Assembly: GCF_006539345.1 (NCBI RefSeq)
Contig: NZ_BJMV01000001.1
Coordinates: 186,001 to 250,000 of the forward strand
DNA from: Acetobacter peroxydans
GTDB lineage: Bacteria > Pseudomonadota > Alphaproteobacteria > Acetobacterales > Acetobacteraceae
Length of the DNA: 64,000 bases
Direction of reading: 5' to 3'
Both the position numbers and the translations under genes were made by a program. Positions 1 through 64,000 of this stretch are shown in pieces. Under the pieces are notes generated by a model that worked only from the letters and a program-made list of their open reading frames with translations, was not told the origin of the DNA and made no database searches. How positions within the stretch are numbered: position 1 is the stretch's first letter; every line of letters begins with the position of its first letter.

Positions 1-814
1 ATACGCTCTGGGTCCACTGGTAGGGAGCGCTGCAGGTGACATCCTGCGCCAGATCCATCCCTTCCAGTCCCGGCCATGCGCGGGCTGTGCTGGTGGCAGC
101 TTCAGGGTCGATCCGGCCGTCCTGCGGGAACAGCAGGATGGCGGTCTGCGGCCCGCCATCGCGGATGCGCAGCGTCAGGGCGCGGGTGTCCACCCCGGCA
201 ATGCCGGTTACGCCGCGCTCTTTCAGCCAGGCGTCCAACCCTTCGGTCGCGCGCCAGTTGGCGGGCGCGGTGACATCTTCCTTCACCACAAGGCCGCGTG
301 CGAACACGCGGGCGGCTTCGTCATCTTCCGCATTCGTGCCGACGTTGCCAATATGCGGGAAGGTGAAGGTGATGATCTGCCCGGCGAAGGAAGGGTCGGT
401 CAGGGTTTCCTGATAACCTGTCATACTGGTGGAAAAGCAGATTTCGCCCATGGACTGGCCTGCGTTTTCGGCCGCGCTCTGCGCGGGGGTAAAGGCGCCA
501 AAGCCCTTTCCCCAGAATACGCTTCCATCGGCGAGAACAAGAGCGGCGGTGGCGCCGTCCGGGCGGGCGTCGGGCATGGAGGTTCCTGTCTTGCTGCTTC
601 CCGTTGCGGGGGAGTGTCTGTCTGTCATGGTGGAGGCGGGGCGGAGGTCTTCCAGCGAAAGTCCCGCGGCCTGGGCGATAACCGGCCAGTGCCGGGCCGG
701 AATAGCCTGGGCCTGCCGCCATTTGCGGATGGCTTCTGTGCCCACGCCGGTCAGGCTGGCGGTGGCCTCTGGCCCGCCGAGGCGGGCAATGATGGAGTCG
801 ATCGACATGGACAT
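1..814 (-). CDS. carA: Carbamoyl-phosphate synthase small subunit with N-terminal HTH domain (3' end off window)
   Basis: CarA is the glutamine amidotransferase subunit that feeds ammonia to CarB for arginine and pyrimidine synthesis. Only the N-terminal CarA domain is in the window; the frame runs off the left edge. Typical CarA sequence begins at ATG 577 (ALVLADGSVFWGKGFG, then FSTSMTGYQETLTDPSFAGQ and FPHIGNVGTN). The frame stays open without a stop back to ATG 814 and adds 79 residues. Residues about 4-60 (IIARLGGPEATASLTGVG, then EAIRKWRQAQAIPARHWPVI) look like a YdaS/Cro-type helix-turn-helix, followed by a polar linker. As I recall, NCBI names a 'carph-isopro' domain after exactly such fusions, which would support expression from 814. 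GGGAGG lies 12 nt before ATG 814; an internal start at 577 has AGGA nearby and could also be used, making two isoforms. I checked the upstream 79 codons base by base. Confidence 0.88.
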   Translation of the reverse strand, partial: MSMSIDSIIARLGGPEATASLTGVGTEAIRKWRQAQAIPARHWPVIAQAAGLSLEDLRPASTMTDRHSPATGSSKTGTSMPDARPDGATAALVLADGSVFWGKGFGAFTPAQSAAENAGQSMGEICFSTSMTGYQETLTDPSFAGQIITFTFPHIGNVGTNAEDDEAARVFARGLVVKEDVTAPANWRATEGLDAWLKERGVTGIAGVDTRALTLRIRDGGPQTAILLFPQDGRIDPEAATSTARAWPGLEGMDLAQDVTCSAPYQWTQSV

Positions 815-887
815 GGCCTGGTTCTGCCTCCCGCCTGTGACGCTTCTGGCATCTGATGCGCAGGCTCTCTAGCACCCTGTCTGGGCG

Positions 888-908
888 GTTGGGAAGAAAA
901 TTCCCACT
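888..908. promoter_or_regulatory. Palindrome copy 1, GTTGGGAA-N5-TTCCCA, upstream of carA
   Basis: The sequence is GTTGGGAA, five bases (GAAAA), then TTCCCA. It is an imperfect copy of the perfect palindrome at 932-952, with a centre 44 bp away, about four helical turns. It lies 74 nt upstream of carA ATG 814, where a promoter would be expected. The repeat is visible directly; its role as an operator is inferred. Confidence 0.6.
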
Positions 909-931
909 CATCCCGGGTGGCGCTCGGGGGT

Positions 932-952
932 GTTGGGAAGTTTTTTCCCAAC
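932..952. promoter_or_regulatory. Palindrome copy 2, GTTGGGAA-N5-TTCCCAAC, between carA and yqeY
   Basis: This is a perfect 8-bp inverted repeat around a 5-bp spacer (GTTTT), the same architecture as copy 1 at 888-908. It sits in the divergent carA/yqeY intergenic region, 118 nt before carA ATG 814 and 110 nt before the yqeY start. Two like-spaced copies on the same helical face suggest cooperative binding of a dimeric HTH protein. The binding protein is unknown. Confidence 0.65.
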
Positions 953-1062
953 TGTGTCGTTTTTCCATCATCCGGGCGGGTGAAATCATAAGGCCGGGGT
1001 GATAAGGTGCCGCGGATCAAACGCACGGGCTGTCGTGCGGGAAGTCATGCAGGAGCAAACCG

Positions 1063-1518
1063 ATGTCCCTTCGAGATCAACTGATGTCCGATCTGAAAAC
1101 CGCCATGAAAGCCGGTGAAAGCGCGCGGGTGACGACAATCCGCATGATCACCGCCAAGCTGAAGGATGTCGAGATCGCCGGTCGCGCCAAGGGAGCGGAA
1201 GGGCTGAGCGATGAGGAAGGCGTGTCCGCCCTGCGTGGCATGATCAAGTCACGGGTGGAATCCGCCACGATGTACCGCGACGCCGGCCGCCCTGAACTGG
1301 CGGACAAGGAAGAAGCGGAAATTGCCGTGATCCGTGCCTATCTGCCGCCAGAAATGGACGATGCCTCGCTGGCGGCTGCGGTGCAGGCGGCCGTGGCGGA
1401 AAGCGGTGCCACCTCCATCAAGGAGATGGGCAAGGTCATGGCCGTGCTGAAAGGCCGTTTCGGCGCGGGGCTGGACATGGCCCGCGCGAGTGCGGCGGTC
1501 AAGGCGCTTCTGGGCTAG
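1063..1518 (+). CDS. GatB/YqeY domain protein
   Basis: A full-length YqeY-family protein of 151 residues. The opening MSLRDQLMSDLKTAMKAGE and the later EIAVIRAYLPPEM and IKEMGKVMAVLK segments are typical of the family. The domain is shared with the tail of the GatB subunit of Asp/Glu-tRNA amidotransferase, which contacts tRNA; the free-standing protein has no firmly established role. AGGAG precedes ATG 1063. It diverges from carA and lies 54 nt before dnaG. The same order (yqeY before dnaG and rpoD) is common in Alphaproteobacteria, so co-transcription with dnaG is likely. Confidence 0.9.
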   Translation: MSLRDQLMSDLKTAMKAGESARVTTIRMITAKLKDVEIAGRAKGAEGLSDEEGVSALRGMIKSRVESATMYRDAGRPELADKEEAEIAVIRAYLPPEMDDASLAAAVQAAVAESGATSIKEMGKVMAVLKGRFGAGLDMARASAAVKALLG

Positions 1519-1572
1519 TTCTGGCGCAGGTGGCGGGGTTTCGGGCAGCCGACGAGCAGGGAGCGATGCAGC

Positions 1573-3414
1573 ATGGCGATTGACGCCGGTTTTCTTGACG
1601 AACTGCGCGCCCGCACACCCATAGCCTCCGTTATCGGGCGGCGGGTCAAGCTCACCCGTTCTGGGCGGAACTGGAAAGGGTGCTGCCCTTTCCATGGCGA
1701 AAAAACGCCCTCTTTTTATGTCTATGACGACCACTTTCACTGCTTCGGCTGTGGCGTGCATGGCGATGTGATCTCCTATGTCATGCAGAGCGAGGGACGG
1801 AGCTTTCCCGAGGCGGTGGAGGAGCTGGCCTCGGCCGCCGGGCTGGAAGTGCCCGCCCAGACGCGCGAAAGCCGCGAGGCCGTGGTCCATGCGCGCTCGC
1901 TCGAAGATGTGCTCAACGCCACGCAGGCTTTGTGGGCGCAGGCCCTTTACCAGCCTGAGGGCCGGGCGGGGCTGGACTACCTGCTGGCGCGCGGGCTGAC
2001 GCGCGAAACCATTGCGTCTTTCGGGCTGGGCTGGGCCGGTGAAGGACGCGGCGCGCTGGCGGCGGCTCTTGAGCGTGAGGGTATAACCCCCGCCCAGATG
2101 GCGGAAGCCGGGCTGATGCGGCTGGATGAGGACGGGCGCCCCAAGGGAGAGTTGTTCTGGGGGCGCGTGACCTTTCCCATCCGCGACCGCAAGGGACGGC
2201 TGGTGTCGTTCGGCGGGCGTATTCTGGGCGATGGTCAACCTAAATACCTGAACGGGCCGGAAACAGCACTGTTTTCAAAGCGGCGACTGCTGTTCGGGCT
2301 GGATCGGGCGCGGGCGGCGGTACGTGCGCCGCGTCCAAAAGGCGTGCCTGCGCCCGATCTGGTGGTGGTGGAAGGGTATATGGACGTCATTGCCCTGCAT
2401 CAGGCTGGTTTCACGGGCGCGGTGGCGCCGCTGGGTACGGCGCTGACCCCCGAGCAGCTTGAGGTGCTGTGGCAGGTCGATCGTGCGCCTATCCTGTGTT
2501 TCGATGGTGACGCCGCCGGGCGCCGCGCGGCGGTCAAGGCGGCGCAGACTGCGCTGCCGTTGCTCAATGCCGACCATACGCTGCGGTTCTGCCTGCTGCC
2601 CGAGGGCGAAGACCCCGACAGCCTCGTGCGCGAGCGTGGCGCGCAGGCGGTGGCGGGGCTGTTTGGCGCGGCGCGCGGCTTGTCCGATGTGCTGTTCGAT
2701 CTGCTGGCGGGCGGTATGGTCCAGCCCGGCCCGGAGGAGCGCGCGGCCCTGCGGCACAAGCTGACCGAAAGTGCGGCCCTGATTACGGACAAGACGCTGG
2801 CCTCGGAATACCGGCGAACCCTGCTGGATCGTTTTTTCGCCCGTTTCAGAAGCAGCGGTCGGGGGAAGGCGGGCGGTGCGCCGTTTACGGGGAGCGCGGG
2901 GCGGCAGGCCGAGGTTACGGGTTTCATAGCCCTGGATCAGACGCGGGAGCGGCATCGCCTGCTGTTGCAACTGCTGCTGCGGCACCCTGCTCTTGTGCCG
3001 GATATGGAAGAGGCCTTGTGCAGGCTTGAGCTTGCCGCTGATTTTGCCGCCGTGCGGGCCGCGTTGCTGGACTTTTCAGCCGAAGGCGCCCACGCCCCCA
3101 GCGCAGGTACCCTGCGGGCGTGGGTGGCGCAGAACGGTCTGGAGGAAACTATTCGTGCTGTCATGCGTGAAGAAGACGGGTCTGCCGCGCAGCCGGATGA
3201 TACGACAGACCCGGCGCAGCTTGTGTCGGCAAGGACACAGTGGTGGCATTTTTACGGATTGCTGGATCGCGCACGGTTCGAGGCCGAAGTCGAGCGCGAG
3301 ATTGCCAGTTTTACCGCAAAAAACGGCGATGCTGATCAGTGGCAGCGGCTTCAGGCCCGGCTTGAGGCGCGTGAGCGTCTGAAGCGTGGTGGCTTGGAGG
3401 ATACGGAATTTTAA
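1573..3414 (+). CDS. dnaG: DNA primase
   Basis: DnaG makes the RNA primers for replication and works with DnaB helicase at the fork. The protein is 613 residues, normal for the family. The N-terminal zinc ribbon has ligands C38, H41, C57 and C60 (CPFHGEKTPSF and HCFGCG). The catalytic core and TOPRIM fold follow, with the acidic motifs VVVEGYMDVIALHQAGF and CFDGDAAGRRAA. The variable C-terminal third is the DnaB-binding region. The gene lies between yqeY and rpoD, the classical macromolecular-synthesis arrangement. Confidence 0.97.
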   Translation: MAIDAGFLDELRARTPIASVIGRRVKLTRSGRNWKGCCPFHGEKTPSFYVYDDHFHCFGCGVHGDVISYVMQSEGRSFPEAVEELASAAGLEVPAQTRESREAVVHARSLEDVLNATQALWAQALYQPEGRAGLDYLLARGLTRETIASFGLGWAGEGRGALAAALEREGITPAQMAEAGLMRLDEDGRPKGELFWGRVTFPIRDRKGRLVSFGGRILGDGQPKYLNGPETALFSKRRLLFGLDRARAAVRAPRPKGVPAPDLVVVEGYMDVIALHQAGFTGAVAPLGTALTPEQLEVLWQVDRAPILCFDGDAAGRRAAVKAAQTALPLLNADHTLRFCLLPEGEDPDSLVRERGAQAVAGLFGAARGLSDVLFDLLAGGMVQPGPEERAALRHKLTESAALITDKTLASEYRRTLLDRFFARFRSSGRGKAGGAPFTGSAGRQAEVTGFIALDQTRERHRLLLQLLLRHPALVPDMEEALCRLELAADFAAVRAALLDFSAEGAHAPSAGTLRAWVAQNGLEETIRAVMREEDGSAAQPDDTTDPAQLVSARTQWWHFYGLLDRARFEAEVEREIASFTAKNGDADQWQRLQARLEARERLKRGGLEDTEF

Positions 3415-3562
3415 CACGTACAGGAAATGTTCTGGGGCGTGTTCCCCTTGACTTGCGGCGCGGGATATCCCACCTCCTGCCCGCGCTGGAACGTGTGTGG
3501 TACATGGTAAACTGGTCGTTCTGCATTCTGGCGGGATGTGGGCGCGGAGGAGCAGGTCTGGT

Positions 3563-5539
3563 ATGGCGACAAAAACGGCATCGACAAACGCGGCGCAGGA
3601 GCAGGATGGCGATACCAGCCTGCTGGACACGCAGTCCTCGTCCGTCAAGAAGCTGATCGCCAAGGGGCGCGAGCGCGGGTGCATCACGTTTGATGAACTC
3701 AATGCCGTTCTGCCGCAGGACAAGATGTCGTCCGAACAGATCGAGGACATCATGGCCCTGCTGTCCGAGATGGGCATTCAGGTTGTCGAGAGCGAGGACG
3801 CTGACGAGGCCGAAAACGCCAAGGATTCTGAGTCCGACGACGAGGCCGAAGAGGAAGAAGCCGAGGCTGAGGCCGACGGTGAAAGCCCGACCGGCAATGT
3901 AAATGCGGAAAGCGTTGGCCGTACCGATGACCCGGTGCGGATGTACCTGCGCGAGATGGGCACAGTTGAACTGCTCTCTCGTGAAGGCGAAATCGCCATT
4001 GCCAAGCGGATCGAGGCCGGGCGCGACGAGATGATTGGCGGGCTGTGCGAAAGCCCGCTGACCTTCCGCGCCATTATTTCGTGGCATGAAAGAATTATCA
4101 GCAGCGAAATGCTGCTGCGCGACATCGTTGACCTCGAAGCCATGCAGAACGGCGGCAACCCGCCGGAGGAGGGCGAGGGCGCCGAGGGCGAGTTCGCGGA
4201 AACCGAGAACGAAAACGAGGAAGCCGAAGAGCAGGAAGCCGAAGGCGATATGGAAGGTGAGGGCAGCGGCCTGTCACTTTCCGCGCTGGAAGAAAAGCTG
4301 CGTCCTGAAATTCTGGCTCATTTCGAAGAAATCGGCCCACTCTATGAGCAGCTTCGCAAGTTGCAGGTCACGCGGATCGAGGCGCTGACCTCAGGCGAGG
4401 AAGTCGGGGGCACTTTCGAGAAAGACTACACGCTTCTGCGTGACAAGCTGGTGAGCAAGGTTGAGCAGGTTCACCTGCACAATAACCGGATTGAAGATCT
4501 GGTCGCCCAGCTCAAGGAAATGTTCCAGAAGCTGAACGTGCTCGAAGGGCGTATGCTGCGTCTGGCTGAAAGCTGCCGTGTCTCGCGTGATGACTTCCTG
4601 ATGAAGTATCGCGGTCGTGAACTTGATCCGGGCTGGATGGAAGCCGTGTCGGCCCTGCCGGGACGTTCGTGGAAAAACTTCGTGCTCAAGCACACCGATA
4701 CGGTGAATGACCTGCGTAATCAGGTTGCCGCACTGGCTCAGGAAACCGGCCTGCCGATTGGCGAGTTCCGTCGTGTCTACGCGACTGTGGCACGTGGCGA
4801 GCGTGATTCAGCCCGCGCCAAAAAGGAAATGATCGAGGCCAACCTGCGGCTGGTGATTTCGATCGCCAAGAAATACACCAATCGTGGCCTGCAGTTCCTT
4901 GATCTCATTCAGGAAGGTAATATCGGCCTGATGAAGGCCGTGGACAAGTTTGAATACCGCCGTGGTTACAAGTTCTCGACCTATGCCACATGGTGGATCA
5001 GGCAGGCCATAACCCGCTCCATCGCCGATCAGGCGCGCACGATCCGTATTCCCGTGCATATGATCGAGACCATCAACAAGCTGGTACGCACCTCGCGGCA
5101 GATGCTTCACGAGATCGGCCGCGAACCCGCTCCGGAAGAGCTGGCCGAAAAGCTGGGTATGCCGCTGGAAAAGGTGCGCAAGGTTCTCAAGATCGCCAAG
5201 GAACCGATTTCCCTTGAAACCCCGATCGGGGATGAGGAAGACAGCCATCTGGGTGACTTCATTGAGGACAAGTCGGCGGTTATTCCGCTGGATGCGGCCA
5301 TTCAGACCAACCTGCGCGAAGCCACGACGCGGGTTCTGGCCTCGCTTACGCCGCGCGAGGAACGTGTGCTGCGGATGCGTTTTGGTATCGGCATGAACAC
5401 CGACCATACGCTTGAGGAAGTCGGGCAGCAGTTCAACGTGACCCGTGAGCGTATTCGTCAGATCGAAGCCAAGGCCCTGCGCAAGCTCAAGCATCCCAGC
5501 CGCAGCCGCAAACTGCGCTCCTTCCTGGATGATAATTGA
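3563..5539 (+). CDS. rpoD: RNA polymerase primary sigma factor RpoD (sigma-70)
   Basis: This housekeeping sigma factor directs core RNA polymerase to -35/-10 promoters. I chose ATG 3563 ([12 protein letters not shown]; 658 residues) because GGAGG lies just upstream and the upstream extension looks non-coding. Region 1.1 is followed by a very acidic stretch, then region 1.2 near residue 122 ([20 protein letters not shown]). Another acidic insert (NCR) follows. Regions 2-3 begin near residue 425 ([40 protein letters not shown]). The region 4.2 helix-turn-helix is near residue 615 ([20 protein letters not shown]). A CCCCTTGAC sequence about 110 nt upstream could belong to a heat-shock promoter, but I see no convincing matching -10. 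Confidence 0.97.
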
Positions 5540-5567
5540 TCCATCCGGAATAGAACCCGTCACGCGT

Positions 5568-6107
5568 ATGCAGGTAACCATTACCTTCATGCGCATGACT
5601 GTGGCTCCGGCCTACCCGCGTTTTTTGCTGCCGACAGGCTGGATGCTTGAGCATGGCGTGCATCCCAGTGTTGCGGATTACCGCTATCTGCAGGACAGAG
5701 TTGGGCGCTCATGCTGCTGGTGGATGCGGCAGGCCGCGTCCGATGAACTGCTGAGCCGTATTCTGGCCCAGCGCGGCACGGCTATCGGTCTGTTGCGCGA
5801 ATATAGCGTGGTGCGGGGCTTTTACGAGCTTGACCGGCGCGACCCTGAGGACGTGAACCTGTCTTACTTCGGGCTGTTTCCTCAGGCCATTGGCCGGGGG
5901 GTGGGGCGTGCTTTCCTTGATGGCGTCCTGCGCGAGGCGTGGCGCGGGCCCACGCGGCAGGTACGGGTGAACACCTGCACGGCGGATCATCCACGCGCCA
6001 GACAGCTTTACCTGCAGGCGGGCTTCCGCCCTGTAAGGCAGGTGGATGAGCTGTGGAACGTCCCGGACAGGCTCGGGCTCGATATTCCGGCGCATCTGCG
6101 CGTTTGA
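5568..6107 (+). CDS. GNAT-family N-acetyltransferase
   Basis: The acetyl-CoA binding motif A is recognisable as GLFPQAIGRGVGRAFLDGVL, followed by RVNTCTADHPRARQLYLQAG, the usual GNAT strand 5 and helix. The substrate cannot be told. It directly follows rpoD on the same strand. The start is uncertain: ATG 5529 overlaps the rpoD stop, while ATG 5568, 5583 and 5592 are all in frame and none has a strong ribosome-binding site. I take 5568, giving about 179 residues. Family assignment is secure; function is not. Confidence 0.75.
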   Translation: MQVTITFMRMTVAPAYPRFLLPTGWMLEHGVHPSVADYRYLQDRVGRSCCWWMRQAASDELLSRILAQRGTAIGLLREYSVVRGFYELDRRDPEDVNLSYFGLFPQAIGRGVGRAFLDGVLREAWRGPTRQVRVNTCTADHPRARQLYLQAGFRPVRQVDELWNVPDRLGLDIPAHLRV

Positions 6108-6289
6108 CCCCGTTTTCCCCTTGCTTTTTTCTCCCTGCCGTGGTTGAGACTGCCCTTTCCCTGCTGGGCATGTGGCATTGCCCGGCTATACCCGCGGCTT
6201 TTTGTCGGTCTGTATCAGGCTGTGCAGAAGGCACCGAACGTCGGAACGGTCCGGTTCGGGCAGGTTGATTTGATCCGAAGGGAGTGAAC

Positions 6290-6736
6290 ATGCCGCTTTA
6301 CGAAACCGTGTTTATTGCACGGAATGATATTTCCCAGCAGCAGGTCGATGCGATCGTTGATGGCATCACCGCGCAGATCGAAGCCGATGGCGGCGCCGTG
6401 CGCAAGCGCGAATACTGGGGCCTGCGTAGCCTTGCCTACCGCATCAAGAAGAACCGCAAGGGTCATTACACCCTGCTGGGTCTTGAAGTGCGTTCGGAGC
6501 TGCTCAAGGAAATCGAACGTCAGCTTTCCCTGAACGAAGACGTGCTGCGCCTGATGACGTTGCGCGTGGAAAGCATTGACGAAGCGCCCTCACCGGTTCT
6601 GTCCCGCAAGGGTGAAGACCGTGGCGAGCGCAGCTTCCGTGGTCCCAAGCCGGCCGGTGGCCGTTTTGAGAGCGGTCGTGGCCGTCGTGGCGGCGAAGAT
6701 CGTCCGCTTGAGTCAGCCGACAACGGAGCGGAGTAA
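6290..6736 (+). CDS. rpsF: 30S ribosomal protein S6
   Basis: S6 binds S18 and 16S rRNA in the platform of the small subunit. The N-terminal [20 protein letters not shown] and the [20 protein letters not shown] segment are typical. The chosen ATG has GGAG six bases upstream; an in-frame GTG two codons earlier is less likely. A basic, glycine/arginine-rich C-terminal tail after about residue 95 lengthens it to 148 residues; such tails are common in Alphaproteobacteria. First gene of the rpsF-rpsR-rplI operon. Confidence 0.96.
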
Positions 6737-6741
6737 GCGCT

Positions 6742-7017
6742 ATGTCTGAATCCATGGAAATCAACCCCGCCGCCCGCCGCCCCGCTGTTGGCGCGCGTCG
6801 TCCGTTCTACCGTCGTCGCAAGTCCTGCCCGTTCTCCGGCCCCAACGCGCCGGCGATCGACTACAAGGACGTGCGTCTGCTCAGCCGCTTCCTGTCCGAA
6901 CGTGGCAAGATCGTGCCGAGCCGTATCACTGCGGTTTCCGCCAAGAAGCAGCGTGAGCTGGCGCAGGCTATCAAGCGCGCCCGCTTCCTGGCCCTGCTTC
7001 CCTATGTTGTAAGCTGA
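6742..7017 (+). CDS. rpsR: 30S ribosomal protein S18
   Basis: S18 is a small basic protein that dimerises with S6 in the 30S platform. The core [20 protein letters not shown] and ISAVSAKKQ-like segment ([20 protein letters not shown]) is diagnostic. It has 91 residues, a usual length. It begins five bases after the rpsF stop, so translation is probably coupled. Confidence 0.96.
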
Positions 7018-7030
7018 GGGGAGACCGATC

Positions 7031-7618
7031 ATGGCTGCTACAGAAGTAATCCTGCTCCAGCGCGTTGAGCATCTCGGTCAGATGGGTGAAGTGGTTAAGG
7101 TGCGTCCCGGTTACGCCCGTAACTTCCTTCTGCCTCAGGGCAAGGCCATTCGCGCCAATGCGGGCAACCTTGCTCGTTTCGAGCGTGAACGCGTCCAGCT
7201 TGAAGCCCAGAACATCAAGCGCCGCGAAGAAGCAGAGCGTCTGTCCGAACGGATGGAAGGTCTGGCCGTTGTCCTGATCCGTCAGGCCGGTGACAGCGGG
7301 AGCCTGTATGGTTCCGTCAGCACGCGCGACGTCGCGCAGATCGTGACGGAAGCGGGCTTTACCATCGACCGTCAGCAGGTTTCGCTGGCGCACCCCATCA
7401 AGTCCCTCGGGCTTTATGAGGTGAAGGTGGCGCTGCACCCCGAAGTGGTGGTGCCGGTGACTGTCAACGTGGCGCGTTCGGAAGAAGAAGCCGAGCGTCA
7501 GGCACGTGGCGAAGCCACGACCCCGGAAGAAGAAGCGACTCTCGCTGGCGATGAAGCCTTTATTGAAGGTGAAATCGTTGCTGAAGACGCCGAAGACGCA
7601 CAGGGCGACGCTGCCTGA
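7031..7618 (+). CDS. rplI: 50S ribosomal protein L9
   Basis: L9 binds 23S rRNA near the L1 stalk and helps keep reading frame. The N-terminal domain is clear ([20 protein letters not shown] and [15 protein letters not shown]), as is the C-terminal domain ([14 protein letters not shown]). At 195 residues it is longer than E. coli L9 because of an acidic tail of about 40 residues rich in Glu and Asp, a pattern seen in many Alphaproteobacteria. Third gene of the operon; a strong terminator follows. Confidence 0.96.
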
Positions 7619-7649
7619 ACAGGCGGTTTTCCTGAACGGAACCGGGAAA

Positions 7650-7677
7650 GGAGGCGGAGCGATCCGCCTCCTTTTTT
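7650..7677 (+). terminator. Rho-independent terminator of rpsF-rpsR-rplI
   Basis: A 9-bp perfect stem (GGAGGCGGA/TCCGCCTCC) with a GCGA loop is followed directly by six T residues, 32 bases after the rplI stop. Confidence 0.93.
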
Positions 7678-7807
7678 GTTGGCTGCACCGTTCCGGTACG
7701 AAAAAGAACAGGGGATGATGGCTGCGGCCTCTCCCTTTTTTTTCGTGCCACCTTCCAGTTTACTGGCTTATGCTCATTGAAGTTTGCCAGTGCAGGAAGA
7801 GGAACAC

Positions 7808-9022
7808 GTGTTGAAACACCTTCTGGACATGGTCTTACGACAGTTTGTTTCTTACGGCTGTCTGTCCGTTTACTGGTCAGATGGCAGCTTCAGCCAGTAT
7901 CAGGGAAAGCGGCCAGGACCGCAGGCCGCATTGAGGCTGACAGACGCGCGGGCCGAGCGCGCATTGCTGCTCAATCCGGGGCTGGGTGTGGGCGAAGCCT
8001 ATATGGAGGGCAGCCTCCAGCCGGTGGACTGCACGTTGTATTGCTTGCTGGAACTGTTGATGCTGAACGCCATGGAGCCCGCGGGCCATGTGAGCGAGCG
8101 TCTGGCCTCTACCCTGCGGTATCTCCGGCGTGGCTGGACACAATTTAACCCCGCTGCGCGGGCCAGGCGGAATGTCGCGCATCATTATGATCTGGGCAAC
8201 GATCTCTATCGGCTGTTTCTGGATAAGGACTGGCAGTATTCCTGCGCCTATTTTCGCTACGGCACAGAAACTCTTGATGAGGCACAGGAGGCCAAGAAGC
8301 GGCATATCGCCGCCAAACTGCTGCTGGACGGGCCTGGGCTTGAGGTTCTGGACATCGGCTGCGGATGGGGCGGCATGGCCCTGACCCTCGCACGGGATTA
8401 TGGGGCGGTGGTCACGGGTATTACGCTCTCACAGGAACAACTCGCCTTCGCGCGTGAGCGTGCGCGGCGGGAAGGGCTTGAGGGGCGTGTGCGTTTTGAA
8501 CTGCTTGACTACCGCCACCTCAGGCGGCGGTTTGACAGGATCGTGTCTGTTGGCATGTTCGAGCATGTAGGGATCGGGCATTACCGGCAGTTTTTCGATG
8601 TCGTGAAAAGCAGCCTCAAGCCTGATGGTGTCGCCCTGATCCACTCTATAGGCCGGAATGACGGGCCGGGCACAACCAATCCGTGGGTCAACAAATACAT
8701 TTTCCCCGGCGGGTATTCTCCTGCCCTGAGCGAAGTCCTGCCGGCTATCGAGCGGGCAGGATTATGGGTGACAGATTGTGAGGTACTGCGCCTGCATTAC
8801 GCGAAGACACTTGCCTGCTGGTCTGAACGCTTTGCCGCACACAGGGCCGAAGCTGTGGCGCTGTATGATGAGCGCTTCGCACGGATGTTCGAGTTCTACC
8901 TAACGGCCTCGGAACTGGCATTCCGCGTACAGGGGCACATGAACTTCCAGTTGCAGCTTTCTCCCTCGCTTGAAGCTGTTCCCTTGACACGGGACTACAT
9001 TGCCGCCGCGGAAGGAGGCTGA
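7808..9022 (+). CDS. cfa: Cyclopropane-fatty-acyl-phospholipid synthase
   Basis: The enzyme transfers a methylene from S-adenosylmethionine to double bonds of membrane phospholipid acyl chains, which protects acid-exposed membranes and suits an acetic acid bacterium. The SAM-binding motif is VLDIGCGWGGMALTLARDYG near residue 179. Family features also include HHYDLGNDLYRLFLDKDWQYS, the FDRIVSVGMFEHVG segment and the C-terminal MNFQLQLS. I chose GTG 7808 because AGGAAGAGGA lies immediately upstream; the protein is then 404 residues. It sits alone after the L9 terminator. Confidence 0.93.
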   Translation: MLKHLLDMVLRQFVSYGCLSVYWSDGSFSQYQGKRPGPQAALRLTDARAERALLLNPGLGVGEAYMEGSLQPVDCTLYCLLELLMLNAMEPAGHVSERLASTLRYLRRGWTQFNPAARARRNVAHHYDLGNDLYRLFLDKDWQYSCAYFRYGTETLDEAQEAKKRHIAAKLLLDGPGLEVLDIGCGWGGMALTLARDYGAVVTGITLSQEQLAFARERARREGLEGRVRFELLDYRHLRRRFDRIVSVGMFEHVGIGHYRQFFDVVKSSLKPDGVALIHSIGRNDGPGTTNPWVNKYIFPGGYSPALSEVLPAIERAGLWVTDCEVLRLHYAKTLACWSERFAAHRAEAVALYDERFARMFEFYLTASELAFRVQGHMNFQLQLSPSLEAVPLTRDYIAAAEGG

Positions 9023-9043
9023 CACCACCCGGCGACACCCTGT

Positions 9044-10066
9044 TCAGGCGCTGAACGTGCGTGTAAGCCTGCGTGTGACATAAATGCCCCGTGTCATGGA
9101 GACGTGCAGTACGGAGGCACGGTACCAGAAACCACGCTGGCCCGGGACCATGCCGGTATTGAAGGCCGGGTGCGTATGCCTGAGTTCAAGTTCGCTGTTG
9201 TGCTCAAACGCAACGGAGTAGACATGGGTGCGCCACCCCATGCTGGCGGAAACAGTCGAGTGGCTGGTGTTCAGCCTTGTGCGCACATGATCCTGCCGGA
9301 TCACCTGCTGTCCGGCCATGACCAGCATGGCAGCCCCGGCGGTGCAGGCGGCGGCGTGGCCAATGGAGCGAAAAACATGCTCGTTGACCAGATGGAGCCA
9401 GAACCGAACCAGTAGGGTCGCAGCAACACCGGCCAGCGCGACGACAGCGCCTGCCAGCAGCACATGCCGGTTGAGCAGGCCATAAGCGGCGTAAAGCCCG
9501 ATTTTGGTCAGGTGCAGAAGAATGTCATTGGCGGCCCGCGTGGCGATAATGGCTTCCTTGCGTAGCCCCAGACGGTGGTAGAAGGCGTTGAATAACAGCC
9601 CGACCGCTCCAGTAAACCCGGAGATAAACCCAGCCAGCAACCCGATGGCGGGAAGAAGTCGCATGGAAACCGGAGAGGCTGTGCCGCCGTGCCTGCCTGT
9701 ATGGGGCTCAGCAGGATTGGCCGGTTTCCTGCCGCGCAGCAGCAGTGGCAGGTTGCCCAGCAGGAATAGACCCAGCAACAGATCCAGATACATGGGCTGC
9801 ATCAGGCTGAGCATCCACACGCCCAGCCACGCACCGGGCAGGCTGGCAGGCACGAAGTTGCAGACTACGCGCCAGTTGATTGCACGGAAAAATGTGGCGA
9901 TCCGCGTGGCTGAACTGACGGCCGTGCCAAGGGAAAGGGCTGCGGGAATTTGCTCGGGTGCCAGAAGCGTGCCCAAAACCGGCATGACAAGAAGTCCTGC
10001 CCCGCCGCCGGACACTGTGCTGAGGCTGAAAGCCAGCAGGGCGACGGCAAAAAGCAGGACGATCAT
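9044..10066 (-). CDS. TauE/SafE (DUF81) family membrane permease with unusual C-terminal tail
   Basis: The first 260 or so residues are a polytopic membrane protein of the sulfite exporter TauE/SafE type: the glycine-rich opening STVSGGGAGLLVMPVLGTLL, PASLPGAWLGVW, and a second half starting AIGLLAGFISGFTGAVGLLF. Members export small anions or organosulfur compounds; the substrate here is unknown. AAGGAG lies 12 bases before ATG 10066. After MAGQQVIRQDH, where most family members would end, the frame continues for about 75 soluble residues without recognisable domain character. This may be a lost stop codon or a real addition. Convergent with cfa. Confidence 0.8.
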   Translation of the reverse strand: MIVLLFAVALLAFSLSTVSGGGAGLLVMPVLGTLLAPEQIPAALSLGTAVSSATRIATFFRAINWRVVCNFVPASLPGAWLGVWMLSLMQPMYLDLLLGLFLLGNLPLLLRGRKPANPAEPHTGRHGGTASPVSMRLLPAIGLLAGFISGFTGAVGLLFNAFYHRLGLRKEAIIATRAANDILLHLTKIGLYAAYGLLNRHVLLAGAVVALAGVAATLLVRFWLHLVNEHVFRSIGHAAACTAGAAMLVMAGQQVIRQDHVRTRLNTSHSTVSASMGWRTHVYSVAFEHNSELELRHTHPAFNTGMVPGQRGFWYRASVLHVSMTRGIYVTRRLTRTFSA

Positions 10067-10119
10067 ATCAGGCAGGGCTCCTTGGTATCAAAGCCCGGTA
10101 ACGTGAAAGAGAGGCTTTT

Positions 10120-10941
10120 CTAAGGCTGGCCAGAAAGCGCCAGCCATGCACGGGCCAGCCGGTCGAATTCGTCTATCGTCAGGGTTTCGGCCCGGCGTGT
10201 GCCGTCTATGTCCGCACGTTCCAGTAAGGCAGCGCCTTTGAGGCCCTTGAGCGCCCCGCGAAGCATCTTGCGTCGCTGCCCGAAGGCGGCCGCCGTAACC
10301 TGCTCCATGGCACGGAACAGGGCAGGCTCAGGCTGCGTGGCGTGGGGCGTGATGCTTGCCACGGCGGACCATACGGCCGGGGGCGGGGAAAACGCGCCGG
10401 GCGGCAGTTTCATGACAATGGCGCAGTCAGCACACCACTGGCTGAGCACCGCCAGCCGTCCATAATGTTCGCTGTCAGGAGTGGCGCAGATACGTTCGGC
10501 CACCTCAAGCTGAAACATCAGGGTCAGGCGTTCCCACGCCCCTCCCTGACGCAGCCAGCCAATCAGCAGCGGGGTCGCGACATTATAGGGTAGGTTGGCG
10601 ACAATTTGCCTTGGGGCGGGGCAGAGGGTTGTCAGGTCTTTTTTGAGTGCATCGGCCTGCGTGATGGCGAGCCGTTGCGGAAAAAATGTGGCCAGTTCCT
10701 CGATAACCGCGACCGCACGCGGGTCAAGCTCCACCGCATGTACATGACTTGCGGCGGTTGCCAGCAGGGCGCGGGTCAGCCCGCCGGGGCCGGGGCCGAC
10801 CTCAACCACATAGCGGCCGTCCAGCGTGCCAGCCAGAGACGCGATATGCTCGGTAATACCAGGGTCAAGCAGGAAGTGTTGACCTAGCGCCTTGCGGGCG
10901 TCCAGACCGTGACGACGGATGACATCGCCAAGGCTTTCCAA
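10120..10941 (-). CDS. rsmA: 16S rRNA (adenine1518-N6/adenine1519-N6)-dimethyltransferase
   Basis: RsmA (KsgA) dimethylates two adjacent adenines in helix 45 of 16S rRNA late in 30S assembly. Family motifs are LDARKALGQHFLLD, the SAM-binding VVEVGPGPGGLTRALL and the catalytic NLPYNVATPLL. No ATG lies at the expected N-terminus. The only nearby starts are TTG 10941 (LESLGDVIRRHG) and CTG 10953, the latter nine bases after a GGGAG that straddles the surA stop. An ATG at 11043 would overlap surA by 86 bases and add residues unlike the family. The start is therefore uncertain by a few codons. Coupled to surA upstream; pdxA, often between them, is absent. Confidence 0.92.
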   Translation of the reverse strand: MESLGDVIRRHGLDARKALGQHFLLDPGITEHIASLAGTLDGRYVVEVGPGPGGLTRALLATAASHVHAVELDPRAVAVIEELATFFPQRLAITQADALKKDLTTLCPAPRQIVANLPYNVATPLLIGWLRQGGAWERLTLMFQLEVAERICATPDSEHYGRLAVLSQWCADCAIVMKLPPGAFSPPPAVWSAVASITPHATQPEPALFRAMEQVTAAAFGQRRKMLRGALKGLKGAALLERADIDGTRRAETLTIDEFDRLARAWLALSGQP

Positions 10942-10957
10942 TGCGACGGGCAGGAGA

Positions 10958-12304
10958 TTATGCTCCCTTGAGCTTGACGCGCATATCAATAATGGCGCGG
11001 CGGTGCAGGTCGCTGTCAAGCTGGCGTGCGGCCTGTTCGACACGTTCGTTCATGAGCTGGTCGGCAATTTCGCTGGGGGAGCGGTTGGAAAAGTTCTTTT
11101 CCTTCTTCTCGCATACCATCAGCAGGTCGATACCATCGCGCGAGACCATGGGGCGCGAAACCTTGTTCAGCGGCAGGTCAGCCAGCACGGCCTGCATCTG
11201 CGGGTTCAGGCGTTCAAGCGGCAGTTCGCCGGGGTCGCTCGGGCGCTTTTCGCCTTCCGCCTTGTTCAGGCGTTCCATATCCGCGCAGTTGCTCGCACTC
11301 TGGGCCAGGCGCAGGGCTTTCTGGAGCGTGGCCTGCTGTTGCGGGGTGATGTGCTGGGGGTCGAGTAGCGTATCGAATGGCAGAAACACCTGCCGGGCGG
11401 AAATGACATGGCCGATTTCCTTGCCGACCGTACGTTTGCCAAGCACGGTTACGATCAGGAAGCCACCGGGCACGGTAATCGGGTTGGAAATGGCTCCTAC
11501 GCCCGCTGGCATCTGCCGGACAATGTTGACAACCGCAGGGTCAAGCTCGTCTTCCTGAACCCAGCCCATTGAGCCGCCATCCAGCGCTGTCTGGCTTTGG
11601 GAGAACTGAGCCGCGACGATGGGAAAAGGCGCGCCCTTGCGCAGTTCCTGAATGATGGTGTTGGTGAAGTCCAGTTCGTCTTCGGCGTGACGGGGGTCTT
11701 CAACCTTGACGAAAATTTCGCCGATTTCGTATTCCGTGCGGCCTTCCTCACGCTGGAGAGCTGCCTGACGCTGGGCGATATCTTTGGCCGAAACGCGCGA
11801 GCGCGGGCCAAGCTCCTGACGCAGAACCTGCACCCAGCCGATCTGCACCCGGATCTGGTCGATCAGCGTTGTCAGTGAAACACCGTCCTTGGCCAGATGG
11901 GCGCGCAGGGCGCCTTCTTCCATGCCGTTACGATGCTCGATATTGCTGATGGCGGCTGCGATCTGGTCGAGCGGGACATTGATGTGGCGGCTGAGGATTT
12001 CCTGCGTGCGGAGCCGCTCGTCAATCAACTGGCGGATGATCTGCGGGCGTAGACGATCCATGAGCTCAGGAGAGACAGGCAGGCCGGTGGACAGGGCGAA
12101 CAGCTTGCCGCGGTTGTCCACGTCGCGCTTGGTCAGGGGAATGCTGTTGACGACCGCAACAATCGAGTTGTCGGGTTTGGGTGCAACCTTGGCCGCCGTA
12201 TTGCCGCGAGGCTCCTGCGTATCAGGGGCGGCAAAGGCTGTTGCCAGAGGAGCCGTCAGGGCAGCCATGGCGCAGCAGGCCAGGGTAAGGGAACGCAGGC
12301 GCAT
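10958..12304 (-). CDS. surA: Periplasmic chaperone/peptidyl-prolyl isomerase SurA
   Basis: SurA escorts unfolded outer-membrane proteins, including LptD, to the Bam complex. A signal peptide (RLRSLTLACCAMAALTAPLA, cut near AFA) is followed by the SurA N-terminal chaperone region (NSIPLTKRDVDNRGKLFALS and PQIIRQLIDERLR) and a parvulin domain (EIGEIFVKVEDPRHAEDELD, GGSMGWVQEDELDP, VPGGFLIVTVLGKRTVG). The total is 448 residues, normal for the family. It lies directly downstream of lptD, its best-known client. Confidence 0.94.
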   Translation of the reverse strand: MRLRSLTLACCAMAALTAPLATAFAAPDTQEPRGNTAAKVAPKPDNSIVAVVNSIPLTKRDVDNRGKLFALSTGLPVSPELMDRLRPQIIRQLIDERLRTQEILSRHINVPLDQIAAAISNIEHRNGMEEGALRAHLAKDGVSLTTLIDQIRVQIGWVQVLRQELGPRSRVSAKDIAQRQAALQREEGRTEYEIGEIFVKVEDPRHAEDELDFTNTIIQELRKGAPFPIVAAQFSQSQTALDGGSMGWVQEDELDPAVVNIVRQMPAGVGAISNPITVPGGFLIVTVLGKRTVGKEIGHVISARQVFLPFDTLLDPQHITPQQQATLQKALRLAQSASNCADMERLNKAEGEKRPSDPGELPLERLNPQMQAVLADLPLNKVSRPMVSRDGIDLLMVCEKKEKNFSNRSPSEIADQLMNERVEQAARQLDSDLHRRAIIDMRVKLKGA

Positions 12305-12385
12305 ACGGAACGGTCTTTCAGCTTTCTGCCAGATCAGGCGCAGTTATACCTGATAACGGAGGCCGCGACATTTTTGAAGCGGTTC

Positions 12386-14728
12386 TTATTTGACACCGAA
12401 GGCGCCAAGGGACTTGAGACTGAGCGTGACAAGATAGGTCGAGTAACGCTGTATGCCGCCGATAGAAGTGTATTGCTTGAGGTACATGAAGTCGATGCCG
12501 AAACAGTCATTGCTATAACCGGCGGTAACGCCGTTGCTGACGAACTGCTGCCGGGAAAGGCTGCGGCGCGAGAAGATCGATGCGTGCCAGTTGTCCCAGT
12601 ACACCGACACGCCACCGCTGAGTTCGCTCGTGCGGGTGGTGTAAAGGCGGTTCAGGTCGTTCGTCTGGTAATTGGTCGCGTAGTAGTAATATGGCGTGAT
12701 GGGTTCCCAGATATAACCACCGTTAAGCCTCATGTGAGGAACATTGAGGTTGAACAGCGCATCGCCAAAATTGATCTGCGATGTATAGGGGTCGTAGCGC
12801 ATACGTGACGTGAACGAGAAATACTGGGTGGGAGAGACACGGGCCCGCGCCACGACATCGGAGGCGTGGTGATCCAGTCCGGAATAGGGCAGGCGGTCAT
12901 GCTCTATATGTTCCTGAAAGCTCTGCCCGACCAGAAAGTCTACTTCGTGCCCGCTCCATGTCCAGTTGGCGTGTACACCCACATTGGCGCGCAGTCCGCC
13001 GTCCAGCCTGTCTGTCCCCTGATAACGGTTAAGCGAGAACAGGGTTGAATCGGTAAATTCGTAAGCAAAGCTGTCTTCGTTCGGGATGCCGTCATCTGTA
13101 CCATTCCCGGTGTTGGGCGCGTAAATGGCCTGCACGATAGGCTCAATCAGTTGCGTACCCCGCCCATGCCCGAACGAACGGATGAAAGGCCAGTTCGTTT
13201 TCAGGGCGATGGTGGGCAGCACCATGCCCGAGATCATGCCGTGGCCTGTCGAGTGAGCATAGTAGTTGGGAAGCTGGTACAATTTGGAAGCACGATAGAG
13301 TGTGGAGTCCAGCCGCAGTGTCAGCAGGAACTGCTCGCCTGCCTTGGTATGAAAGGGGCGGTCCCAGTTGAGCTGGAGTTCGCCGCGCTGATCACTGGCG
13401 CCGGTGGTGCGGCGTACATAGAAATCTGTCGTATTGACGCTGAGCCGGCCGCCGAGGGCATCCGGCTGGCCGACAAAACTGTACGTATAGCGGGGCAGGG
13501 CGGCGGGTAGATCCGAATTATGGATCACGCCCTGATTGAGGCCCTGATAGTACTGGGCATCCAGCCTGCTGTAAGCGCCGGTGCCGAAGCCCTCAAGAAA
13601 GGCATTCGAACTGAGCATTTCGCTGCCGTAGCCCTGCACGCGGTAGTCACGCATGTAGTTGGCGGATGTGGCAAGATTAATGTTGGCGCCCGCGCGCCAG
13701 TGTTCGTCGATGTTGAACAGGCCCCGGGCGAAGATATGCCCCTGCATACCGTGGGGGTCGCCGCTGCTGACCCGGTTGCCAAAGCCGTTGGTATAATTGA
13801 GGTTGTGATGGGTATCGTAGGCAAAGCCGCCGCGGATATTGAGCGAGCCGAAGTTCAGCGCCTGTCGATACACGCCGCTGATCTGCGGCCCCGTCGCGGT
13901 TGAGAACAGGCCCTGAACGGTCAGATCCGACTGATCGTTGATGACCCAGTAGTAGGGGATGGTGAAATACGTGCCCAGATAGCTGTCATGTGGGGTGATG
14001 CCGGGCATGAGAAAGCCGCTCTGTCGTTTGGCGGAGGGGTCCGGCATGGAAAAGAACGGCATATAGAAAACCGGAATACCCAGAATATCAACATAGGTAT
14101 CACGGAAATCGAGCTTCGAGTGTTCGACATCCTGCGTCGCACCGTAGGCCCGGAACTGCCAGAACGGTGCGCGTGTTTTGTCCTTGGCGCAGATTTCGCA
14201 GGCTGTATAAACGGCGCGGCTCAGGTCGTTCACCTTACCGTTTGTGCGGCGCAGCCCATTTGCGGCCATTTTTACGTTGTCGCCCATGTCGGCGTAAACG
14301 TGCAGCATGACGCCGTTGCGCATGCCGCCGCTCAACTCAGCATATTGCGCGTAAAGAACCGTACCATCTGACTGGACGGTGGCCACGTTGCCTCGCGCCG
14401 TGACAACGCCCGTATCCCGATCATAGACGATCTGATCCGCTCTTAGGACGCGTTCATCCTGCCAGACCTGCACATTGCCTGACCATGTAACGGTATGATC
14501 GGTGTCGTTGTAATCGACCTTGTCAGCCTGAAATGTGGCGGGAGAGTCGGAGGAACTGTGCGTGTCCGCATGGAAATGAATCTGCTGCGGACGGAACTGG
14601 GCCCAGGCCGCAGTGGGGCGCAGCAGAACGGAACAGGCAATGATACTGCCCAGAGCGGTGGCAGCGCTCAGGCTGGCCCGACGGCAGGGGCGGCTTGTGC
14701 GCTGTAAGGGCCGGAGCGCCAGGGACAA
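12386..14728 (-). CDS. lptD: LPS-assembly outer-membrane protein LptD
   Basis: LptD forms the outer-membrane barrel that inserts lipopolysaccharide into the outer leaflet with LptE. A signal peptide ends near PTAAWA. The N-terminal OstA jellyroll is clear (ADKVDYNDTDHTVTWSGNVQ, LRADQIVYDRDTGVVTARGN), as are the CEIC cysteines and a long beta-barrel. A further Cys near the C-terminus (SNDCFGIDF) fits the family's disulfide pattern. The frame extends upstream inside lptG, but the sensible start is TTG 14728, ten bases after GGAGG and overlapping the lptG end region. This gives 780 residues and suggests translational coupling to lptG. Confidence 0.93.
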   Translation of the reverse strand: MSLALRPLQRTSRPCRRASLSAATALGSIIACSVLLRPTAAWAQFRPQQIHFHADTHSSSDSPATFQADKVDYNDTDHTVTWSGNVQVWQDERVLRADQIVYDRDTGVVTARGNVATVQSDGTVLYAQYAELSGGMRNGVMLHVYADMGDNVKMAANGLRRTNGKVNDLSRAVYTACEICAKDKTRAPFWQFRAYGATQDVEHSKLDFRDTYVDILGIPVFYMPFFSMPDPSAKRQSGFLMPGITPHDSYLGTYFTIPYYWVINDQSDLTVQGLFSTATGPQISGVYRQALNFGSLNIRGGFAYDTHHNLNYTNGFGNRVSSGDPHGMQGHIFARGLFNIDEHWRAGANINLATSANYMRDYRVQGYGSEMLSSNAFLEGFGTGAYSRLDAQYYQGLNQGVIHNSDLPAALPRYTYSFVGQPDALGGRLSVNTTDFYVRRTTGASDQRGELQLNWDRPFHTKAGEQFLLTLRLDSTLYRASKLYQLPNYYAHSTGHGMISGMVLPTIALKTNWPFIRSFGHGRGTQLIEPIVQAIYAPNTGNGTDDGIPNEDSFAYEFTDSTLFSLNRYQGTDRLDGGLRANVGVHANWTWSGHEVDFLVGQSFQEHIEHDRLPYSGLDHHASDVVARARVSPTQYFSFTSRMRYDPYTSQINFGDALFNLNVPHMRLNGGYIWEPITPYYYYATNYQTNDLNRLYTTRTSELSGGVSVYWDNWHASIFSRRSLSRQQFVSNGVTAGYSNDCFGIDFMYLKQYTSIGGIQRYSTYLVTLSLKSLGAFGVK

Positions 14729-14730
14729 AA

Positions 14731-15840
14731 TCAGCCATCCTCCAGATGTAAAAGCAGGGCAATCGCAAGGCACAGCCCTGCTATAGCGGGAACCCACGCC
14801 GCGAGAACCGGCGGCAGTACACCTGACTTGCCGAACTGTTCCGCGACCTTGGATACCGTGAAAAGCAGAAAACCGGCGGCAACGCCAGAGCCGATCATGC
14901 GCGCCACCCCACCGTGGCGTGAGGGTCGCATGGAAAACCCCGCTGCGACAAGGCACATCGTGCCACATAGCACGGGCAGAGCGAGCAGGGACTGAAAATG
15001 GATGCGGTGGCGGATTGAGGAGAATCCAGAGCGATCCAGCAGGGCAATAAAGCTCGGCAGCGTCCAGACGGATAACGTGTCGGGCGATGCAAAGCTTTCC
15101 TGCACCCGTTTGACGGTCAGGTCCGTGGGCAGGTGGATGCGGCCGATATAAGTCGGCAGTTCGTTCGGGAGGACCTGAGAGGCCTTGTCCAGAATCCAGA
15201 AGCCACGGTCGAGATAGCCAGTGGGGGCTTCGATTCGGGCAACGAGGTCGTTATTCTGGTCGAGCCTGAGAACGCTGATATTGCCGATATGCAATGCCGT
15301 ATCGTGAAACTGCACGCTGCGTGCGTGCAGGATGGCGATTCCGTGGGGCGTGGTCTGGTCGGACTGGCGGAGCCACAGAGCGCCGCCTGCAATGCTCAGG
15401 GGGCCATCATCCGAACGCAGGTAGCGCTGGTCGAGCTTTTCCGCCCAAGTATACATGACTGAGGACAGGGGGGAGACCACCGTTGTCGCAAGAACGCCGA
15501 TCAGGACGGCGCCAAGCAGAGGCGCGGTCAGGAACTGCCAGACCGAAATGCCCGCCGCGCGCGCGACAACCAGTTCGGATGAACGGGTCAGGCGCCAGAA
15601 ACAGAACACCCCGCCCAGAAGGGTCGCGAAGGGCAGGATGATGATGGTGAAGTAGGGCAGGTGCAGGCCCGCGATTTCCGCCGCGACCGAGGCACCCGCA
15701 TTGGGGTGGGCAGAGGCGCGGCGCAGCAGATCGAGAAAGTCGAAAAGACAGACCATGCCCGTAAGGGACGCCAGCATGACCAGCACCGACAGCACGAACT
15801 GCTTCGCGATGTAACGCGATAGGGTAAAGGCTACGGTCAT
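14731..15840 (-). CDS. lptG: LPS export ABC transporter permease LptG
   Basis: LptG pairs with LptF in the inner membrane to extract LPS from the bilayer, powered by LptB. An N-terminal membrane segment (FTLSRYIAKQFVLSVLVMLA) is followed by two further helices, a periplasmic jellyroll (about residues 130-265) and C-terminal helices. It has 369 residues. LptF is normally encoded next to it, but the adjacent gene here is a porin, so LptF must lie elsewhere. Separating LptF from LptG by sequence alone is mostly secure, because LptG is the one that usually precedes lptD. Confidence 0.88.
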   Translation of the reverse strand: MTVAFTLSRYIAKQFVLSVLVMLASLTGMVCLFDFLDLLRRASAHPNAGASVAAEIAGLHLPYFTIIILPFATLLGGVFCFWRLTRSSELVVARAAGISVWQFLTAPLLGAVLIGVLATTVVSPLSSVMYTWAEKLDQRYLRSDDGPLSIAGGALWLRQSDQTTPHGIAILHARSVQFHDTALHIGNISVLRLDQNNDLVARIEAPTGYLDRGFWILDKASQVLPNELPTYIGRIHLPTDLTVKRVQESFASPDTLSVWTLPSFIALLDRSGFSSIRHRIHFQSLLALPVLCGTMCLVAAGFSMRPSRHGGVARMIGSGVAAGFLLFTVSKVAEQFGKSGVLPPVLAAWVPAIAGLCLAIALLLHLEDG

Positions 15841-15914
15841 GCTGTTAGGGGAGGCCTGTGCGGCAAGGGGCTGCGTGGCCCGTTCCAGAGAGCGGTAGAG
15901 CCATGCGCACAGGT

Positions 15915-15961
15915 GCGGGGTGAGTGAACAGTCATGCGAACTGTTACTTACCTCACCCCGC
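15915..15961. repeat. Imperfect long inverted repeat between porin gene and lptG
   Basis: Ten-base arms GCGGGGTGAG and CTCACCCCGC enclose a second inverted pair (ACAGT/ACTGT) around CATGCGA. No T-run follows on either strand, so a simple intrinsic terminator is not obvious. It may terminate porin transcription by other means or bind a regulator of lptG. Confidence 0.55.
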
Positions 15962-15998
15962 TATGGAACAACAGCCCCTGTGCGACAGGTGCGCCGTT

Positions 15999-17699
15999 TT
16001 AGAAGAACAGGATGACACCGGCCGAGGCGGTGTTATCTTTTTCCGAGCCGCCGTTGTGGGCAACGGACGAAGTATGCGCGTATTCGGCTACCAGATTCAG
16101 CCAGTCGGTCATGTGGTAATATGCCGCACCGATAATGGACTGGTTACGCCGCACCAGATAGGCGGGATCGACCGTCTGTGCCTCGCCAGAGGCGAGATAG
16201 AGGTTGCTAACCCCGTAACTGCCGACCAGCTTGAGGCGTTCTGTCACGTTATAGGCACCCTGCACGTAATACCCTTCGGAATCACGCTTGCGGCCATTGG
16301 AGGCCACGCCATCAAAGAACAGGCCCGTGGTGCCCAGCCCGCTGCCACGGTAGTAGTAGGCCACGCCTTCAAAGCCCTTGTAGCTGATCTTGGTGCCGAT
16401 ATCAGCCGCTTCCACCATGGCGGCATGGTGGGTGCCGGTCGAAGTCGTGGTGCCGTTATCGATATATTGCAGGTTCTGCTGGTGCTGGATCAGGAAGCTG
16501 GCCCAGATCTTCGCCTTGACCTCACCCAGGGTCGTTTCATACGTGACCCGGCCCTGAATCATGGGGGAGGAATGTTGCGTGGAGGAGGCGGAGTAGGTCG
16601 AGTTGTAGGACGGAGAGTTTTTATCAGCGTTCGATCCCGCATATTGGAACTCATCCAGCGGCTGGAAAATGCCTACGCTGGCCTGCACGCCCGCGATCTT
16701 GGGTGTGGTGTAGGTGATCTGCGGAATCCAGTCGGCATAGACATAGCCCACGCCGATACGGCCCAGCGACGTATTGGCCGGCGAGGAGTTGCTGCCCGTG
16801 GCCCCGACGCTGAGCAGGGTGGCATCGCTCATGATGGCGTCGCCACCGAACAGGCCAAGATCGCGCCCGACCTTGAACGTGCCCACATCGCTGTTGCCGA
16901 ACGTGATGTAAATCTGACGGAAGTCGATGCCCGGCGTGCCCAGCCCGACAGGATTACCACCGCTGTTGGCATTTAAGGCGCCAACCTTGGCGTCGTTCGT
17001 GCCCGGATACATGCCCAGAACCGCGTCGATATCCCAGCCCTGCTGCTTGGTGCTGAGCTTGAGCATGAGCCCTGCAGGGAGCAGGCCGTTACGTACGGCC
17101 GAGGAGTCAAAGCCGGTGCTACCCGTTGAAACGCCACCGGCAACGGCGGTGCCGCCGGTGGGGCTGTTGAACGTGTAAAAGCCGTTGACGAAGCCGGACA
17201 GGTTGATGTCCACCGGACCAGCTTTAAAGGTCAGCCCCTTGCCAGGCACATATTTGGCCACGCGCACGAAGCCGCCCTGGTTTGAGTTCATGGCGTCCAG
17301 TGCCTGCTGTGCGGAGCGGGCGCTGGCTTCCGCACGGGTGGCGGCATCTTCCGCGCGGGAGGCGACTTCGGGGGCGGCTTCAAAACGGATGCCGGGTTCA
17401 TAACCGTTGCTGACGCCCGTGCCATGGGCGGCCGCGCGACTGGCGGTCTGCTGTGTGGCGCGGGAATGAGCCGTCGGGCGAACCGCACGGGGAGCCGCGT
17501 CCTGCTCGGCGGCGACATGGCGCATATGCTTGCCAAGCAGGGTACTATATTCGTGTTGGGTCAGGCTGCCCTTGGCGCGCAGAACGTCCAGCAGGTCGCT
17601 ATAGTCGTCCGCCATGGCGTGGCGGGCAAGCGTATAGGGCAGACTGACCACCGATGCGGCCATGACAGTAGCAACCAGTACCTTTTTTCTTGATGCCAT
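15999..17699 (-). CDS. Outer-membrane porin with N-terminal coiled-coil region
   Basis: ATG 17699 is preceded by GGGAG at ten bases and starts a signal peptide ending near ARHAMA. Next comes a short helix-forming segment (YSDLLDVLRAKGSLTQHEYS) and an Ala-rich stretch likely to form a trimeric coiled coil. The remaining residues are a beta-barrel with alternating aromatic strands (LSGFVNGFYTFN, FKVGRDLGLFGGDA) ending in the typical GVILFF. It resembles trimeric general or DcaP-like porins. It has 566 residues. The permeant solute is unknown. Confidence 0.85.
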   Translation of the reverse strand: MASRKKVLVATVMAASVVSLPYTLARHAMADDYSDLLDVLRAKGSLTQHEYSTLLGKHMRHVAAEQDAAPRAVRPTAHSRATQQTASRAAAHGTGVSNGYEPGIRFEAAPEVASRAEDAATRAEASARSAQQALDAMNSNQGGFVRVAKYVPGKGLTFKAGPVDINLSGFVNGFYTFNSPTGGTAVAGGVSTGSTGFDSSAVRNGLLPAGLMLKLSTKQQGWDIDAVLGMYPGTNDAKVGALNANSGGNPVGLGTPGIDFRQIYITFGNSDVGTFKVGRDLGLFGGDAIMSDATLLSVGATGSNSSPANTSLGRIGVGYVYADWIPQITYTTPKIAGVQASVGIFQPLDEFQYAGSNADKNSPSYNSTYSASSTQHSSPMIQGRVTYETTLGEVKAKIWASFLIQHQQNLQYIDNGTTTSTGTHHAAMVEAADIGTKISYKGFEGVAYYYRGSGLGTTGLFFDGVASNGRKRDSEGYYVQGAYNVTERLKLVGSYGVSNLYLASGEAQTVDPAYLVRRNQSIIGAAYYHMTDWLNLVAEYAHTSSVAHNGGSEKDNTASAGVILFF

Positions 17700-18306
17700 G
17701 AAGTCTGCGCTCCCAAGTCCATTGAAACTGCTCTGTGAGAGACAAGGCTTCATGCCGTCAATACGTGCCGTGTTTAACTGGCGGTGCGTTCATGCCGTTT
17801 GCGGGGAAGGGGGAAGGGGACGAAGGGGGTGCCAAGGGGTATTCCATGAGGTAAACGGGCTAAGTTATGACAGCATGGCAACAGAGGCTGTCTGGTAAGC
17901 GATATTGCGGAAAACATAAGATGTTTCAAAAGGAAAATAAAATCCTTCTGAGAAGATACCCGTTCTCATACAGTTTTTGTGATACTTTTTAACGATAGGA
18001 TAACCCCGCTTGCGAAGGCATCTACTGACCTGCTTGTCCGTTGGTCGGACGGGGTTGATAGATCACTGCTCTCACGAAGTTTTTATTGCAACCGATCAGC
18101 TCGGACGCGGAATAAAACCGTGTTTGGGGGGCCGCTGGCGTAGTCCTGCTTGATTCCGTCATGGTGTCAGGTTCCCTCATGGCAGAATTTTGATAGAGTC
18201 GAAAAAAGACACGGCTGTGATGCTGTGGGCCAGCGCTTTTGCTGGCCTCAATGGTGGAGCGCCGGATTTTGTATTACGGACAAACAGAGCGGACGGCTTA
18301 CGCGCA
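17700..18306. other. Intergenic region, AT-rich, between porin and GntR genes
   Basis: No convincing gene lies here. The stretch is visibly more AT-rich than its surroundings between about 17880 and 18000 and must hold the porin promoter. A possible structured element occurs at 18002-18056: AACCCC and GGGGTT pair across an inner hairpin, GTCCG-TTGGT-CGGAC. Frames for the GntR gene extend into it from TTG 18190 and ATG 18220, so the regulator's N-terminus could be longer than annotated. Confidence 0.5.
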
Positions 18307-18996
18307 ATGAGAGCAGGGTCTATTTTGGCAACCCCAGACCATACGCGCCCGGAAGGGCGGGGTGCGCTGGCTGCATACGCTTATCAGCAGATCAGAGATC
18401 GGCTCATTTACTGCCACTATAAGGGGGGCGAGCGGCTGGTGCTGCGGCCGCTCGCGGCGGCGCTGGGGCTTAGTCCGACACCCGTACGAGAGGCTTTGCT
18501 GCGTCTTGTTTCAGAACAAGCGCTGGAGCTGGACGACCGTAATACGGCCTGTGTGCCCGTGACGGCGCGCGAGGTTTTTCTCGAAATTCACGGCGTACGG
18601 GGCGATCTGGAAGAGCGTGTTATACGCGAACTGGCGACGCATATCACAACGGACGAAATCGCGGTCATGCGGGCCAAGCATCACGATTTCATTCTGGCTT
18701 ACGAAGCGGGTAGCCCCCACGCAGCGGCGGTGGCCAACGTGGTTTTCCACAGCACGACCGCCATGTTTTCACGGCGTCTGCTTACGGTCGGACTGATCCG
18801 TGGTCTATGGACGCGCATGGGGCCGGTTTACGCCGCGACGAATTGCCTGCCGCCTGTTACCCCGGCAGATCCTGAACATCCGCATCTCAAGCTGATTGCC
18901 GCGTTCGAGCGGCGTGACCCTGATGCGGCCGTTGAAGCTCTGCGGGAGGACTTCACTCAGGCGCGGGTCTGGCTGGAGCCGCTGCTGCCAGCCTGA
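18307..18996 (+). CDS. GntR-family transcriptional regulator (FadR/FCD subfamily)
   Basis: The N-terminal winged helix is clear: AYAYQQIRDRLIYCHYKGGE, LVLRPLAAALGLSPTPVREA, LLRLVSEQALEL. An all-helical FCD ligand domain follows (EIHGVRGDLEERVIRELATH, then HHDFILAYEAGS, VFHSTTAMFS, and a C-terminal LIAAFERRDPDAAVEALRED). Such proteins sense small organic acids or other metabolites. I use ATG 18307 because the DNA-binding domain usually starts soon after the N-terminus; ATG 18220 and TTG 18190 are in-frame alternatives. No obvious operon partner, so the target is unknown. Confidence 0.85.
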   Translation: MRAGSILATPDHTRPEGRGALAAYAYQQIRDRLIYCHYKGGERLVLRPLAAALGLSPTPVREALLRLVSEQALELDDRNTACVPVTAREVFLEIHGVRGDLEERVIRELATHITTDEIAVMRAKHHDFILAYEAGSPHAAAVANVVFHSTTAMFSRRLLTVGLIRGLWTRMGPVYAATNCLPPVTPADPEHPHLKLIAAFERRDPDAAVEALREDFTQARVWLEPLLPA

Positions 18997-19009
18997 CAAA
19001 ATTCCTCCA

Positions 19010-19036
19010 CCCCGGCCGTAGCAGTGCTGGCCGGGG
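19010..19036. terminator. Hairpin between convergent GntR and minE genes
   Basis: Arms CCCCGGCC and GGCCGGGG enclose an 11-base loop in the 48-bp gap between convergent genes. There is no strong T-run, so termination is plausible rather than certain. Confidence 0.45.
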
Positions 19037-19044
19037 CGGGTGGC

Positions 19045-19362
19045 TTAGTCTTTTTTGTCTTTATCGTCTTTGTCTTTGTCGTCTTTTTTGGCCAGCCGGT
19101 CTGTCAGGCCCGGCACTTCCACATCAATCTCCAGCACGGAACACTGTGCACCGCGATCCATTTTGATCTGCACCTTGTCCTGATCGACTGAGATATGGCG
19201 CTTGATCACTTCCATGATCTCACGGTGAAGCTTGGCCAGCAGGTCATCCTGATTGCCGCTGCCGTCCACGGACATGCGTTCATGGGCAAGCAGAATTTGC
19301 AGCCGATCCCGTGCAATGGGTGCGGATGAGCGCTTATTGAAGAGGTTGGAGAGAAAACTCAT
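19045..19362 (-). CDS. minE: Cell division topological specificity factor MinE
   Basis: MinE stimulates MinD ATPase at the membrane and drives the pole-to-pole oscillation that keeps Z-rings at midcell. The N-terminal amphipathic [12 protein letters not shown] and the MinD-contact region ([13 protein letters not shown]) are clear. The start ATG 19362 overlaps the minD stop (ATGA). A run of alternating Lys and Asp ([14 protein letters not shown]) closes the protein and looks low-complexity; 105 residues in all. Confidence 0.95.
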
Positions 19363-20174
19363 GCGGCTCTCCATTTGAACAGCCAGTCGAGCATACCGCG
19401 CCGCTCGGTGGGAATGGTGACTTTGATATCCTCGCCCATCAGGCGGCGGGCAGCTTCCATATAGGCTCCAGCGGCCGCGCTGCTGGGTTCTGCAATGGTT
19501 ACGGGCGCACCAAGGTTGGAGGCTTTGAGCACGTCCGGGCTTTCGGGAACGATGCCCAGCAGCGGAATGGACAGGATTTCGAGAACGTCGTCGGTGCCCA
19601 GCATGTCGCCCGATGCCGCGCGCTGCGGATCATAGCGGGTCAGCAGCAGGTGCTTGGGCATTTTCTCACCCGCGCGGGCCTTTTCCGTCGTGCTGTCCAG
19701 CATCCCGATAATCCGGTCACTATCACGCACCGACGAAACCTCGGGGTTGGTAACGATTACCGCCATGTCCGCATGGTGCATCGCCATCTGCGCGCCGCGC
19801 TCAATCCCCGCAGGGCTATCGCAGATTACCCAGTCGAACTTCTTGCGGAGTTCCGAGACAACCTTGGCTACGCCTTCAGCCGTCAGTGCGTCCTTGTCGC
19901 GCGTCTGGGAGGCGGGCAACAGCGAGAGGGTTTCGATCCGTTTGTCCTTGATCAGAGCCTGAGCAAGGTTCGCGTCGCCCTGAATAACATTGATCAGGTC
20001 AAACACCACACGCCGCTCGGCCCCCATGATAAGATCAAGGTTACGAAGGCCAACGTCAAAATCTACCAGAACCACACTCTGCCCGGTTTTGGCCAGAGCC
20101 GCCCCGAGAGCCGCTGTTGTAGTGGTCTTGCCGACGCCACCTTTGCCTGACGTGACGACGAGAACCTTTGCCAT
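19359..20174 (-). CDS. minD: Septum site-determining ATPase MinD
   Basis: MinD is a deviant Walker ATPase that recruits MinC to the membrane. The P-loop is [20 protein letters not shown] and the switch region [13 protein letters not shown]. The C-terminal membrane-targeting amphipathic helix is visible as [14 protein letters not shown]. It has 271 residues. It overlaps minE by four bases; minC lies upstream with a 160-bp gap. Confidence 0.97.
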
Positions 20175-20334
20175 CGGTGTTCCTTTTCTTTCAGGTCATG
20201 CCGCCGGAGCCCCTCGGTGCGGTCACATGGCGACATTAGCTGGTTGTATTAGAAAATGTAACTTTGAATTTTCCGTTTACAGTGGGCTTTTTTTTGCCAT
20301 TTTTTTTCAGGCCCACTCATATGGCTGCGCTCCG
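20175..20334. other. minC-minD spacer with inverted repeat and two T-runs
   Basis: The 160-bp gap is AT-rich near 20240-20310. AGTGGGC (20281-20287) and GCCCACT (20311-20317) form an inverted repeat whose loop holds two runs of about eight T's. It may attenuate minC transcription before minD or mark a separate minDE promoter. Only the repeat is seen directly. Confidence 0.4.
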
Positions 20335-21084
20335 TCAGCCGGGCAGGGGACGGAACACCAGTCTTTCGCCTTCCAGCAGGATCTGGGCGGGGCCATTAAT
20401 GCAGACCGGGTCCATTTCTTCGGCTGTGGCGTAAAAACCGTCTATGGCCACCAGTTCCGCGTCCAGTGCTTTTGTGAAGACGCGGGCAGTGCTGTTACCG
20501 CCGATCCCCGCGACGGCGCGGCCACGCAGCGCACCATAGATATGGATGGAGCCCCCGGCGGAAACCTCTGCCCCTGAGGCAACAGCGCCCAGTACGACAA
20601 CATCCCCTTCAGGCCAGACTACCTGCTGGCCCGAGCGTACGCTTTCCTCCACCACAAGGGCGATGGGGTGCGCAGGATTTTTGGCCTGAGTGGCGTGTTC
20701 CTCGTCCGTGCTGGCGGAGGGCGTATTTTCGCGTGGTTGCGCGGGGGCAGCACGGGTGGAGGCCGGGCTCTCTGGCCAGTCCCATCCGGCGGTGGCGGGC
20801 CAGTTGCGGTTGCCGCCCTCAATGCCGATAATCCTGATGCCGCGCTGCTTCAGATCATCGGGCAGGGTGGCGAGGTCGGGAGTGTCGGCCTCCACCATGC
20901 TCAGATCCACAATGACAGGTTTGCCTGCGAAAAAACCGACCGAGCGCGCGATCTGTTGATCCAGCGCGGCCAGCCAGTCCGTCAGAGGGGATTCTGGGGT
21001 CAGGGTCAGGGCCACGAATGTGCGCCCGGACATGCGGATGCGCGGAAGGTGTGCTGATGGGCCAGCAGAGGGTGTGCCAGACAA
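20335..21084 (-). CDS. minC: Septum site-determining protein MinC
   Basis: MinC blocks FtsZ polymerisation away from midcell. The N-terminal domain (SGRTFVALTLTPE and GFFAGKPVIVDLS) is followed by a Pro/Ala-rich linker. The C-terminal beta-helix is typical (RSGQQVVWPEGDVVVLGAVA, SAGGSIHIYGALRGRAVAGI). The first in-frame start is TTG 21084; ATG 21033 (MSGRTF) also fits the family's usual N-terminus and may be the real one. First gene of the min group. Confidence 0.95.
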   Translation of the reverse strand: MSGTPSAGPSAHLPRIRMSGRTFVALTLTPESPLTDWLAALDQQIARSVGFFAGKPVIVDLSMVEADTPDLATLPDDLKQRGIRIIGIEGGNRNWPATAGWDWPESPASTRAAPAQPRENTPSASTDEEHATQAKNPAHPIALVVEESVRSGQQVVWPEGDVVVLGAVASGAEVSAGGSIHIYGALRGRAVAGIGGNSTARVFTKALDAELVAIDGFYATAEEMDPVCINGPAQILLEGERLVFRPLPG

Positions 21085-21314
21085 GGAAATACCGCCGCTC
21101 TCAAAATTCAGGTGGTCAACAAATCAGGGCGTGCGCGAAAAAAACAGCCGCAGGATTCCGAAGCCGGATAACCGTCGCGCGCCTGTCCTACGCATTGGCG
21201 GCTTGGCTGCCCGAACGCAAGCGCTTTGTGTTGTGAATTACAATTGTAGCAGCCGTGCGCCGGGCTGTGTTTTCCCTCTGGCGTGGGGGCGGGCAATGGC
21301 ATAAACGAAAGCGT

Positions 21315-21983
21315 ATGCGTACCCTCCTGCATTTTCCGATATCCCCGGCCAGCCGCACCGTGCGTCTGGTGCTGGGTGAAAAGCGTCTGCCGTTCGAGCC
21401 GGTGATTGAGCGCGCGTGGGAACAGCGCCCGGAACTGTTCGCCATCAACCCGGCGGGCGACGTGCCCGTCCTGATTGAGGACAACGGTCTGATTGTCCCT
21501 TCTGCCCCCGTAATCTGCGAATACCTTGAAGAAGCGTACGCCGATACGCCCTTGCTTGGTCGCACGCTGGCGGAACGGGTAGAGGTGCGCCGTGTGGCGG
21601 CTTGGTTCGATACGCTCTTCGCGCGTGAGGTATCCGGTCGCTTTATTGATGAACGCGTGATGAAGCGGCTGAGCGGACGCGGCAATCCTGATGGCGGTGC
21701 CCTGCGTGATGCGTACGCCTCCATGCGGCCGCTGATGCGCTATGCCAATGAACTGGCGGAAAACCGTAACTGGCTGGGCGGTGGTTTTCTGTCGCTGGCG
21801 GATTTTACAGCGGCGGCCCACCTGTCATGCATGGACTTTATTGGCGACATCGACTGGGCGCGTGTACCTGCCCTGCGTGACTGGTACGCCCGCATGAAGT
21901 CGCGTCCCTGTTTCCGTCCCCTTTTGGCGGATCGCATTTCCGGGATTACACCGCCCGAATATTACACAAATCTGGATTTTTAA
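21315..21983 (+). CDS. fzlA: GST-fold protein, probable FtsZ-binding FzlA
   Basis: The thioredoxin-like half (MRTLLHFPISPASRTVRLVL, NPAGDVPVLIEDNGLIVPSA, VICEYLEEAY) and helical half give a complete GST fold of 222 residues. The opening and the C-terminal tail (ISGITPPEYYTNLDF) resemble the alphaproteobacterial FzlA group as I know it. There a conserved Trp near residue 35-38 and an Asp just before the terminus contact FtsZ; here W35 and D221 are present. FzlA curves FtsZ filaments and is needed for constriction in Caulobacter. Lying beside minCDE fits a division role. A generic GST is the alternative. Confidence 0.68.
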   Translation: MRTLLHFPISPASRTVRLVLGEKRLPFEPVIERAWEQRPELFAINPAGDVPVLIEDNGLIVPSAPVICEYLEEAYADTPLLGRTLAERVEVRRVAAWFDTLFAREVSGRFIDERVMKRLSGRGNPDGGALRDAYASMRPLMRYANELAENRNWLGGGFLSLADFTAAAHLSCMDFIGDIDWARVPALRDWYARMKSRPCFRPLLADRISGITPPEYYTNLDF

Positions 21984-21988
21984 GAACC

Positions 21989-23209
21989 ATGAACGGACTT
22001 TCTGGCACGGCCGCGGCCTTGGGGGATGTGGTCGTTGTCGGGGGAGGCGCCGCCGGCCTTATGACAGCGCTTGTCGCAGGCAGGCGTGGCCTGCGGGTGA
22101 GCGTGCTGGAGCACGGGCCGGAAGTTGGGCGCAAGATCCTGATTTCAGGCGGCGGGCGCTGTAATTTTACCAACACAGACATGCGGGCTGAATGCTTTCT
22201 TTCCAGCAACCGGCATTTCGTCAAATCCGCTATCAGTCGCTACCGGCCGGAGCATTTTCTGGCCATGCTGGGACGGCACGGCATTGCCTGGCACGAAAAG
22301 AAGCTGGGGCAGCTTTTTTGCGACCGCTCCGCTGCTGACATCGTGCAGATGCTGCTGGACGAATGCCGTGCGGCCCATGTGCGTATTCTGACCGGCGTAC
22401 GGGTGACTGGCGTCAGCAAGGCCGATCATTTCACGGTGCAGACGACAGCGGGCGCGCTCCATGCGCGCTCTCTGGTGCTGGCCAGTGGCGGGCTGTCCAT
22501 TCCCAAGCTGGGGGCGAGCGGCTTTGCCTATGATGTGGCCCGACAGTTCGGCCTGCCGGTCATTACGCCTGAGCCAGCGCTGGTTCCGCTGGTGTTCGGG
22601 CAGGAGGAGGACGCCTGGCTGCGCACGCTGGCGGGGGTTTCGCTGCCGGTGCGCGCAGCCTGTGGCAAGACTGCCTTTGAAGAAGCGCTGCTTTTCACGC
22701 ATCGTGGGCTGTCCGGCCCGGCGTTGTTGCAGATTTCCTCTTTCTGGCGCGAAGGCCAGCCACTTTCGCTCGATCTGGTGCCGGGGCAGGACATGGGCGC
22801 GGCGCTGGCGCGGCTGAAAAAAAGCGGGGTGCGGACGCAGGCTCCCGCCACGTTGGGGCGCTGGGTGCCGCAGCGTCTGGCACAGGCGCTGAGCGCGCGT
22901 TATGTGCCCGAAAAGCTGCATGGCAGACCGCTGGCCGAATGGGCGGACAAGGATGTGGCGGCACTGGCCCGGCATATCAGTCATATGGGGCTTACCCCCA
23001 CGGGGACTGAAGGCTTTGCCAAGGCCGAGGTCACGCGAGGCGGGGTGGACACACGCGCCCTGTCTTCGCGTACGATGGAGGCCACATCCGTACCCGGTCT
23101 GTATGTGGTGGGCGAGGCCGTGGATGTAACCGGCTGGCTCGGTGGCTATAATTTCCACTGGGCATGGGCCAGCGGCCATGCGGCGGGTGAGGCCGTGGCC
23201 GCAGCCTGA
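21989..23209 (+). CDS. HI0933/YhiN-type FAD-binding flavoprotein
   Basis: The dinucleotide-binding motif VVVGGGAAGLMTALVAGRRG is followed by the family signature GRKILISGGGRCNFTN and a C-terminal FAD motif (EAVDVTGWLGGYNFHWAWAS). It has 406 residues. The family was long annotated as an oxidoreductase of unknown role. A related E. coli protein has recently been linked to dihydrouridine formation in 23S rRNA; whether this branch does the same is open. The gene starts five bases after fzlA, so it is probably co-transcribed. Confidence 0.85.
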   Translation: MNGLSGTAAALGDVVVVGGGAAGLMTALVAGRRGLRVSVLEHGPEVGRKILISGGGRCNFTNTDMRAECFLSSNRHFVKSAISRYRPEHFLAMLGRHGIAWHEKKLGQLFCDRSAADIVQMLLDECRAAHVRILTGVRVTGVSKADHFTVQTTAGALHARSLVLASGGLSIPKLGASGFAYDVARQFGLPVITPEPALVPLVFGQEEDAWLRTLAGVSLPVRAACGKTAFEEALLFTHRGLSGPALLQISSFWREGQPLSLDLVPGQDMGAALARLKKSGVRTQAPATLGRWVPQRLAQALSARYVPEKLHGRPLAEWADKDVAALARHISHMGLTPTGTEGFAKAEVTRGGVDTRALSSRTMEATSVPGLYVVGEAVDVTGWLGGYNFHWAWASGHAAGEAVAAA

Positions 23210-23215
23210 GAGTGC

Positions 23216-24193
23216 CTAGTCCTTCTTCTGGCTGGCCAGTTCCAGTGCGCGGGCGTACACAACCCGTTTGGGCAGGCCTGCCGCCGCCGCTGCCAGAGCT
23301 GCGGCATCCTTGACCGAATGCGTGGCCAGAAGGGTGGTGAGCGTCGTGTCCAGATCATCCGCGCTGGCGCTTTCTTCCGGGGCTGGGCCGAGCAGCAGGG
23401 TGATTTCGCCTCGCGGTGCGGTCTGGGTATAAAAATCCGCCAGTTCAGACACGGTGCCCCGGCGAATTTCCTCAAAGCGTTTTGTCAACTCGCGGGCAAC
23501 GGCGGCAGGTCGATCCGGCCCGAAGACGGCCGCCATGTCGTGCAGGGTTTCCGCCAGCCGATGTGGGGCTTCGTGCCAGATCAGGGTTGCGCCAAGGCCC
23601 GCGCGTTCCGCTGCGTGCAGGCGGGCGAAGGCTTCGCGCCGGGCGGCGGAGCGTGGCGGCGGAAACCCAACGAACAGGAACGGGTAGGGCGGCAGGCCTG
23701 ATAACACCAGAGCCGTCAGCGCCGCGTTGGGGCCGGGCACGGCGGTAACGGTAATACCCGCCTCTATGGCGGCGCGTACAAGGCGGTAGCCGGGGTCGGA
23801 CAGCAGGGGCATACCCGCGTCTGAAACCAGTGCAATCCGTGCTCCCGCCTGCAGGCGGGCCACAAGGGCCGGCACGCGCTGGCGTTCATTATGCTCGTGC
23901 AGGGCTTCCGTGCGCGCGTTGATGCCTCGGTCGGTCAGAAGCCGGGCGGTTGTGCGGGTGTCTTCGCATAAGACGAGTTCGGCTGTGGCCAGCGCTTCGG
24001 CTCCGCGGGGGCTGAAATCGCCCAGATTGCCGATGGGTGTTGCGACAAGCACCAGTGTTGCAGGCGGTATGTTGGAAGAAGAAGGCGCATGACTTGGCGC
24101 GTCTCCTTCGCTATGCAATGGATCAGTCTTGTCATGCGGCGGCTCATCAGGCTGGCTGGCGGTAAAGGATGATGTGGATGATGACGCGCGCAT
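23216..24193 (-). CDS. rsmI: 16S rRNA (cytidine1402-2'-O)-methyltransferase
   Basis: RsmI methylates the ribose of C1402 in the 30S decoding centre. The tetrapyrrole-methylase fold is clear: LVLVATPIGNLGDFSPRGAE, LVLCEDTRTTARLL, SDAGMPLLSDPGY, AVPGPNAALTALVLSGLP. ATG 24193 follows an AGGAG by six bases. A non-conserved Ser/Pro-rich N-terminal stretch of about 45 residues precedes the domain. It diverges from the LpoA-like gene, as in E. coli yraL/yraM. Confidence 0.95.
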   Translation of the reverse strand: MRASSSTSSFTASQPDEPPHDKTDPLHSEGDAPSHAPSSSNIPPATLVLVATPIGNLGDFSPRGAEALATAELVLCEDTRTTARLLTDRGINARTEALHEHNERQRVPALVARLQAGARIALVSDAGMPLLSDPGYRLVRAAIEAGITVTAVPGPNAALTALVLSGLPPYPFLFVGFPPPRSAARREAFARLHAAERAGLGATLIWHEAPHRLAETLHDMAAVFGPDRPAAVARELTKRFEEIRRGTVSELADFYTQTAPRGEITLLLGPAPEESASADDLDTTLTTLLATHSVKDAAALAAAAAGLPKRVVYARALELASQKKD

Positions 24194-24258
24194 ATTCGCT
24201 CCTGTCAGGGCTTTGTGCACAAGCTCTGGCGGCAAATGCCCCCTCATGCAAGGCCGGA

Positions 24259-25698
24259 ATGGCCAGAATGTCCGTGGCTTATGCCACCCATGCGCCGAAA
24301 GGGCGCGGTCTTGCGGCTCTGGGGCTGGGCGGACTTCTGCTGGCCGGGTGCGCGCAGGAAGCGTCCAGACCGGGCGCAGGCCCTGTCGTGACGCCTGAAG
24401 CGCCCCAACAGGCGGCCAGTCGCAGCATCGGTGTGCTATTGCCTCTGAGCGGTGCCAATGCCCCCCTTGGGCGTGAACTGCTGGCCGGAGCGGAAATGGC
24501 GCTGGCCGCGCAACCTGCGCAGGGAACGCGCGGCGTGCAACTGCGGGTGGATGCTCACGATACGGCTGGCCCCGGTGGCGCGGCCGAAGCCGCTGCCGCC
24601 GCCGTGCGCGCGGGCGATAGCGTGCTGATCGGGCCTCTGACAAGTGGTGATACAGCCGAGGCAGCGCCTGCCGCGCAGGCGGGGCGGGTGCCGGTTCTGG
24701 CCCTGACAAGCGATGTGGCGCAGGCGCGGCCCGGCATATGGGTTATGGGCATTACGCCGGAAGATCAGGTTCAGCGTCTGGTGGAGCAGGCCCGGCAGGA
24801 AGGGCGCAAGCGTTTTGCGGCGCTGCTGCCGGATAATCCTCTGGGCCGTGCGATGGGCGCTGGTTTGCAGGTTGCCTGCCGGGATCAGGGGCTGGCGGAG
24901 CCTGTCATCAGCTACCATTCCAGCGCGCCTGAAAATATCACGGACGCTCTTAAACAGCTCAGCGGTGTCAGCAGTAATGGCGCATCGCTGCCCGCCGGGG
25001 TTGTTCCCGGATCGGAGGCTGATACGCAGGCTCAGCCTCTGCCGACCGATCTGGCGGCGGCATTGGGGCAGGCAGGGAACGATGCCGCCAGCGCTCCGGC
25101 TACCCTGCCCGGGGGGAGCGCCAGCATGGGCGTGGCGGGTATGAGTGCCTCCGGGCAGAGCGTGGGGCCTGCCTCGCTGCCTTTCGATGCTCTGCTGCTG
25201 GGCGATACCGGGTTGTCTTTGAAGACCGTCATGACCGCGCTGAACGACATGCAGGTTGGCCTGCCTGCCGTACGGATCATGGGGCCGGGCTTGTGGGCGG
25301 CGTTTGCCAGCAAGCTGGGGCCGATCCGTGGCGCATGGTATGCGGCACCCAATCCCTCTGCACGACAGGGGTTTGTCGCGCGCTTTTCCGCGCAGTACCA
25401 GCATACGCCCAAACCGCTGGTTGATCTGACCTACGATGCAGCAGGCGCCGTACGCACTCTGGCTGATGAGGGCGCGAAAGACTTTTCGCCTAGACTACTC
25501 ACCCGCCCGACCGGCTTTCAGGGCGTGGATGGTGCCTTTGTCCTGCTGCCCGACGGGCGTGTGCGCCGGGCTCTGGCCGTGTTTGAGGTCATTGGCAGCG
25601 GAGCCGAGGCAAGGATGATCGCAACCGCGCCGACCAATGTTGCCCCGCAGGCAGCATCGGGCGGCAGCGTGGCCAAAGCGCCTGCGGGCGGGGCCTGA
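24259..25698 (+). CDS. LpoA-like penicillin-binding protein activator lipoprotein
   Basis: A lipoprotein signal with the lipobox LLAGC is followed by a periplasmic-binding (Leu/Ile/Val-type) fold: SIGVLLPLSGANAPLGRELL, VLIGPLTSGDTAEAAPAAQA, VPVLALTSDVAQARPGIWVM. This matches the C-terminal domain of LpoA, which activates PBP1A; the N-terminal TPR domain of LpoA is missing. A low-complexity Ala/Gly-rich insert lies near residues 235-300. I chose ATG 24259, six bases after AAGG. Divergence from rsmI is conserved in Proteobacteria. Activation of a PBP is inferred from family and context. Confidence 0.8.
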   Translation: MARMSVAYATHAPKGRGLAALGLGGLLLAGCAQEASRPGAGPVVTPEAPQQAASRSIGVLLPLSGANAPLGRELLAGAEMALAAQPAQGTRGVQLRVDAHDTAGPGGAAEAAAAAVRAGDSVLIGPLTSGDTAEAAPAAQAGRVPVLALTSDVAQARPGIWVMGITPEDQVQRLVEQARQEGRKRFAALLPDNPLGRAMGAGLQVACRDQGLAEPVISYHSSAPENITDALKQLSGVSSNGASLPAGVVPGSEADTQAQPLPTDLAAALGQAGNDAASAPATLPGGSASMGVAGMSASGQSVGPASLPFDALLLGDTGLSLKTVMTALNDMQVGLPAVRIMGPGLWAAFASKLGPIRGAWYAAPNPSARQGFVARFSAQYQHTPKPLVDLTYDAAGAVRTLADEGAKDFSPRLLTRPTGFQGVDGAFVLLPDGRVRRALAVFEVIGSGAEARMIATAPTNVAPQAASGGSVAKAPAGGA

Positions 25699-25963
25699 GC
25701 CTACCCCTGATCAGTGGATATCAGAGCCGGGTGTGAAAATATGACCGCCCGGTTCCGGTATTTTTACAGATCGCAGATTATTTGATCCCCGCATAAGGCG
25801 GGAAGTGCGCGCTACATGTCGGCTTGCTGTCATTTCATAAACTGATTGCAGGCTATCCCTTGCTGATAAAACGCGTGGCGCGTGTGACAGGCTATGAAGC
25901 GCTTGTCCCCCGGCGTTCGCGGCTTTCTTACCTGCTGGCCGCCTGTGTGGCCTCATGGCCCTG

Positions 25964-27598
25964 TCAGCGGCGTGAACGCGCCATGGCAGACAGGGCCTGC
26001 GCCACACGGCTGACTACATCCGTCCACTGACGCGGTGTGGTCTGGCGGATGATGCGCAGGTTCGGATACCACGGCGTGTCCTCCCGGCCGTGGAGCCAGC
26101 GCCAGCAGTTGTCGTAGCGGTCCATCAGCAGCACTGTCTTGCCTAGACCCGCCGCCAGATGTGCCACGGATGTATCCACGCTTACCACCACATCCAGCCC
26201 CATAATAAGGGCTGCCGTGTCGTCCATGCTGTGCAGGGCGTCTGTCGGGTCGTAAAGGCGCATACCTTCGGGCGGGTCCATCATCTGCTCGGCATAAGGG
26301 CCTTTTTGCAGGCTGATGAGCTTGACCCCCGAGAGGCGGCCCAAGGGTGCCAGAGCACTCAGGGGGAGTGAGCGTCGCCTGTCCACAATATGGGCGGCCA
26401 GAGTGTTGGCGCGCGGCGCTCCGCCCCAGACCAGCCCGACCTTGAGCGCCTTTCCGGAGGGGAGCAGAGCCGCCATGGCCTGTGTTTTTTCCTGATCGGC
26501 ACGCAGGTAGGGCACGGGCGCGCCCCATGGGGCCTGTGTATGCAGGAAAATGCGTGGCAGGCTGATAAAACCGCAATACCAGTCAAAGCGGGGCAGGGGC
26601 GGCGCGCCATCGCGCATGACATGCACGGTATGGACACCCTGTACGCGCTGGCAGAGCTGGCTAAGTGCCGGCGGCACAAGCAGGTGAACAATCGCGCCCC
26701 GCTCTGCCAGAGATGGGACATAGCGCAGATACATCAGCGTATCGCCCAGCCCTTCTTCATGTACGAGCAGAACCCGCTGGCCATCAAGCCGCGTGGCATC
26801 GTTCAGGGCGGGCAGGGTGGCGTTGTCCGGCACGGCAGCGTGCCCCGGCAGGGCGTGCCGCCATTCGTGCTCTTGCCAGCCTTTTGCGTAGTCTCCGGCC
26901 TTGAGCAGGGCGACAGAGCGGTTGAAGCGAACGCGTGCATCGTCAGGGCGGAGAGCGAGTGCCGCGTCAAAATGGCTGAGCGCTTCCCCCATTTGGCCCT
27001 GGCCGGTCAGGATCGTGCCGATATTGGCATGTGTTGCGGCGCGGTCGGTCGCGTTGTTGGGTAGGGGGTGCAGGCAGTCCAAGGCGGCCTGCATGGCACC
27101 GTGTTCGGTCAGGGCCATGGCGAGAAGGCTGCGGGGGAGCATGGCGTCAGGCACGCGCGCCACAGCCTGCTTCAATACGCTGATGGCGGCTTCGTGCTGG
27201 CCGGTCTGTACCAGCAGACTGCCCAACACGGCGTGCACGCGTGTATCATCCGGCGTGCGGCGCAGCAGAGCCTGCGCTACGACAAGAGCTTCGGCCCGGC
27301 GATCCTGAGCCGTCATCAGTTCGGCCAGATCGTGTAACGGGTGCTGGCTGGCCGAGTGGCGGCTGGCTACAGCGGCCAGTATATCGGCCGCCACTTCCGG
27401 CTTGCCCGTGGCGGCCAGACAGATGGCATACAGAATGCCAGCCTGTTCCATGCTGTCGTTTTCGGGCGGAGGGATCAGCCCGTAGGGTTCCAGCTTGGGC
27501 AGTGCCTGCCAGAATAGCCCGGCTTTTATGTCGGACAGGCAGGCGCGTAAAAAATTAGCGGTCAGGTGCGGCGGCTTGAGAGTGGCGGCGGGTTTCAT
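25964..27598 (-). CDS. TPR protein with glycosyltransferase-9-like C-terminal domain
   Basis: The N-terminal half holds several tetratricopeptide units (for example TRVHAVLGSLLVQTGQHEAA, ISVLKQAVARVPDAMLPRSL, THANIGTILTGQGQMGEALS, HFDAALALRPDDARVRFNRS). The C-terminal 300 residues resemble the family in which TPRs are joined to a GT9/heptosyltransferase-like domain (KVGLVWGGAPRANTLAAHIV, GLDVVVSVDTSVAHLAAGLG, VLLMDRYDNCWRWLHGREDT). I chose ATG 27598 for a 544-residue protein; the longer in-frame start at 27706 would run through the carD terminator. Acceptor and donor are unknown. Confidence 0.8.
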   Translation of the reverse strand: MKPAATLKPPHLTANFLRACLSDIKAGLFWQALPKLEPYGLIPPPENDSMEQAGILYAICLAATGKPEVAADILAAVASRHSASQHPLHDLAELMTAQDRRAEALVVAQALLRRTPDDTRVHAVLGSLLVQTGQHEAAISVLKQAVARVPDAMLPRSLLAMALTEHGAMQAALDCLHPLPNNATDRAATHANIGTILTGQGQMGEALSHFDAALALRPDDARVRFNRSVALLKAGDYAKGWQEHEWRHALPGHAAVPDNATLPALNDATRLDGQRVLLVHEEGLGDTLMYLRYVPSLAERGAIVHLLVPPALSQLCQRVQGVHTVHVMRDGAPPLPRFDWYCGFISLPRIFLHTQAPWGAPVPYLRADQEKTQAMAALLPSGKALKVGLVWGGAPRANTLAAHIVDRRRSLPLSALAPLGRLSGVKLISLQKGPYAEQMMDPPEGMRLYDPTDALHSMDDTAALIMGLDVVVSVDTSVAHLAAGLGKTVLLMDRYDNCWRWLHGREDTPWYPNLRIIRQTTPRQWTDVVSRVAQALSAMARSRR

Positions 27599-27692
27599 GA
27601 GCAGATCCCGGAGGCAAATGGGGCGCGTAGCGTGTGCCAGATTATCCGCGTTGGTGCGTGCGGAAAACCGGTAGGGAAAAGAACGGCCGCAT

Positions 27693-27723
27693 AAAAAAAC
27701 CGGCATCCCTGTGGGGTGCCGGT
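27693..27723 (-). terminator. Rho-independent terminator of carD
   Basis: Read on the minus strand, CCGGCACCCC pairs with GGGATGCCGG around a short loop and is followed by seven T residues, 33 bases past the carD stop. Confidence 0.9.
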
Positions 27724-27755
27724 TTTGAGCACTCTGGCCGGTAGGCGTCAGCCGT

Positions 27756-28346
27756 TCAGGCGGCTTTCATGACGGCGGTCAGGGCTTCCAGAACTTCGTT
27801 GGGTTCCTTCTTTTCCAGCACCGCCACTTCGGCCACAAAACGTTCCTGAGCGGCTTCAAACAGCTTGCGCTCGCTGAAGCTGCCGTCCAGGCTGTCAACA
27901 TTGCGGCGCAGGTCGCGCAGCACCTCGGCAATCTGTACCAGATCACCGGAGTTGATCTTTTCCTGATACGCCACCGCGCGGCGTGCCCACATGCCCTTGC
28001 TGACATGCGGCTTGCCCTTGATGATAGCCATGGCCTTGTCCACGATCTCGCGCGAGACGATCTTGCGCAGCCCCGCCTTACGGGCCTTGGTCAGTGGGAT
28101 GCGCAGTGTCATCTGGTTGCCGGGGAAGGAAATCTGAATGACTTCCAGCTTGGTTCCGGCTATTTCATCCACCCCGATCCGGTCCACACGACCGACACCG
28201 TGGGCGGCGTAGACTATGGCATCACCTTCCTGAAAGGGATCTTCGTCCTTTACCTTGGTTTTTGCCTGGGCTGCGGTCGTGGCGGCGGCGGTGCGTGCCA
28301 TGGCATCTGTCACGCCACCTTTGGGAGGTGCTCTGAAAGTATTCAT
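27756..28346 (-). CDS. carD: CarD/CdnL family RNA polymerase-binding regulator
   Basis: CarD/CdnL proteins bind the polymerase beta subunit and stabilise open complexes, mainly at rRNA promoters. The RNA-polymerase-interacting Tudor-like domain starts at DPFQEGDAIVYAAHGVGRVD, and the helical DNA-contact domain contains GKPHVSKGMWARRAVAYQEK and INSGDLVQIAEVLRDL. ATG 28346 follows AAGGTCAGG; the protein is 196 residues. An Ala/Lys-rich N-terminal tail of about 40 residues precedes the domain. Confidence 0.92.
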   Translation of the reverse strand: MNTFRAPPKGGVTDAMARTAAATTAAQAKTKVKDEDPFQEGDAIVYAAHGVGRVDRIGVDEIAGTKLEVIQISFPGNQMTLRIPLTKARKAGLRKIVSREIVDKAMAIIKGKPHVSKGMWARRAVAYQEKINSGDLVQIAEVLRDLRRNVDSLDGSFSERKLFEAAQERFVAEVAVLEKKEPNEVLEALTAVMKAA

Positions 28347-28413
28347 AACCTGACCTTCTAGCATAAAAATGCGCGTTTGTCTTTTAAAACAGCCGATAGA
28401 GGCGGGGCTGTGG

Positions 28414-29289
28414 TTATGATTGCACCCCGTTAATGGCCTGTAGCGCCGGGGCGATGGCGTCGCCTGTGGGTTGTAGCACGTCAATTTCGATCGCGCGGGC
28501 CATGGTGGCCATCGGCAGGGCGTGCGGCGTATTGGCGAAAGGTTCCTGAAGGTCGCTGGCACTTTTGTCCAGTACCAGGAACAGGCAGCCGACAAGACTT
28601 GAACCCAGCGGGGTGATCCATTCAAGCGTCTGAACCATGGACAGCGGCAGCACGATGCAGAAGATATTCACCAGCACCCTTGGCAGCACCGAAAACTGCA
28701 TGGGTAGCGGCGTGTTGCGGATACGCTCCAGCCCTCCCTGCGCATTGGCCAGATCAGACAGGATACGGTCGATCTGCCCATGCACGGCACCGTCGATGTT
28801 TTTTTTGCGGACTTCTTCCGCAACGCCGAGCCCGATCTGGTAGAGAATGGCATTGGGCTGGTTTCGGTAACCGGCAATGGCCTCGCGCATGGCGGGGGGC
28901 AGAAGGCGGTTGATGTCGTCGCTCGCATCCAGCTTGCCCAGAGCCATGCGCAGAGCGTGTGGGTAGGCGGCAATAGCGTACATCAGGTCATGTCGGTCGC
29001 CCAGCAGGGTGCCGACCTGCCGGCCGAAGGAGCGGCAGTTGTTGGTGACACTCCCCCACAGAGTGCGGGCTTCCCACCACCGGGCATAGGCGCTGGTGCC
29101 ACGAAATCCCATGAAGAGTGCCAGGGCGGAGCCAATCAGTGGAACCGGCAGGCTCGGCTGTTCCATCCATTCCTGATGGAACACCTGGAAAAGAACCACG
29201 ACCACAAAATCCCAGGCTGCCATGAGCAGGACAATAGTGCGAACCTCGCGGGATATGATGCGTAATCCCACGCGCGGGTCAACGATCAT
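28414..29289 (-). CDS. Bestrophin-family (UPF0187) membrane protein
   Basis: The opening MIVDPRVGLRIISREVRTIV and SALALFMGFRGTSAYARWWE, EARTLWGSVTNNCRSFGRQV are characteristic of bacterial bestrophins, which form pentameric ion channels. Four membrane segments can be picked out. AAAGGAG lies 11 bases before ATG 29289; 291 residues. The ion carried is unknown; bacterial relatives can be cation-selective. Confidence 0.87.
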   Translation of the reverse strand: MIVDPRVGLRIISREVRTIVLLMAAWDFVVVVLFQVFHQEWMEQPSLPVPLIGSALALFMGFRGTSAYARWWEARTLWGSVTNNCRSFGRQVGTLLGDRHDLMYAIAAYPHALRMALGKLDASDDINRLLPPAMREAIAGYRNQPNAILYQIGLGVAEEVRKKNIDGAVHGQIDRILSDLANAQGGLERIRNTPLPMQFSVLPRVLVNIFCIVLPLSMVQTLEWITPLGSSLVGCLFLVLDKSASDLQEPFANTPHALPMATMARAIEIDVLQPTGDAIAPALQAINGVQS

Positions 29290-29446
29290 CCAGACTGTCT
29301 CCTTTCTTGCCGGGGCTGTATTGCCCGTCCGTGCTCTAACATGACACACTCAAAGTGGTTTCCCGATATGGCAGTATTATGTTGATGACATGATCGGGGC
29401 TATGTCTTTGAAAACATGTGGTGAAATGCCGGAGGAATATTAAGCA

Positions 29447-30310
29447 ATGCAAGCGACTGCCGGATTAACCCTGCGGGAAGAGCACCGCTGTCATGGTGGC
29501 AGCGTACAGTTTTACGAACATCAATCCGAAGTACTGGGGCTGCCTGCGCGGTTTGGCGTTTTCCTGCCTCCCGCTGCACTTGAAGGCAAGCGCGTGCCGG
29601 TTCTTTACGTTCTGGCCGGTCTGACCTGCACGGACGAAACTTTTCTGATCAAGTCGGCTGCGCTGGCTGAGGCTGCCCGGCTGGGGCTGGCCATTGTCGC
29701 GCCTGATACCTCGCCCCGAGGGGCCGGGCTGCCGGGTGAAGACACAGACTGGGATATGGGCACGGGGGCGGGCTTCTATCTGGACGCCACGCAGGAGCCC
29801 TGGAACCGCCACTACCGCATGGATAGCTATATCAGCCGCGAACTGCCCGCGCTGGCCGAGGCGGCTCTGCCGCTGGATGGCGCGCGACGGGGTATTACCG
29901 GCCATTCCATGGGCGGGCATGGTGCGCTTGTGCACGCCCTGCGCAACCCCGAGTTCTGGAAGTCGGTTTCCGCTTTTGCCCCGATCGTGCATCCCTCGGC
30001 CGTGCCGTGGGGCCAGAAGGCGTTTACCGCCTATCTGGGCGAGGACCGCACCGCTTGGCGGGCCTATGATGCCGTTTGTATGCTTGAAGATGGCCTGCGC
30101 CACCCCACGACCATTCTGGTGGATCAGGGCGACGCGGACCAGTTCCTTGAGCGTGAACTTCAGCCCTGGCATCTGGAAACCGCAGCCAAAGCGGTGGGCC
30201 AGAAGCTGATCCTGCGGCGCCATGCCGCGTATGATCATTCCTACTGGTTTGTGCAGAGCTTCGCCTGTGAACACCTGCGCCACCATGCTGCCATTCTGGG
30301 CGGGCTGTAA
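29447..30310 (+). CDS. fghA: S-formylglutathione hydrolase
   Basis: The enzyme hydrolyses S-formylglutathione to formate and glutathione in formaldehyde detoxification. The esterase-D type alpha/beta hydrolase fold shows the nucleophile elbow GHSMGGHGAL (Ser near residue 154), an Asp in DQGDADQFL and the His in YDHSYWF. FYLDATQEPWNRHYRMDSYI is family-typical. GGAGG precedes ATG 29447. The usual partner, glutathione-dependent formaldehyde dehydrogenase, is not in the window. Confidence 0.94.
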   Translation: MQATAGLTLREEHRCHGGSVQFYEHQSEVLGLPARFGVFLPPAALEGKRVPVLYVLAGLTCTDETFLIKSAALAEAARLGLAIVAPDTSPRGAGLPGEDTDWDMGTGAGFYLDATQEPWNRHYRMDSYISRELPALAEAALPLDGARRGITGHSMGGHGALVHALRNPEFWKSVSAFAPIVHPSAVPWGQKAFTAYLGEDRTAWRAYDAVCMLEDGLRHPTTILVDQGDADQFLERELQPWHLETAAKAVGQKLILRRHAAYDHSYWFVQSFACEHLRHHAAILGGL

Positions 30311-30344
30311 GCGGCGGTTCGGCCCTGAAAGCCGGGGGGGCTGA

Positions 30345-30920
30345 TCAGGCGGTAGGCTTATGCGCAAAGCCTGCCAGCGCCCCCAGCCATTTGAGGTATT
30401 CTGTCATCAGCAGGCGCAGAGTGGATCGCTGAGTCAGGTGTCGCATGGCCGGTGGCGTGACCGGGTAGGCATAGAGTGCGACATCAGGCAGGGTGCGCCC
30501 CAGTTCCAGCATGGCGCGGCGCATGTGGTAGCCAGCCGTTACTACCACAAGGCTGCTGATATGGTTGTCAGCCACCCAGGCAGCGGTTTCCTCGGCATTG
30601 CCGATGGTCGAGCGGGCCTGATAGCCCAGCGTAATCCGTCCTCCGAGTTTTTTTTCCTGCTCCGGCAGCAGCAGGGCCTGTTGCGAGGCCTGCGGAGCCA
30701 CGCCTGAAATCAGCAGCCATTGCGCCTGCCCCTGCTCCAGCAGGCGTAGCGAGGTTTCGACCCGCCCGGCCCCGCCGGTAAGGGCCACAATGCCTTGCGT
30801 ATGGGGCAAAGGCCCGGCGGGCCGCAGGGCATCGTGCACGAACCAGCCAAAGCCGCATAGGAACAGGAGCGGCAACCCCAGAAATGCGAAGGCCGGAGCC
30901 AGTTTGACAAGACGGCGCAT
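30345..30920 (-). CDS. YdcF/ElyC-like DUF218 membrane protein
   Basis: One N-terminal membrane helix (FAFLGLPLLFLCGFGWFVHD) is followed by a DUF218 domain: GIVALTGGAGRVETSLRLLE, GNAEETAAW, LVVVTAGYHMRRAMLELGR. Members such as ElyC act in envelope polysaccharide or peptidoglycan metabolism. ATG 30920 overlaps the ftsX stop by one base, indicating translational coupling; GTG 30941 is an in-frame alternative. Coupling to ftsX suggests a link with cell-wall remodelling, which is inference. Confidence 0.82.
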   Translation of the reverse strand: MRRLVKLAPAFAFLGLPLLFLCGFGWFVHDALRPAGPLPHTQGIVALTGGAGRVETSLRLLEQGQAQWLLISGVAPQASQQALLLPEQEKKLGGRITLGYQARSTIGNAEETAAWVADNHISSLVVVTAGYHMRRAMLELGRTLPDVALYAYPVTPPAMRHLTQRSTLRLLMTEYLKWLGALAGFAHKPTA

Positions 30921-31903
30921 CAGGGGAGACGGCGGAGCCACAGGCGCACGCTCAACTGGGTTGTCAGCCAGCAGATCAGCGCAGCCGCAATGGGCAGGCA
31001 GACCAGCCCGATCAGCAGGTCGGCTGGTATCGTGTCGAGGATTGTTCCATGATCTATGAGGCCGTCCTGTGCGGTGGAGAGCGAAGTCATTTGCGCATCG
31101 GTGGTAAAGGGCGCCGTAATCTGGAGCAGCGCGAACAGCGGCAGGCAGGCCAGCACTGTGCCGACCAGTCCGCCTCCAAAGGCAAGCGAGGCGGTCCGGC
31201 GGGCGAAGCGCCCGGCGATATAGCTATCGGATGCGCCAAGCCCATGCAGGGTGGTAATGACATCGCGGCGCGAGGCCAGCCCCGCGCGGGTGGTCAGGCC
31301 CGTAATCAGGGTGGCGACACCGCACACGGTCAGCAGCGCCAGTCCCGCACAGGCAAGCAGGCTGTTGGCCAGAGCGTTCAGCCGCGTGCTCCAAAGGCTG
31401 TTGTGCTCAACGATCACGCCCGGAGCGAGTGTGGACAGATCCTGCTCCAGTGTGGCGGGTGGGGCGCTGTCATCGGGCAACTCAACGCGTATGACGGCGG
31501 GCATGGGTATGGCCGGGCTGTTTACACCGGGTTGTCCGCTGCTTGCTCCGCTGCCGAGCCAGGGCTGGAGCAGGCTACCCAGTTCCTGCGTCGAAAGCCG
31601 GTGCACGATGCTGCCCGCTGGCAGGCTGCCCAGCGCACCCTGCACGGCGTCGGCCCGGTTTTGTCCCACAGCCTGACCTTGCCCCGTGTTCTGGGCAGGC
31701 TGATCGGGCTGTGGCACCTGAATAATGACAAGCTGTGCGGCCCCTCCGGCCCAGCGGGCTGAAAGAGCCCTTGCGCCGTAGGCTCCGGCCAGTGTCAGCG
31801 CGGCCAGAAACCCAACCATGGCAACCAGCGCGAACAGCCCGCGATCGGGCATGGCCTCAGCCAGTGACAGGCCGTCACGCCTGCGGGATGAATGGCGGCT
31901 CAT
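30920..31903 (-). CDS. ftsX: Cell division ABC transporter permease FtsX
   Basis: FtsX with FtsE forms a non-transporting ABC complex at the divisome that activates peptidoglycan hydrolases. The topology fits: an N-terminal membrane helix (GLFALVAMVGFLAALTLAGA), a large periplasmic loop (about residues 50-175) and three C-terminal helices (LACAGLALLTVCGVATLITG among them). It has 327 residues and overlaps ftsE by four bases. Confidence 0.93.
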   Translation of the reverse strand: MSRHSSRRRDGLSLAEAMPDRGLFALVAMVGFLAALTLAGAYGARALSARWAGGAAQLVIIQVPQPDQPAQNTGQGQAVGQNRADAVQGALGSLPAGSIVHRLSTQELGSLLQPWLGSGASSGQPGVNSPAIPMPAVIRVELPDDSAPPATLEQDLSTLAPGVIVEHNSLWSTRLNALANSLLACAGLALLTVCGVATLITGLTTRAGLASRRDVITTLHGLGASDSYIAGRFARRTASLAFGGGLVGTVLACLPLFALLQITAPFTTDAQMTSLSTAQDGLIDHGTILDTIPADLLIGLVCLPIAAALICWLTTQLSVRLWLRRLP

Positions 31904-32580
31904 GATAACGGACTGTCCTCGCTTACCAGATGGCCGCGATCCAGAAAAAGGGCGGGGCGGGGCAGGCGGCGCACAAGGGCCTCGTTATGGGTTGCGACAA
32001 TGACAGTGGCGCCCATGGCGCTGAGTTCGGCAAACATGTCCAGCAGGCGATGAGCCTGACTTTCTTCCAGAGCGTTTGTGGGTTCGTCCGCTAAAATCAG
32101 GCCGGGACGATGGATGATGGCGCGTGCGATGGCCGTGCGCTGCTGCTCTCCACCGGAAAGATGCTCGACGGGTACATCATGATAGGTTCCCAGCCCCACC
32201 CATTTGAGTATGGCGCGGATTTCATCGCGGATTTCGTCTTCGGGGCGGTTTTGCAGCCGCAGGGGCAGAGCGATATTGTCGGCTACCGACAGGCCGGGCA
32301 TCAGACGGAAATCCTGATGAATCATGCCAATGCGGCGGCGCAGCATGACAAAGGTGCCGCGTTTCTGCTCGTCGTCAACAGGCTGGCCAAGCACCACCAT
32401 ACGCCCTGCGCTGGGTAGGGTTTCAACATGGAGCAGGCTGAGCAGGCTGCTTTTACCTGCCCCCGAAGGGCCAAGAAGCCAGCGGAACCCGCCCTGCGGT
32501 ACGGAAAAGGAGAGCCGCGAGAGAATGGGGGCGGGGTCTTTTCTGGCCCGGCGCCAGGAAACGGAGTCCAGATGGATCAT
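31900..32580 (-). CDS. ftsE: Cell division ATP-binding protein FtsE
   Basis: ABC ATPase partner of FtsX. Walker A is [15 protein letters not shown], the signature [15 protein letters not shown], Walker [15 protein letters not shown], and the switch His lies in [11 protein letters not shown]. It has 226 residues, normal for FtsE. Together with ftsX and the DUF218 gene it forms a tightly overlapped operon. Confidence 0.94.
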
Positions 32581-32654
32581 GCGGTCTGGCCCTGGTGCGG
32601 TGCGGGTCGGTGGGTGGCGTTGCGGCCCATGGTCATGTCAGGCCCAGTGGAAAT

Positions 32655-33056
32655 CTACATGTTGCGCGCGGCAAGGGCGGTCAGGGTGGAGGCGGCGGCC
32701 GCCACGGCCATCAGGCCAATCCCGTCGTAAATCAGGCTGGTGGCGCTAAGCATGTGCCCACCCAGTATGATGTCGTGCGGGATGGCGGCGGCTGCGGTGT
32801 TGATGGCGTCACGCGCCTGAGGGTCCGCTACGGCGGTGGAGCGTGTGAGAGCGCCTGTCAGGGTCGGCACGGCCGCCCACATCACCCCTGCGATGAGCAG
32901 GAACGGTGCGAGCAGCTCGGCTATCTGCTGGATGAAGCCCGCTACAAAATGGCAGATGACCCAAAGGGCCGTGCATATAAGGTGTAGGATAGTCGATCCG
33001 CCTTCATGGAGGGCGGGAACGGAAGACTGCGGAGCAAGGGGAGTACGCTGATCCAT
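32655..33056 (-). CDS. Hypothetical membrane protein upstream of ftsE
   Basis: I do not recognise this 133-residue protein. It has two to three probable membrane helices (LICTALWVICHFVAGFIQQI, LLAPFLLIAGVMWAAVPTLT, SLIYDGIGLMAVAAAASTL). ATG 33056 (MDQRTPLAPQ) is preceded by AAGG. It lies 74 bases upstream of ftsE on the same strand and could belong to the same transcript. Confidence 0.65.
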   Translation of the reverse strand: MDQRTPLAPQSSVPALHEGGSTILHLICTALWVICHFVAGFIQQIAELLAPFLLIAGVMWAAVPTLTGALTRSTAVADPQARDAINTAAAAIPHDIILGGHMLSATSLIYDGIGLMAVAAAASTLTALAARNM

Positions 33057-33221
33057 GAACCCGTTTTTCCTTTGGGGGATACGATTGCGAAGCCTGTTAT
33101 ACAGGGGGGCGGGCGGTTGTGTCACGTCATGGAAGGGGTGTCGGGGGCAGTGTGTACGGAATAGATCCCTGTTCACGCATTCGAGAGCAGACGGCGCTTT
33201 GTTCGGGCGTTTAAGGTAAGG

Positions 33222-35132
33222 ATGGATAGGCAGCCAGAAGCAATGCCCGGTCTTGCGGGTTTTTTCTGGTGTTTTGGGCTTTGTAAGGGAGCGTTACGGT
33301 CGTTCATGCAGTTTCTTTCGTGTACCGTGATGTTCGCCGGGGTAAACGCGCAGGCGATGGCCTGCCTGCGCGATGTTCTGACCATGCGGGGGCTGAGCCT
33401 GCGCAGCGTGCCGGATGCGGCGGCGGTGTTTTCGAGTTTTGATGAAGTCCTGCCCGATCTGGTGGTGGTGCCTGAAACGTTGCCGGATACGGAGGCCACG
33501 CGGCTGTGCCAGCACCTGCGTCTGAATGCCGCCACCCGGGGTATCCCTGTTGTCGTCCTGATGTCCGACCATGATCCAGCCCGCGAGCATGAGCTGCTTG
33601 ATCGCGGGGCGGATGCCTGTTTCTGCATGGAGGATGACCCTGTAATCCTGCTGTTTCGTATCTGCGCGTTGCTGCGTGAATACGGAGCGGATGCCCCTGA
33701 GCGTGAGGGCGTGACCTTCCGGCAGCCGGCTATCAGCGTGGTGACGGCTCCAGGTGGGGCATTGTGGTCGTGGCCGGGCGTTCGTGACCAGCCTGAGGGG
33801 GTGCAGGTGTTGCAGCCCGTTTCGGTCGATGGCGCGTTGGTGGATATGCTGCGGCGCAACGGGCAGAAAGCCCAACTGGTCGATGATCCAGACCGGCTTG
33901 ATCTGGCGGGTAACGGCTCTGGTGGTGGTACGCCGCCGGATTGTGTCATCGTGGATCTGACCTGCCCGGCTTTTGAAGGGTTGGCGCTGGCCCGCACTGT
34001 CGCGGCTTTCAGGCGCCGAACACGCCAGTGCGTGCGTGTCATGGGCGTGATGGAAAAAAGCGTTGATGCGGCGGAAAAGGTTCGTATCGCGTTTGAAGCG
34101 GGTATGGATGATCTGGTCGATACCGATATCCGTCCTGATCTGTTTTTGGCGCGTGTGGCGGCGCTTGTGCGGCGCAAGAGCTTGCAGGATGAAATCCAGC
34201 GTGAAGAAGCGCATATGGAAAGTGCTCGTGCCCGTGCGGCTCTGGCGGATGCCCTGCGGCGTGTGAATGCGGATCTGGCGGCGGCCAACCGCAAGTTGAT
34301 CGACGCGCAAGCCGAGCTGGTGGAGTCCGCCAAGATGGCCTCGCTGGGCGAGTTGGCGGCGGGTATTGCGCATGAGTTCAATAACCCCCTTGCCTTCGTG
34401 CTGGCGCATGAAAGTACGGCCAAGCGCAGTGTGGCGCAGGCGCTCCAGGCCATACGGTTGGGCGATACGAAGCAGGCCGAGGTAGCACTGGCCAAGGGCA
34501 GCGAACGGCTGGCCTCGTCTTTCGTCGGACTTTCCCGCCTGCGTGACCTTGTGGTGAGCCTGCGGCGTTTTTCCCGGCTGGAGGAAGGCGAGTTCGGCCG
34601 CTTGGATGTGCCGGAGGCCATCGGCATGGTGTTGACCCTGCTTGCCCCCAAGCTGGGAGAGGAAATAGAGGTGGACTGCCAGCTTGATGCGCCGCCGGAA
34701 CTTGTCTGTCAGGCAGCGCTGGTGAATCAGGTGGTCATGAACATCGTTAGCAACGCGGCGGACGCCATTCTGGAAAAACGCGAGAGCGCCCGCCGGGCGG
34801 AAGGTGGCGCGCAGGTCGGCAAGGACCGGATTCTGCTGCAGTCCAGCCTGCAGCCGCGCGAGAAAGGCGAGGGCAATGATTATGTTCTGCGGATTTGTGA
34901 TACCGGCCCGGGCGTGCCCGATGCCTTGCAGGAGCGCGTTTTTGAGCCGTTTTTTACAACCAAGCCTGTTGGGTCGGGCACCGGGCTCGGGCTGGCTACA
35001 GCGTATGGTATTGTGCAGGCCCACGCCGGGAGTATTGTCATAACAAGATCGGAAAGCCTCGGCGGGGCCTGCTTTACAATCCGGGTGCCGTACAGAGCAG
35101 CAGAGGAGCGGCGCGGTGAACACGTTGCCTGA
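33222..35132 (+). CDS. Sensor histidine kinase with two N-terminal receiver-like domains
   Basis: The first domain (about residues 35-140) has a receiver fold, but the phospho-acceptor position reads DLVVVPETLP, Pro replacing Asp, and the conserved Lys is also missing, so it is a pseudo-receiver. A second receiver-like domain (about 200-315) keeps the Asp in VIVDLTCPAFEG but not the Lys. A coiled coil leads to the dimerisation/His box MASLGELAAGIAHEFNNPLA and an HATPase domain (NIVSNAADAI, DTGPGVPD, GSGTGLGLATAYGIV). No membrane helix, so it is cytoplasmic. Its end overlaps the next kinase by 17 bases. ATG 33306 is an alternative start. Confidence 0.85.
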   Translation: MDRQPEAMPGLAGFFWCFGLCKGALRSFMQFLSCTVMFAGVNAQAMACLRDVLTMRGLSLRSVPDAAAVFSSFDEVLPDLVVVPETLPDTEATRLCQHLRLNAATRGIPVVVLMSDHDPAREHELLDRGADACFCMEDDPVILLFRICALLREYGADAPEREGVTFRQPAISVVTAPGGALWSWPGVRDQPEGVQVLQPVSVDGALVDMLRRNGQKAQLVDDPDRLDLAGNGSGGGTPPDCVIVDLTCPAFEGLALARTVAAFRRRTRQCVRVMGVMEKSVDAAEKVRIAFEAGMDDLVDTDIRPDLFLARVAALVRRKSLQDEIQREEAHMESARARAALADALRRVNADLAAANRKLIDAQAELVESAKMASLGELAAGIAHEFNNPLAFVLAHESTAKRSVAQALQAIRLGDTKQAEVALAKGSERLASSFVGLSRLRDLVVSLRRFSRLEEGEFGRLDVPEAIGMVLTLLAPKLGEEIEVDCQLDAPPELVCQAALVNQVVMNIVSNAADAILEKRESARRAEGGAQVGKDRILLQSSLQPREKGEGNDYVLRICDTGPGVPDALQERVFEPFFTTKPVGSGTGLGLATAYGIVQAHAGSIVITRSESLGGACFTIRVPYRAAEERRGEHVA

Positions 35133-37227
35133 CACAGCGGAGCGGCCCGTCGTTCTGGTTGTGGATGATGAGCCTGAAATTCTGGTGGCGCTGACCGACC
35201 TGCTCGATCAGACCTATCATGTTCTGGCGGCCTCCTCGGGCGAGGAGGGACTGGCCCTCCTGCGCCAGCACCCGGATGTGGCGGTCATTATTTCCGACCA
35301 GCGTATGCCGGGCATGACGGGCGACGTGTTTTTTGCCCATGCCCGCGAACTGAGCGGTGCCGGGGCTATTCTGCTGACAGGCTATGCCGATATCTCTGCC
35401 GTCGAGGCGGCGCTCAACCGGGGGCAGATTTCCTTTTTTGCGTACAAGCCGTGGGATGATGAAACCCTGCTGTCCATGGTGGGGCAGGCGGCGGATCGTT
35501 ACCGGCTGGAAAATGAACTGGCCCGAGAGCGCCTGCTGCTGCGCGGCCTGCTTGAAAACCTGCCTTTCGGGCTGGCGTTCAAGGATCAGAACGGCAGTTT
35601 CATCCGCCTGAATCAGCAGATGGCGCGCGAGTTCAATCGCAACGTTGTGGACTGCCTCGGTTATCAGGAAGAAGATCTGGTTGAAGGGGCCAGGCTTGAA
35701 AGCCTGCGGCAGGCGCAGGGCGATCTGGCGGCTTCAGGGCGCGATCAGCAGGTGCTGCAACTGCCCGGCCCCGACGGGCAGACCCGTTGGCATGACCTGA
35801 CCCGCGTGCGGCTGGACAGCCTGCGCAATGAGCCACTGCGGGCTCACAGGCTTTCCGCCTATTCCATTCTGATTGATCGTGACGTGACGGAGTTGCTCAG
35901 TCTGGAGCAGCGGTTGCAGCAGGCGCAGAAAATGCAGGCCATCGGCACGTTGGCCGGCGGTATCGCGCATGACTTCAACAATCTGCTGACCGCCATTCTG
36001 GGGTCTTTGGAACTCGTGCAGGATCTTGATCCCCCGCGCGAGGCCGCGGCCTCGCGGCTGTATCAGAATGCCATGCAGGCGGCGCGGCGTGGGGCCGTGC
36101 TGACCCGCCGCCTGCTGGACTTCAGCCGCCCGCGCAATCTTGTGTGCCAGCAGGTGGACGTGGCCGAAACGCTCGAAAACCTGCGGGACTTCCTCATGCG
36201 CGGCAAGGTGCCTGAGGATATTCTGGCCGAGTTGGATACCGATCGTTTCAAGCCCGGCAGCGGGTGGGAGCGCGTCAGTTTCGAGTTGCCCGACATTGTG
36301 TTGCCGCCCGTCTGGACTGATGCCACCCAGCTTCAGCTTGCGGTGCTCAACCAGTGCCTGAACGCGCTGGAAGCCCAGCCGCAGGGCAACAGTTCATGCG
36401 TTGTCAGCGTGAGGCTGGCGGACAAGCTCCTTGGTCGCCATCTGGGGGGTGAGCACGCCAGCGCATGGGTTGTGGTGCAGATCCGTGACCACGGCACGGG
36501 CATGACGGAAGAACAGCGCGCCCGCATTTTCGAACCGTTCTTTACAACCCGGGATGTCGGGCAGGGTAACGGGCTTGGCCTGTCCATGACCTACAGCTTT
36601 ATCAGCCATTGCGGGGGTGAAGTGCGCGTGGAGGGTATTCCGGGAGGCGGCACGGCGGTGGAGCTGTGGTTCCCCACCATGGCGCGTGAAAAAGTGCAGG
36701 CGGAGCCCGCCCAGACACGGGCTCCAGTCCGCAAGGTCTTGTCCGTGCAGGACGAGAGCGCCGGTGAGGTAATGCCAGAGGTTGCGGCAACCAGCTTTGG
36801 TGATAGCGCGGTGCGGGCCTTTACGCTTTCCACCCCCGTTGCGCAGACTATGGCGCGTGTGCTGCCCGATGCGACGGAGGGGCATACCATTCTGGTGGTG
36901 GATGACGAGCCGGGTGTCAGGGCGGTTACGGCGGGCTTTTTACGGCGCGCGGGGTATGCGGTGCTGGAATCTTCCAGTGGGCTGGATGCACTTGAGGCCG
37001 TGCAGCAGTACGCGGATATAGCCCTTGTGGTCATGGATGTGAAAATGCCGGGCATGAACGGTGGTGAGGCCGCGCGGCATATCCATGCCCGCAGGCCGGA
37101 GCTGCCGGTGCTGTTCGTGACCGGCTATGCCGATTTCGGTCTTCTGCCCGAAGGTGTCGCCGTGTTGCACAAGCCGTATACACGCGATGCCCTGCTGGGC
37201 GATGTCCGGGCCATGCTAGCCGCCTAA
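35116..37227 (+). CDS. Hybrid histidine kinase (REC-HK-REC)
   Basis: It starts at GTG 35116, seven bases after GAGGAG, inside the previous kinase gene. Domains in order: receiver (VVLVVDDEPEILVALTDLLD, Asp in ISDQRMPGMTG, Lys in YKPWDD), a PAS-like segment (GLLENLPFGLAFKDQNGSF), His box AIGTLAGGIAHDFNNLLTAI, HATPase (NQCLNALEA, DHGTGMTEEQ, GQGNGLGLSMTYSF) and a C-terminal receiver (ILVVDDEPGVRAV, Asp in LVVMDVKMPGMNG, Lys in HKPYT). It has 703 residues. No DNA-binding response regulator is nearby, so the output must be phosphotransfer to a remote partner or to the neighbouring kinase. Confidence 0.9.
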   Translation: MNTLPDTAERPVVLVVDDEPEILVALTDLLDQTYHVLAASSGEEGLALLRQHPDVAVIISDQRMPGMTGDVFFAHARELSGAGAILLTGYADISAVEAALNRGQISFFAYKPWDDETLLSMVGQAADRYRLENELARERLLLRGLLENLPFGLAFKDQNGSFIRLNQQMAREFNRNVVDCLGYQEEDLVEGARLESLRQAQGDLAASGRDQQVLQLPGPDGQTRWHDLTRVRLDSLRNEPLRAHRLSAYSILIDRDVTELLSLEQRLQQAQKMQAIGTLAGGIAHDFNNLLTAILGSLELVQDLDPPREAAASRLYQNAMQAARRGAVLTRRLLDFSRPRNLVCQQVDVAETLENLRDFLMRGKVPEDILAELDTDRFKPGSGWERVSFELPDIVLPPVWTDATQLQLAVLNQCLNALEAQPQGNSSCVVSVRLADKLLGRHLGGEHASAWVVVQIRDHGTGMTEEQRARIFEPFFTTRDVGQGNGLGLSMTYSFISHCGGEVRVEGIPGGGTAVELWFPTMAREKVQAEPAQTRAPVRKVLSVQDESAGEVMPEVAATSFGDSAVRAFTLSTPVAQTMARVLPDATEGHTILVVDDEPGVRAVTAGFLRRAGYAVLESSSGLDALEAVQQYADIALVVMDVKMPGMNGGEAARHIHARRPELPVLFVTGYADFGLLPEGVAVLHKPYTRDALLGDVRAMLAA

Positions 37228-37235
37228 GAGGGTGC

Positions 37236-37385
37236 TCAGCCCGCGCGGCAGTCGAAATGGCGGTAGATGAGGTCATCCGGGGCGTGCCCGAGTGCCGTGG
37301 GGTTCAGCACGGCTCCGAGCCGCTGCGCCAGTCTGCATGAGCGCGTGTTGTCGGCGTGTGCACAGCTGACCAGAAAGGACAAGCT
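37236..37385 (-). pseudogene. C-terminal remnant of a GNAT acetyltransferase
   Basis: Read on the minus strand, the stretch ending at stop 37238-37236 encodes [20 protein letters not shown], then LGAVLNPTALGHAPDDLIYR and HFDCRAG. This is a typical C-terminus of RimJ/RimL-type acetyltransferases (N-x-RS-x-x-LAxRLGA). The upstream 250 residues are missing: the frame meets a stop behind hslV's start region and no start codon or motif A is found. It sits between the kinase pair and hslV. A decayed gene is the best explanation. Confidence 0.65.
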
Positions 37386-37460
37386 GTGCGGTGGGTGCAG
37401 GGAGGCGGTGAAATGTTTGCCCCTTGTGCTGGCGGAGTAAACTCCTATGTCTTTGGGATC

Positions 37461-38060
37461 ATGCAGAACTCATTCATTGCTTCCTCTCCCTATGATCCGG
37501 TCGGCTGGCACGGCACGACCATCCTGTGTGTAAGGCGCGGGCCGTGTGTGGCCATGGCGGGCGATGGCCAGGTGACGCTGGGCAGCACCGTTATCAAGGG
37601 TAATGCCCGCAAAGTGCGCAGGATCGGGCCTTCGGGCTCCATTCTCGCCGGGTTTGCCGGGGCCACGGCTGATGCCTTTACCCTGCTGGAACGGCTTGAA
37701 GCCAAACTGGAACGCTATCCCAACCAGCTTGAGCGTGCCTGCGTGGAACTCGCCAAGGACTGGCGTACAGACCGCTACCTGCGACGGCTGGAAGCAATGA
37801 TGGCGGTGGCTGATGCCGAACATTCCTACACCCTGACTGGTAATGGTGATGTGCTGGAACCGGAGGATGGGGTGATCGCCATCGGTTCGGGCGGGAATTA
37901 CGCCCTATCTGCCGCCCGCGCGCTGCTGGGTGTGGAAGGGATGGGGGCCGAGGAAATCGTGCGCCGCAGTATGCAGATCGCGGGGGATATCTGTGTTTAC
38001 ACAAACCATGCCGTCAGGGTTGAAACGCTTGAAACCCGCGCCGCAACGGGAGATGTCTGA
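37461..38060 (+). CDS. hslV: ATP-dependent protease subunit HslV (ClpQ)
   Basis: HslV is the threonine peptidase of the HslUV complex, related to the proteasome beta subunit. The maturation site is [11 protein letters not shown]; the first Thr after cleavage is the nucleophile. The [20 protein letters not shown] and [20 protein letters not shown] segments are typical. ATG 37461 ([12 protein letters not shown]) is chosen; the Shine-Dalgarno is weak. 199 residues. The stop overlaps hslU's start by one base. Confidence 0.95.
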
Positions 38061-39373
38061 TGCAAGCGCCTGACCTGTCGCCGCGTGGCATTGTTACCGA
38101 GCTTGATCGTTTTATCGTTGGCCAGACCGATGCCAAGCGTGCCGTGGCCATTGCGCTGCGCAACCGCTGGCGGCGGGCGCAACTGCCCGATGGCCTGCGC
38201 GAAGAAGTTGTACCCAAGAACATCCTCATGATCGGGCCGACCGGCTGCGGCAAGACCGAAATTGCCCGCCGTCTGGCCCGGCTGGCGCAGGCCCCGTTCC
38301 TGAAGGTTGAGGCTACCAAGTTTACCGAGGTTGGTTATGTGGGCCGCGATGTGGACAGCATCGTGAGGGACCTGGTGGATGCCGCCATTGTCATGCTGAA
38401 GGACGCACGGCGCAAGGACGTGGAAACACAGGCCGCGCAGGCGGCGGAGGAGCGGATTGTAAACGCGCTGGTGGGCGAAGGCTCTTCGGCCGATACCAAA
38501 AGCCGTTTCCGCAGCATGTTGCGCAGCGGGCAACTGGAAGACAAGGAAATAGAAATTTCCGTCGCGGATGCAGCCCCTGCCGGAGCAGGCGAAATGCCGG
38601 GGCTGGTGCCGGGTCAGGTTGTCAATTTTGGCGACATGATGAAGTCGTTCATGAACCGCGCCCCGCGCCCACGGAAAATGACTGTGGCGGCGGCGCGTGA
38701 GCAGCTCAGGAACGAAGAGGCCGAAAAGCTGCTCGACAGCGAGGCCCTGACCCGCGAGGCGGTTTCAATCGCGCAGGAAAATGGCATTGTCTTTCTTGAT
38801 GAAATCGACAAGGTCTGCGCCCGCTCTTCTGAAAGCGGCGTGAAGGGCGGCGATGTCTCGCGTGAAGGCGTGCAGCGCGACCTGCTGCCGTTGATTGAAG
38901 GTACAACTGTTTCCACCAAATACGGGCCGGTGCGCACGGACCACATTCTCTTTATCGCATCCGGGGCGTTCCATCTGGCCAAGCCGGCTGACCTGCTGCC
39001 CGAGTTGCAGGGACGCCTGCCGATCCGGGTGGAGTTGCAGCCTCTTTCGCGGGCTGATTTGCGACAGATCCTGACAGCGCCTGAACATTCCCTGCTTAAG
39101 CAGTACGTGGCGCTGATGCGCACCGAAGGTGTGGAGCTGGAATTTACGGACGAAGCGGTGGATGCGCTGGCCGAATTGGCAGCGGACATCAACGAACGGG
39201 TGGAGAATATCGGCGCGCGCAGGCTGGCGACCGTTCTGGAAAAACTGCTTGAGGAAATTTCGTTTACTGCGCCGGAACGGCAGGGAGAAAAGATGAGTGT
39301 CAGCGCTGCAATGGTCAACGAGAAGGTCACGCCTCTGGCGCAGCGTGGCGATCTGAGCCGGTTTATCCTGTAA
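38060..39373 (+). CDS. hslU: HslUV protease ATPase subunit HslU (ClpY)
   Basis: HslU unfolds substrates and feeds them to HslV. The opening [20 protein letters not shown], Walker [17 protein letters not shown], pore loop [12 protein letters not shown], Walker [15 protein letters not shown] and sensor [12 protein letters not shown] are all present, with an I-domain between. It has 437 residues and ends with DLSRFIL, the C-terminal tail that docks into HslV. Confidence 0.97.
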
Positions 39374-39816
39374 TGATGGAAGCACCGTTTGTTAACCCGA
39401 CCGAAGAGAGTGCGGCGGAAGCCATCGAGGCCATTCGTGATGAGCTTGAACTGTTTGATGACTGGATGGAACGCTACCAGTACATCATAGAAATGGGGCG
39501 CAAGCTCCCGCCCTTTCCCACGATCTGGCAGAACGATGCCCACAGGGTGCCGGGCTGCCAAAGCCAGGTCTGGCTTGAAGAAAAAACCGAAGGCGACAGG
39601 CTGTATTTTGCGGGCCTGTCGGATGCGGCCATTGTCAGCGGGCTGGTGGCTTTGCTGCTGCGTGTCTATTCGGGGCGCACGCGGGCTGAAATCGCCGCGA
39701 CAGACCCGTCCTTCCTGCGCGATCTCGGGCTGGTGCAGGCTCTTTCCACCAACAGGGGGAACGGGGTGGAAGCGATGGCGCGGGCCATCCGTTCGGCAGC
39801 GGCCCAGCCCGCCTGA
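39373..39816 (+). CDS. sufE: SufE-family cysteine desulfurase sulfur acceptor
   Basis: SufE accepts persulfide sulfur from SufS and passes it to the SufBCD scaffold in Fe-S cluster assembly. The active-site Cys lies in HRVPGCQSQVWLE, and the DWMERYQYIIEMGRKLPPFP opening is typical. It has 147 residues. Its start overlaps the hslU end by one base, so it is translated from the hslVU transcript. The suf operon itself is not in the window. Confidence 0.92.
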   Translation: MMEAPFVNPTEESAAEAIEAIRDELELFDDWMERYQYIIEMGRKLPPFPTIWQNDAHRVPGCQSQVWLEEKTEGDRLYFAGLSDAAIVSGLVALLLRVYSGRTRAEIAATDPSFLRDLGLVQALSTNRGNGVEAMARAIRSAAAQPA

Positions 39817-39850
39817 GGGGCAGGATGCGTTAAATCCGGAGTTTGATCAT

Positions 39851-39893
39851 AAAAAAACGGGGCGGGGCCACAGTGGCCTCCGCCCCGTTTTTT
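39851..39893. terminator. Bidirectional terminator between sufE and aldH
   Basis: A long GC-rich stem (CGGGGCGG/CCGCCCCG plus inner GGCCA/TGGCC) is flanked by seven A's on the left and six T's on the right, in the gap between convergent genes. Confidence 0.93.
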
Positions 39894-39910
39894 GTAAAAC
39901 TGCCTGACGT

Positions 39911-42232
39911 TCAGCCAGCTTTGTGCAGGCCCGCCAGTACATCCGCCGGGCGAATGGGCAGGTGGCGCAGGCGTACGCCTACCGCGTTGAAGATCGCATT
40001 GCCAATGGCAGGGGCAATGGTTGTCACGCCCGGCTCGCCCAGCCCCATGGGCTTTTCCGTGCTGGGCAGGAACTCGATATCCATATCCGGCACATCGGCA
40101 ATACGGAGCGGGGTGTAGGTATTCAGGTTACGGTCCCGCACGTTGCCATTCTCGATTTCCGTGCCTTCGAACAGCGCCATGCTCAGCCCCCACAGCGCGC
40201 CGCCTTCGGTCTGCGCGGCTGCTCCGTCAGGGTCGATCACCGTGCCTGCATCCAGCACCAGCCAGATTTTCTCGCAGGTGACAATGCCGGTCCTGCGGTC
40301 AACGCGCACGCGGGCGGCACCCGCCGTCCAGGTTGGCATACCGCGTTCCTGGCCGAAGGTGGTGGCAATGCCAATGCCGGTATCCGCGGGCAGGTCCGTG
40401 CGGCTATAGCCGCATTTTTCCACCAGACGTTTCAGCACCGTCGCCTGACGGCTGGCGCCGCCGATGGAATCCGGCGCGGAACCGGCATTGCGGCCTTCGC
40501 TGATCAGCAGGCTCAGGCGTAGGGCAACCGGGTCTTTGCCTGTGAGGTGCGCCACTTCATCCAGAAAGCTCTCATGCGCCCAAGGCGTCCAGCCAGAACT
40601 GACCGAGCGCAGCCAGCCGGGGCGGAAAGTAGCGTCGGCCAGATCGTTGTCGAGCGCACGTACCCGCATGGGGCCGACGGTGTACCAGTGGTCAGCTCCG
40701 GCAATGGCGAACTGGTCGTATGGCTTGCCGTCCGCACCCTTTTCCATGAAGGGCGCGGCCATGACGCCGGTAGGCCAGCCTGCGGAGGCATGGTGTTCCC
40801 ACCCCTGGAACGTCCCGTCTTTTGTCAGGGCGGCCCGTACGGTCTGGATCGAGGGGGAACGGATCGAGTCGTACTGCACATCGTCCGAGCGGGTGAAGAT
40901 CAGCTTGACCGGCCTGCCGTCCAGCGCCTTGGAAATAAGGGCTGCCGGTACGGCGTAATCACCGTTCAGGCGCCGTCCAAAGCCGCCGCCCAGCATGTAG
41001 CTGCGCATCACCACGTCGGTTTCGGGCACGCCCAGAGCCTTGGCGATGATAGGCAGGAACAGCGACTGCCACTGGTTGCCGCAATGCACTTCCCACTTGC
41101 CTTCATGCAGGCGGGCCAGCGCGTTCAGCGGCTCAAGCTGGTAGTGCAGCACGGAGGAGCAGGTGTAAGTCTGCTCTACAATCCTGTCGGCATGAGCGAA
41201 GGCTTCATCCACCCCGGCATCGTTGAAGACGCAGGAACCACCTTCCTTGTTAGCGATCTGTGCACGACCATGTTCGATAATGTCATGCTCGCTCACATGC
41301 GCTGTAGGCCCGGCCTCCCATGTCACCTTGAGCGCATCCGTAGCGCGGATAGCCGCCGGATAGGATGAGGCCAGAACGGCCACCCACCCCGGCACCGTGC
41401 CAGACGGATCATCCAGCACGATATGGCGGATATAGCCCTTGACCTTCCGGGCTTCCGTCTCGTCTACCGAAATAACCTTGGAACCATAGCGGGTGGGCGG
41501 TAGCTTGGGCCGGGCGTACACCATGCCTTCCAGCTTGGCGTCTATCCCGTAGACGGCGGTACCGTCGGTCTTGGCGGGAATATCGAGCGCCCGCACCTGT
41601 TTGCCAATCAGCCTGCGTTCGGAGGCAGGCTTGAGCGGCAGCTTGGCCATTTCTTCAGGCGTGAAGCTGCGGGTCGGGTGAGCGCGGCTGACGATATCGC
41701 CATAGGAGATCGAGCGCCCACCGGCGATGACGTGGCCATTACGGGCAACGCAGGCGGTCGGAGCGACGCCCAGCAGCTTCGCACCTTCCGCCACCATGAC
41801 GGTACGCGCGGCGGCCCCGGCCTGACGGAACTGGTCCCATGTCATCCACACCGACCACGACCCGCCGGTGACCATCAGGCCCCATTTGGGGTCGGTATCG
41901 ACATAGGTGATCCGCACCTTGTCCCAGTCGGCTTCCATTTCGTCGGCGATAATGCGGGCCAGTGCCGTGCCAACATGCTGGCCCATTTCCGCGCGGATGA
42001 TGTTGATGTTCACCCAGCCATCAGGGGCGATGGAACACCACAGCGTAGGCTCAAACGCTCCGGCTTCGGACAGGTCTGCCGCCGCCTGCGGGAAAACGGG
42101 TGCTGCCTTGGCCCCGCGCGCAAAGCCGAAGAGAAAGCCCGAGCCTGCTGCTGTCAGCAGAAAGCCGCGCCGGGTGGGGCCAAGCCCCGCCGCGCGATCC
42201 TGACGGGCTGCGATGCGTTCGAGCTTACCCAT
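39911..42232 (-). CDS. aldH: Membrane-bound aldehyde dehydrogenase, molybdopterin subunit
   Basis: This is the large catalytic subunit of the xanthine-dehydrogenase-family aldehyde dehydrogenase that oxidises acetaldehyde to acetate in the periplasm of acetic acid bacteria. A Tat signal (TRRGFLLTAAGSGFLFGFAR) fits export of a folded cofactor protein. Molybdopterin-binding segments include MLGGGFGRRLNGDYAVPAAL, a central VPGWVAVLASSYPAAIRATD and a C-terminal PMGLGEPGVTTIAPAIGNAI with the Glu expected at the active site. ATG 42232 has AGGAG seven bases upstream and overlaps the [2Fe-2S] gene end. It has 773 residues. An isoquinoline-oxidoreductase paralogue is the alternative, but the triheme cytochrome gene argues for ALDH. 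Confidence 0.85.
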   Translation of the reverse strand: MGKLERIAARQDRAAGLGPTRRGFLLTAAGSGFLFGFARGAKAAPVFPQAAADLSEAGAFEPTLWCSIAPDGWVNINIIRAEMGQHVGTALARIIADEMEADWDKVRITYVDTDPKWGLMVTGGSWSVWMTWDQFRQAGAAARTVMVAEGAKLLGVAPTACVARNGHVIAGGRSISYGDIVSRAHPTRSFTPEEMAKLPLKPASERRLIGKQVRALDIPAKTDGTAVYGIDAKLEGMVYARPKLPPTRYGSKVISVDETEARKVKGYIRHIVLDDPSGTVPGWVAVLASSYPAAIRATDALKVTWEAGPTAHVSEHDIIEHGRAQIANKEGGSCVFNDAGVDEAFAHADRIVEQTYTCSSVLHYQLEPLNALARLHEGKWEVHCGNQWQSLFLPIIAKALGVPETDVVMRSYMLGGGFGRRLNGDYAVPAALISKALDGRPVKLIFTRSDDVQYDSIRSPSIQTVRAALTKDGTFQGWEHHASAGWPTGVMAAPFMEKGADGKPYDQFAIAGADHWYTVGPMRVRALDNDLADATFRPGWLRSVSSGWTPWAHESFLDEVAHLTGKDPVALRLSLLISEGRNAGSAPDSIGGASRQATVLKRLVEKCGYSRTDLPADTGIGIATTFGQERGMPTWTAGAARVRVDRRTGIVTCEKIWLVLDAGTVIDPDGAAAQTEGGALWGLSMALFEGTEIENGNVRDRNLNTYTPLRIADVPDMDIEFLPSTEKPMGLGEPGVTTIAPAIGNAIFNAVGVRLRHLPIRPADVLAGLHKAG

Positions 42233-42713
42233 GGGTGGTCTCCTTGCCGGATGTCTGGGCACGCAGGGCCGCCGCCGCCTTTTTGATGGCTTTGCGGATT
42301 CGTACGTAAGTCATGCAGCGGCACAGGCTGCCGCCCATGACCCCGTCGATTTCCTCGTCGGTCGGGTCCGGGTAGTCCCTGAGCAGGCTGACCGCCTGCA
42401 TGATCTGGCCGGACTGGCAGTATCCACACTGCGGAACCTGAATGTCTCTCCAGGCTTCCTGCACGGGGTGCTGGCCCTGCGGGTCCAGCCCCTCGATAGT
42501 GGTGATGTCGGCCCCCTCTATGGAACTCATGGGGGTAATGCAGGAGCGGGTGGCCCGGCCGCCCACCAGCACGGTGCAGGCACCGCACTGGCCAACGCCG
42601 CAGCCGAATTTCGTGCCGGTCAGGTCCAGATCGTCACGCAGGGCCCACAGCAGGGGAGTGTCTTCTGGCACATCGATGCTGACATCGCGGCCGTTGAGTT
42701 TGAACGTTATCAT
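42225..42713 (-). CDS. aldF: Aldehyde dehydrogenase [2Fe-2S] subunit
   Basis: Small electron-transfer subunit with two [2Fe-2S] clusters: a plant-type ferredoxin domain (GTKFGCGVGQCGACTVLVGG, RATRSC) and a four-helix domain (VPQCGYCQSGQIMQAVSLL and GGSLCRCMTYVRIRKAI). It passes electrons from the molybdenum centre to the cytochrome subunit. It has 162 residues, no signal peptide, and presumably travels out with the Tat-exported large subunit. Overlaps aldH by eight bases. Confidence 0.9.
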   Translation of the reverse strand: MITFKLNGRDVSIDVPEDTPLLWALRDDLDLTGTKFGCGVGQCGACTVLVGGRATRSCITPMSSIEGADITTIEGLDPQGQHPVQEAWRDIQVPQCGYCQSGQIMQAVSLLRDYPDPTDEEIDGVMGGSLCRCMTYVRIRKAIKKAAAALRAQTSGKETTHG

Positions 42714-42734
42714 GTCTTGCTCCGCTGCCGCGCC

Positions 42735-44081
42735 TTAGTGAGATGAATTGACAGGAACGGACTGCACGGTGCTGCGTACCGCGGCGGCCTTTTTCTCAAG
42801 GTCGGTCCAGGGGGGCAGGGTTGTGCGTGTCCGGCGCAGATAGGCGGCAATCCGGGCCATATCCGCATCCGACAGGGCGTTGTAAAAGCTGGGCATGGCC
42901 ACGCCGGACTGCCCTTCTTCCGCGCTCAGCCCGTGCAGCATGACCTGGAAGAGATTGGTCGGTTCATCCAGCCATAGCGCATTGTTCAGGGCCAGATCAG
43001 GGCGGCCCAGAATGGGGGAGGGCGCCGCATTATAATGGCAGGCCGCACACGCGCCTTGATACAGCTTGGCGTCCGGGTCAGGGTTGGGGCCGGTCAGCCC
43101 GGCCCGTGACTGCTCCATGGCCAGCGCAAGGGCTGCTGCATCATGCTTGGAGCGTTCGGCTGCGTGGTCGATATCGGCATAATAATGTGCAATGGCGTGC
43201 ACGTCTTCTTCCGGCACGGTGGACAGGAAGCGATGTGGCACGGGTGACATCGGGCCACCTGCTGGGCCATGCAGCGGGGCCACCCCGAAGCGCAGGTACT
43301 GGAAGAGTTCATCCTCCGTCCAGGTGGTGGGGGTGGGGTTGTGCGCGTTCAGCGGCGGGGCGATCCAGTTGTCCACCACGGCGCCATCGTATTGTGCGCT
43401 TTTCTTCTCTGCTCCCATCGCATTGCGCGGCGTATGGCACGCCCCACAATGCGCGTTGCCTTCAGCCAGATACGCACCACGGTTCCACAGCGCATCATGG
43501 CTGGGGTCGGGTTTGTATGCGCCGGGGGTGAAGAACATCAGCTTCCACCCCGCCTGCATGATGCGCAGGCTGAGCGGGAAGGGGAGTTCATTGGGGCGGA
43601 TGGCGAGATGCACGGCAGGGCGTGTCATCAGGAAGGCGTAAAGGTCGGACAGATCCTGATCGGTCATTTTGGTAAAATGATCGTACGGGAAAGCCGGGAT
43701 CAGATGCTCCCCTTCCCGCGAGACACCCAGACGCATGGCACGCTTGAACGCGGCCTCGGACCATGAGCCAATGCCGGTCTCGACATCCGGTGTAATGTTC
43801 GAGGAATGAATGGCCCCGAAGGGCGTTTCCATCCTGTAGTCGCCTGCGAGTTCGGGGCCGGGCGTGCCATCGGTACGGGTATGGCACTCGGCGCAGTAGC
43901 CTTCTGCCGCGACAATGCGCCCGCGTTCGATCTGTTCAGGCGAGAAGGTGCCAGCCGCCGGCGGCGCGACAGGCGGCAGCGCCGGGTACCAGGCGTAATA
44001 AAGGAAACCGACCCCGGCCACAGTCCCGACTGCAGCGGCGCCTGCGAGAAAACGTTTGATCACTCCAACCCCCGCTCCCAT
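42735..44081 (-). CDS. aldG: Aldehyde dehydrogenase triheme cytochrome c subunit
   Basis: Three CxxCH heme sites are visible (CAECH, CGACH, CAACH), matching the cytochrome c subunits of acetic acid bacterial dehydrogenases, which send electrons to ubiquinone. An N-terminal hydrophobic segment (RFLAGAAAVGTVAGVGFLYY) is an uncleaved anchor or signal. It has 448 residues. Other family features are NITPDVETGIGSWSEAAFKR and FPYDHFTKMTDQDLSDLYAF. First gene of the operon; an FNR-like box lies 78 bases upstream. ATG 44081 has little Shine-Dalgarno; a GTG a few codons in, next to GGAG, is possible. Confidence 0.88.
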   Translation of the reverse strand: MGAGVGVIKRFLAGAAAVGTVAGVGFLYYAWYPALPPVAPPAAGTFSPEQIERGRIVAAEGYCAECHTRTDGTPGPELAGDYRMETPFGAIHSSNITPDVETGIGSWSEAAFKRAMRLGVSREGEHLIPAFPYDHFTKMTDQDLSDLYAFLMTRPAVHLAIRPNELPFPLSLRIMQAGWKLMFFTPGAYKPDPSHDALWNRGAYLAEGNAHCGACHTPRNAMGAEKKSAQYDGAVVDNWIAPPLNAHNPTPTTWTEDELFQYLRFGVAPLHGPAGGPMSPVPHRFLSTVPEEDVHAIAHYYADIDHAAERSKHDAAALALAMEQSRAGLTGPNPDPDAKLYQGACAACHYNAAPSPILGRPDLALNNALWLDEPTNLFQVMLHGLSAEEGQSGVAMPSFYNALSDADMARIAAYLRRTRTTLPPWTDLEKKAAAVRSTVQSVPVNSSH

Positions 44082-44158
44082 GCCTGTACGCCGTTGCTCA
44101 CGAAAGGCCGGTGGGGGCGCTTTCGTCGCGGCTTCAGCATCTGAGGCTGATACTGTTT

Positions 44159-44172
44159 TTGACTTAGATCAA
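44159..44172. promoter_or_regulatory. FNR-like box upstream of the aldehyde dehydrogenase operon
   Basis: The sequence TTGAC-TTAG-ATCAA matches the FNR/CRP-family consensus TTGAT-N4-ATCAA at nine of ten positions. On the minus strand, in the direction of aldG, it reads TTGAT-CTAA-GTCAA and lies 78 bases before the start codon. An oxygen-responsive regulator controlling a respiratory oxidase-linked dehydrogenase would make sense; this is inference. Confidence 0.5.
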
Positions 44173-44302
44173 ATCTTATCCGCCTTTTGGGTATCAACAC
44201 AATGTATGGATGGCAGATAAACACGCGCAAAAGTGAATAAGATTTATTTGTCCGGGGGCTGATGTCGCACGAGTTTACTGGTGTATGACTATAAGCTCCC
44301 CT

Positions 44303-44326
44303 GTCTATATTTCATGGTATATAGAC
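44303..44326. repeat. AT-rich palindrome GTCTATAT-N8-ATATAGAC
   Basis: Perfect 8-base arms around an 8-base spacer in the gap between the ald operon and rpmI. The shape is operator-like. Which side it controls is unknown. Confidence 0.55.
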
Positions 44327-44591
44327 GGGAGGATTTGTCGCTGCCTGGATTGTGCGGGGCGCGCCGGTTTTTCTTGATTTCCGCGTCGATATGACAGCGG
44401 CCCTGCCGAATGGGCAGGCTTTCATGCAGCAGGCAGGCGGGCGGGGCTTGCATCCTGCGATGCTTTCTTTTAAGGGAGCCCATTCATGCACGCGCCCGGG
44501 CTTGTGGGGCATGCCCGGCCGTGCGCGGCTGAACGCTGTATCCTCGTGATTCTGTTCAGCCTGATCCTTAGTGTTTAACAGGAGTAGTCAA

Positions 44592-44795
44592 ATGCCCAAG
44601 ATGAAGACCAAGTCATCGGTCAAGAAGCGGTTCAAGATCACCGCGACCGGTAAGGTGCTCTCCGGCCCGGCTGGCAAACGCCACGGCCTGATCAAGCGCA
44701 CGCAGAAAATGAAGCGCACAGCGCGCGGTACGCAGGTTCTGGCACATCAGGACGGTCGTACGGTGAAGCAGTGGGCCCCCTACGGGCTGGCGTAA
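44592..44795 (+). CDS. rpmI: 50S ribosomal protein L35
   Basis: A basic 67-residue protein with the family opening [20 protein letters not shown] and [23 protein letters not shown] lies seven bases before ATG 44592. Begins the rpmI-rplT pair. Confidence 0.95.
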
Positions 44796-44809
44796 GGAGC
44801 ATCTGAGAA

Positions 44810-45169
44810 ATGGCACGTGTAAAACGCGGTGTAACCACCCACGCCCGTCATAAAAAAGTTCTGGATCTGGCCAAGGGCTATCGCGGCCGGTCATCCACCA
44901 ACTACCGTATTGCGCTGGAGCGCGTTGAAAAGGCGCTGCGTTACGCCTATCGCGACCGCCGCAACAAGAAGCGCGAATTCCGCGCTCTGTGGATTCAGCG
45001 TATCAACGCTGCCGTGCGTGAGCATGGCCTGACCTACAGCCGTTTCATCAACGGTCTGGACAAGGCAGGGATCGAAATCGACCGTAAGGTTCTGGCCGCC
45101 ATCGCTTTTGATGACGCCGCGACCTTCGCCGAAATCGTGAAGAAGGCCCAGGCCGCTCTGGCCGCCTGA
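44810..45169 (+). CDS. rplT: 50S ribosomal protein L20
   Basis: L20 is an early 23S rRNA assembly protein and often a translational repressor of its own operon. The sequence [20 protein letters not shown] and [20 protein letters not shown] is diagnostic; 119 residues. It lies 14 bases after rpmI and is followed by a strong terminator. Confidence 0.96.
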
Positions 45170-45208
45170 TAGTCAGGCACCGGACAGGCTTTACGGCTTT
45201 ATGAAAAA

Positions 45209-45238
45209 GGCCGCCCGGTTTTCCGGGCGGCCTTTTTT
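45209..45238 (+). terminator. Rho-independent terminator of rpmI-rplT
   Basis: A perfect ten-base stem (GGCCGCCCGG/CCGGGCGGCC) with a TTTT loop is followed by six T's, about 40 bases after the rplT stop. Confidence 0.95.
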
Positions 45239-45395
45239 GCGTTATGAGCAAAAAAGCCGCGCAACGCCTCGAGTCCGCTGATGTTCGGGTTGATGCTTCC
45301 TCAATCAGAGTAGAGGGTTTTTGGGGATCAGGGCTTTCCTCGGCGGGCAGGAAATTGTATCCGCCGGGTAGCGTTTTCTCCTCGTGTGGGGTTCC

Positions 45396-46466
45396 ATGAG
45401 CGACGATCTTGATATTCTTAGGCACGAAGTCCTGTCCGAACTGGCAGCCGTGACTGACCTGAAAGCCTGGGACGCCGTGCGTGTAGCCACGCTTGGCAAG
45501 TCCGGTCGCCTGACCGGGCTGCTCAAGGCTCTGGGTAAAATGGCACCGGAGGAACGCAAGCTGCGCGGCGTTGCTCTCAACCGCCTGCGTGATGAGCTGA
45601 CCCAGGCTGTGGAAGAACGCGGCCGCGCGCTGGAAGCCGCCGCCCTTGAGGCGCGGCTCGTAGCTGAGCGGGTTGATGTCAGCCTGCCGCCGGCACCTGT
45701 CCAGCAGGGGTATATCCATCCTATCAGTCGCGCGATCGAGGAAATGACCGCCATTTTCGGTGCGATGGATTTCCAGGTTGCGGAAGGGCCGGATATCGAA
45801 ACCGACTGGCATAACTTTTCCGCACTCAACACGCCCGCGCATCATCCGGCCCGCACGGATCATGATACGTTTTATCTGCCGCCTGTACCGGGGCTGGATG
45901 TGGCGCGCGTGCTGCGTACCCAGACCTCGGGTGTGCAGATCCGCACCATGCTGGCGCAGAATCCGCCCATCCGCATCATCGCACCGGGGCGCACCTACCG
46001 CGCCGACCATGATGCGACGCACTCGCCCATGTTCCACCAGTGCGAAGGGCTTGTGATTGGGCAGGACATTACGCTGGGCCACCTTAAGGGCTGCCTGATC
46101 GACTTCCTGCGTGCCTTTTTTGGCAAGCCGGATATGCCGGTGCGTTTCCGCTCCTCTTATTTTCCTTTCACGGAACCTTCTCTGGAAGTGGATATCGGCT
46201 GGTCGCGCAAAACCGGCGAAATCGGCGCAGGAGAGGACTGGCTTGAAGTGCTGGGCGCAGGCATGGTGCACGCGCGCGTGCTGGCCAATTGCGGGCTGGA
46301 CCCGCGTACGTGGCAGGGCTTTGCCTTCGGCATGGGGGTGGAGCGTCTGACCATGCTCAAGAACGGTATTCCCGACCTGCGGTCGTTCTATGAAAGTGAT
46401 ATCCGCTGGCTACGGCATTACGGCTCTGATCCGCTCGCGCCCGCCATGCTGCATGAAGGGGTGTAG
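45396..46466 (+). CDS. pheS: Phenylalanine-tRNA ligase alpha subunit
   Basis: PheS carries the class II catalytic core of the alpha2-beta2 synthetase. Motifs include GYIHPISRAIEEMTAIFGAM, DTFYLPP, TYRADHDATHSPMFHQCEGL and the motif 3 region GFAFGMGVERLTMLKNGIPD. An N-terminal coiled coil (tRNA acceptor contact) precedes the core. ATG 45396 gives 356 residues; a GTG at 45384 is in frame. It is followed three bases later by pheT. Confidence 0.97.
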   Translation: MSDDLDILRHEVLSELAAVTDLKAWDAVRVATLGKSGRLTGLLKALGKMAPEERKLRGVALNRLRDELTQAVEERGRALEAAALEARLVAERVDVSLPPAPVQQGYIHPISRAIEEMTAIFGAMDFQVAEGPDIETDWHNFSALNTPAHHPARTDHDTFYLPPVPGLDVARVLRTQTSGVQIRTMLAQNPPIRIIAPGRTYRADHDATHSPMFHQCEGLVIGQDITLGHLKGCLIDFLRAFFGKPDMPVRFRSSYFPFTEPSLEVDIGWSRKTGEIGAGEDWLEVLGAGMVHARVLANCGLDPRTWQGFAFGMGVERLTMLKNGIPDLRSFYESDIRWLRHYGSDPLAPAMLHEGV

Positions 46467-46469
46467 ACA

Positions 46470-48929
46470 ATGAAATTCACGCTGTCATGGCTGTATGACC
46501 ACCTGGAAACCCAGGCGACGCTGGCCGAAATCTGCACCACTCTGAACCGTATCGGCCTCGAGGTCGAAAGTGTTGAAAACCGTGGCGCTGCCATTCAACC
46601 GTTTCTGACGGCACGGATTGTCGAGGCGGTTCAGCACCCCAATGCCGATCGCCTGCGGGTTTGCCGCGTGGATGCCGGGCCGGGTTTTGAAAATGTGCAG
46701 GTTGTTTGCGGCGCACCCAATGCGCGCACTGGACTGTCGGTCATTTTTGCCCCGCCGGGCACCTATGTGCCGGGGCTTGATATCACCATCAAGAAGGGCG
46801 AGATCCGCGGCGAGGCCAGCGGCGGTATGCTCTGCTCGCTGCGTGAACTGGGGCTGGGCGCTGAAAGCGACGGCATAGCCGAACTGCCCGAAGACACGCT
46901 GCCGGGCCAGTCCTATGCTGATTTTGCCGGGCTGGACGAGGTGGTGATCGACATCGCCATCACCCCCAACCGAGGCGATGCGCTGGGCGTGCGCGGTATT
47001 GCGCGCGATCTCGCCGCTGCCGGGCTGGGTACGTTGCGCCCCTGGCTGGCCGAGGCGGTGGAAGGGCATTTCCCCTCGCCGGTGGAATGGGCCAACACAT
47101 TTCCCGAGGCGTGCCCATGGGTGCTGGGGCGTACGATCCGTGGGGTCAAAAACGGCCCCAGCCCGGAATGGCTGCGCAACAGGCTGGAGAGCATCGGCCT
47201 GCGGCCCATTTCAGCATTGGTGGATATCACCAATTATTTCTGCTTCGATCTGGGGCGACCGCTGCATGTGTTCGATGCAGGACGGATTACGGGCGGGCGG
47301 CTGACTGTCTGCCGCGGCTCGGGTGAAACCTTCCGCGCGCTGGACGGGCGTGATTATACCGTGACAGCGGAAGAATGCGTGATTGCGGATCAGGCAGGTG
47401 TGCAGTCTCTGGCCGGCATCATGGGGGGTGAGGCCTCGGGCGCGGATGATGCGACAACCGATGTGTTTGTCGAATGCGCCCTGTTTGACCCCGTGAGGAT
47501 TTCGCTCAGCGCGCGCAGGCTCGGCCTGTCGTCTGATTCCAGCTACCGTTTCGAGCGCGGGGTGGATCAGGCCCTGCCGGTGGCGGCGCTGGAAGCGGCC
47601 ACGCGCATGATTATCGACCTGTGCGGGGGCGAGGCCAGTGAGGTGGTATCCGCCGGTGAGCCACCGCGCTGGGAGCGCACCGCCAGCCTGCGTTTTGACA
47701 GCCTTGCCACGCTCGGCGGTCTGGCTGTTCCGGCGGACGAGAGCGTCCACCTGCTTGAAAAGCTGGGCTTTGAAGTGCGTGATCGCACTGCCGAAAAGGT
47801 AGATGTGGCCGTGCCGGCCTGGCGTAACGATGTGGCCCAGATGCCGGTTCTGGCGCAGGGCGACATACTGCCCGCCGATTTGGCGCGCGCGGCTGCCGAG
47901 GGTGTGGCTGAAATCGAAGCCGAGAGAGATCTGGTCGAGGAAGTTCTGCGCCTCAAGGGGCTGGATGCTGTGCCGCCTGTCTCGCTGCCCCGTCTGGGAG
48001 CAGTGCCGGGTGCCGCTCTTGAGCCGCGCCTTGCCCGCCACGCGCTGGCGCGGCGCGTGCTGGCCGCGCGTGGACTGACGGAAACGGTCGGCTTCTCCTT
48101 CGTATCAAGTGATGCGGCGGCCCGCTTTGGCGGCGCTCCCGAGAGCCTGCGCCTGCTCAACCCGATTGCCTCTGATCTGGATCAGATGCGGCCCACGCCG
48201 CTTGTCAGCCTCGCGGCGGCCATTCGGGCCAACAGCGCCCGCGGTTGGGCGGATATCGGGCTGTTCGAAATCGGCCCGGCTTTTTCCGAGCAGACACAGC
48301 AGTGTATCGCAGCGGGTATGCGCGCGGGCCATACGCCGCGCTCGCCCGGTGTGGCGGCCGAGCCGGTGTCGCTCTGGGCCGCCAAGGCGGATGCGCTGGA
48401 AATCCTGCGCCAGCTTGGGGTTAATCCCGAGGCTGTCACCACCACGGCGGATGCGCCGGGCTGGTATCACCCCGGTCGTTCCGGCGTGCTGCGTCAGGGA
48501 CCCAAGCTGGTTCTGGCCCGCTTTGGCGAACTGCATCCCTCCGTCTTGCGGGCCGAGGGGATAGACGTGCCGGTGGTGGCGTTCGAGGTGCTGCTTGACG
48601 CACTGCCCGAGCCCAAGCGCCGGAAAAAGGCACCGCCAGCCCTTTCCGCCTTCCAGCCTGTGCGGCGTGATTTCGCGTTTGTCGTCTCTGACGACGTGGC
48701 GGGTGAAAACGTCCTGCGTGCGGTGCGTGGGGCCGAGCGCCAGCTTGTAACCGGCGTCAGCCTGTTTGATGTTTATGCCGGGCCGCATGTGCCTGAAGGA
48801 CATCGTTCCATCGGGGTGGAAGTGACGTTGCAGCCTGATGAACGCAGCCTGACGGATGCGGAGCTGGAAGCCGTTTCGGACAAGATTGTCGCGGCGGTTG
48901 TCAAGGCTACGGGGGCTGTCCTGCGCTAG
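46470..48929 (+). CDS. pheT: Phenylalanine-tRNA ligase beta subunit
   Basis: The 819-residue beta subunit has the expected domain order: an N-terminal EMAP/tRNA-binding domain (residues about 40-150, HPNADRLRVCRVDAG), the B3/B4 editing domain (about 210-390, LVDITNYFCFDLGRPLHVFD and SYRFERGVD), B5, a catalytic-like domain, and a C-terminal ferredoxin-fold anticodon-binding domain (FQPVRRDFAFVVSDDVAGEN, HVPEGHRSIGVEVTLQP). Forms an operon with pheS. Confidence 0.97.
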   Translation: MKFTLSWLYDHLETQATLAEICTTLNRIGLEVESVENRGAAIQPFLTARIVEAVQHPNADRLRVCRVDAGPGFENVQVVCGAPNARTGLSVIFAPPGTYVPGLDITIKKGEIRGEASGGMLCSLRELGLGAESDGIAELPEDTLPGQSYADFAGLDEVVIDIAITPNRGDALGVRGIARDLAAAGLGTLRPWLAEAVEGHFPSPVEWANTFPEACPWVLGRTIRGVKNGPSPEWLRNRLESIGLRPISALVDITNYFCFDLGRPLHVFDAGRITGGRLTVCRGSGETFRALDGRDYTVTAEECVIADQAGVQSLAGIMGGEASGADDATTDVFVECALFDPVRISLSARRLGLSSDSSYRFERGVDQALPVAALEAATRMIIDLCGGEASEVVSAGEPPRWERTASLRFDSLATLGGLAVPADESVHLLEKLGFEVRDRTAEKVDVAVPAWRNDVAQMPVLAQGDILPADLARAAAEGVAEIEAERDLVEEVLRLKGLDAVPPVSLPRLGAVPGAALEPRLARHALARRVLAARGLTETVGFSFVSSDAAARFGGAPESLRLLNPIASDLDQMRPTPLVSLAAAIRANSARGWADIGLFEIGPAFSEQTQQCIAAGMRAGHTPRSPGVAAEPVSLWAAKADALEILRQLGVNPEAVTTTADAPGWYHPGRSGVLRQGPKLVLARFGELHPSVLRAEGIDVPVVAFEVLLDALPEPKRRKKAPPALSAFQPVRRDFAFVVSDDVAGENVLRAVRGAERQLVTGVSLFDVYAGPHVPEGHRSIGVEVTLQPDERSLTDAELEAVSDKIVAAVVKATGAVLR

Positions 48930-48974
48930 AGGCGCAAGGGGCGTGTCTGCCGGGTGACGGAAAAGGGAAAGACC

Positions 48975-50048
48975 ATGAGCTACGGGCAATCTTTCGGTAT
49001 GGCCTCTGCCGGCCTCCAGCGTGTCGGGATGGTTTGTGGTCTGGTGGCGTTGCTCACGATGGCGCTGCCCGCTTCCATCGCACGGGCGGATACGGCAGCC
49101 GATCTGGAAGATGTCATTATCACCGGAGCTGGGTCGAGTTTTGCGGCCCCCCTGTATGGTGGATGGTCAACGGCGGCGCAGAAAGCTGTTGGGGTAAGGG
49201 TTAATTATCAGGCGATCGGTTCCGGTGCGGGGCAGAATCTTGTCAGCGTCGGCACGGTGGACTTCGGGGCATCGGATGCGCCCATGGCGCATGAGCGGCT
49301 GGTCAGCGCGGGCCTGTTGCAGGTGCCCACCGCGATTGGCGGTATTGTCGTGACAGCCAATGTGCCCGGCGTACCCGCCGGTAGCCTGCGCCTGACCGGG
49401 CCGGTTCTGGCCGATATCTACGCCGGACGCATTACCCAGTGGGATGACGCGCAACTGGTTGCGCTCAATCCCGACGTAACCCTGCCTGATCTGCCAATAG
49501 CGCCTTTGCACAGGGCGGATGGTTCGGGGACAACCTATGTCTTCACGGATTATCTGAGCCGGGTTTCTCATGCCTGGCAGGACAGCATAGGACGGGGCAT
49601 GTCGGTGGCCTGGCCGACAGGGGCCGGTGCCCGTGGCAATGACGGCATTGCCGCATATGTCCGCAATACGGAAGGCAGCATAGGGTATGTGGAATACGCC
49701 TATGCCGCGCGCAATAACCTGACGGGTGTGCAGTTGCGTAATCAGGCGGGCAATTTTGTCCCACCTACGGTTGAGAGCTTCAGCCACGCGGCGGAATCAG
49801 CTCATTGGGACGACGCGGACATGACGGCCACCCTGTGTGATGCACCGGGTGAAGAAAGCTGGCCGATTGTCACCACAACCTATGTGCTGCTGCCAGCCCA
49901 TGCCACGGAAGACAACAAGGGGGAGGCGGTGCGTCGCTTTTTCCGCTGGGCGGTGCAGGAGGGCGGCAGCATCGGCCGCGCGCTGGATTATGTGCCCCTG
50001 CCGCCGCAGGTCGCGGGGGCAGTGGTGCAGCGGCTGGAACGCCACTAG
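48975..50048 (+). CDS. pstS: PstS-type phosphate-binding periplasmic protein
   Basis: The mature sequence begins with the PstS hallmark ITGAGSSFAAPLYGGWSTAA, and phosphate-contact segments follow (YQAIGSGAGQNLVSVGTVDF, GASDAPMAHE, ADGSGTTYVFTDYL). A cleavable signal peptide ends near ARA and has no lipobox. ATG 48975 with GGGA upstream gives 357 residues. The partner genes pstC, pstA, pstB and phoU are not adjacent, so this is a solitary copy downstream of pheT. Confidence 0.9.
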   Translation: MSYGQSFGMASAGLQRVGMVCGLVALLTMALPASIARADTAADLEDVIITGAGSSFAAPLYGGWSTAAQKAVGVRVNYQAIGSGAGQNLVSVGTVDFGASDAPMAHERLVSAGLLQVPTAIGGIVVTANVPGVPAGSLRLTGPVLADIYAGRITQWDDAQLVALNPDVTLPDLPIAPLHRADGSGTTYVFTDYLSRVSHAWQDSIGRGMSVAWPTGAGARGNDGIAAYVRNTEGSIGYVEYAYAARNNLTGVQLRNQAGNFVPPTVESFSHAAESAHWDDADMTATLCDAPGEESWPIVTTTYVLLPAHATEDNKGEAVRRFFRWAVQEGGSIGRALDYVPLPPQVAGAVVQRLERH

Positions 50049-50203
50049 CCGTAAAGTTGTACAATGTTATCCGGCACTTGTTCTGAAGTTGTCCTATGTT
50101 TCATCCACAGATTCTGTGGATAAAGCGGAACCGGGGGACTTCAGGACGTTGGACAGGCGGTCGCATGGCCTCGATTGACAAAACGGGGCGAGGCGCGGAT
50201 ACA

Positions 50204-50239
50204 GGCTTCAGGTGAGAATCGATCTCAATACCTGAAGCC
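50204..50239. promoter_or_regulatory. 36-bp palindrome with Fur-like core upstream of iron genes
   Basis: Outer arms GGCTTCAGGT and ACCTGAAGCC are perfect. The core (50213-50227) reads TGAGAAT-C-GATCTCA, which resembles the 7-1-7 Fur layout TGATAAT-N-ATTATCA. It stands about 57 bases before the DUF3649 gene that opens an iron-uptake locus. It could be a Fur-family operator or, because the arms are long, an RNA hairpin. The palindrome is certain; the protein is inferred. Confidence 0.55.
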
Positions 50240-50295
50240 GTGCCGCTTATCGCCCTTGCCGGGCAAGCGGATGAAAGCCTGAAAGTCACCTGCAA

Positions 50296-50571
50296 ATGAC
50301 CCGTGGACCCGGAAAAGCCGCTGCAAAGGGTGCGTTGTGGAAACGATGGCTTGCCCGAGGGGCGGTTATTGTGGCGTTTGCTTATCTTTGCACGCTCGGG
50401 CTGTTCTTTCTGGTGGTAGGACGACCAGGGAACATGCTGTTCCAGAGCATCGGGCTGGCCGTGATGCCGCTGCTAATTGTCGGGCTGTTTGCACTCCCCG
50501 GTCGCGTGCCGGGAGGCGGGGCAGGCCTGTTTGTGCTGGCCATGCCGCTCATGCAGGCGGGCGGGCTCTGA
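50296..50571 (+). CDS. DUF3649 small membrane protein
   Basis: A 91-residue protein with two or three hydrophobic helices (VIVAFAYLCTLGLFFLVVGR, IGLAVMPLLIVGLFALPGRV). DUF3649 proteins are encoded beside PepSY and DUF3325 membrane proteins in siderophore receptor loci and probably assist iron release or transport. The stop overlaps the next start by one base. Confidence 0.75.
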   Translation: MTRGPGKAAAKGALWKRWLARGAVIVAFAYLCTLGLFFLVVGRPGNMLFQSIGLAVMPLLIVGLFALPGRVPGGGAGLFVLAMPLMQAGGL

Positions 50572-52025
50572 TGCGCGATATCCTGCGCAACCGCATGGGG
50601 TGGCTGCACACCTGGGTAGGGTTTGTCAGTGGTCTGGTTCTGGTTGTCGTGTTCACGGGCGGCACGCTGGCCATGTTCGATACGGAAATCACGCGCTGGA
50701 TGCAGCCAGAACTGGCGATGCTGCCGCAGGCCCCTCTGACAGCCGAGGGCCTGAACCATGCCGGTGAACAGGTTCAGGCTCTGCGGGAGAAGGAGCAGAC
50801 CGTATTTCTGGCCCTGCCTTCAGTGCGCGACCCGGTGCTGCGCATCCTCCATTATGATGGCCATGCCTTTGTAGGCCCGGCGCTTGATCCGCGTGACGGC
50901 ACAGACTTGAATGTTCGTCAGACGCAGGGCGGGCAGTTGTTCTTTGACCTGCACCAGTCGCTCTATCGGGGGCCTGTCTGGGGCAATATGGTGACAGAAG
51001 TTGTGGGCATCGGTCTGCTTGTTGCCGTGCTCTCCGGCCTTATCATCCATTTTCGTAATCTTGTGCCGGACCTGGTGTTGTTCAGGCCTTTTGCCGCACC
51101 GGGGCGCGCCTGGCTTGATGCCCATCTGATGGCGGGCGTGCTGATGCTGCCGTTCATCGTCATGATTACGTACACAGGGGTGGTAATCCACGGGCCACGG
51201 CTGTTCCCCATGATCAGCAACGGGCATGGTGGCAAAGCCGGAAGGCCTGGCCATGACCGCGCGCATGACGCGGCTCCGTTCGCTCCTCTCGCGCCAATGT
51301 GGAAACAGGCCGAGGCTGTGTTCGGGGAAGGGAATATCGGTTTCATCAGGTTCGAACCGCGGGCGGTTTCTTTCTACCGTTCGGACGCGGCGGACTTTGT
51401 GATGACGCGCGATCGTGTCGATTTTTCTCCGCGCGATGGGCAGCAGATCGGCGTAAAGCGCGACGAGCGTGGTGATCAGAGCCTTGGGGGGATCATACGG
51501 GGGCTGCATTACGTACGTTGGGGAACGCTGGGGCTGCGCTGGCTGTATTTTATCTGCGGTGCGATTGGCAGCGCCATGATGTCGGCTGGGCTGGTGCTGT
51601 TCGTCATCAAGTATCGGCGCACGCATGGCGGCACGGTGCGGCTGGCTCTGGCGGAAGCGCTTACGCTGGCTGTCACTCTTGGCCTGCCGCTTGCCTCTCT
51701 GGGTTTTCTGTGGAGCAACAGGTTGATCGATCCATCACTGGCGCATCGTGAACTGCTGGAGGCGAAAGTCTTTTTCCTGCTGTGGCTATGCGCGCTGCTG
51801 CATGGGGTGCTGCGCAGTTGTACCGGGCTTGTGCGCACAGCCTGGCGCGAACAGGCGTGGGGGATCGCCGCGCTCGGCTGCGGCCTGCCGCTGCTTGACG
51901 TCGTGTCGCGGCGCGCAACGGCTTTCACGCCTGGACTGGATGTCTATCTGGCAGTGGACGCCTGCGCTTTTGGAATTGGTATTCTGGCCTTGTGGGGGCA
52001 GTCCATGATTGTGCACGATCGATGA
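50571..52025 (+). CDS. PepSY-associated transmembrane protein (siderophore locus)
   Basis: A polytopic inner-membrane protein of 484 residues: RNRMGWLHTWVGFVSGLVLV at the start, a periplasmic PepSY-type region, then ARWLDAHLMAGVLMLPFIVM-like helices (RAWLDAHLMAGVLMLPFIVM) and LHYVRWGTLGLRWLYFICGA. Such proteins often act as periplasmic iron-siderophore reductases. ATG 50571 overlaps the DUF3649 stop; the DUF3325 gene overlaps its end by four bases. So the three form one operon. Confidence 0.85.
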   Translation: MRDILRNRMGWLHTWVGFVSGLVLVVVFTGGTLAMFDTEITRWMQPELAMLPQAPLTAEGLNHAGEQVQALREKEQTVFLALPSVRDPVLRILHYDGHAFVGPALDPRDGTDLNVRQTQGGQLFFDLHQSLYRGPVWGNMVTEVVGIGLLVAVLSGLIIHFRNLVPDLVLFRPFAAPGRAWLDAHLMAGVLMLPFIVMITYTGVVIHGPRLFPMISNGHGGKAGRPGHDRAHDAAPFAPLAPMWKQAEAVFGEGNIGFIRFEPRAVSFYRSDAADFVMTRDRVDFSPRDGQQIGVKRDERGDQSLGGIIRGLHYVRWGTLGLRWLYFICGAIGSAMMSAGLVLFVIKYRRTHGGTVRLALAEALTLAVTLGLPLASLGFLWSNRLIDPSLAHRELLEAKVFFLLWLCALLHGVLRSCTGLVRTAWREQAWGIAALGCGLPLLDVVSRRATAFTPGLDVYLAVDACAFGIGILALWGQSMIVHDR

Positions 52026-52306
52026 TCGCTTTTATTGCCCTGCTCTGCTGGATGTTTGCATTGCTGTGTCACGGATTGCTTCAGCCAAAAATCCAGCGGC
52101 TGCTTGGGGTCGGTTGCAAGCACAGAGCCCTGTTGCAGGGGCTGCGGCTGGTGCTGCCACTGGCTGCGCTGGCTGTGTGTATGCGGCAGCCTATGCCGCT
52201 GGCGCTTCTGCTCTGGCTTGGCATGTTCTCGCTTGGCGGCCTGATGGCTGGGGGTATGCTCTCAGTGGCTTCGGTTCGCGCACGTAAGCCGCGCGCCGAG
52301 GCCTGA
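52022..52306 (+). CDS. DUF3325 small membrane protein
   Basis: A 94-residue protein with three predicted helices (MIAFIALLCWMFALLCHGLL, GLRLVLPLAALAVCM, LALLLWLGMFSLGGLMAGGM). DUF3325 follows PepSY proteins in iron-siderophore loci. ATG 52022 overlaps the PepSY gene stop by four bases (ATGA). Role unknown. Confidence 0.75.
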   Translation: MIAFIALLCWMFALLCHGLLQPKIQRLLGVGCKHRALLQGLRLVLPLAALAVCMRQPMPLALLLWLGMFSLGGLMAGGMLSVASVRARKPRAEA

Positions 52307-52345
52307 TAGCCATTTCGCCCGCTTTCAAAGTGCTATCCTGTCATA

Positions 52346-53071
52346 TTAAGCTTTTATAATTCCGATTTTCTGAAGAAAAATACGCCACTTTTTGGGTGTT
52401 TCTTTCTCTATATCCGGAGTTTCCAAAGCGGCAATCGTAGGCGCTTTGTCTGGGGACGCTCTGGACCACCGAATGTCACGTTTGACAATTTTCGCCGGGT
52501 TTCCAGCTAAGATGCAATTTTCCTCTTTGAATTGACGCGTTACAACGCTGCACGCGCCGACAATGCTGCCATTGCCTATTTGGGTGTTCTTTAAAATCGT
52601 TGATTTGCACCCAACCCAGATATTATTACCCAAGGTGACGCCGCCCGCTGCTTTATTAAGGACCTGTCCTGTTTTGTCATAGATTGTGTGATAATCAGAG
52701 GCCATGACGGTCACGTCCCAACTGAACATACAGTCGTTGCCCAAATGGATATAGCTATTGTCCTCCACAACACGAAAATGTCCGATTCCAGAAAACCCAG
52801 ATCCAATTTTGATAACGCGGTCATTTCCTGTTGGGGAAAAATGAAATAAAGAGTGATGAATTGGCTTGAGTGATGCTTCAATGTCGAGAGTATTTCTATC
52901 GCCATGTATGTTTAACTGGCATCCAACAAATTTCTGCCTGCGCGTTATGCGCACTTTATTATTTTTTCCAATCACATCTATTTTCATTCCATCTACAGAC
53001 CCATCTTCAAGGGGTAATATGCTTTCTCTCCCGTCATCTTCAATAATGATGAGGACGTTTTCATAATCCAA
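52346..53071 (-). CDS. Left-handed beta-helix (hexapeptide) acyltransferase, probably acquired
   Basis: The C-terminal half has clear hexapeptide repeats and the acetyltransferase end motif: VTLGNNIWVGCKSTILKNTQ, IGNGSIVGACSVVTRQF, ILAGNPAKIVKRDIRW. The N-terminal part is also beta-helical (GKNNKVRITRRQKFVGCQLN). This suggests an O-acetyl- or similar transferase acting on a sugar or polysaccharide. The start is TTG 53071, seven bases after AGGAG. The gene and its upstream region are much more AT-rich than all neighbours, a sign of transfer. It lies inverted between the DUF3325 gene and the TonB receptor. Confidence 0.82.
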   Translation of the reverse strand: MDYENVLIIIEDDGRESILPLEDGSVDGMKIDVIGKNNKVRITRRQKFVGCQLNIHGDRNTLDIEASLKPIHHSLFHFSPTGNDRVIKIGSGFSGIGHFRVVEDNSYIHLGNDCMFSWDVTVMASDYHTIYDKTGQVLNKAAGGVTLGNNIWVGCKSTILKNTQIGNGSIVGACSVVTRQFKEENCILAGNPAKIVKRDIRWSRASPDKAPTIAALETPDIEKETPKKWRIFLQKIGIIKA

Positions 53072-53294
53072 AAATTATCTCCTCAATATCCATTTTTAAA
53101 GAAAAATAGTAATTCTGTTTCTATGCGAAATCAATTACTCTGGCCTATTATTTTTATAAATTAGTGGCGTATTGCTGATAAAGCGAATTGCACGTGTCTG
53201 TTTGGATATATATTTTTGCATTATTTATAGAATATTATAGAAAATTAGAATAAGACCGCAGGAATTAGGGTTGCTTTTGCTGGTCTTCAGAATT

Positions 53295-53319
53295 AATAAT
53301 AACTCGCAGTTGCATTATT
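53295..53319. promoter_or_regulatory. Imperfect AT-rich palindrome before the TonB receptor gene
   Basis: AATAAT-A-ACT, a CGC centre, then AGTT-GC-ATTATT form an imperfect 25-bp palindrome about 34 bases before the receptor ATG. Its position suits an operator for an iron-responsive repressor. It does not match the palindrome at 50204-50239, so a common regulator is not shown. Confidence 0.4.
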
Positions 53320-53352
53320 GCGCGCGAATTGCTCTGGAGCCTGCCTGTCCTT

Positions 53353-55584
53353 ATGATCTGTCGTTTTGTGTTGGTGCCGTGTGTCCTGCTTCTGGTGCTT
53401 GATGGTGCGCTGCATATCACGGCGGCCCATGCCGGTACCCTGCCGGATAACGCGCAGCCGCAGAGGCACGGGTCAGCCTTGAGAAAAGCCGGAAGCGGGA
53501 CACAGCCGCGTGGGGCGGGTCAGGCTCCGGGGGCAGCGCCGCGCAACACCCCAGCGACAGAGCGTGAGGAAATTACGGTGGCGGGCCTGCGGTCGGCTTT
53601 TTTGCCGCACATGGCTCAGTCCGCCACAAAGACGCAGACACCGCTGGAACTGACCCCCCAGAACATTACGGTGATTACACAGGAAAGAATGAAAATCCTC
53701 AACGCGCGGAGCGTGTCCGAGGCTATTCGTTATTCCGCCGGTGTGTCCGACTATGGTTCCAAGGATGATCCGCGTGGTTACTTCGGAACAATCCGTGGTT
53801 TCAGCCCGGATATCTATCTGGACGGCACCCGCACGCCGGATGCCTCCACCTCGCAGTCCTTCAGTATCGAACCATGGGGGCTGGAAGCCATGGATGTGCT
53901 GCGCGGGGCTTCCTCAGCACTCTATGGGTCGGGGCAACTCGGGGGCATTATCAATGCTGTCAGCAAGAGGCCGACCCTGAAGCAGCAGAATGAGGTCGAT
54001 ATCCAGACAGGTTCTTACTCGCGCATACAGGGCGCGGTCGATGTGGGTGGCGCGGTCAACAAGAACAAGACGCTGCTGTGGCGCTTCAATGGTCTGCTGC
54101 GCAAGTCCGATACCTACGCGATCAATATCAAGAATAACGAAGTCTATGTGGCGCCGTCATTACGCTGGCAGCCTGATAGCAAAACCGACTTTACCATTCT
54201 GGCCAGTTACGAACAGCTTGATGCCGGGTCAACCGCGCAGTTCCTGCCTGCTGATGGCACCGTTTATGCGTCGCCCTATGGGTATATCGCCCATAATTTC
54301 CTGAGCAGCGACCCAAATTTCGATGTCTACTCAAAGCGGCAGGTGGCTATTGGCTATAGCTTTACACGCCAGATCGCGCCCAACTGGACCATTACGCAAA
54401 ACATGCGTTATGCGCATCTTGATCTCGACTATCGCTTTGTCACGACCTCGGCGCTGGCGGCCAACCAGCGGACGATTTCACGAACGGCCCTGCTACAGAC
54501 TGCAAACTATAATAACGTAACACTTGATACGCGCTCCAACCTCAAACTCACGACAGGGCCGGTGCGTCACGAACTGCTGTTCGGTGTCGATTTCAGAAGC
54601 GATTTCATGGCGAACCGGCGCGGGCAGAGCAAGGCGTCCTCGCTTGATTTGTATGACCCTGTTTACACTGCCATTACCTGGCCTACGGCGGGCACGTACA
54701 CCAATACCAACGAGACCGAGACAGACACCGGCCTTTATGTGCAGGAACAGGCGGAGTGGAAGCATCTCTATCTGACCCTTTCCGGGCGCGGGGATTTTAC
54801 GCAGAGCCTGACGGTCAACAACTTGACCCATGTCAGCACACCGCAGAAGAACAACGCATTTACCGGGCGCGTGGGCCTGCTTTATGCGTCTTCCATCGGT
54901 CTCAACCCGTATGTTGCCTATGCAACGTCGTTTCAGCCGCAGGTCGGGCAGACCTATGATAACACGCCTTATGTGCCGACCACCGGCAAGCAGATCGAGG
55001 TCGGGCTCAAATACAGGCCGGTCAAGACAACGCGCCTTGTAAAGAACTTCATGCTGACAGCAGATTTTTTCAATCTGGTTGAAAATAACGTGCTGACTTC
55101 AGACCCCGATCATACGGCCTTCGATATTCAGACAGGCCAGCAGCGCACCCGTGGTTTTGAATTTGAGGGGCTCGGGAGGCTGCCGGGACAGATCGACTTC
55201 ATTGCTTCCTACACCTATCAGGACCCACGCATTACCAAGACCACCGTGGCAGCGCAGTTGGGGCAAAGGCCGGTGGCGGTGCCGTCGCAAATGGCCTCGC
55301 TGTTTCTGCGCCGGGATTTCAGGCTGGGGCGGAACTGGTCGGCCGGGATAGGTGGGGGGCTTCGCTATACCGGCAATACGGCTGGTGCGTTGCCTGCGAC
55401 ATTCACCGTGCCTTCGCAACTGGTGGGAGATCTGGTCGCGCATCTCGATTACCGAAAAACACGCGTGCAGTTCAACGGTACGAATATAACCGATCAGCGA
55501 TACGTCTCGATGTGTACGCGCGCCGTCGCCTGTGCTTATGCGCCCGGACGCGCCATGTTCGTGACCATTTCCCAGCGCTGGTAG
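53353..55584 (+). CDS. TonB-dependent siderophore receptor
   Basis: An outer-membrane ferric-siderophore transporter. A signal peptide ends near AHA, then a Pro/Arg-rich stretch and a TonB-box-like EEITVAG. The plug domain is clear (LTPQNITVITQERMKILNAR, SVSEAIRYSAGVSDYGS, PWGLEAMDVLRGASSALYGS, GQLGGIINAVSKRP), followed by a 22-strand barrel ending ALQW-style in FVTISQRW. It has 743 residues and no N-terminal STN signalling domain. ATG 53353 is chosen; TTG 53329 is in frame. The substrate is probably a hydroxamate-type siderophore by family resemblance only. Confidence 0.92.
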   Translation: MICRFVLVPCVLLLVLDGALHITAAHAGTLPDNAQPQRHGSALRKAGSGTQPRGAGQAPGAAPRNTPATEREEITVAGLRSAFLPHMAQSATKTQTPLELTPQNITVITQERMKILNARSVSEAIRYSAGVSDYGSKDDPRGYFGTIRGFSPDIYLDGTRTPDASTSQSFSIEPWGLEAMDVLRGASSALYGSGQLGGIINAVSKRPTLKQQNEVDIQTGSYSRIQGAVDVGGAVNKNKTLLWRFNGLLRKSDTYAINIKNNEVYVAPSLRWQPDSKTDFTILASYEQLDAGSTAQFLPADGTVYASPYGYIAHNFLSSDPNFDVYSKRQVAIGYSFTRQIAPNWTITQNMRYAHLDLDYRFVTTSALAANQRTISRTALLQTANYNNVTLDTRSNLKLTTGPVRHELLFGVDFRSDFMANRRGQSKASSLDLYDPVYTAITWPTAGTYTNTNETETDTGLYVQEQAEWKHLYLTLSGRGDFTQSLTVNNLTHVSTPQKNNAFTGRVGLLYASSIGLNPYVAYATSFQPQVGQTYDNTPYVPTTGKQIEVGLKYRPVKTTRLVKNFMLTADFFNLVENNVLTSDPDHTAFDIQTGQQRTRGFEFEGLGRLPGQIDFIASYTYQDPRITKTTVAAQLGQRPVAVPSQMASLFLRRDFRLGRNWSAGIGGGLRYTGNTAGALPATFTVPSQLVGDLVAHLDYRKTRVQFNGTNITDQRYVSMCTRAVACAYAPGRAMFVTISQRW

Positions 55585-55599
55585 GCGGGGGCTACGGTT

Positions 55600-56112
55600 T
55601 TACAGATGCCTGCGCATGTGGTCGCGCAGGGTGTTGCACTGCTTGGCGTAATGCGACGCCTTGGAGGCGGTAAAGAAATTGATCAGGAACGCGCCAATCA
55701 GCGAGCAGAAAGAGACGACAATCAGCACTTCGCCTGTCAGGCGGATGGCATCATTGTAATGCAGGGCTGAATACCACAGCAGCGTGACACTCAGTACCGC
55801 TCCGAAGAACCCGAACACGCCAGTTGATTTCATCAGGGAGTCTTCGATGTTTTCGAAGGCTGATGTTTCCTGCCACAGGTCGAACAGCTTGCGGTCTATC
55901 TCGCCCACGGCCTCGGCATGGGTTTCTTTTTCTTCTGTGGTGCGCTTGTGCGGGTTCTTCCGGTGGATTTCGAGTTCCTGCCGGGCCTTTGCAAAAACGC
56001 GCCGCCGTTCCTTGATGGCGGGCAGGCTGATATCAACAAAGCTCAGAATGGCGACATTAAGCCCGGCTGAAAGCTGCACCACAGCCTGAAAATCGCCCCA
56101 TGTCACGGCCAT
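55600..56112 (-). CDS. Hypothetical protein with C-terminal membrane helices
   Basis: I do not recognise this 170-residue protein. A short hydrophobic N-terminus (LNVAILSFVDISLPAI) is followed by a charged helical stretch (RRRVFAKARQELEIHRKNPH, KRTTEEKETHAEAVGEIDRK) and two membrane helices (GVFGFFGAVLSVTLLWYSAL, VLIVVSFCSLIGAFLINFF). It converges on the receptor gene, with a 15-bp gap. Confidence 0.65.
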   Translation of the reverse strand: MAVTWGDFQAVVQLSAGLNVAILSFVDISLPAIKERRRVFAKARQELEIHRKNPHKRTTEEKETHAEAVGEIDRKLFDLWQETSAFENIEDSLMKSTGVFGFFGAVLSVTLLWYSALHYNDAIRLTGEVLIVVSFCSLIGAFLINFFTASKASHYAKQCNTLRDHMRRHL

Positions 56113-56234
56113 TCCTGTTCATTCTCCTGTGCATCGTCCCGTATCTGGCCGCGTTTTACGGCGTGGGCGAGGCGGCAGGTAGAGGGATCAGGCATGACTG
56201 CCATTCTGCCGCGTGCGCAGGAGCCTGTGCCGCG

Positions 56235-57959
56235 TCAGCGCAGCCAGACCTGTGAGAACAGAACCTGGTTGATGGTGGTGTAAATGAAGTGCTTCACCCT
56301 CTCAGATGTCAGCACCACGCTTGCGGTTTCAAAGGCCGGTGCCATGGGGGCCAGCGCCATGACCCGCTCGTTCACCTGCCGCCAGAGGGCGTTGCGGGCT
56401 TCGTCTGTCAGGCTCGTGTCAGAGTTTGCGCGATCCATCAGGGCTTGCGTTGGTTTGTCGCAAAAACCGGGCAGATTGATCGAACTGTCAGAATGGGGAT
56501 GAAAGTTCTCACAGCCCAGCAGGGCATCAAGGAAGTTCGACGGAGAGGGATAATCCGCCGACCATCCTGTCAAGCCGATCTGCACATGGTTGTCGGTATT
56601 CTGCATGTAGGAAAAGGCGATATTGCCATTCAGCGGCCGCACGGTGGCTTTGTAGCCGATGCTTTCCAGCATGTCGCGTAGCCATGTGCCCATGGCAATA
56701 TCGGTGCTGGTGTTCGCGGTAATGAGGGTAACTTTCTGCCCGGCGGTGCCGCTGGCGCGCACCAGAGCGCGGGCGCGCTCAAGGTCTGGCCCGCGCCACT
56801 GGGGGGCGGGATTTTCGGGCGTGGCGTCACGGGTGTAGTCGCATCCGATATCCGAAGCGGGCAGGGAGGTCGGCACCATGCCGCACAGCGGATGGGCGAT
56901 GCCCGGCCCCCCGTACAGGATGACCAGCGCCTTGCGATTGAGCGCGTAATTGACCGCCTGACGCACCGCCAGTTCCGTAAAGGGCGGCTCGTGCATGTTC
57001 ATGGACAGGAAATAGATCGAGGGGTGCGGCATGACATGCGTGCGGCTGGTAAAGCGGCTGCCGATCTCGCCCAGCCGGTCGAGAGGGATCGGATCGGCCA
57101 TCCAGTCGTACTGGTTGTTTTCCACCGCAGTGACGGCGGTCTCGTCTGGAATGCCGAAAGTGTAGGTTATTCTGTCGGGAAAGCCTTCGGGCTGGGCCTG
57201 CGGGTTCCATGGGTGGAAATACGGATTGCGGCCCAGTTCAAGGCGGGTGGTGGGGTCATAGGTTTCAAGCCGATAGGGGCCTGTGCCGGGCAGGGGCACG
57301 TTGCCGGTATCATGCGCGGGGCTTGAGGCAGGCAGGATGACGGCATGGATAAACGCCAGCTTGTGCAGGAATTCGGTGTCGGGCCGCGACAGATGGAACG
57401 TGATGCGCCGTTGCGCGGGGTCGATTTCCACCCCTTTTTCCAGCGTGCAGGTGGCGGGCGCGTTCAGGCAGGCGTCGGCCCCGACAATGGTGCCGTAAAA
57501 CGCGCCAGCGGTGGGGGAGGCCACCTTGAATATCCGCTGGAAGGAGGCGCGCACGTCGTTCACGGTAACGGGCTGACCGTCGGAAAAGCGTAGTCCCGGC
57601 CGCAGGGTAAAGCGGTAGGTCAGGCCGCCATCCGCCGGAGTGGGCAGGTTTTCCGCCAGATCCGGCACGATCTGCGCACCCGCAGGCCCGGCTACCTTCC
57701 GAAAGGCCGTAAGCCCGTCATACACGTTGGCGAACAGGTTGACGAAGCGCGCGCCGTAATTGATCTGCGGGTCAAGCGTGCCACCGGAGGCGGAAGCGAC
57801 AAGGCGGAGCGTGCCGCCCTTGTGGGCGTCGATATCGGAAGCGCTGGCAGCGGGGGCAACCGGCGTCGGCTCTTTCGGGGGATCAGCTTGCGCGCTGGCT
57901 GGCGCAGGCAGCGCCCCTAGCATGAACACCAGGGCAGCCAGAAGCCCCGGCCTTTTCAT
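56235..57959 (-). CDS. Peptide ABC transporter substrate-binding protein (SBP_bac_5)
   Basis: A periplasmic oligopeptide/dipeptide-binding protein. A signal peptide (KRPGLLAALVFMLGALPAPA) leads to the family fold: GGTLRLVASASGGTLDPQIN, LTYRFTLRPGLRFSDGQPVT, VNDVRASFQRIF, PGTGPYRLETYDPTTRLELG, and a C-terminal half with AVRQAVNYALNRKALVILYG. ATG 57959 gives 574 residues. No permease or ATPase genes are adjacent, so it either works with a remote transporter or has another role. A 48-residue membrane peptide gene lies 46 bases upstream. Confidence 0.87.
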   Translation of the reverse strand: MKRPGLLAALVFMLGALPAPASAQADPPKEPTPVAPAASASDIDAHKGGTLRLVASASGGTLDPQINYGARFVNLFANVYDGLTAFRKVAGPAGAQIVPDLAENLPTPADGGLTYRFTLRPGLRFSDGQPVTVNDVRASFQRIFKVASPTAGAFYGTIVGADACLNAPATCTLEKGVEIDPAQRRITFHLSRPDTEFLHKLAFIHAVILPASSPAHDTGNVPLPGTGPYRLETYDPTTRLELGRNPYFHPWNPQAQPEGFPDRITYTFGIPDETAVTAVENNQYDWMADPIPLDRLGEIGSRFTSRTHVMPHPSIYFLSMNMHEPPFTELAVRQAVNYALNRKALVILYGGPGIAHPLCGMVPTSLPASDIGCDYTRDATPENPAPQWRGPDLERARALVRASGTAGQKVTLITANTSTDIAMGTWLRDMLESIGYKATVRPLNGNIAFSYMQNTDNHVQIGLTGWSADYPSPSNFLDALLGCENFHPHSDSSINLPGFCDKPTQALMDRANSDTSLTDEARNALWRQVNERVMALAPMAPAFETASVVLTSERVKHFIYTTINQVLFSQVWLR

Positions 57960-58005
57960 GCTGTGCCCGCCGCAAGAGTGGCGGACGGATACGCCGATTG
58001 TGCCG

Positions 58006-58152
58006 TCATTCGCCCGCGTTGCGGCTGATGGCGGCGGGTTCGGGGGTTTTGAGCAGAAGAGCCCGGAAGTTCTGGAACATGGTGCAGAAAACGATAATGC
58101 CGACCATGATCGCGCCGATGATGATGCCGATACGGGTTGCATTTTCATTCAT
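58006..58152 (-). CDS. Small single-helix membrane protein, 48 residues
   Basis: A short frame encodes MNENATRIGIIIGAIMVGII, then VFCTMFQNFRALLLKTPEPA and AISRNAGE. One strong hydrophobic helix (residues 8-25) with a basic C-terminal flank suggests an inner-membrane small protein. It is 46 bases upstream of the substrate-binding protein gene on the same strand and probably shares its transcript. No strong ribosome-binding site is visible, so confidence is limited. Confidence 0.55.
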   Translation of the reverse strand: MNENATRIGIIIGAIMVGIIVFCTMFQNFRALLLKTPEPAAISRNAGE

Positions 58153-58252
58153 CGGGAAAGCTGCCATCTGCTGGTTGGTGCGGGCCTGTCATTTTTCTTC
58201 TACCCCTAATTCTATCTGGTGCAAGAGGGGCGGGCTTTTCGGCTGAGGGTGC

Positions 58253-59716
<1,464 letters not shown>

Positions 59717-60010
59717 CGGTGTGTCTCCGGCGCGTACAGCGGTCAATGCGTGAACATTCGTGCTATAAAGATGGGAACCGCAGAGCGCGTGGTGCAGCCC
59801 CGGCGGGTCTGTTTGTTGTCACGTTGCCGAGAGGGCGTGTGCCGCCAGCCTGTGTGCCGTGTGTGTTCTTCGATGGTGTGGCCGCACGCCCTCTGCTAGA
59901 AGACCACACGGATCACTGGCTGCATGCGTTGCCATGTCTTTGCCTTACCGTTCTGTCTATTAAGTAAATATTGACTGACGGGCGTGTCTGGAACGGGGGA
60001 GTGGACGGGG

Positions 60011-62644
60011 ATGGCGTTAACGGGTCTGGCAGCGGTGCTGCTGGTTATCGCACTGTTGCTGGTTGTTGTGAGTGCGGTACAGCCCCTGGCCCGCAAACTT
60101 GAGCTGTCTGAAACCGTTCTGCTCGCCATTGTCGGGATCATTATTGGCTCGGTAGCGGATTTTGCGCTGCGTTCCTCCCATGCCTCGGCGTTGAGCGGCA
60201 TTGCCGAGACCCTGCTTGATTTTCCCATCAACAGCGAAGCCTTTCTGCTGATCTTCCTGCCCGTACTGGTTTTTCAGGGCGCGCTGGCGATCGACGTGCG
60301 GCGTCTTGCACATGAAACGGCCACGGTTCTGCTGCTGGCCGTGGTGGCGGTGGTGCTTTCTACCGCCCTGATCGGCTTTGCCCTGCACCCGTTCGCGCAG
60401 ATGCCGTTGGTGGTGTGCCTGCTGCTCGGCTCAATCGTGGCCACTACCGACCCTTCGGCCGTGGCAGGTATCTTCCGCGATATCGGGGCGGCCACACGGC
60501 TGACCCGACTGGTGGAGGGCGAGGCGCTGCTGAACGATGCGGCGGCCATTTCCATCTTCTCCATCCTGCTGCCCTCGGTGACGCTGCATAAGGCTATCCA
60601 CCCCGGTGATGCGGTAATTTCATTCTTTATCTCCTTTGGGGGGGCGCTCATTGTCGGCGTGGTGCTGGGGCGACTGACGCTGGCCATGATGTCCGCCATC
60701 GGCAGTTCCGCAGCGGAAGTCACGCTGACGGTGGCGCTGCCTTATGTGGCCTATATCGTTTCGGATGAGTTTCTGTCCGTCTCTGGCGTGGTGGCGACAG
60801 CCGCCGCCGGGCTGACGGTTTCGGTTTATGGGCCTTCGACCATCCGGCCACAGACATGGCTGTTTCTCAACCAGCTCTGGCAGCAGCTCGTGTTCTGGGC
60901 AGGCTCACTGGTGTTCGTGCTGGCATCCATGCTGGTGCCGCACCTACTGGTGGGCATGAACCGCTGGGACTGGGTACTGATCCTTATTGCCAGCGTGGCG
61001 GGCATGGTCGCGCGTGCGGCCGTGGTGTTCGGCATGTTTCCGCTTCTGGCCTGGAGCCGCCTGTCCCCACCTGTGCCGACCCCCTTCAAGGTAACAATGG
61101 TCTGGGGTGGCCTGCGCGGTGCCATTACGCTGGCGCTGGCTCTGGCGGTTACGGAAAACGACCATGTGTCCACGCCCATTGCCCATTTTATCGGGATTAT
61201 CGCCACCGGTTTCGTGCTGATCACACTGCTGGTCAATGGTACCACGCTGCGCTCGCTTGTGCTGTTTCTCAAGCTTGACCAGCTTTCTCCCATTGATGAG
61301 GCCATGCGGCATCAGGTGCTGGGGATCGGGCTTGCCAACGTGCAGAGACGGGCGAAAGCTCTGGGCGAAGAACTCGGTTTTTCCATCGATGCCACCCGAC
61401 CGGTGCTGGAGCAGGTTGCCCGTCGTTCGGAGGATGAGCAGGCGGTCAATGAGTTCGACAATGCCCTGTCCGATACACAGCGCATCAATCTGGCGCTGAT
61501 TACCATCGCCAGTCAGGAACGCTCGTTGCTGCTCGACCTGTTTCGCATGAAAGGGCTTTCGCGCCGGGTGATGGAAATTCTGCTGCGCTCGGCCGAGGCC
61601 GCAGTCGATGGCGCACGTCTGGAAGGGCGTCTGGGCTATGTGCGCGCCATCCGCCGCAGGCTCAGCCCCACGTTCCGTTTCAGGATGGCGCAGGCCATCC
61701 ACAACTATCTCAGGCTCGACCGGCCGCTGATGCTGTCTATGGCTGAGCGGTTTGAAATGCTCATGGTGGCGCATTTCATCTCCATCTCTCTCACCCGCTT
61801 CATGCGCGTGCGGCTTGAGCCCACTCTGGGCAGCCGCATTGGCGAGATCGTGGCCGAGGTGCTCTCACGCCAGCGCAAGCTGTTGGATGAGGCGCTGGAC
61901 ACCATGCGCCTGCATTATCATGGCTATGCCGAAGCGCTGGAAAATCGCATTTTCCGCCAGATTGTCCTGCGGCTGGAAGGCGAGGAATACGACGCCCTGC
62001 TGTCGGAATCCCTTATCAGTGAGGAACTGAGCCGCGAACTGATCAAGGAGGTCGAGCGCCGGCGCCACCGGCTGGACAAGCGGCTGAGTTTTGACCTGCG
62101 CAGCGGGATTGAGGAGCGCATCAAGAACGCCACCATCTTCAAGGGGCTGTCCGGGGCGGAGCTGCATGATCTGGCCACCACCACCACCCTGCGCTTTGTA
62201 ACTCCGCAGGAAGTCATCTGCCGCAAGGGGCGGAAGGTGAAATATGTCTATTTCATCAGCGCCGGTCTGGCCGAGGCCCACGTGGTGGGAGAAGAGATGC
62301 ACTATGGCGCGGGTGATCTGATTGGCGCGCAGGAGGCGCTCAAGCGCTGGCGCTGTGCAGGTACCGTCAGGGCTGTGCAGTTCGGCCATCTGATGGCGAT
62401 CCGCGCCTCACGTTTCCGGCGTCTGGTGGAAGATTATCCGGTGGTGCTGGAGAATATTCAGGCCAATCGGCGTAAGCGCGAAACGGGGGAGCGGCCGCTG
62501 AGCCTGTTGCCACGCCGTAAACCCGTCGAGAATGACACGCCGCCAGAAAACGCGGCGGCGGAGGGCCCTACTGCGCTGGCCATAGAGGGTAACCCGACAC
62601 CCCCTCTGCTGGACGCTCCGACACCCGGCAGCGAGGTCTCCTGA
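60011..62644 (+). CDS. Cation/proton antiporter (CPA1/NhaP type) with C-terminal cNMP-binding domain
   Basis: The first 420 residues form a 12-13 helix Na+/H+ exchanger fold with the ion-site motif SIVATTDPSAVAGIFRDIGA and LVEGEALLNDAAAISIFSIL. A long cytoplasmic helical region follows. Near residues 700-800 lies a cyclic-nucleotide-binding-like domain (NATIFKGLSGAELHDLATTT, YVYFISAGLAEAHVVGEEMH, YGAGDLIGAQEALKRW), and a Pro-rich tail ends the 877-residue protein. The layout recalls plant SOS1 and related bacterial exchangers. Likely role: pH and sodium homeostasis. ATG 60011 follows GGGGGAG. Confidence 0.88.
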   Translation: MALTGLAAVLLVIALLLVVVSAVQPLARKLELSETVLLAIVGIIIGSVADFALRSSHASALSGIAETLLDFPINSEAFLLIFLPVLVFQGALAIDVRRLAHETATVLLLAVVAVVLSTALIGFALHPFAQMPLVVCLLLGSIVATTDPSAVAGIFRDIGAATRLTRLVEGEALLNDAAAISIFSILLPSVTLHKAIHPGDAVISFFISFGGALIVGVVLGRLTLAMMSAIGSSAAEVTLTVALPYVAYIVSDEFLSVSGVVATAAAGLTVSVYGPSTIRPQTWLFLNQLWQQLVFWAGSLVFVLASMLVPHLLVGMNRWDWVLILIASVAGMVARAAVVFGMFPLLAWSRLSPPVPTPFKVTMVWGGLRGAITLALALAVTENDHVSTPIAHFIGIIATGFVLITLLVNGTTLRSLVLFLKLDQLSPIDEAMRHQVLGIGLANVQRRAKALGEELGFSIDATRPVLEQVARRSEDEQAVNEFDNALSDTQRINLALITIASQERSLLLDLFRMKGLSRRVMEILLRSAEAAVDGARLEGRLGYVRAIRRRLSPTFRFRMAQAIHNYLRLDRPLMLSMAERFEMLMVAHFISISLTRFMRVRLEPTLGSRIGEIVAEVLSRQRKLLDEALDTMRLHYHGYAEALENRIFRQIVLRLEGEEYDALLSESLISEELSRELIKEVERRRHRLDKRLSFDLRSGIEERIKNATIFKGLSGAELHDLATTTTLRFVTPQEVICRKGRKVKYVYFISAGLAEAHVVGEEMHYGAGDLIGAQEALKRWRCAGTVRAVQFGHLMAIRASRFRRLVEDYPVVLENIQANRRKRETGERPLSLLPRRKPVENDTPPENAAAEGPTALAIEGNPTPPLLDAPTPGSEVS

Positions 62645-62691
62645 AGAGCCTGCTGCCGAGTGTCAGGTTATATATTAAAGTCAGGCGCGCT

Positions 62692-63222
62692 TCATGGCTG
62701 CTGCGTGGCGCGCAGGGCTAGTCCGAACTGCACCCAGCTTACACCGCTGACGATGAGTTCCACTGCCACGAAGGTGCCGATCAGCCACAGGCCAGACCAC
62801 GGCAGCGTCAGATATAGGGCCAGCCCAACCACAAGGCTGATAATCCCGCTGAACAGGATCAGGCCCCAGCCTGCCAGTTCACGGTGCTGCACGGCAATAA
62901 TGGCGCGGGTGACGCCCACGACCATAAAGCAGGCAGAGGCAAACAGGGTTATCGCCGTAGAGCCGGAAACCGGTTCGGCAATCAGGATACCCCCGGCGAC
63001 GACGTAGAGCGTACCGACCAGAAGAGCCAGAAGAAAGCTGCCCCAGTCACGCACGGCCAACGCATGGGCACCCTGCATGATTCCAGCGAAAACGAGCAGG
63101 GCACCAATGAAGATAGTGCTGGCCAGCGTTACGGCAACGACCTCCACGCAGGAGACAAAGCCCAGAACGATCAGCAGGGTGCCTATGGCTACGAATAGGC
63201 CCCATTTGCGTGCAAGCGGCAT
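62692..63222 (-). CDS. HdeD-family membrane protein
   Basis: Six short hydrophobic helices in three hairpins: FVAIGTLLIVLGFVSCVEVV, TLASTIFIGALLVFAGIMQG, SFLLALLVGTLYVVAGGILI, ITLFASACFMVVGVTRAIIA, GWGLILFSGIISLVVGLALY, LWLIGTFVAVELIVSGVSWV. HdeD of E. coli is tied to acid resistance at high cell density, which would fit an acetic acid bacterium. ATG 63222 is preceded by AAGGA at ten bases; 176 residues. Confidence 0.86.
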   Translation of the reverse strand: MPLARKWGLFVAIGTLLIVLGFVSCVEVVAVTLASTIFIGALLVFAGIMQGAHALAVRDWGSFLLALLVGTLYVVAGGILIAEPVSGSTAITLFASACFMVVGVTRAIIAVQHRELAGWGLILFSGIISLVVGLALYLTLPWSGLWLIGTFVAVELIVSGVSWVQFGLALRATQQP

Positions 63223-63582
63223 GAAATGTTTTCCTTGAATACGGTCAGGGGCCTGATTGCGGCCCGGATGGCGGCGGCAGAATGCTATGTCCGACCATTC
63301 TTCTTTGGCATAATATGACGAAAGGGGAAGTAGAAAGAGAAAAATACACATCCCTCTGCCGGGATGCACGCGTATCGGGGGTCTCTGTTTCTTGACAGGA
63401 AGCGGTAGTTTTCGTAAAGGCTGCGACCATTGCCGGGAATGAGGACGGAACGGCCAGCACAGTGCCGGCTGGTAATGCGTTTCGCGCCCGCTCCAGTCCG
63501 TGGTGGACGGAGACTACCGGTGTAACGACGGGACAGGCAGCCGCAGGGCCTGCCACCCGCCTGTTGAGAGTAAGAGCGCACT
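63223..63582. other. Divergent intergenic region and possible rpsD leader
   Basis: No gene is supported. The 150 bases before rpsD contain stem-loop candidates: CTCC-A-GTCC/GGAC-GGAG at 63491-63512 and ACAGGC/GCCTGT (63533-63538 with 63559-63564), the latter ending about 18 bases before the start codon. An alternative pairing, GGCAG/CTGCC, overlaps it. These could form a leader on which S4 acts, since S4 is often autoregulatory. A purine-rich tract lies near 63313-63345. Confidence 0.4.
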
Positions 63583-64000
63583 ATGAGCAAGCGCCTCGAG
63601 AGCAAGTACAAAATCAATCGCCGCCTTGGCGTTAACCTGTGGGGCCGTGCGAAGTCCCCGGTTAACCGTCGTGAATACGGCCCCGGCCAGCATGGTCAGC
63701 GCCGCAAGGGCAAGCCTTCCGACTTCTCCGTGCAGCTGATGGCCAAGCAGAAGCTCAAGGGCTACTACGGCAACATCACGGAAAAGCAGTTCCGTCGCTA
63801 CTATCAGGAAGCCGTGCGTCGTAAGGGCGATACGTCTGAAAACCTGATCAACCTGCTGGAACGTCGTCTGGATGCGGTGATCTACCGCATGAAGTTCGCG
63901 ATCACGCCGTTTGCCGCGCGTCAGTTCGTCAGCCATGGCCACGTGACGGTCAACGGCCGCAAGATGAACATCCCCTCCTACCTCGTGCAGGATGGTGACG
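63583..64000 (+). CDS. rpsD: 30S ribosomal protein S4 (3' end off window)
   Basis: S4 is a primary 16S rRNA-binding protein. The visible 139 residues include the N-terminal [60 protein letters not shown] and the start of the S4 RNA-binding domain ([40 protein letters not shown]). The gene runs off the right edge. Confidence 0.96.

Follow-up and report, generated by a model that had tools for sequence, protein, structure and literature searches.

BirA, PutA and NadR are trigger enzymes in which a DNA-binding domain is fused to the enzyme, and to our knowledge none of the fused trigger enzymes is a carbamoyl phosphate synthase. A comparable architecture, an enzyme or enzyme-derived domain coupled to a DNA-binding domain and controlling its own pathway, is described for BzdR (PMC3602430). 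In E. coli, the carAB operon is regulated by PepA, PyrH, ArgR, PurR, RutR and IHF (PMC6245113).

Here, we analyzed a stretch of 64,000 nucleotides of Acetobacter peroxydans DNA (the window; contig NZ_BJMV01000001.1, positions 186,001 to 250,000), in which CarA, a subunit of the enzyme with which arginine and pyrimidine synthesis begin, carries a helix-turn-helix (HTH) domain at its N-terminus. Like BirA, PutA, NadR and BzdR, HTH-CarA joins a metabolic enzyme with a DNA-binding domain; what is particular to it, compared to these four, is a pair of predicted 17-bp operators in the −35/−10 spacer together with a retained internal start. It also resembles E. coli carAB in that control at the promoter level would be aided by a trigger enzyme. 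In E. coli, however, these enzymes are separate, unfused proteins that act in trans (PMC6245113), whereas in the case of HTH-CarA the operon would be regulated by one of the subunits of the very enzyme it encodes.

The HTH is a clear member of the NCBI family carph-isopro (NF046037), a name that the earlier note on this DNA had brought up and that indeed exists. Its search entry gives the domain name alone, without operator, promoter or function. In the literature searched, with most subscription journals outside, neither a paper with the term 'carph-isopro' nor, by titles and abstract starts, one on an HTH-CarA fusion was found. The catalogued domain and enzyme–DNA-binding fusions as a kind are thus already known; the operator pair, the promoter geometry, the lack of an operator at carA genes without the HTH, and an internal start that has been retained are new.

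Results

HTH-carA lies on the minus strand, with its 5′ part at positions 1–814 of the window and its 3′ part past the window edge. Translation of positions 3–814 is uninterrupted: it begins with the ATG at 814, passes the CarA-type start at 577 and continues into CarA, bearing out the earlier observation of a carA frame open for 79 codons upstream of the usual CarA start. In the genome, the whole gene is a single ORF of 477 aa (185381–186814; L186 7381–8814). From residue 90 on, the fusion matches the carbamoyl phosphate synthase small subunit, and the full protein scores 444.4 bits against TIGR01368 (cut-off 307.35). C362, H446 and E448 (L197 numbering), the amidotransferase Cys, His and Glu, are invariant in 33 aligned fusions. 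An ORF of 1084 aa and then a further ORF follow on the same strand, 3′ of HTH-carA; by eye, these are CarB-like and GreA-like, respectively.

The HTH itself comprises residues 5–57 (644–802, minus strand) and scores 67.2 bits against NF046037, above the curated cut-off of 38. Two Pfam models remained below their gathering cut-offs, YdaS_toxin (PF15943) at 20.5 bits (cut-off 30) and P22_Cro (PF14549) at 19.9 bits (cut-off 30.2). AlphaFold2 predicts helices at residues 5–12, 15–22, 26–35 and 40–50 with a pLDDT of about 90, of which helix 26–35 would, by its position, be the recognition helix; residues 59–80 fall below a pLDDT of 50, indicative of a disordered linker. Modelled at full length, the A. 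papayae protein has the same head (mean pLDDT 77.6, with weak stretches within CarA). Xfaso 1, N15 and P22 Cro were the top Foldseek matches with probabilities of 0.99–1.00, at weak E-values (best 0.017, none at E ≤ 0.001), and a profile search returned Xfaso 1 Cro, N15 Cro and a hybrid at E-values of 0.0026–0.0045, with P22 Cro at 0.31. The fold is predicted to be Cro-like despite the sub-cut-off P22_Cro score. Of the 'YdaS/Cro-like HTH' proposed earlier, the HTH and, by predicted fold, its likeness to Cro stand; the structure prediction that the earlier note had suggested as a check yielded a four-helix Cro-like fold.

The domain is conserved across the family. An alignment of 52 sequences shows no variation at G9, G10, E23, A24, R26, K27, W28, P35, H38 and W39 (alignment numbering), and across 24 Acetobacter loci dN/dS was 0.086 for the HTH versus 0.119 for CarA, placing the HTH codons under purifying selection in an estimate drawn from 184 overlapping, non-independent pairs selected by synonymous divergence. 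Among the best 80 of 375 relatives from named genomes, the nearest HTHs are those of A. papayae and A. suratthaniensis (98%). A chance open frame was considered for the upstream codons and is rejected on family-wide conservation together with dN/dS.

How widespread is the fusion? Of 200 genomes sampled from the family, 189 carry NF046037 above its cut-off, as do 198 of 200 genomes sampled from the order, all of them within the same family; in a sample of the class, it was present in 52 of 289 genomes, four of which belong to the family. We read 142 domain-bearing loci, some being repeats of one locus, from regions fetched mostly at one per genus out of the matches listed; 114 of them came from the family and 28 from outside. 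CarA was in frame with the HTH at 112 of the 114 family loci (105 once repeats were removed), the exceptions being L105, with a frame that terminates early, and L117, whose partner is a TetR-like protein. None of the 28 loci from other families had CarA in frame with carph-isopro. All of the best 80 loci kept from the 375 HTH relatives in named genomes were CarA fusions, of 441–500 aa. These locus counts are not phylogenetically independent. Of the first 79 codons, whose poor conservation the earlier note had named as a refuting outcome, the HTH part is kept family-wide and the linker is not.

Upstream of the fused gene lies the palindrome TGGGAA-N5-TTCCCA, usually in two copies. The window genome (2.70 Mb) has exact copies solely at 890–906 (the proximal operator, TGGGAAnnnnnTTCCCA, conserved in relatives) and at 934–950 (the distal operator, likewise an exact palindrome, which lies 44 bp farther upstream, the paired spacing being conserved); neither is assigned a strand. 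The region 880–960, proposed earlier for a binding test, contains exactly these two predicted operators. A terminator-like match at 932–952 turned out to be the distal operator.

Within 330 bp of the domain, 92 of 105 non-redundant fused loci have the palindrome with at most one mismatch (67 exact, 25 with one), a level reached by 3 of 2100 dinucleotide shuffles. The other 13 have two (5), three (3) or four (5) mismatches, and four of the last five retain an exact GGAA-N5-TTCC core. The best 80 of the 375 named relatives gave a similar picture (58 exact, 19 with one, two with two and one with three mismatches, hence at most one in 77 of 80); these overlap the 105-locus set, and pooling the two left 167 non-redundant upstream regions. 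At least two sites with up to three mismatches occur within 200 bp in 149 of these 167, with a spacing of 37–40 bp in 105 loci and 44 bp in 25.

Genome-wide, an exact copy was found anywhere in 126 of 200 family genomes, compared, by our count, to 13 for a reversed control pattern. The exact sites listed number 75 and come from 57 of these 126 genomes. At 68 of them the carA HTH is no more than 400 bp away (56 of the 61 sites scored by program, in 46 genomes, and 12 of the 14 placed by hand, in 11 genomes); the seven listed elsewhere are in G015, G030, G034, G061, G095, G122 and G173. Two of the latter, G122:C1:512014 and G173:C1:506791, share an identical exact operator sequence away from carA within one genus, possibly a second target in that genus. 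One genome, G072, has 11 exact copies, against 0–3 in the other genomes listed. When up to two mismatches are allowed, the count in the window genome rises to 73 sites, versus 46 for the reversed pattern, and a wider regulon there is conceivable; the sole site inspected, C7:70581, falls within an ORF whose product, by eye, is an ABC-type ATPase.

Does the operator follow the HTH? At 31 carA genes without the domain (28 outgroup, three family), no operator with up to two mismatches was found in 660 nt, the best matches having three (5), four (14) or five (12) mismatches. The outgroup comprised other families of the class, with 28 loci read of 43 outgroup genomes that had a carA match. The three family genes, each seen whole, belong to a genus mate (G488) and to two genomes of one other genus (G029, G116); since these two are the only genomes sampled of their genus, HTH-less carA in the family amounts to two lineages. 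The three genomes are 1.7–2.1 Mb in size, their carA loci have 44–46% GC compared to 65% here, and the circuit was perhaps lost during genome reduction. They were drawn from 13 genomes of the family that lack a clear HTH at carA, in which carA was whole in three, partial or at a contig edge in four (G026, G069, G146, G178) and without a match in six; the latter ten, as well as G595, stayed outside the absence control.

That the HTH reads the operators is something we infer from their co-occurrence. Alternatively, a separate carAB transcription factor might read them, with the HTH of CarA binding elsewhere or serving assembly only; a palindrome of this type could suit any dimeric HTH regulator, and the link between HTH and operator is itself a prediction. 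Yet the exact sites listed lie mostly at carA, the operator is missing at every HTH-less carA read, and a one-target factor gained and lost along with the fusion would be less economical, so that we deem a separate factor unlikely. Covariation hints at the HTH as well: with Gln directly behind RKWR, half-site position 2 is G in 547 of 604 cases, versus 15 of 44 with any other residue there (12 of 167 loci). L031, L078 and L135 lack the Gln and yet keep a TGGG site. As backing for the HTH as the reader, this recognition helix–operator covariation is suggestive, and confounded by relatedness.

A predicted operator (up to three mismatches) lies within 200 bp in 162 of the 167 regions, in two layouts that we refer to as near (87) and far (75). 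In the near class, to which Rhodopila and Roseomonas belong, a TTG stands exactly 6 bp ahead of the 17-bp operator at 78 of 87 loci, a TA follows within three bases at 59 of 87, and the HTH ATG begins 12–14 bp past the operator at 79 of 87. At these loci, the operator would mostly fill the −35/−10 spacer, just before the HTH ATG, and from this geometry the transcript should start at or near that ATG and be leaderless. The TTG position agrees with the −35 consensus 'ttGnnn' of the G. oxydans primary transcriptome, for which a loosely defined −10 and a number of mRNAs without a leader are also described (PMC5756330); the word 'carA' is absent from the main text of that study. In the far class, which includes the window, 49 of 75 loci have TGnTA at +14 past the operator (at +15 in the window), and the promoter-side operator arm, TTCCCA, occupies the −35 position. 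The arm in the window is 890–895; an extended −10-like element, TGCTAGAGA, recognized by the conserved TGnTA placement, lies at 866–874 on the minus strand, and its −10-like hexamer TAGAGA (866–871) is 18 bp from TTCCCA. A sigma-70 consensus scan found no promoter, and the promoter reading thus rests on conservation. In both layouts, a bound protein would be expected to cover the core promoter.

Might HTH-CarA activate its operon instead of repressing it? The Acetobacter-type promoter has a poor −35 (TTCCCA), with the distal site farther upstream, at a position open to an activator. In the 87 near-class loci, however, the operator mostly occupies the whole −35/−10 spacer, the usual place of a repressor. 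MerR activates from this spacer by distorting the DNA, and an activator bound here would need to do something similar. We therefore regard activation as quite improbable and repression as the better account of the promoter anatomy.

Between the HTH and CarA lies a linker (578–643, minus strand) that is unconserved by alignment and of low pLDDT. It is followed, at the ancestral CarA start, by an internal ATG (575–577, minus strand) that the statistics of linker Met codons mark as a probable second start. A Shine-Dalgarno-like AGGA (584–587, minus strand) precedes this ATG by 6 nt, and a Shine-Dalgarno-like GGGAGG (827–832, minus strand) is located 12 nt before the HTH ATG at 814 and 18 nt before an ATG at 808. 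Among 160 parsed fused loci (of 166), 122 have a linker Met near the ancestral CarA start and 38 have none. A Shine-Dalgarno-like sequence precedes this Met in 90 of the 122 (90 of the 160 parsed loci), compared to 335 of 3189 random coding positions (10.5%) and 70 of 419 Met codons elsewhere in CarA. At the HTH ATG, such a sequence is found in 9 of 86 near-class versus 48 of 69 far-class loci.

The internal ATG with its frequent Shine-Dalgarno-like sequence might suggest that the HTH frame is an annotation artefact and that CarA is made from the 577 start alone. Purifying selection on the HTH codons, the invariant HTH residues, a TTG/operator/ATG geometry that puts the transcript start at the HTH ATG, and the loci without any linker Met render this exceedingly improbable. 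The earlier note had named exclusive use of the 577 start as one outcome that would undo its reading; this condition is too simple, for the sequence argues for both starts, 814 and 577. Retention of the internal start implies that plain CarA is probably also made from it in most species, beside HTH-CarA, in which case the repressor head would be found on only a fraction of the enzyme molecules. Going one step further, a leaderless or weak first start would yield little HTH-CarA repressor and the internal start the bulk of the enzyme as plain CarA. We lean towards this division of labor, which is a refinement of self-repression rather than a competitor to it. The excess of Shine-Dalgarno-like sequences at the internal start over random positions and their distribution at the HTH ATG in near and far loci speak for it; the 38 parsed loci without an internal Met speak against, as do the crudeness of the motif search and the prospect that retention is partly ancestral.

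Outside the family, the domain sits on other proteins. Eight such fusions scanned comprised six Mitofilin/Mic60-like proteins, one NAD(P)H-hydrate epimerase/dehydratase and one crotonyl-CoA carboxylase/reductase; partner assignments among the 28 non-CarA loci leave out L041, L042 and L063. No isopropylmalate enzyme was among the partners identified in the nine non-CarA fusions scanned, these eight and the TetR-like one at L117.

Several of these loci merit description in their own right. In the 400 bp upstream of the 28 non-CarA fusions (L040–L068 without L062), CGTACG occurs in 36 copies at 20 of 28 loci, compared to a mean of 3.45 and a maximum of seven copies in 40 shuffles; it is absent from the 900 nt downstream and from 28 outgroup carA upstream regions, and several of the copies fall within the 3′-terminal part of a preceding ORF. 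The Mic60-type HTH might use CGTACG as its operator. The crotonyl-CoA carboxylase/reductase fusion (L066 1267–3066) has no CGTACG in the 400 bp upstream, and the epimerase/dehydratase fusion (L059) has a near-perfect palindrome, TTGTACGTATTTTACGTACAA, about 26–46 bp before the HTH domain. Within the family, the second copy in G038 (L117 392–1483) joins a carph-isopro HTH to a TetR/KstR-like partner, whose two TetR-type scores stay below the curated cut-offs, so that one chain has two possible DNA-binding domains. Finally, L153 encodes a free carph-isopro protein (1444–1680) divergent to a CI-like repressor gene (1721–2476) in a prophage-like region of a genome with an HTH-less carA, gene identities having been assigned by eye. 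This layout is that of a prophage cI/cro pair and fits a phage origin of the domain.

Discussion

What might an HTH do on CarA? The fusion, its conservation, the operators, their position in the promoter, their joint absence with the HTH and the internal Shine-Dalgarno-like start are all observed at the sequence level. An HTH on CarA together with matching paired palindromes in its own promoter suggests an enzyme that shuts off its own gene, and we consider it quite likely that HTH-CarA represses the carAB promoter via the two palindromes. Specifically, the glutaminase subunit of carbamoyl phosphate synthase would carry a domesticated phage-Cro-type HTH at its N-terminus, and HTH-CarA dimers or higher assemblies would bind the two TGGGAA-N5-TTCCCA operators of their own operon (HTH-carA, the carB-like and the greA-like gene). 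Bound HTH-CarA would block RNA polymerase, and the enzyme would thereby limit its own synthesis; the repressive effect, like the reading of the operators by the HTH, is inferred. With a DNA-binding domain and a conserved, predicted operator at its own gene, HTH-CarA has, by sequence, the attributes of a putative trigger enzyme.

Reading the palindromes would require pairing of the HTHs, and CarA may be paired through assembly of carbamoyl phosphate synthase. In E. coli, this assembly depends on UMP, ornithine and IMP. Conceivably, then, synthase assembly or ligands such as UMP and ornithine tune repression here, and with CarA paired in this manner the promoter could read the state or the amount of the enzyme. 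The link from pyrimidine/arginine flux to transcription that the earlier note had suggested is likewise conjectural.

Phage Cro proteins are small repressors of their own promoter region, and Cro of P22, N15 and Xfaso 1 provided the best structural and profile matches to the window HTH. Unlike phage Cro, the domain described here sits on a housekeeping enzyme and would serve a chromosomal metabolic operon. Taken more broadly, carph-isopro could be a mobile phage-Cro autoregulatory head placed on unrelated alphaproteobacterial proteins with subclass-specific operators, TGGGAA-N5-TTCCCA for CarA and CGTACG clusters for many others. For CarA, one gene would then give rise to both a repressor-enzyme and a plain enzyme, forming a dual-product sensor in which synthase assembly reports the enzyme level. 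We put this generalization forward tentatively, with slightly more doubt than belief.

What would follow for the biology of these bacteria? The data provide a concrete predicted operator, a promoter layout and testable mutants, in a family that includes industrially used acetic acid bacteria. For the carph-isopro domains on Mic60-like proteins, a like question arises about relatives of the mitochondrial membrane organizer. If true, self-repression by HTH-CarA would mean that a phage Cro domain can be converted into feedback control of a housekeeping operon, and that, in almost all members of a bacterial family, a metabolic enzyme placed where arginine and pyrimidine synthesis diverge acts as the transcription factor of its own gene.
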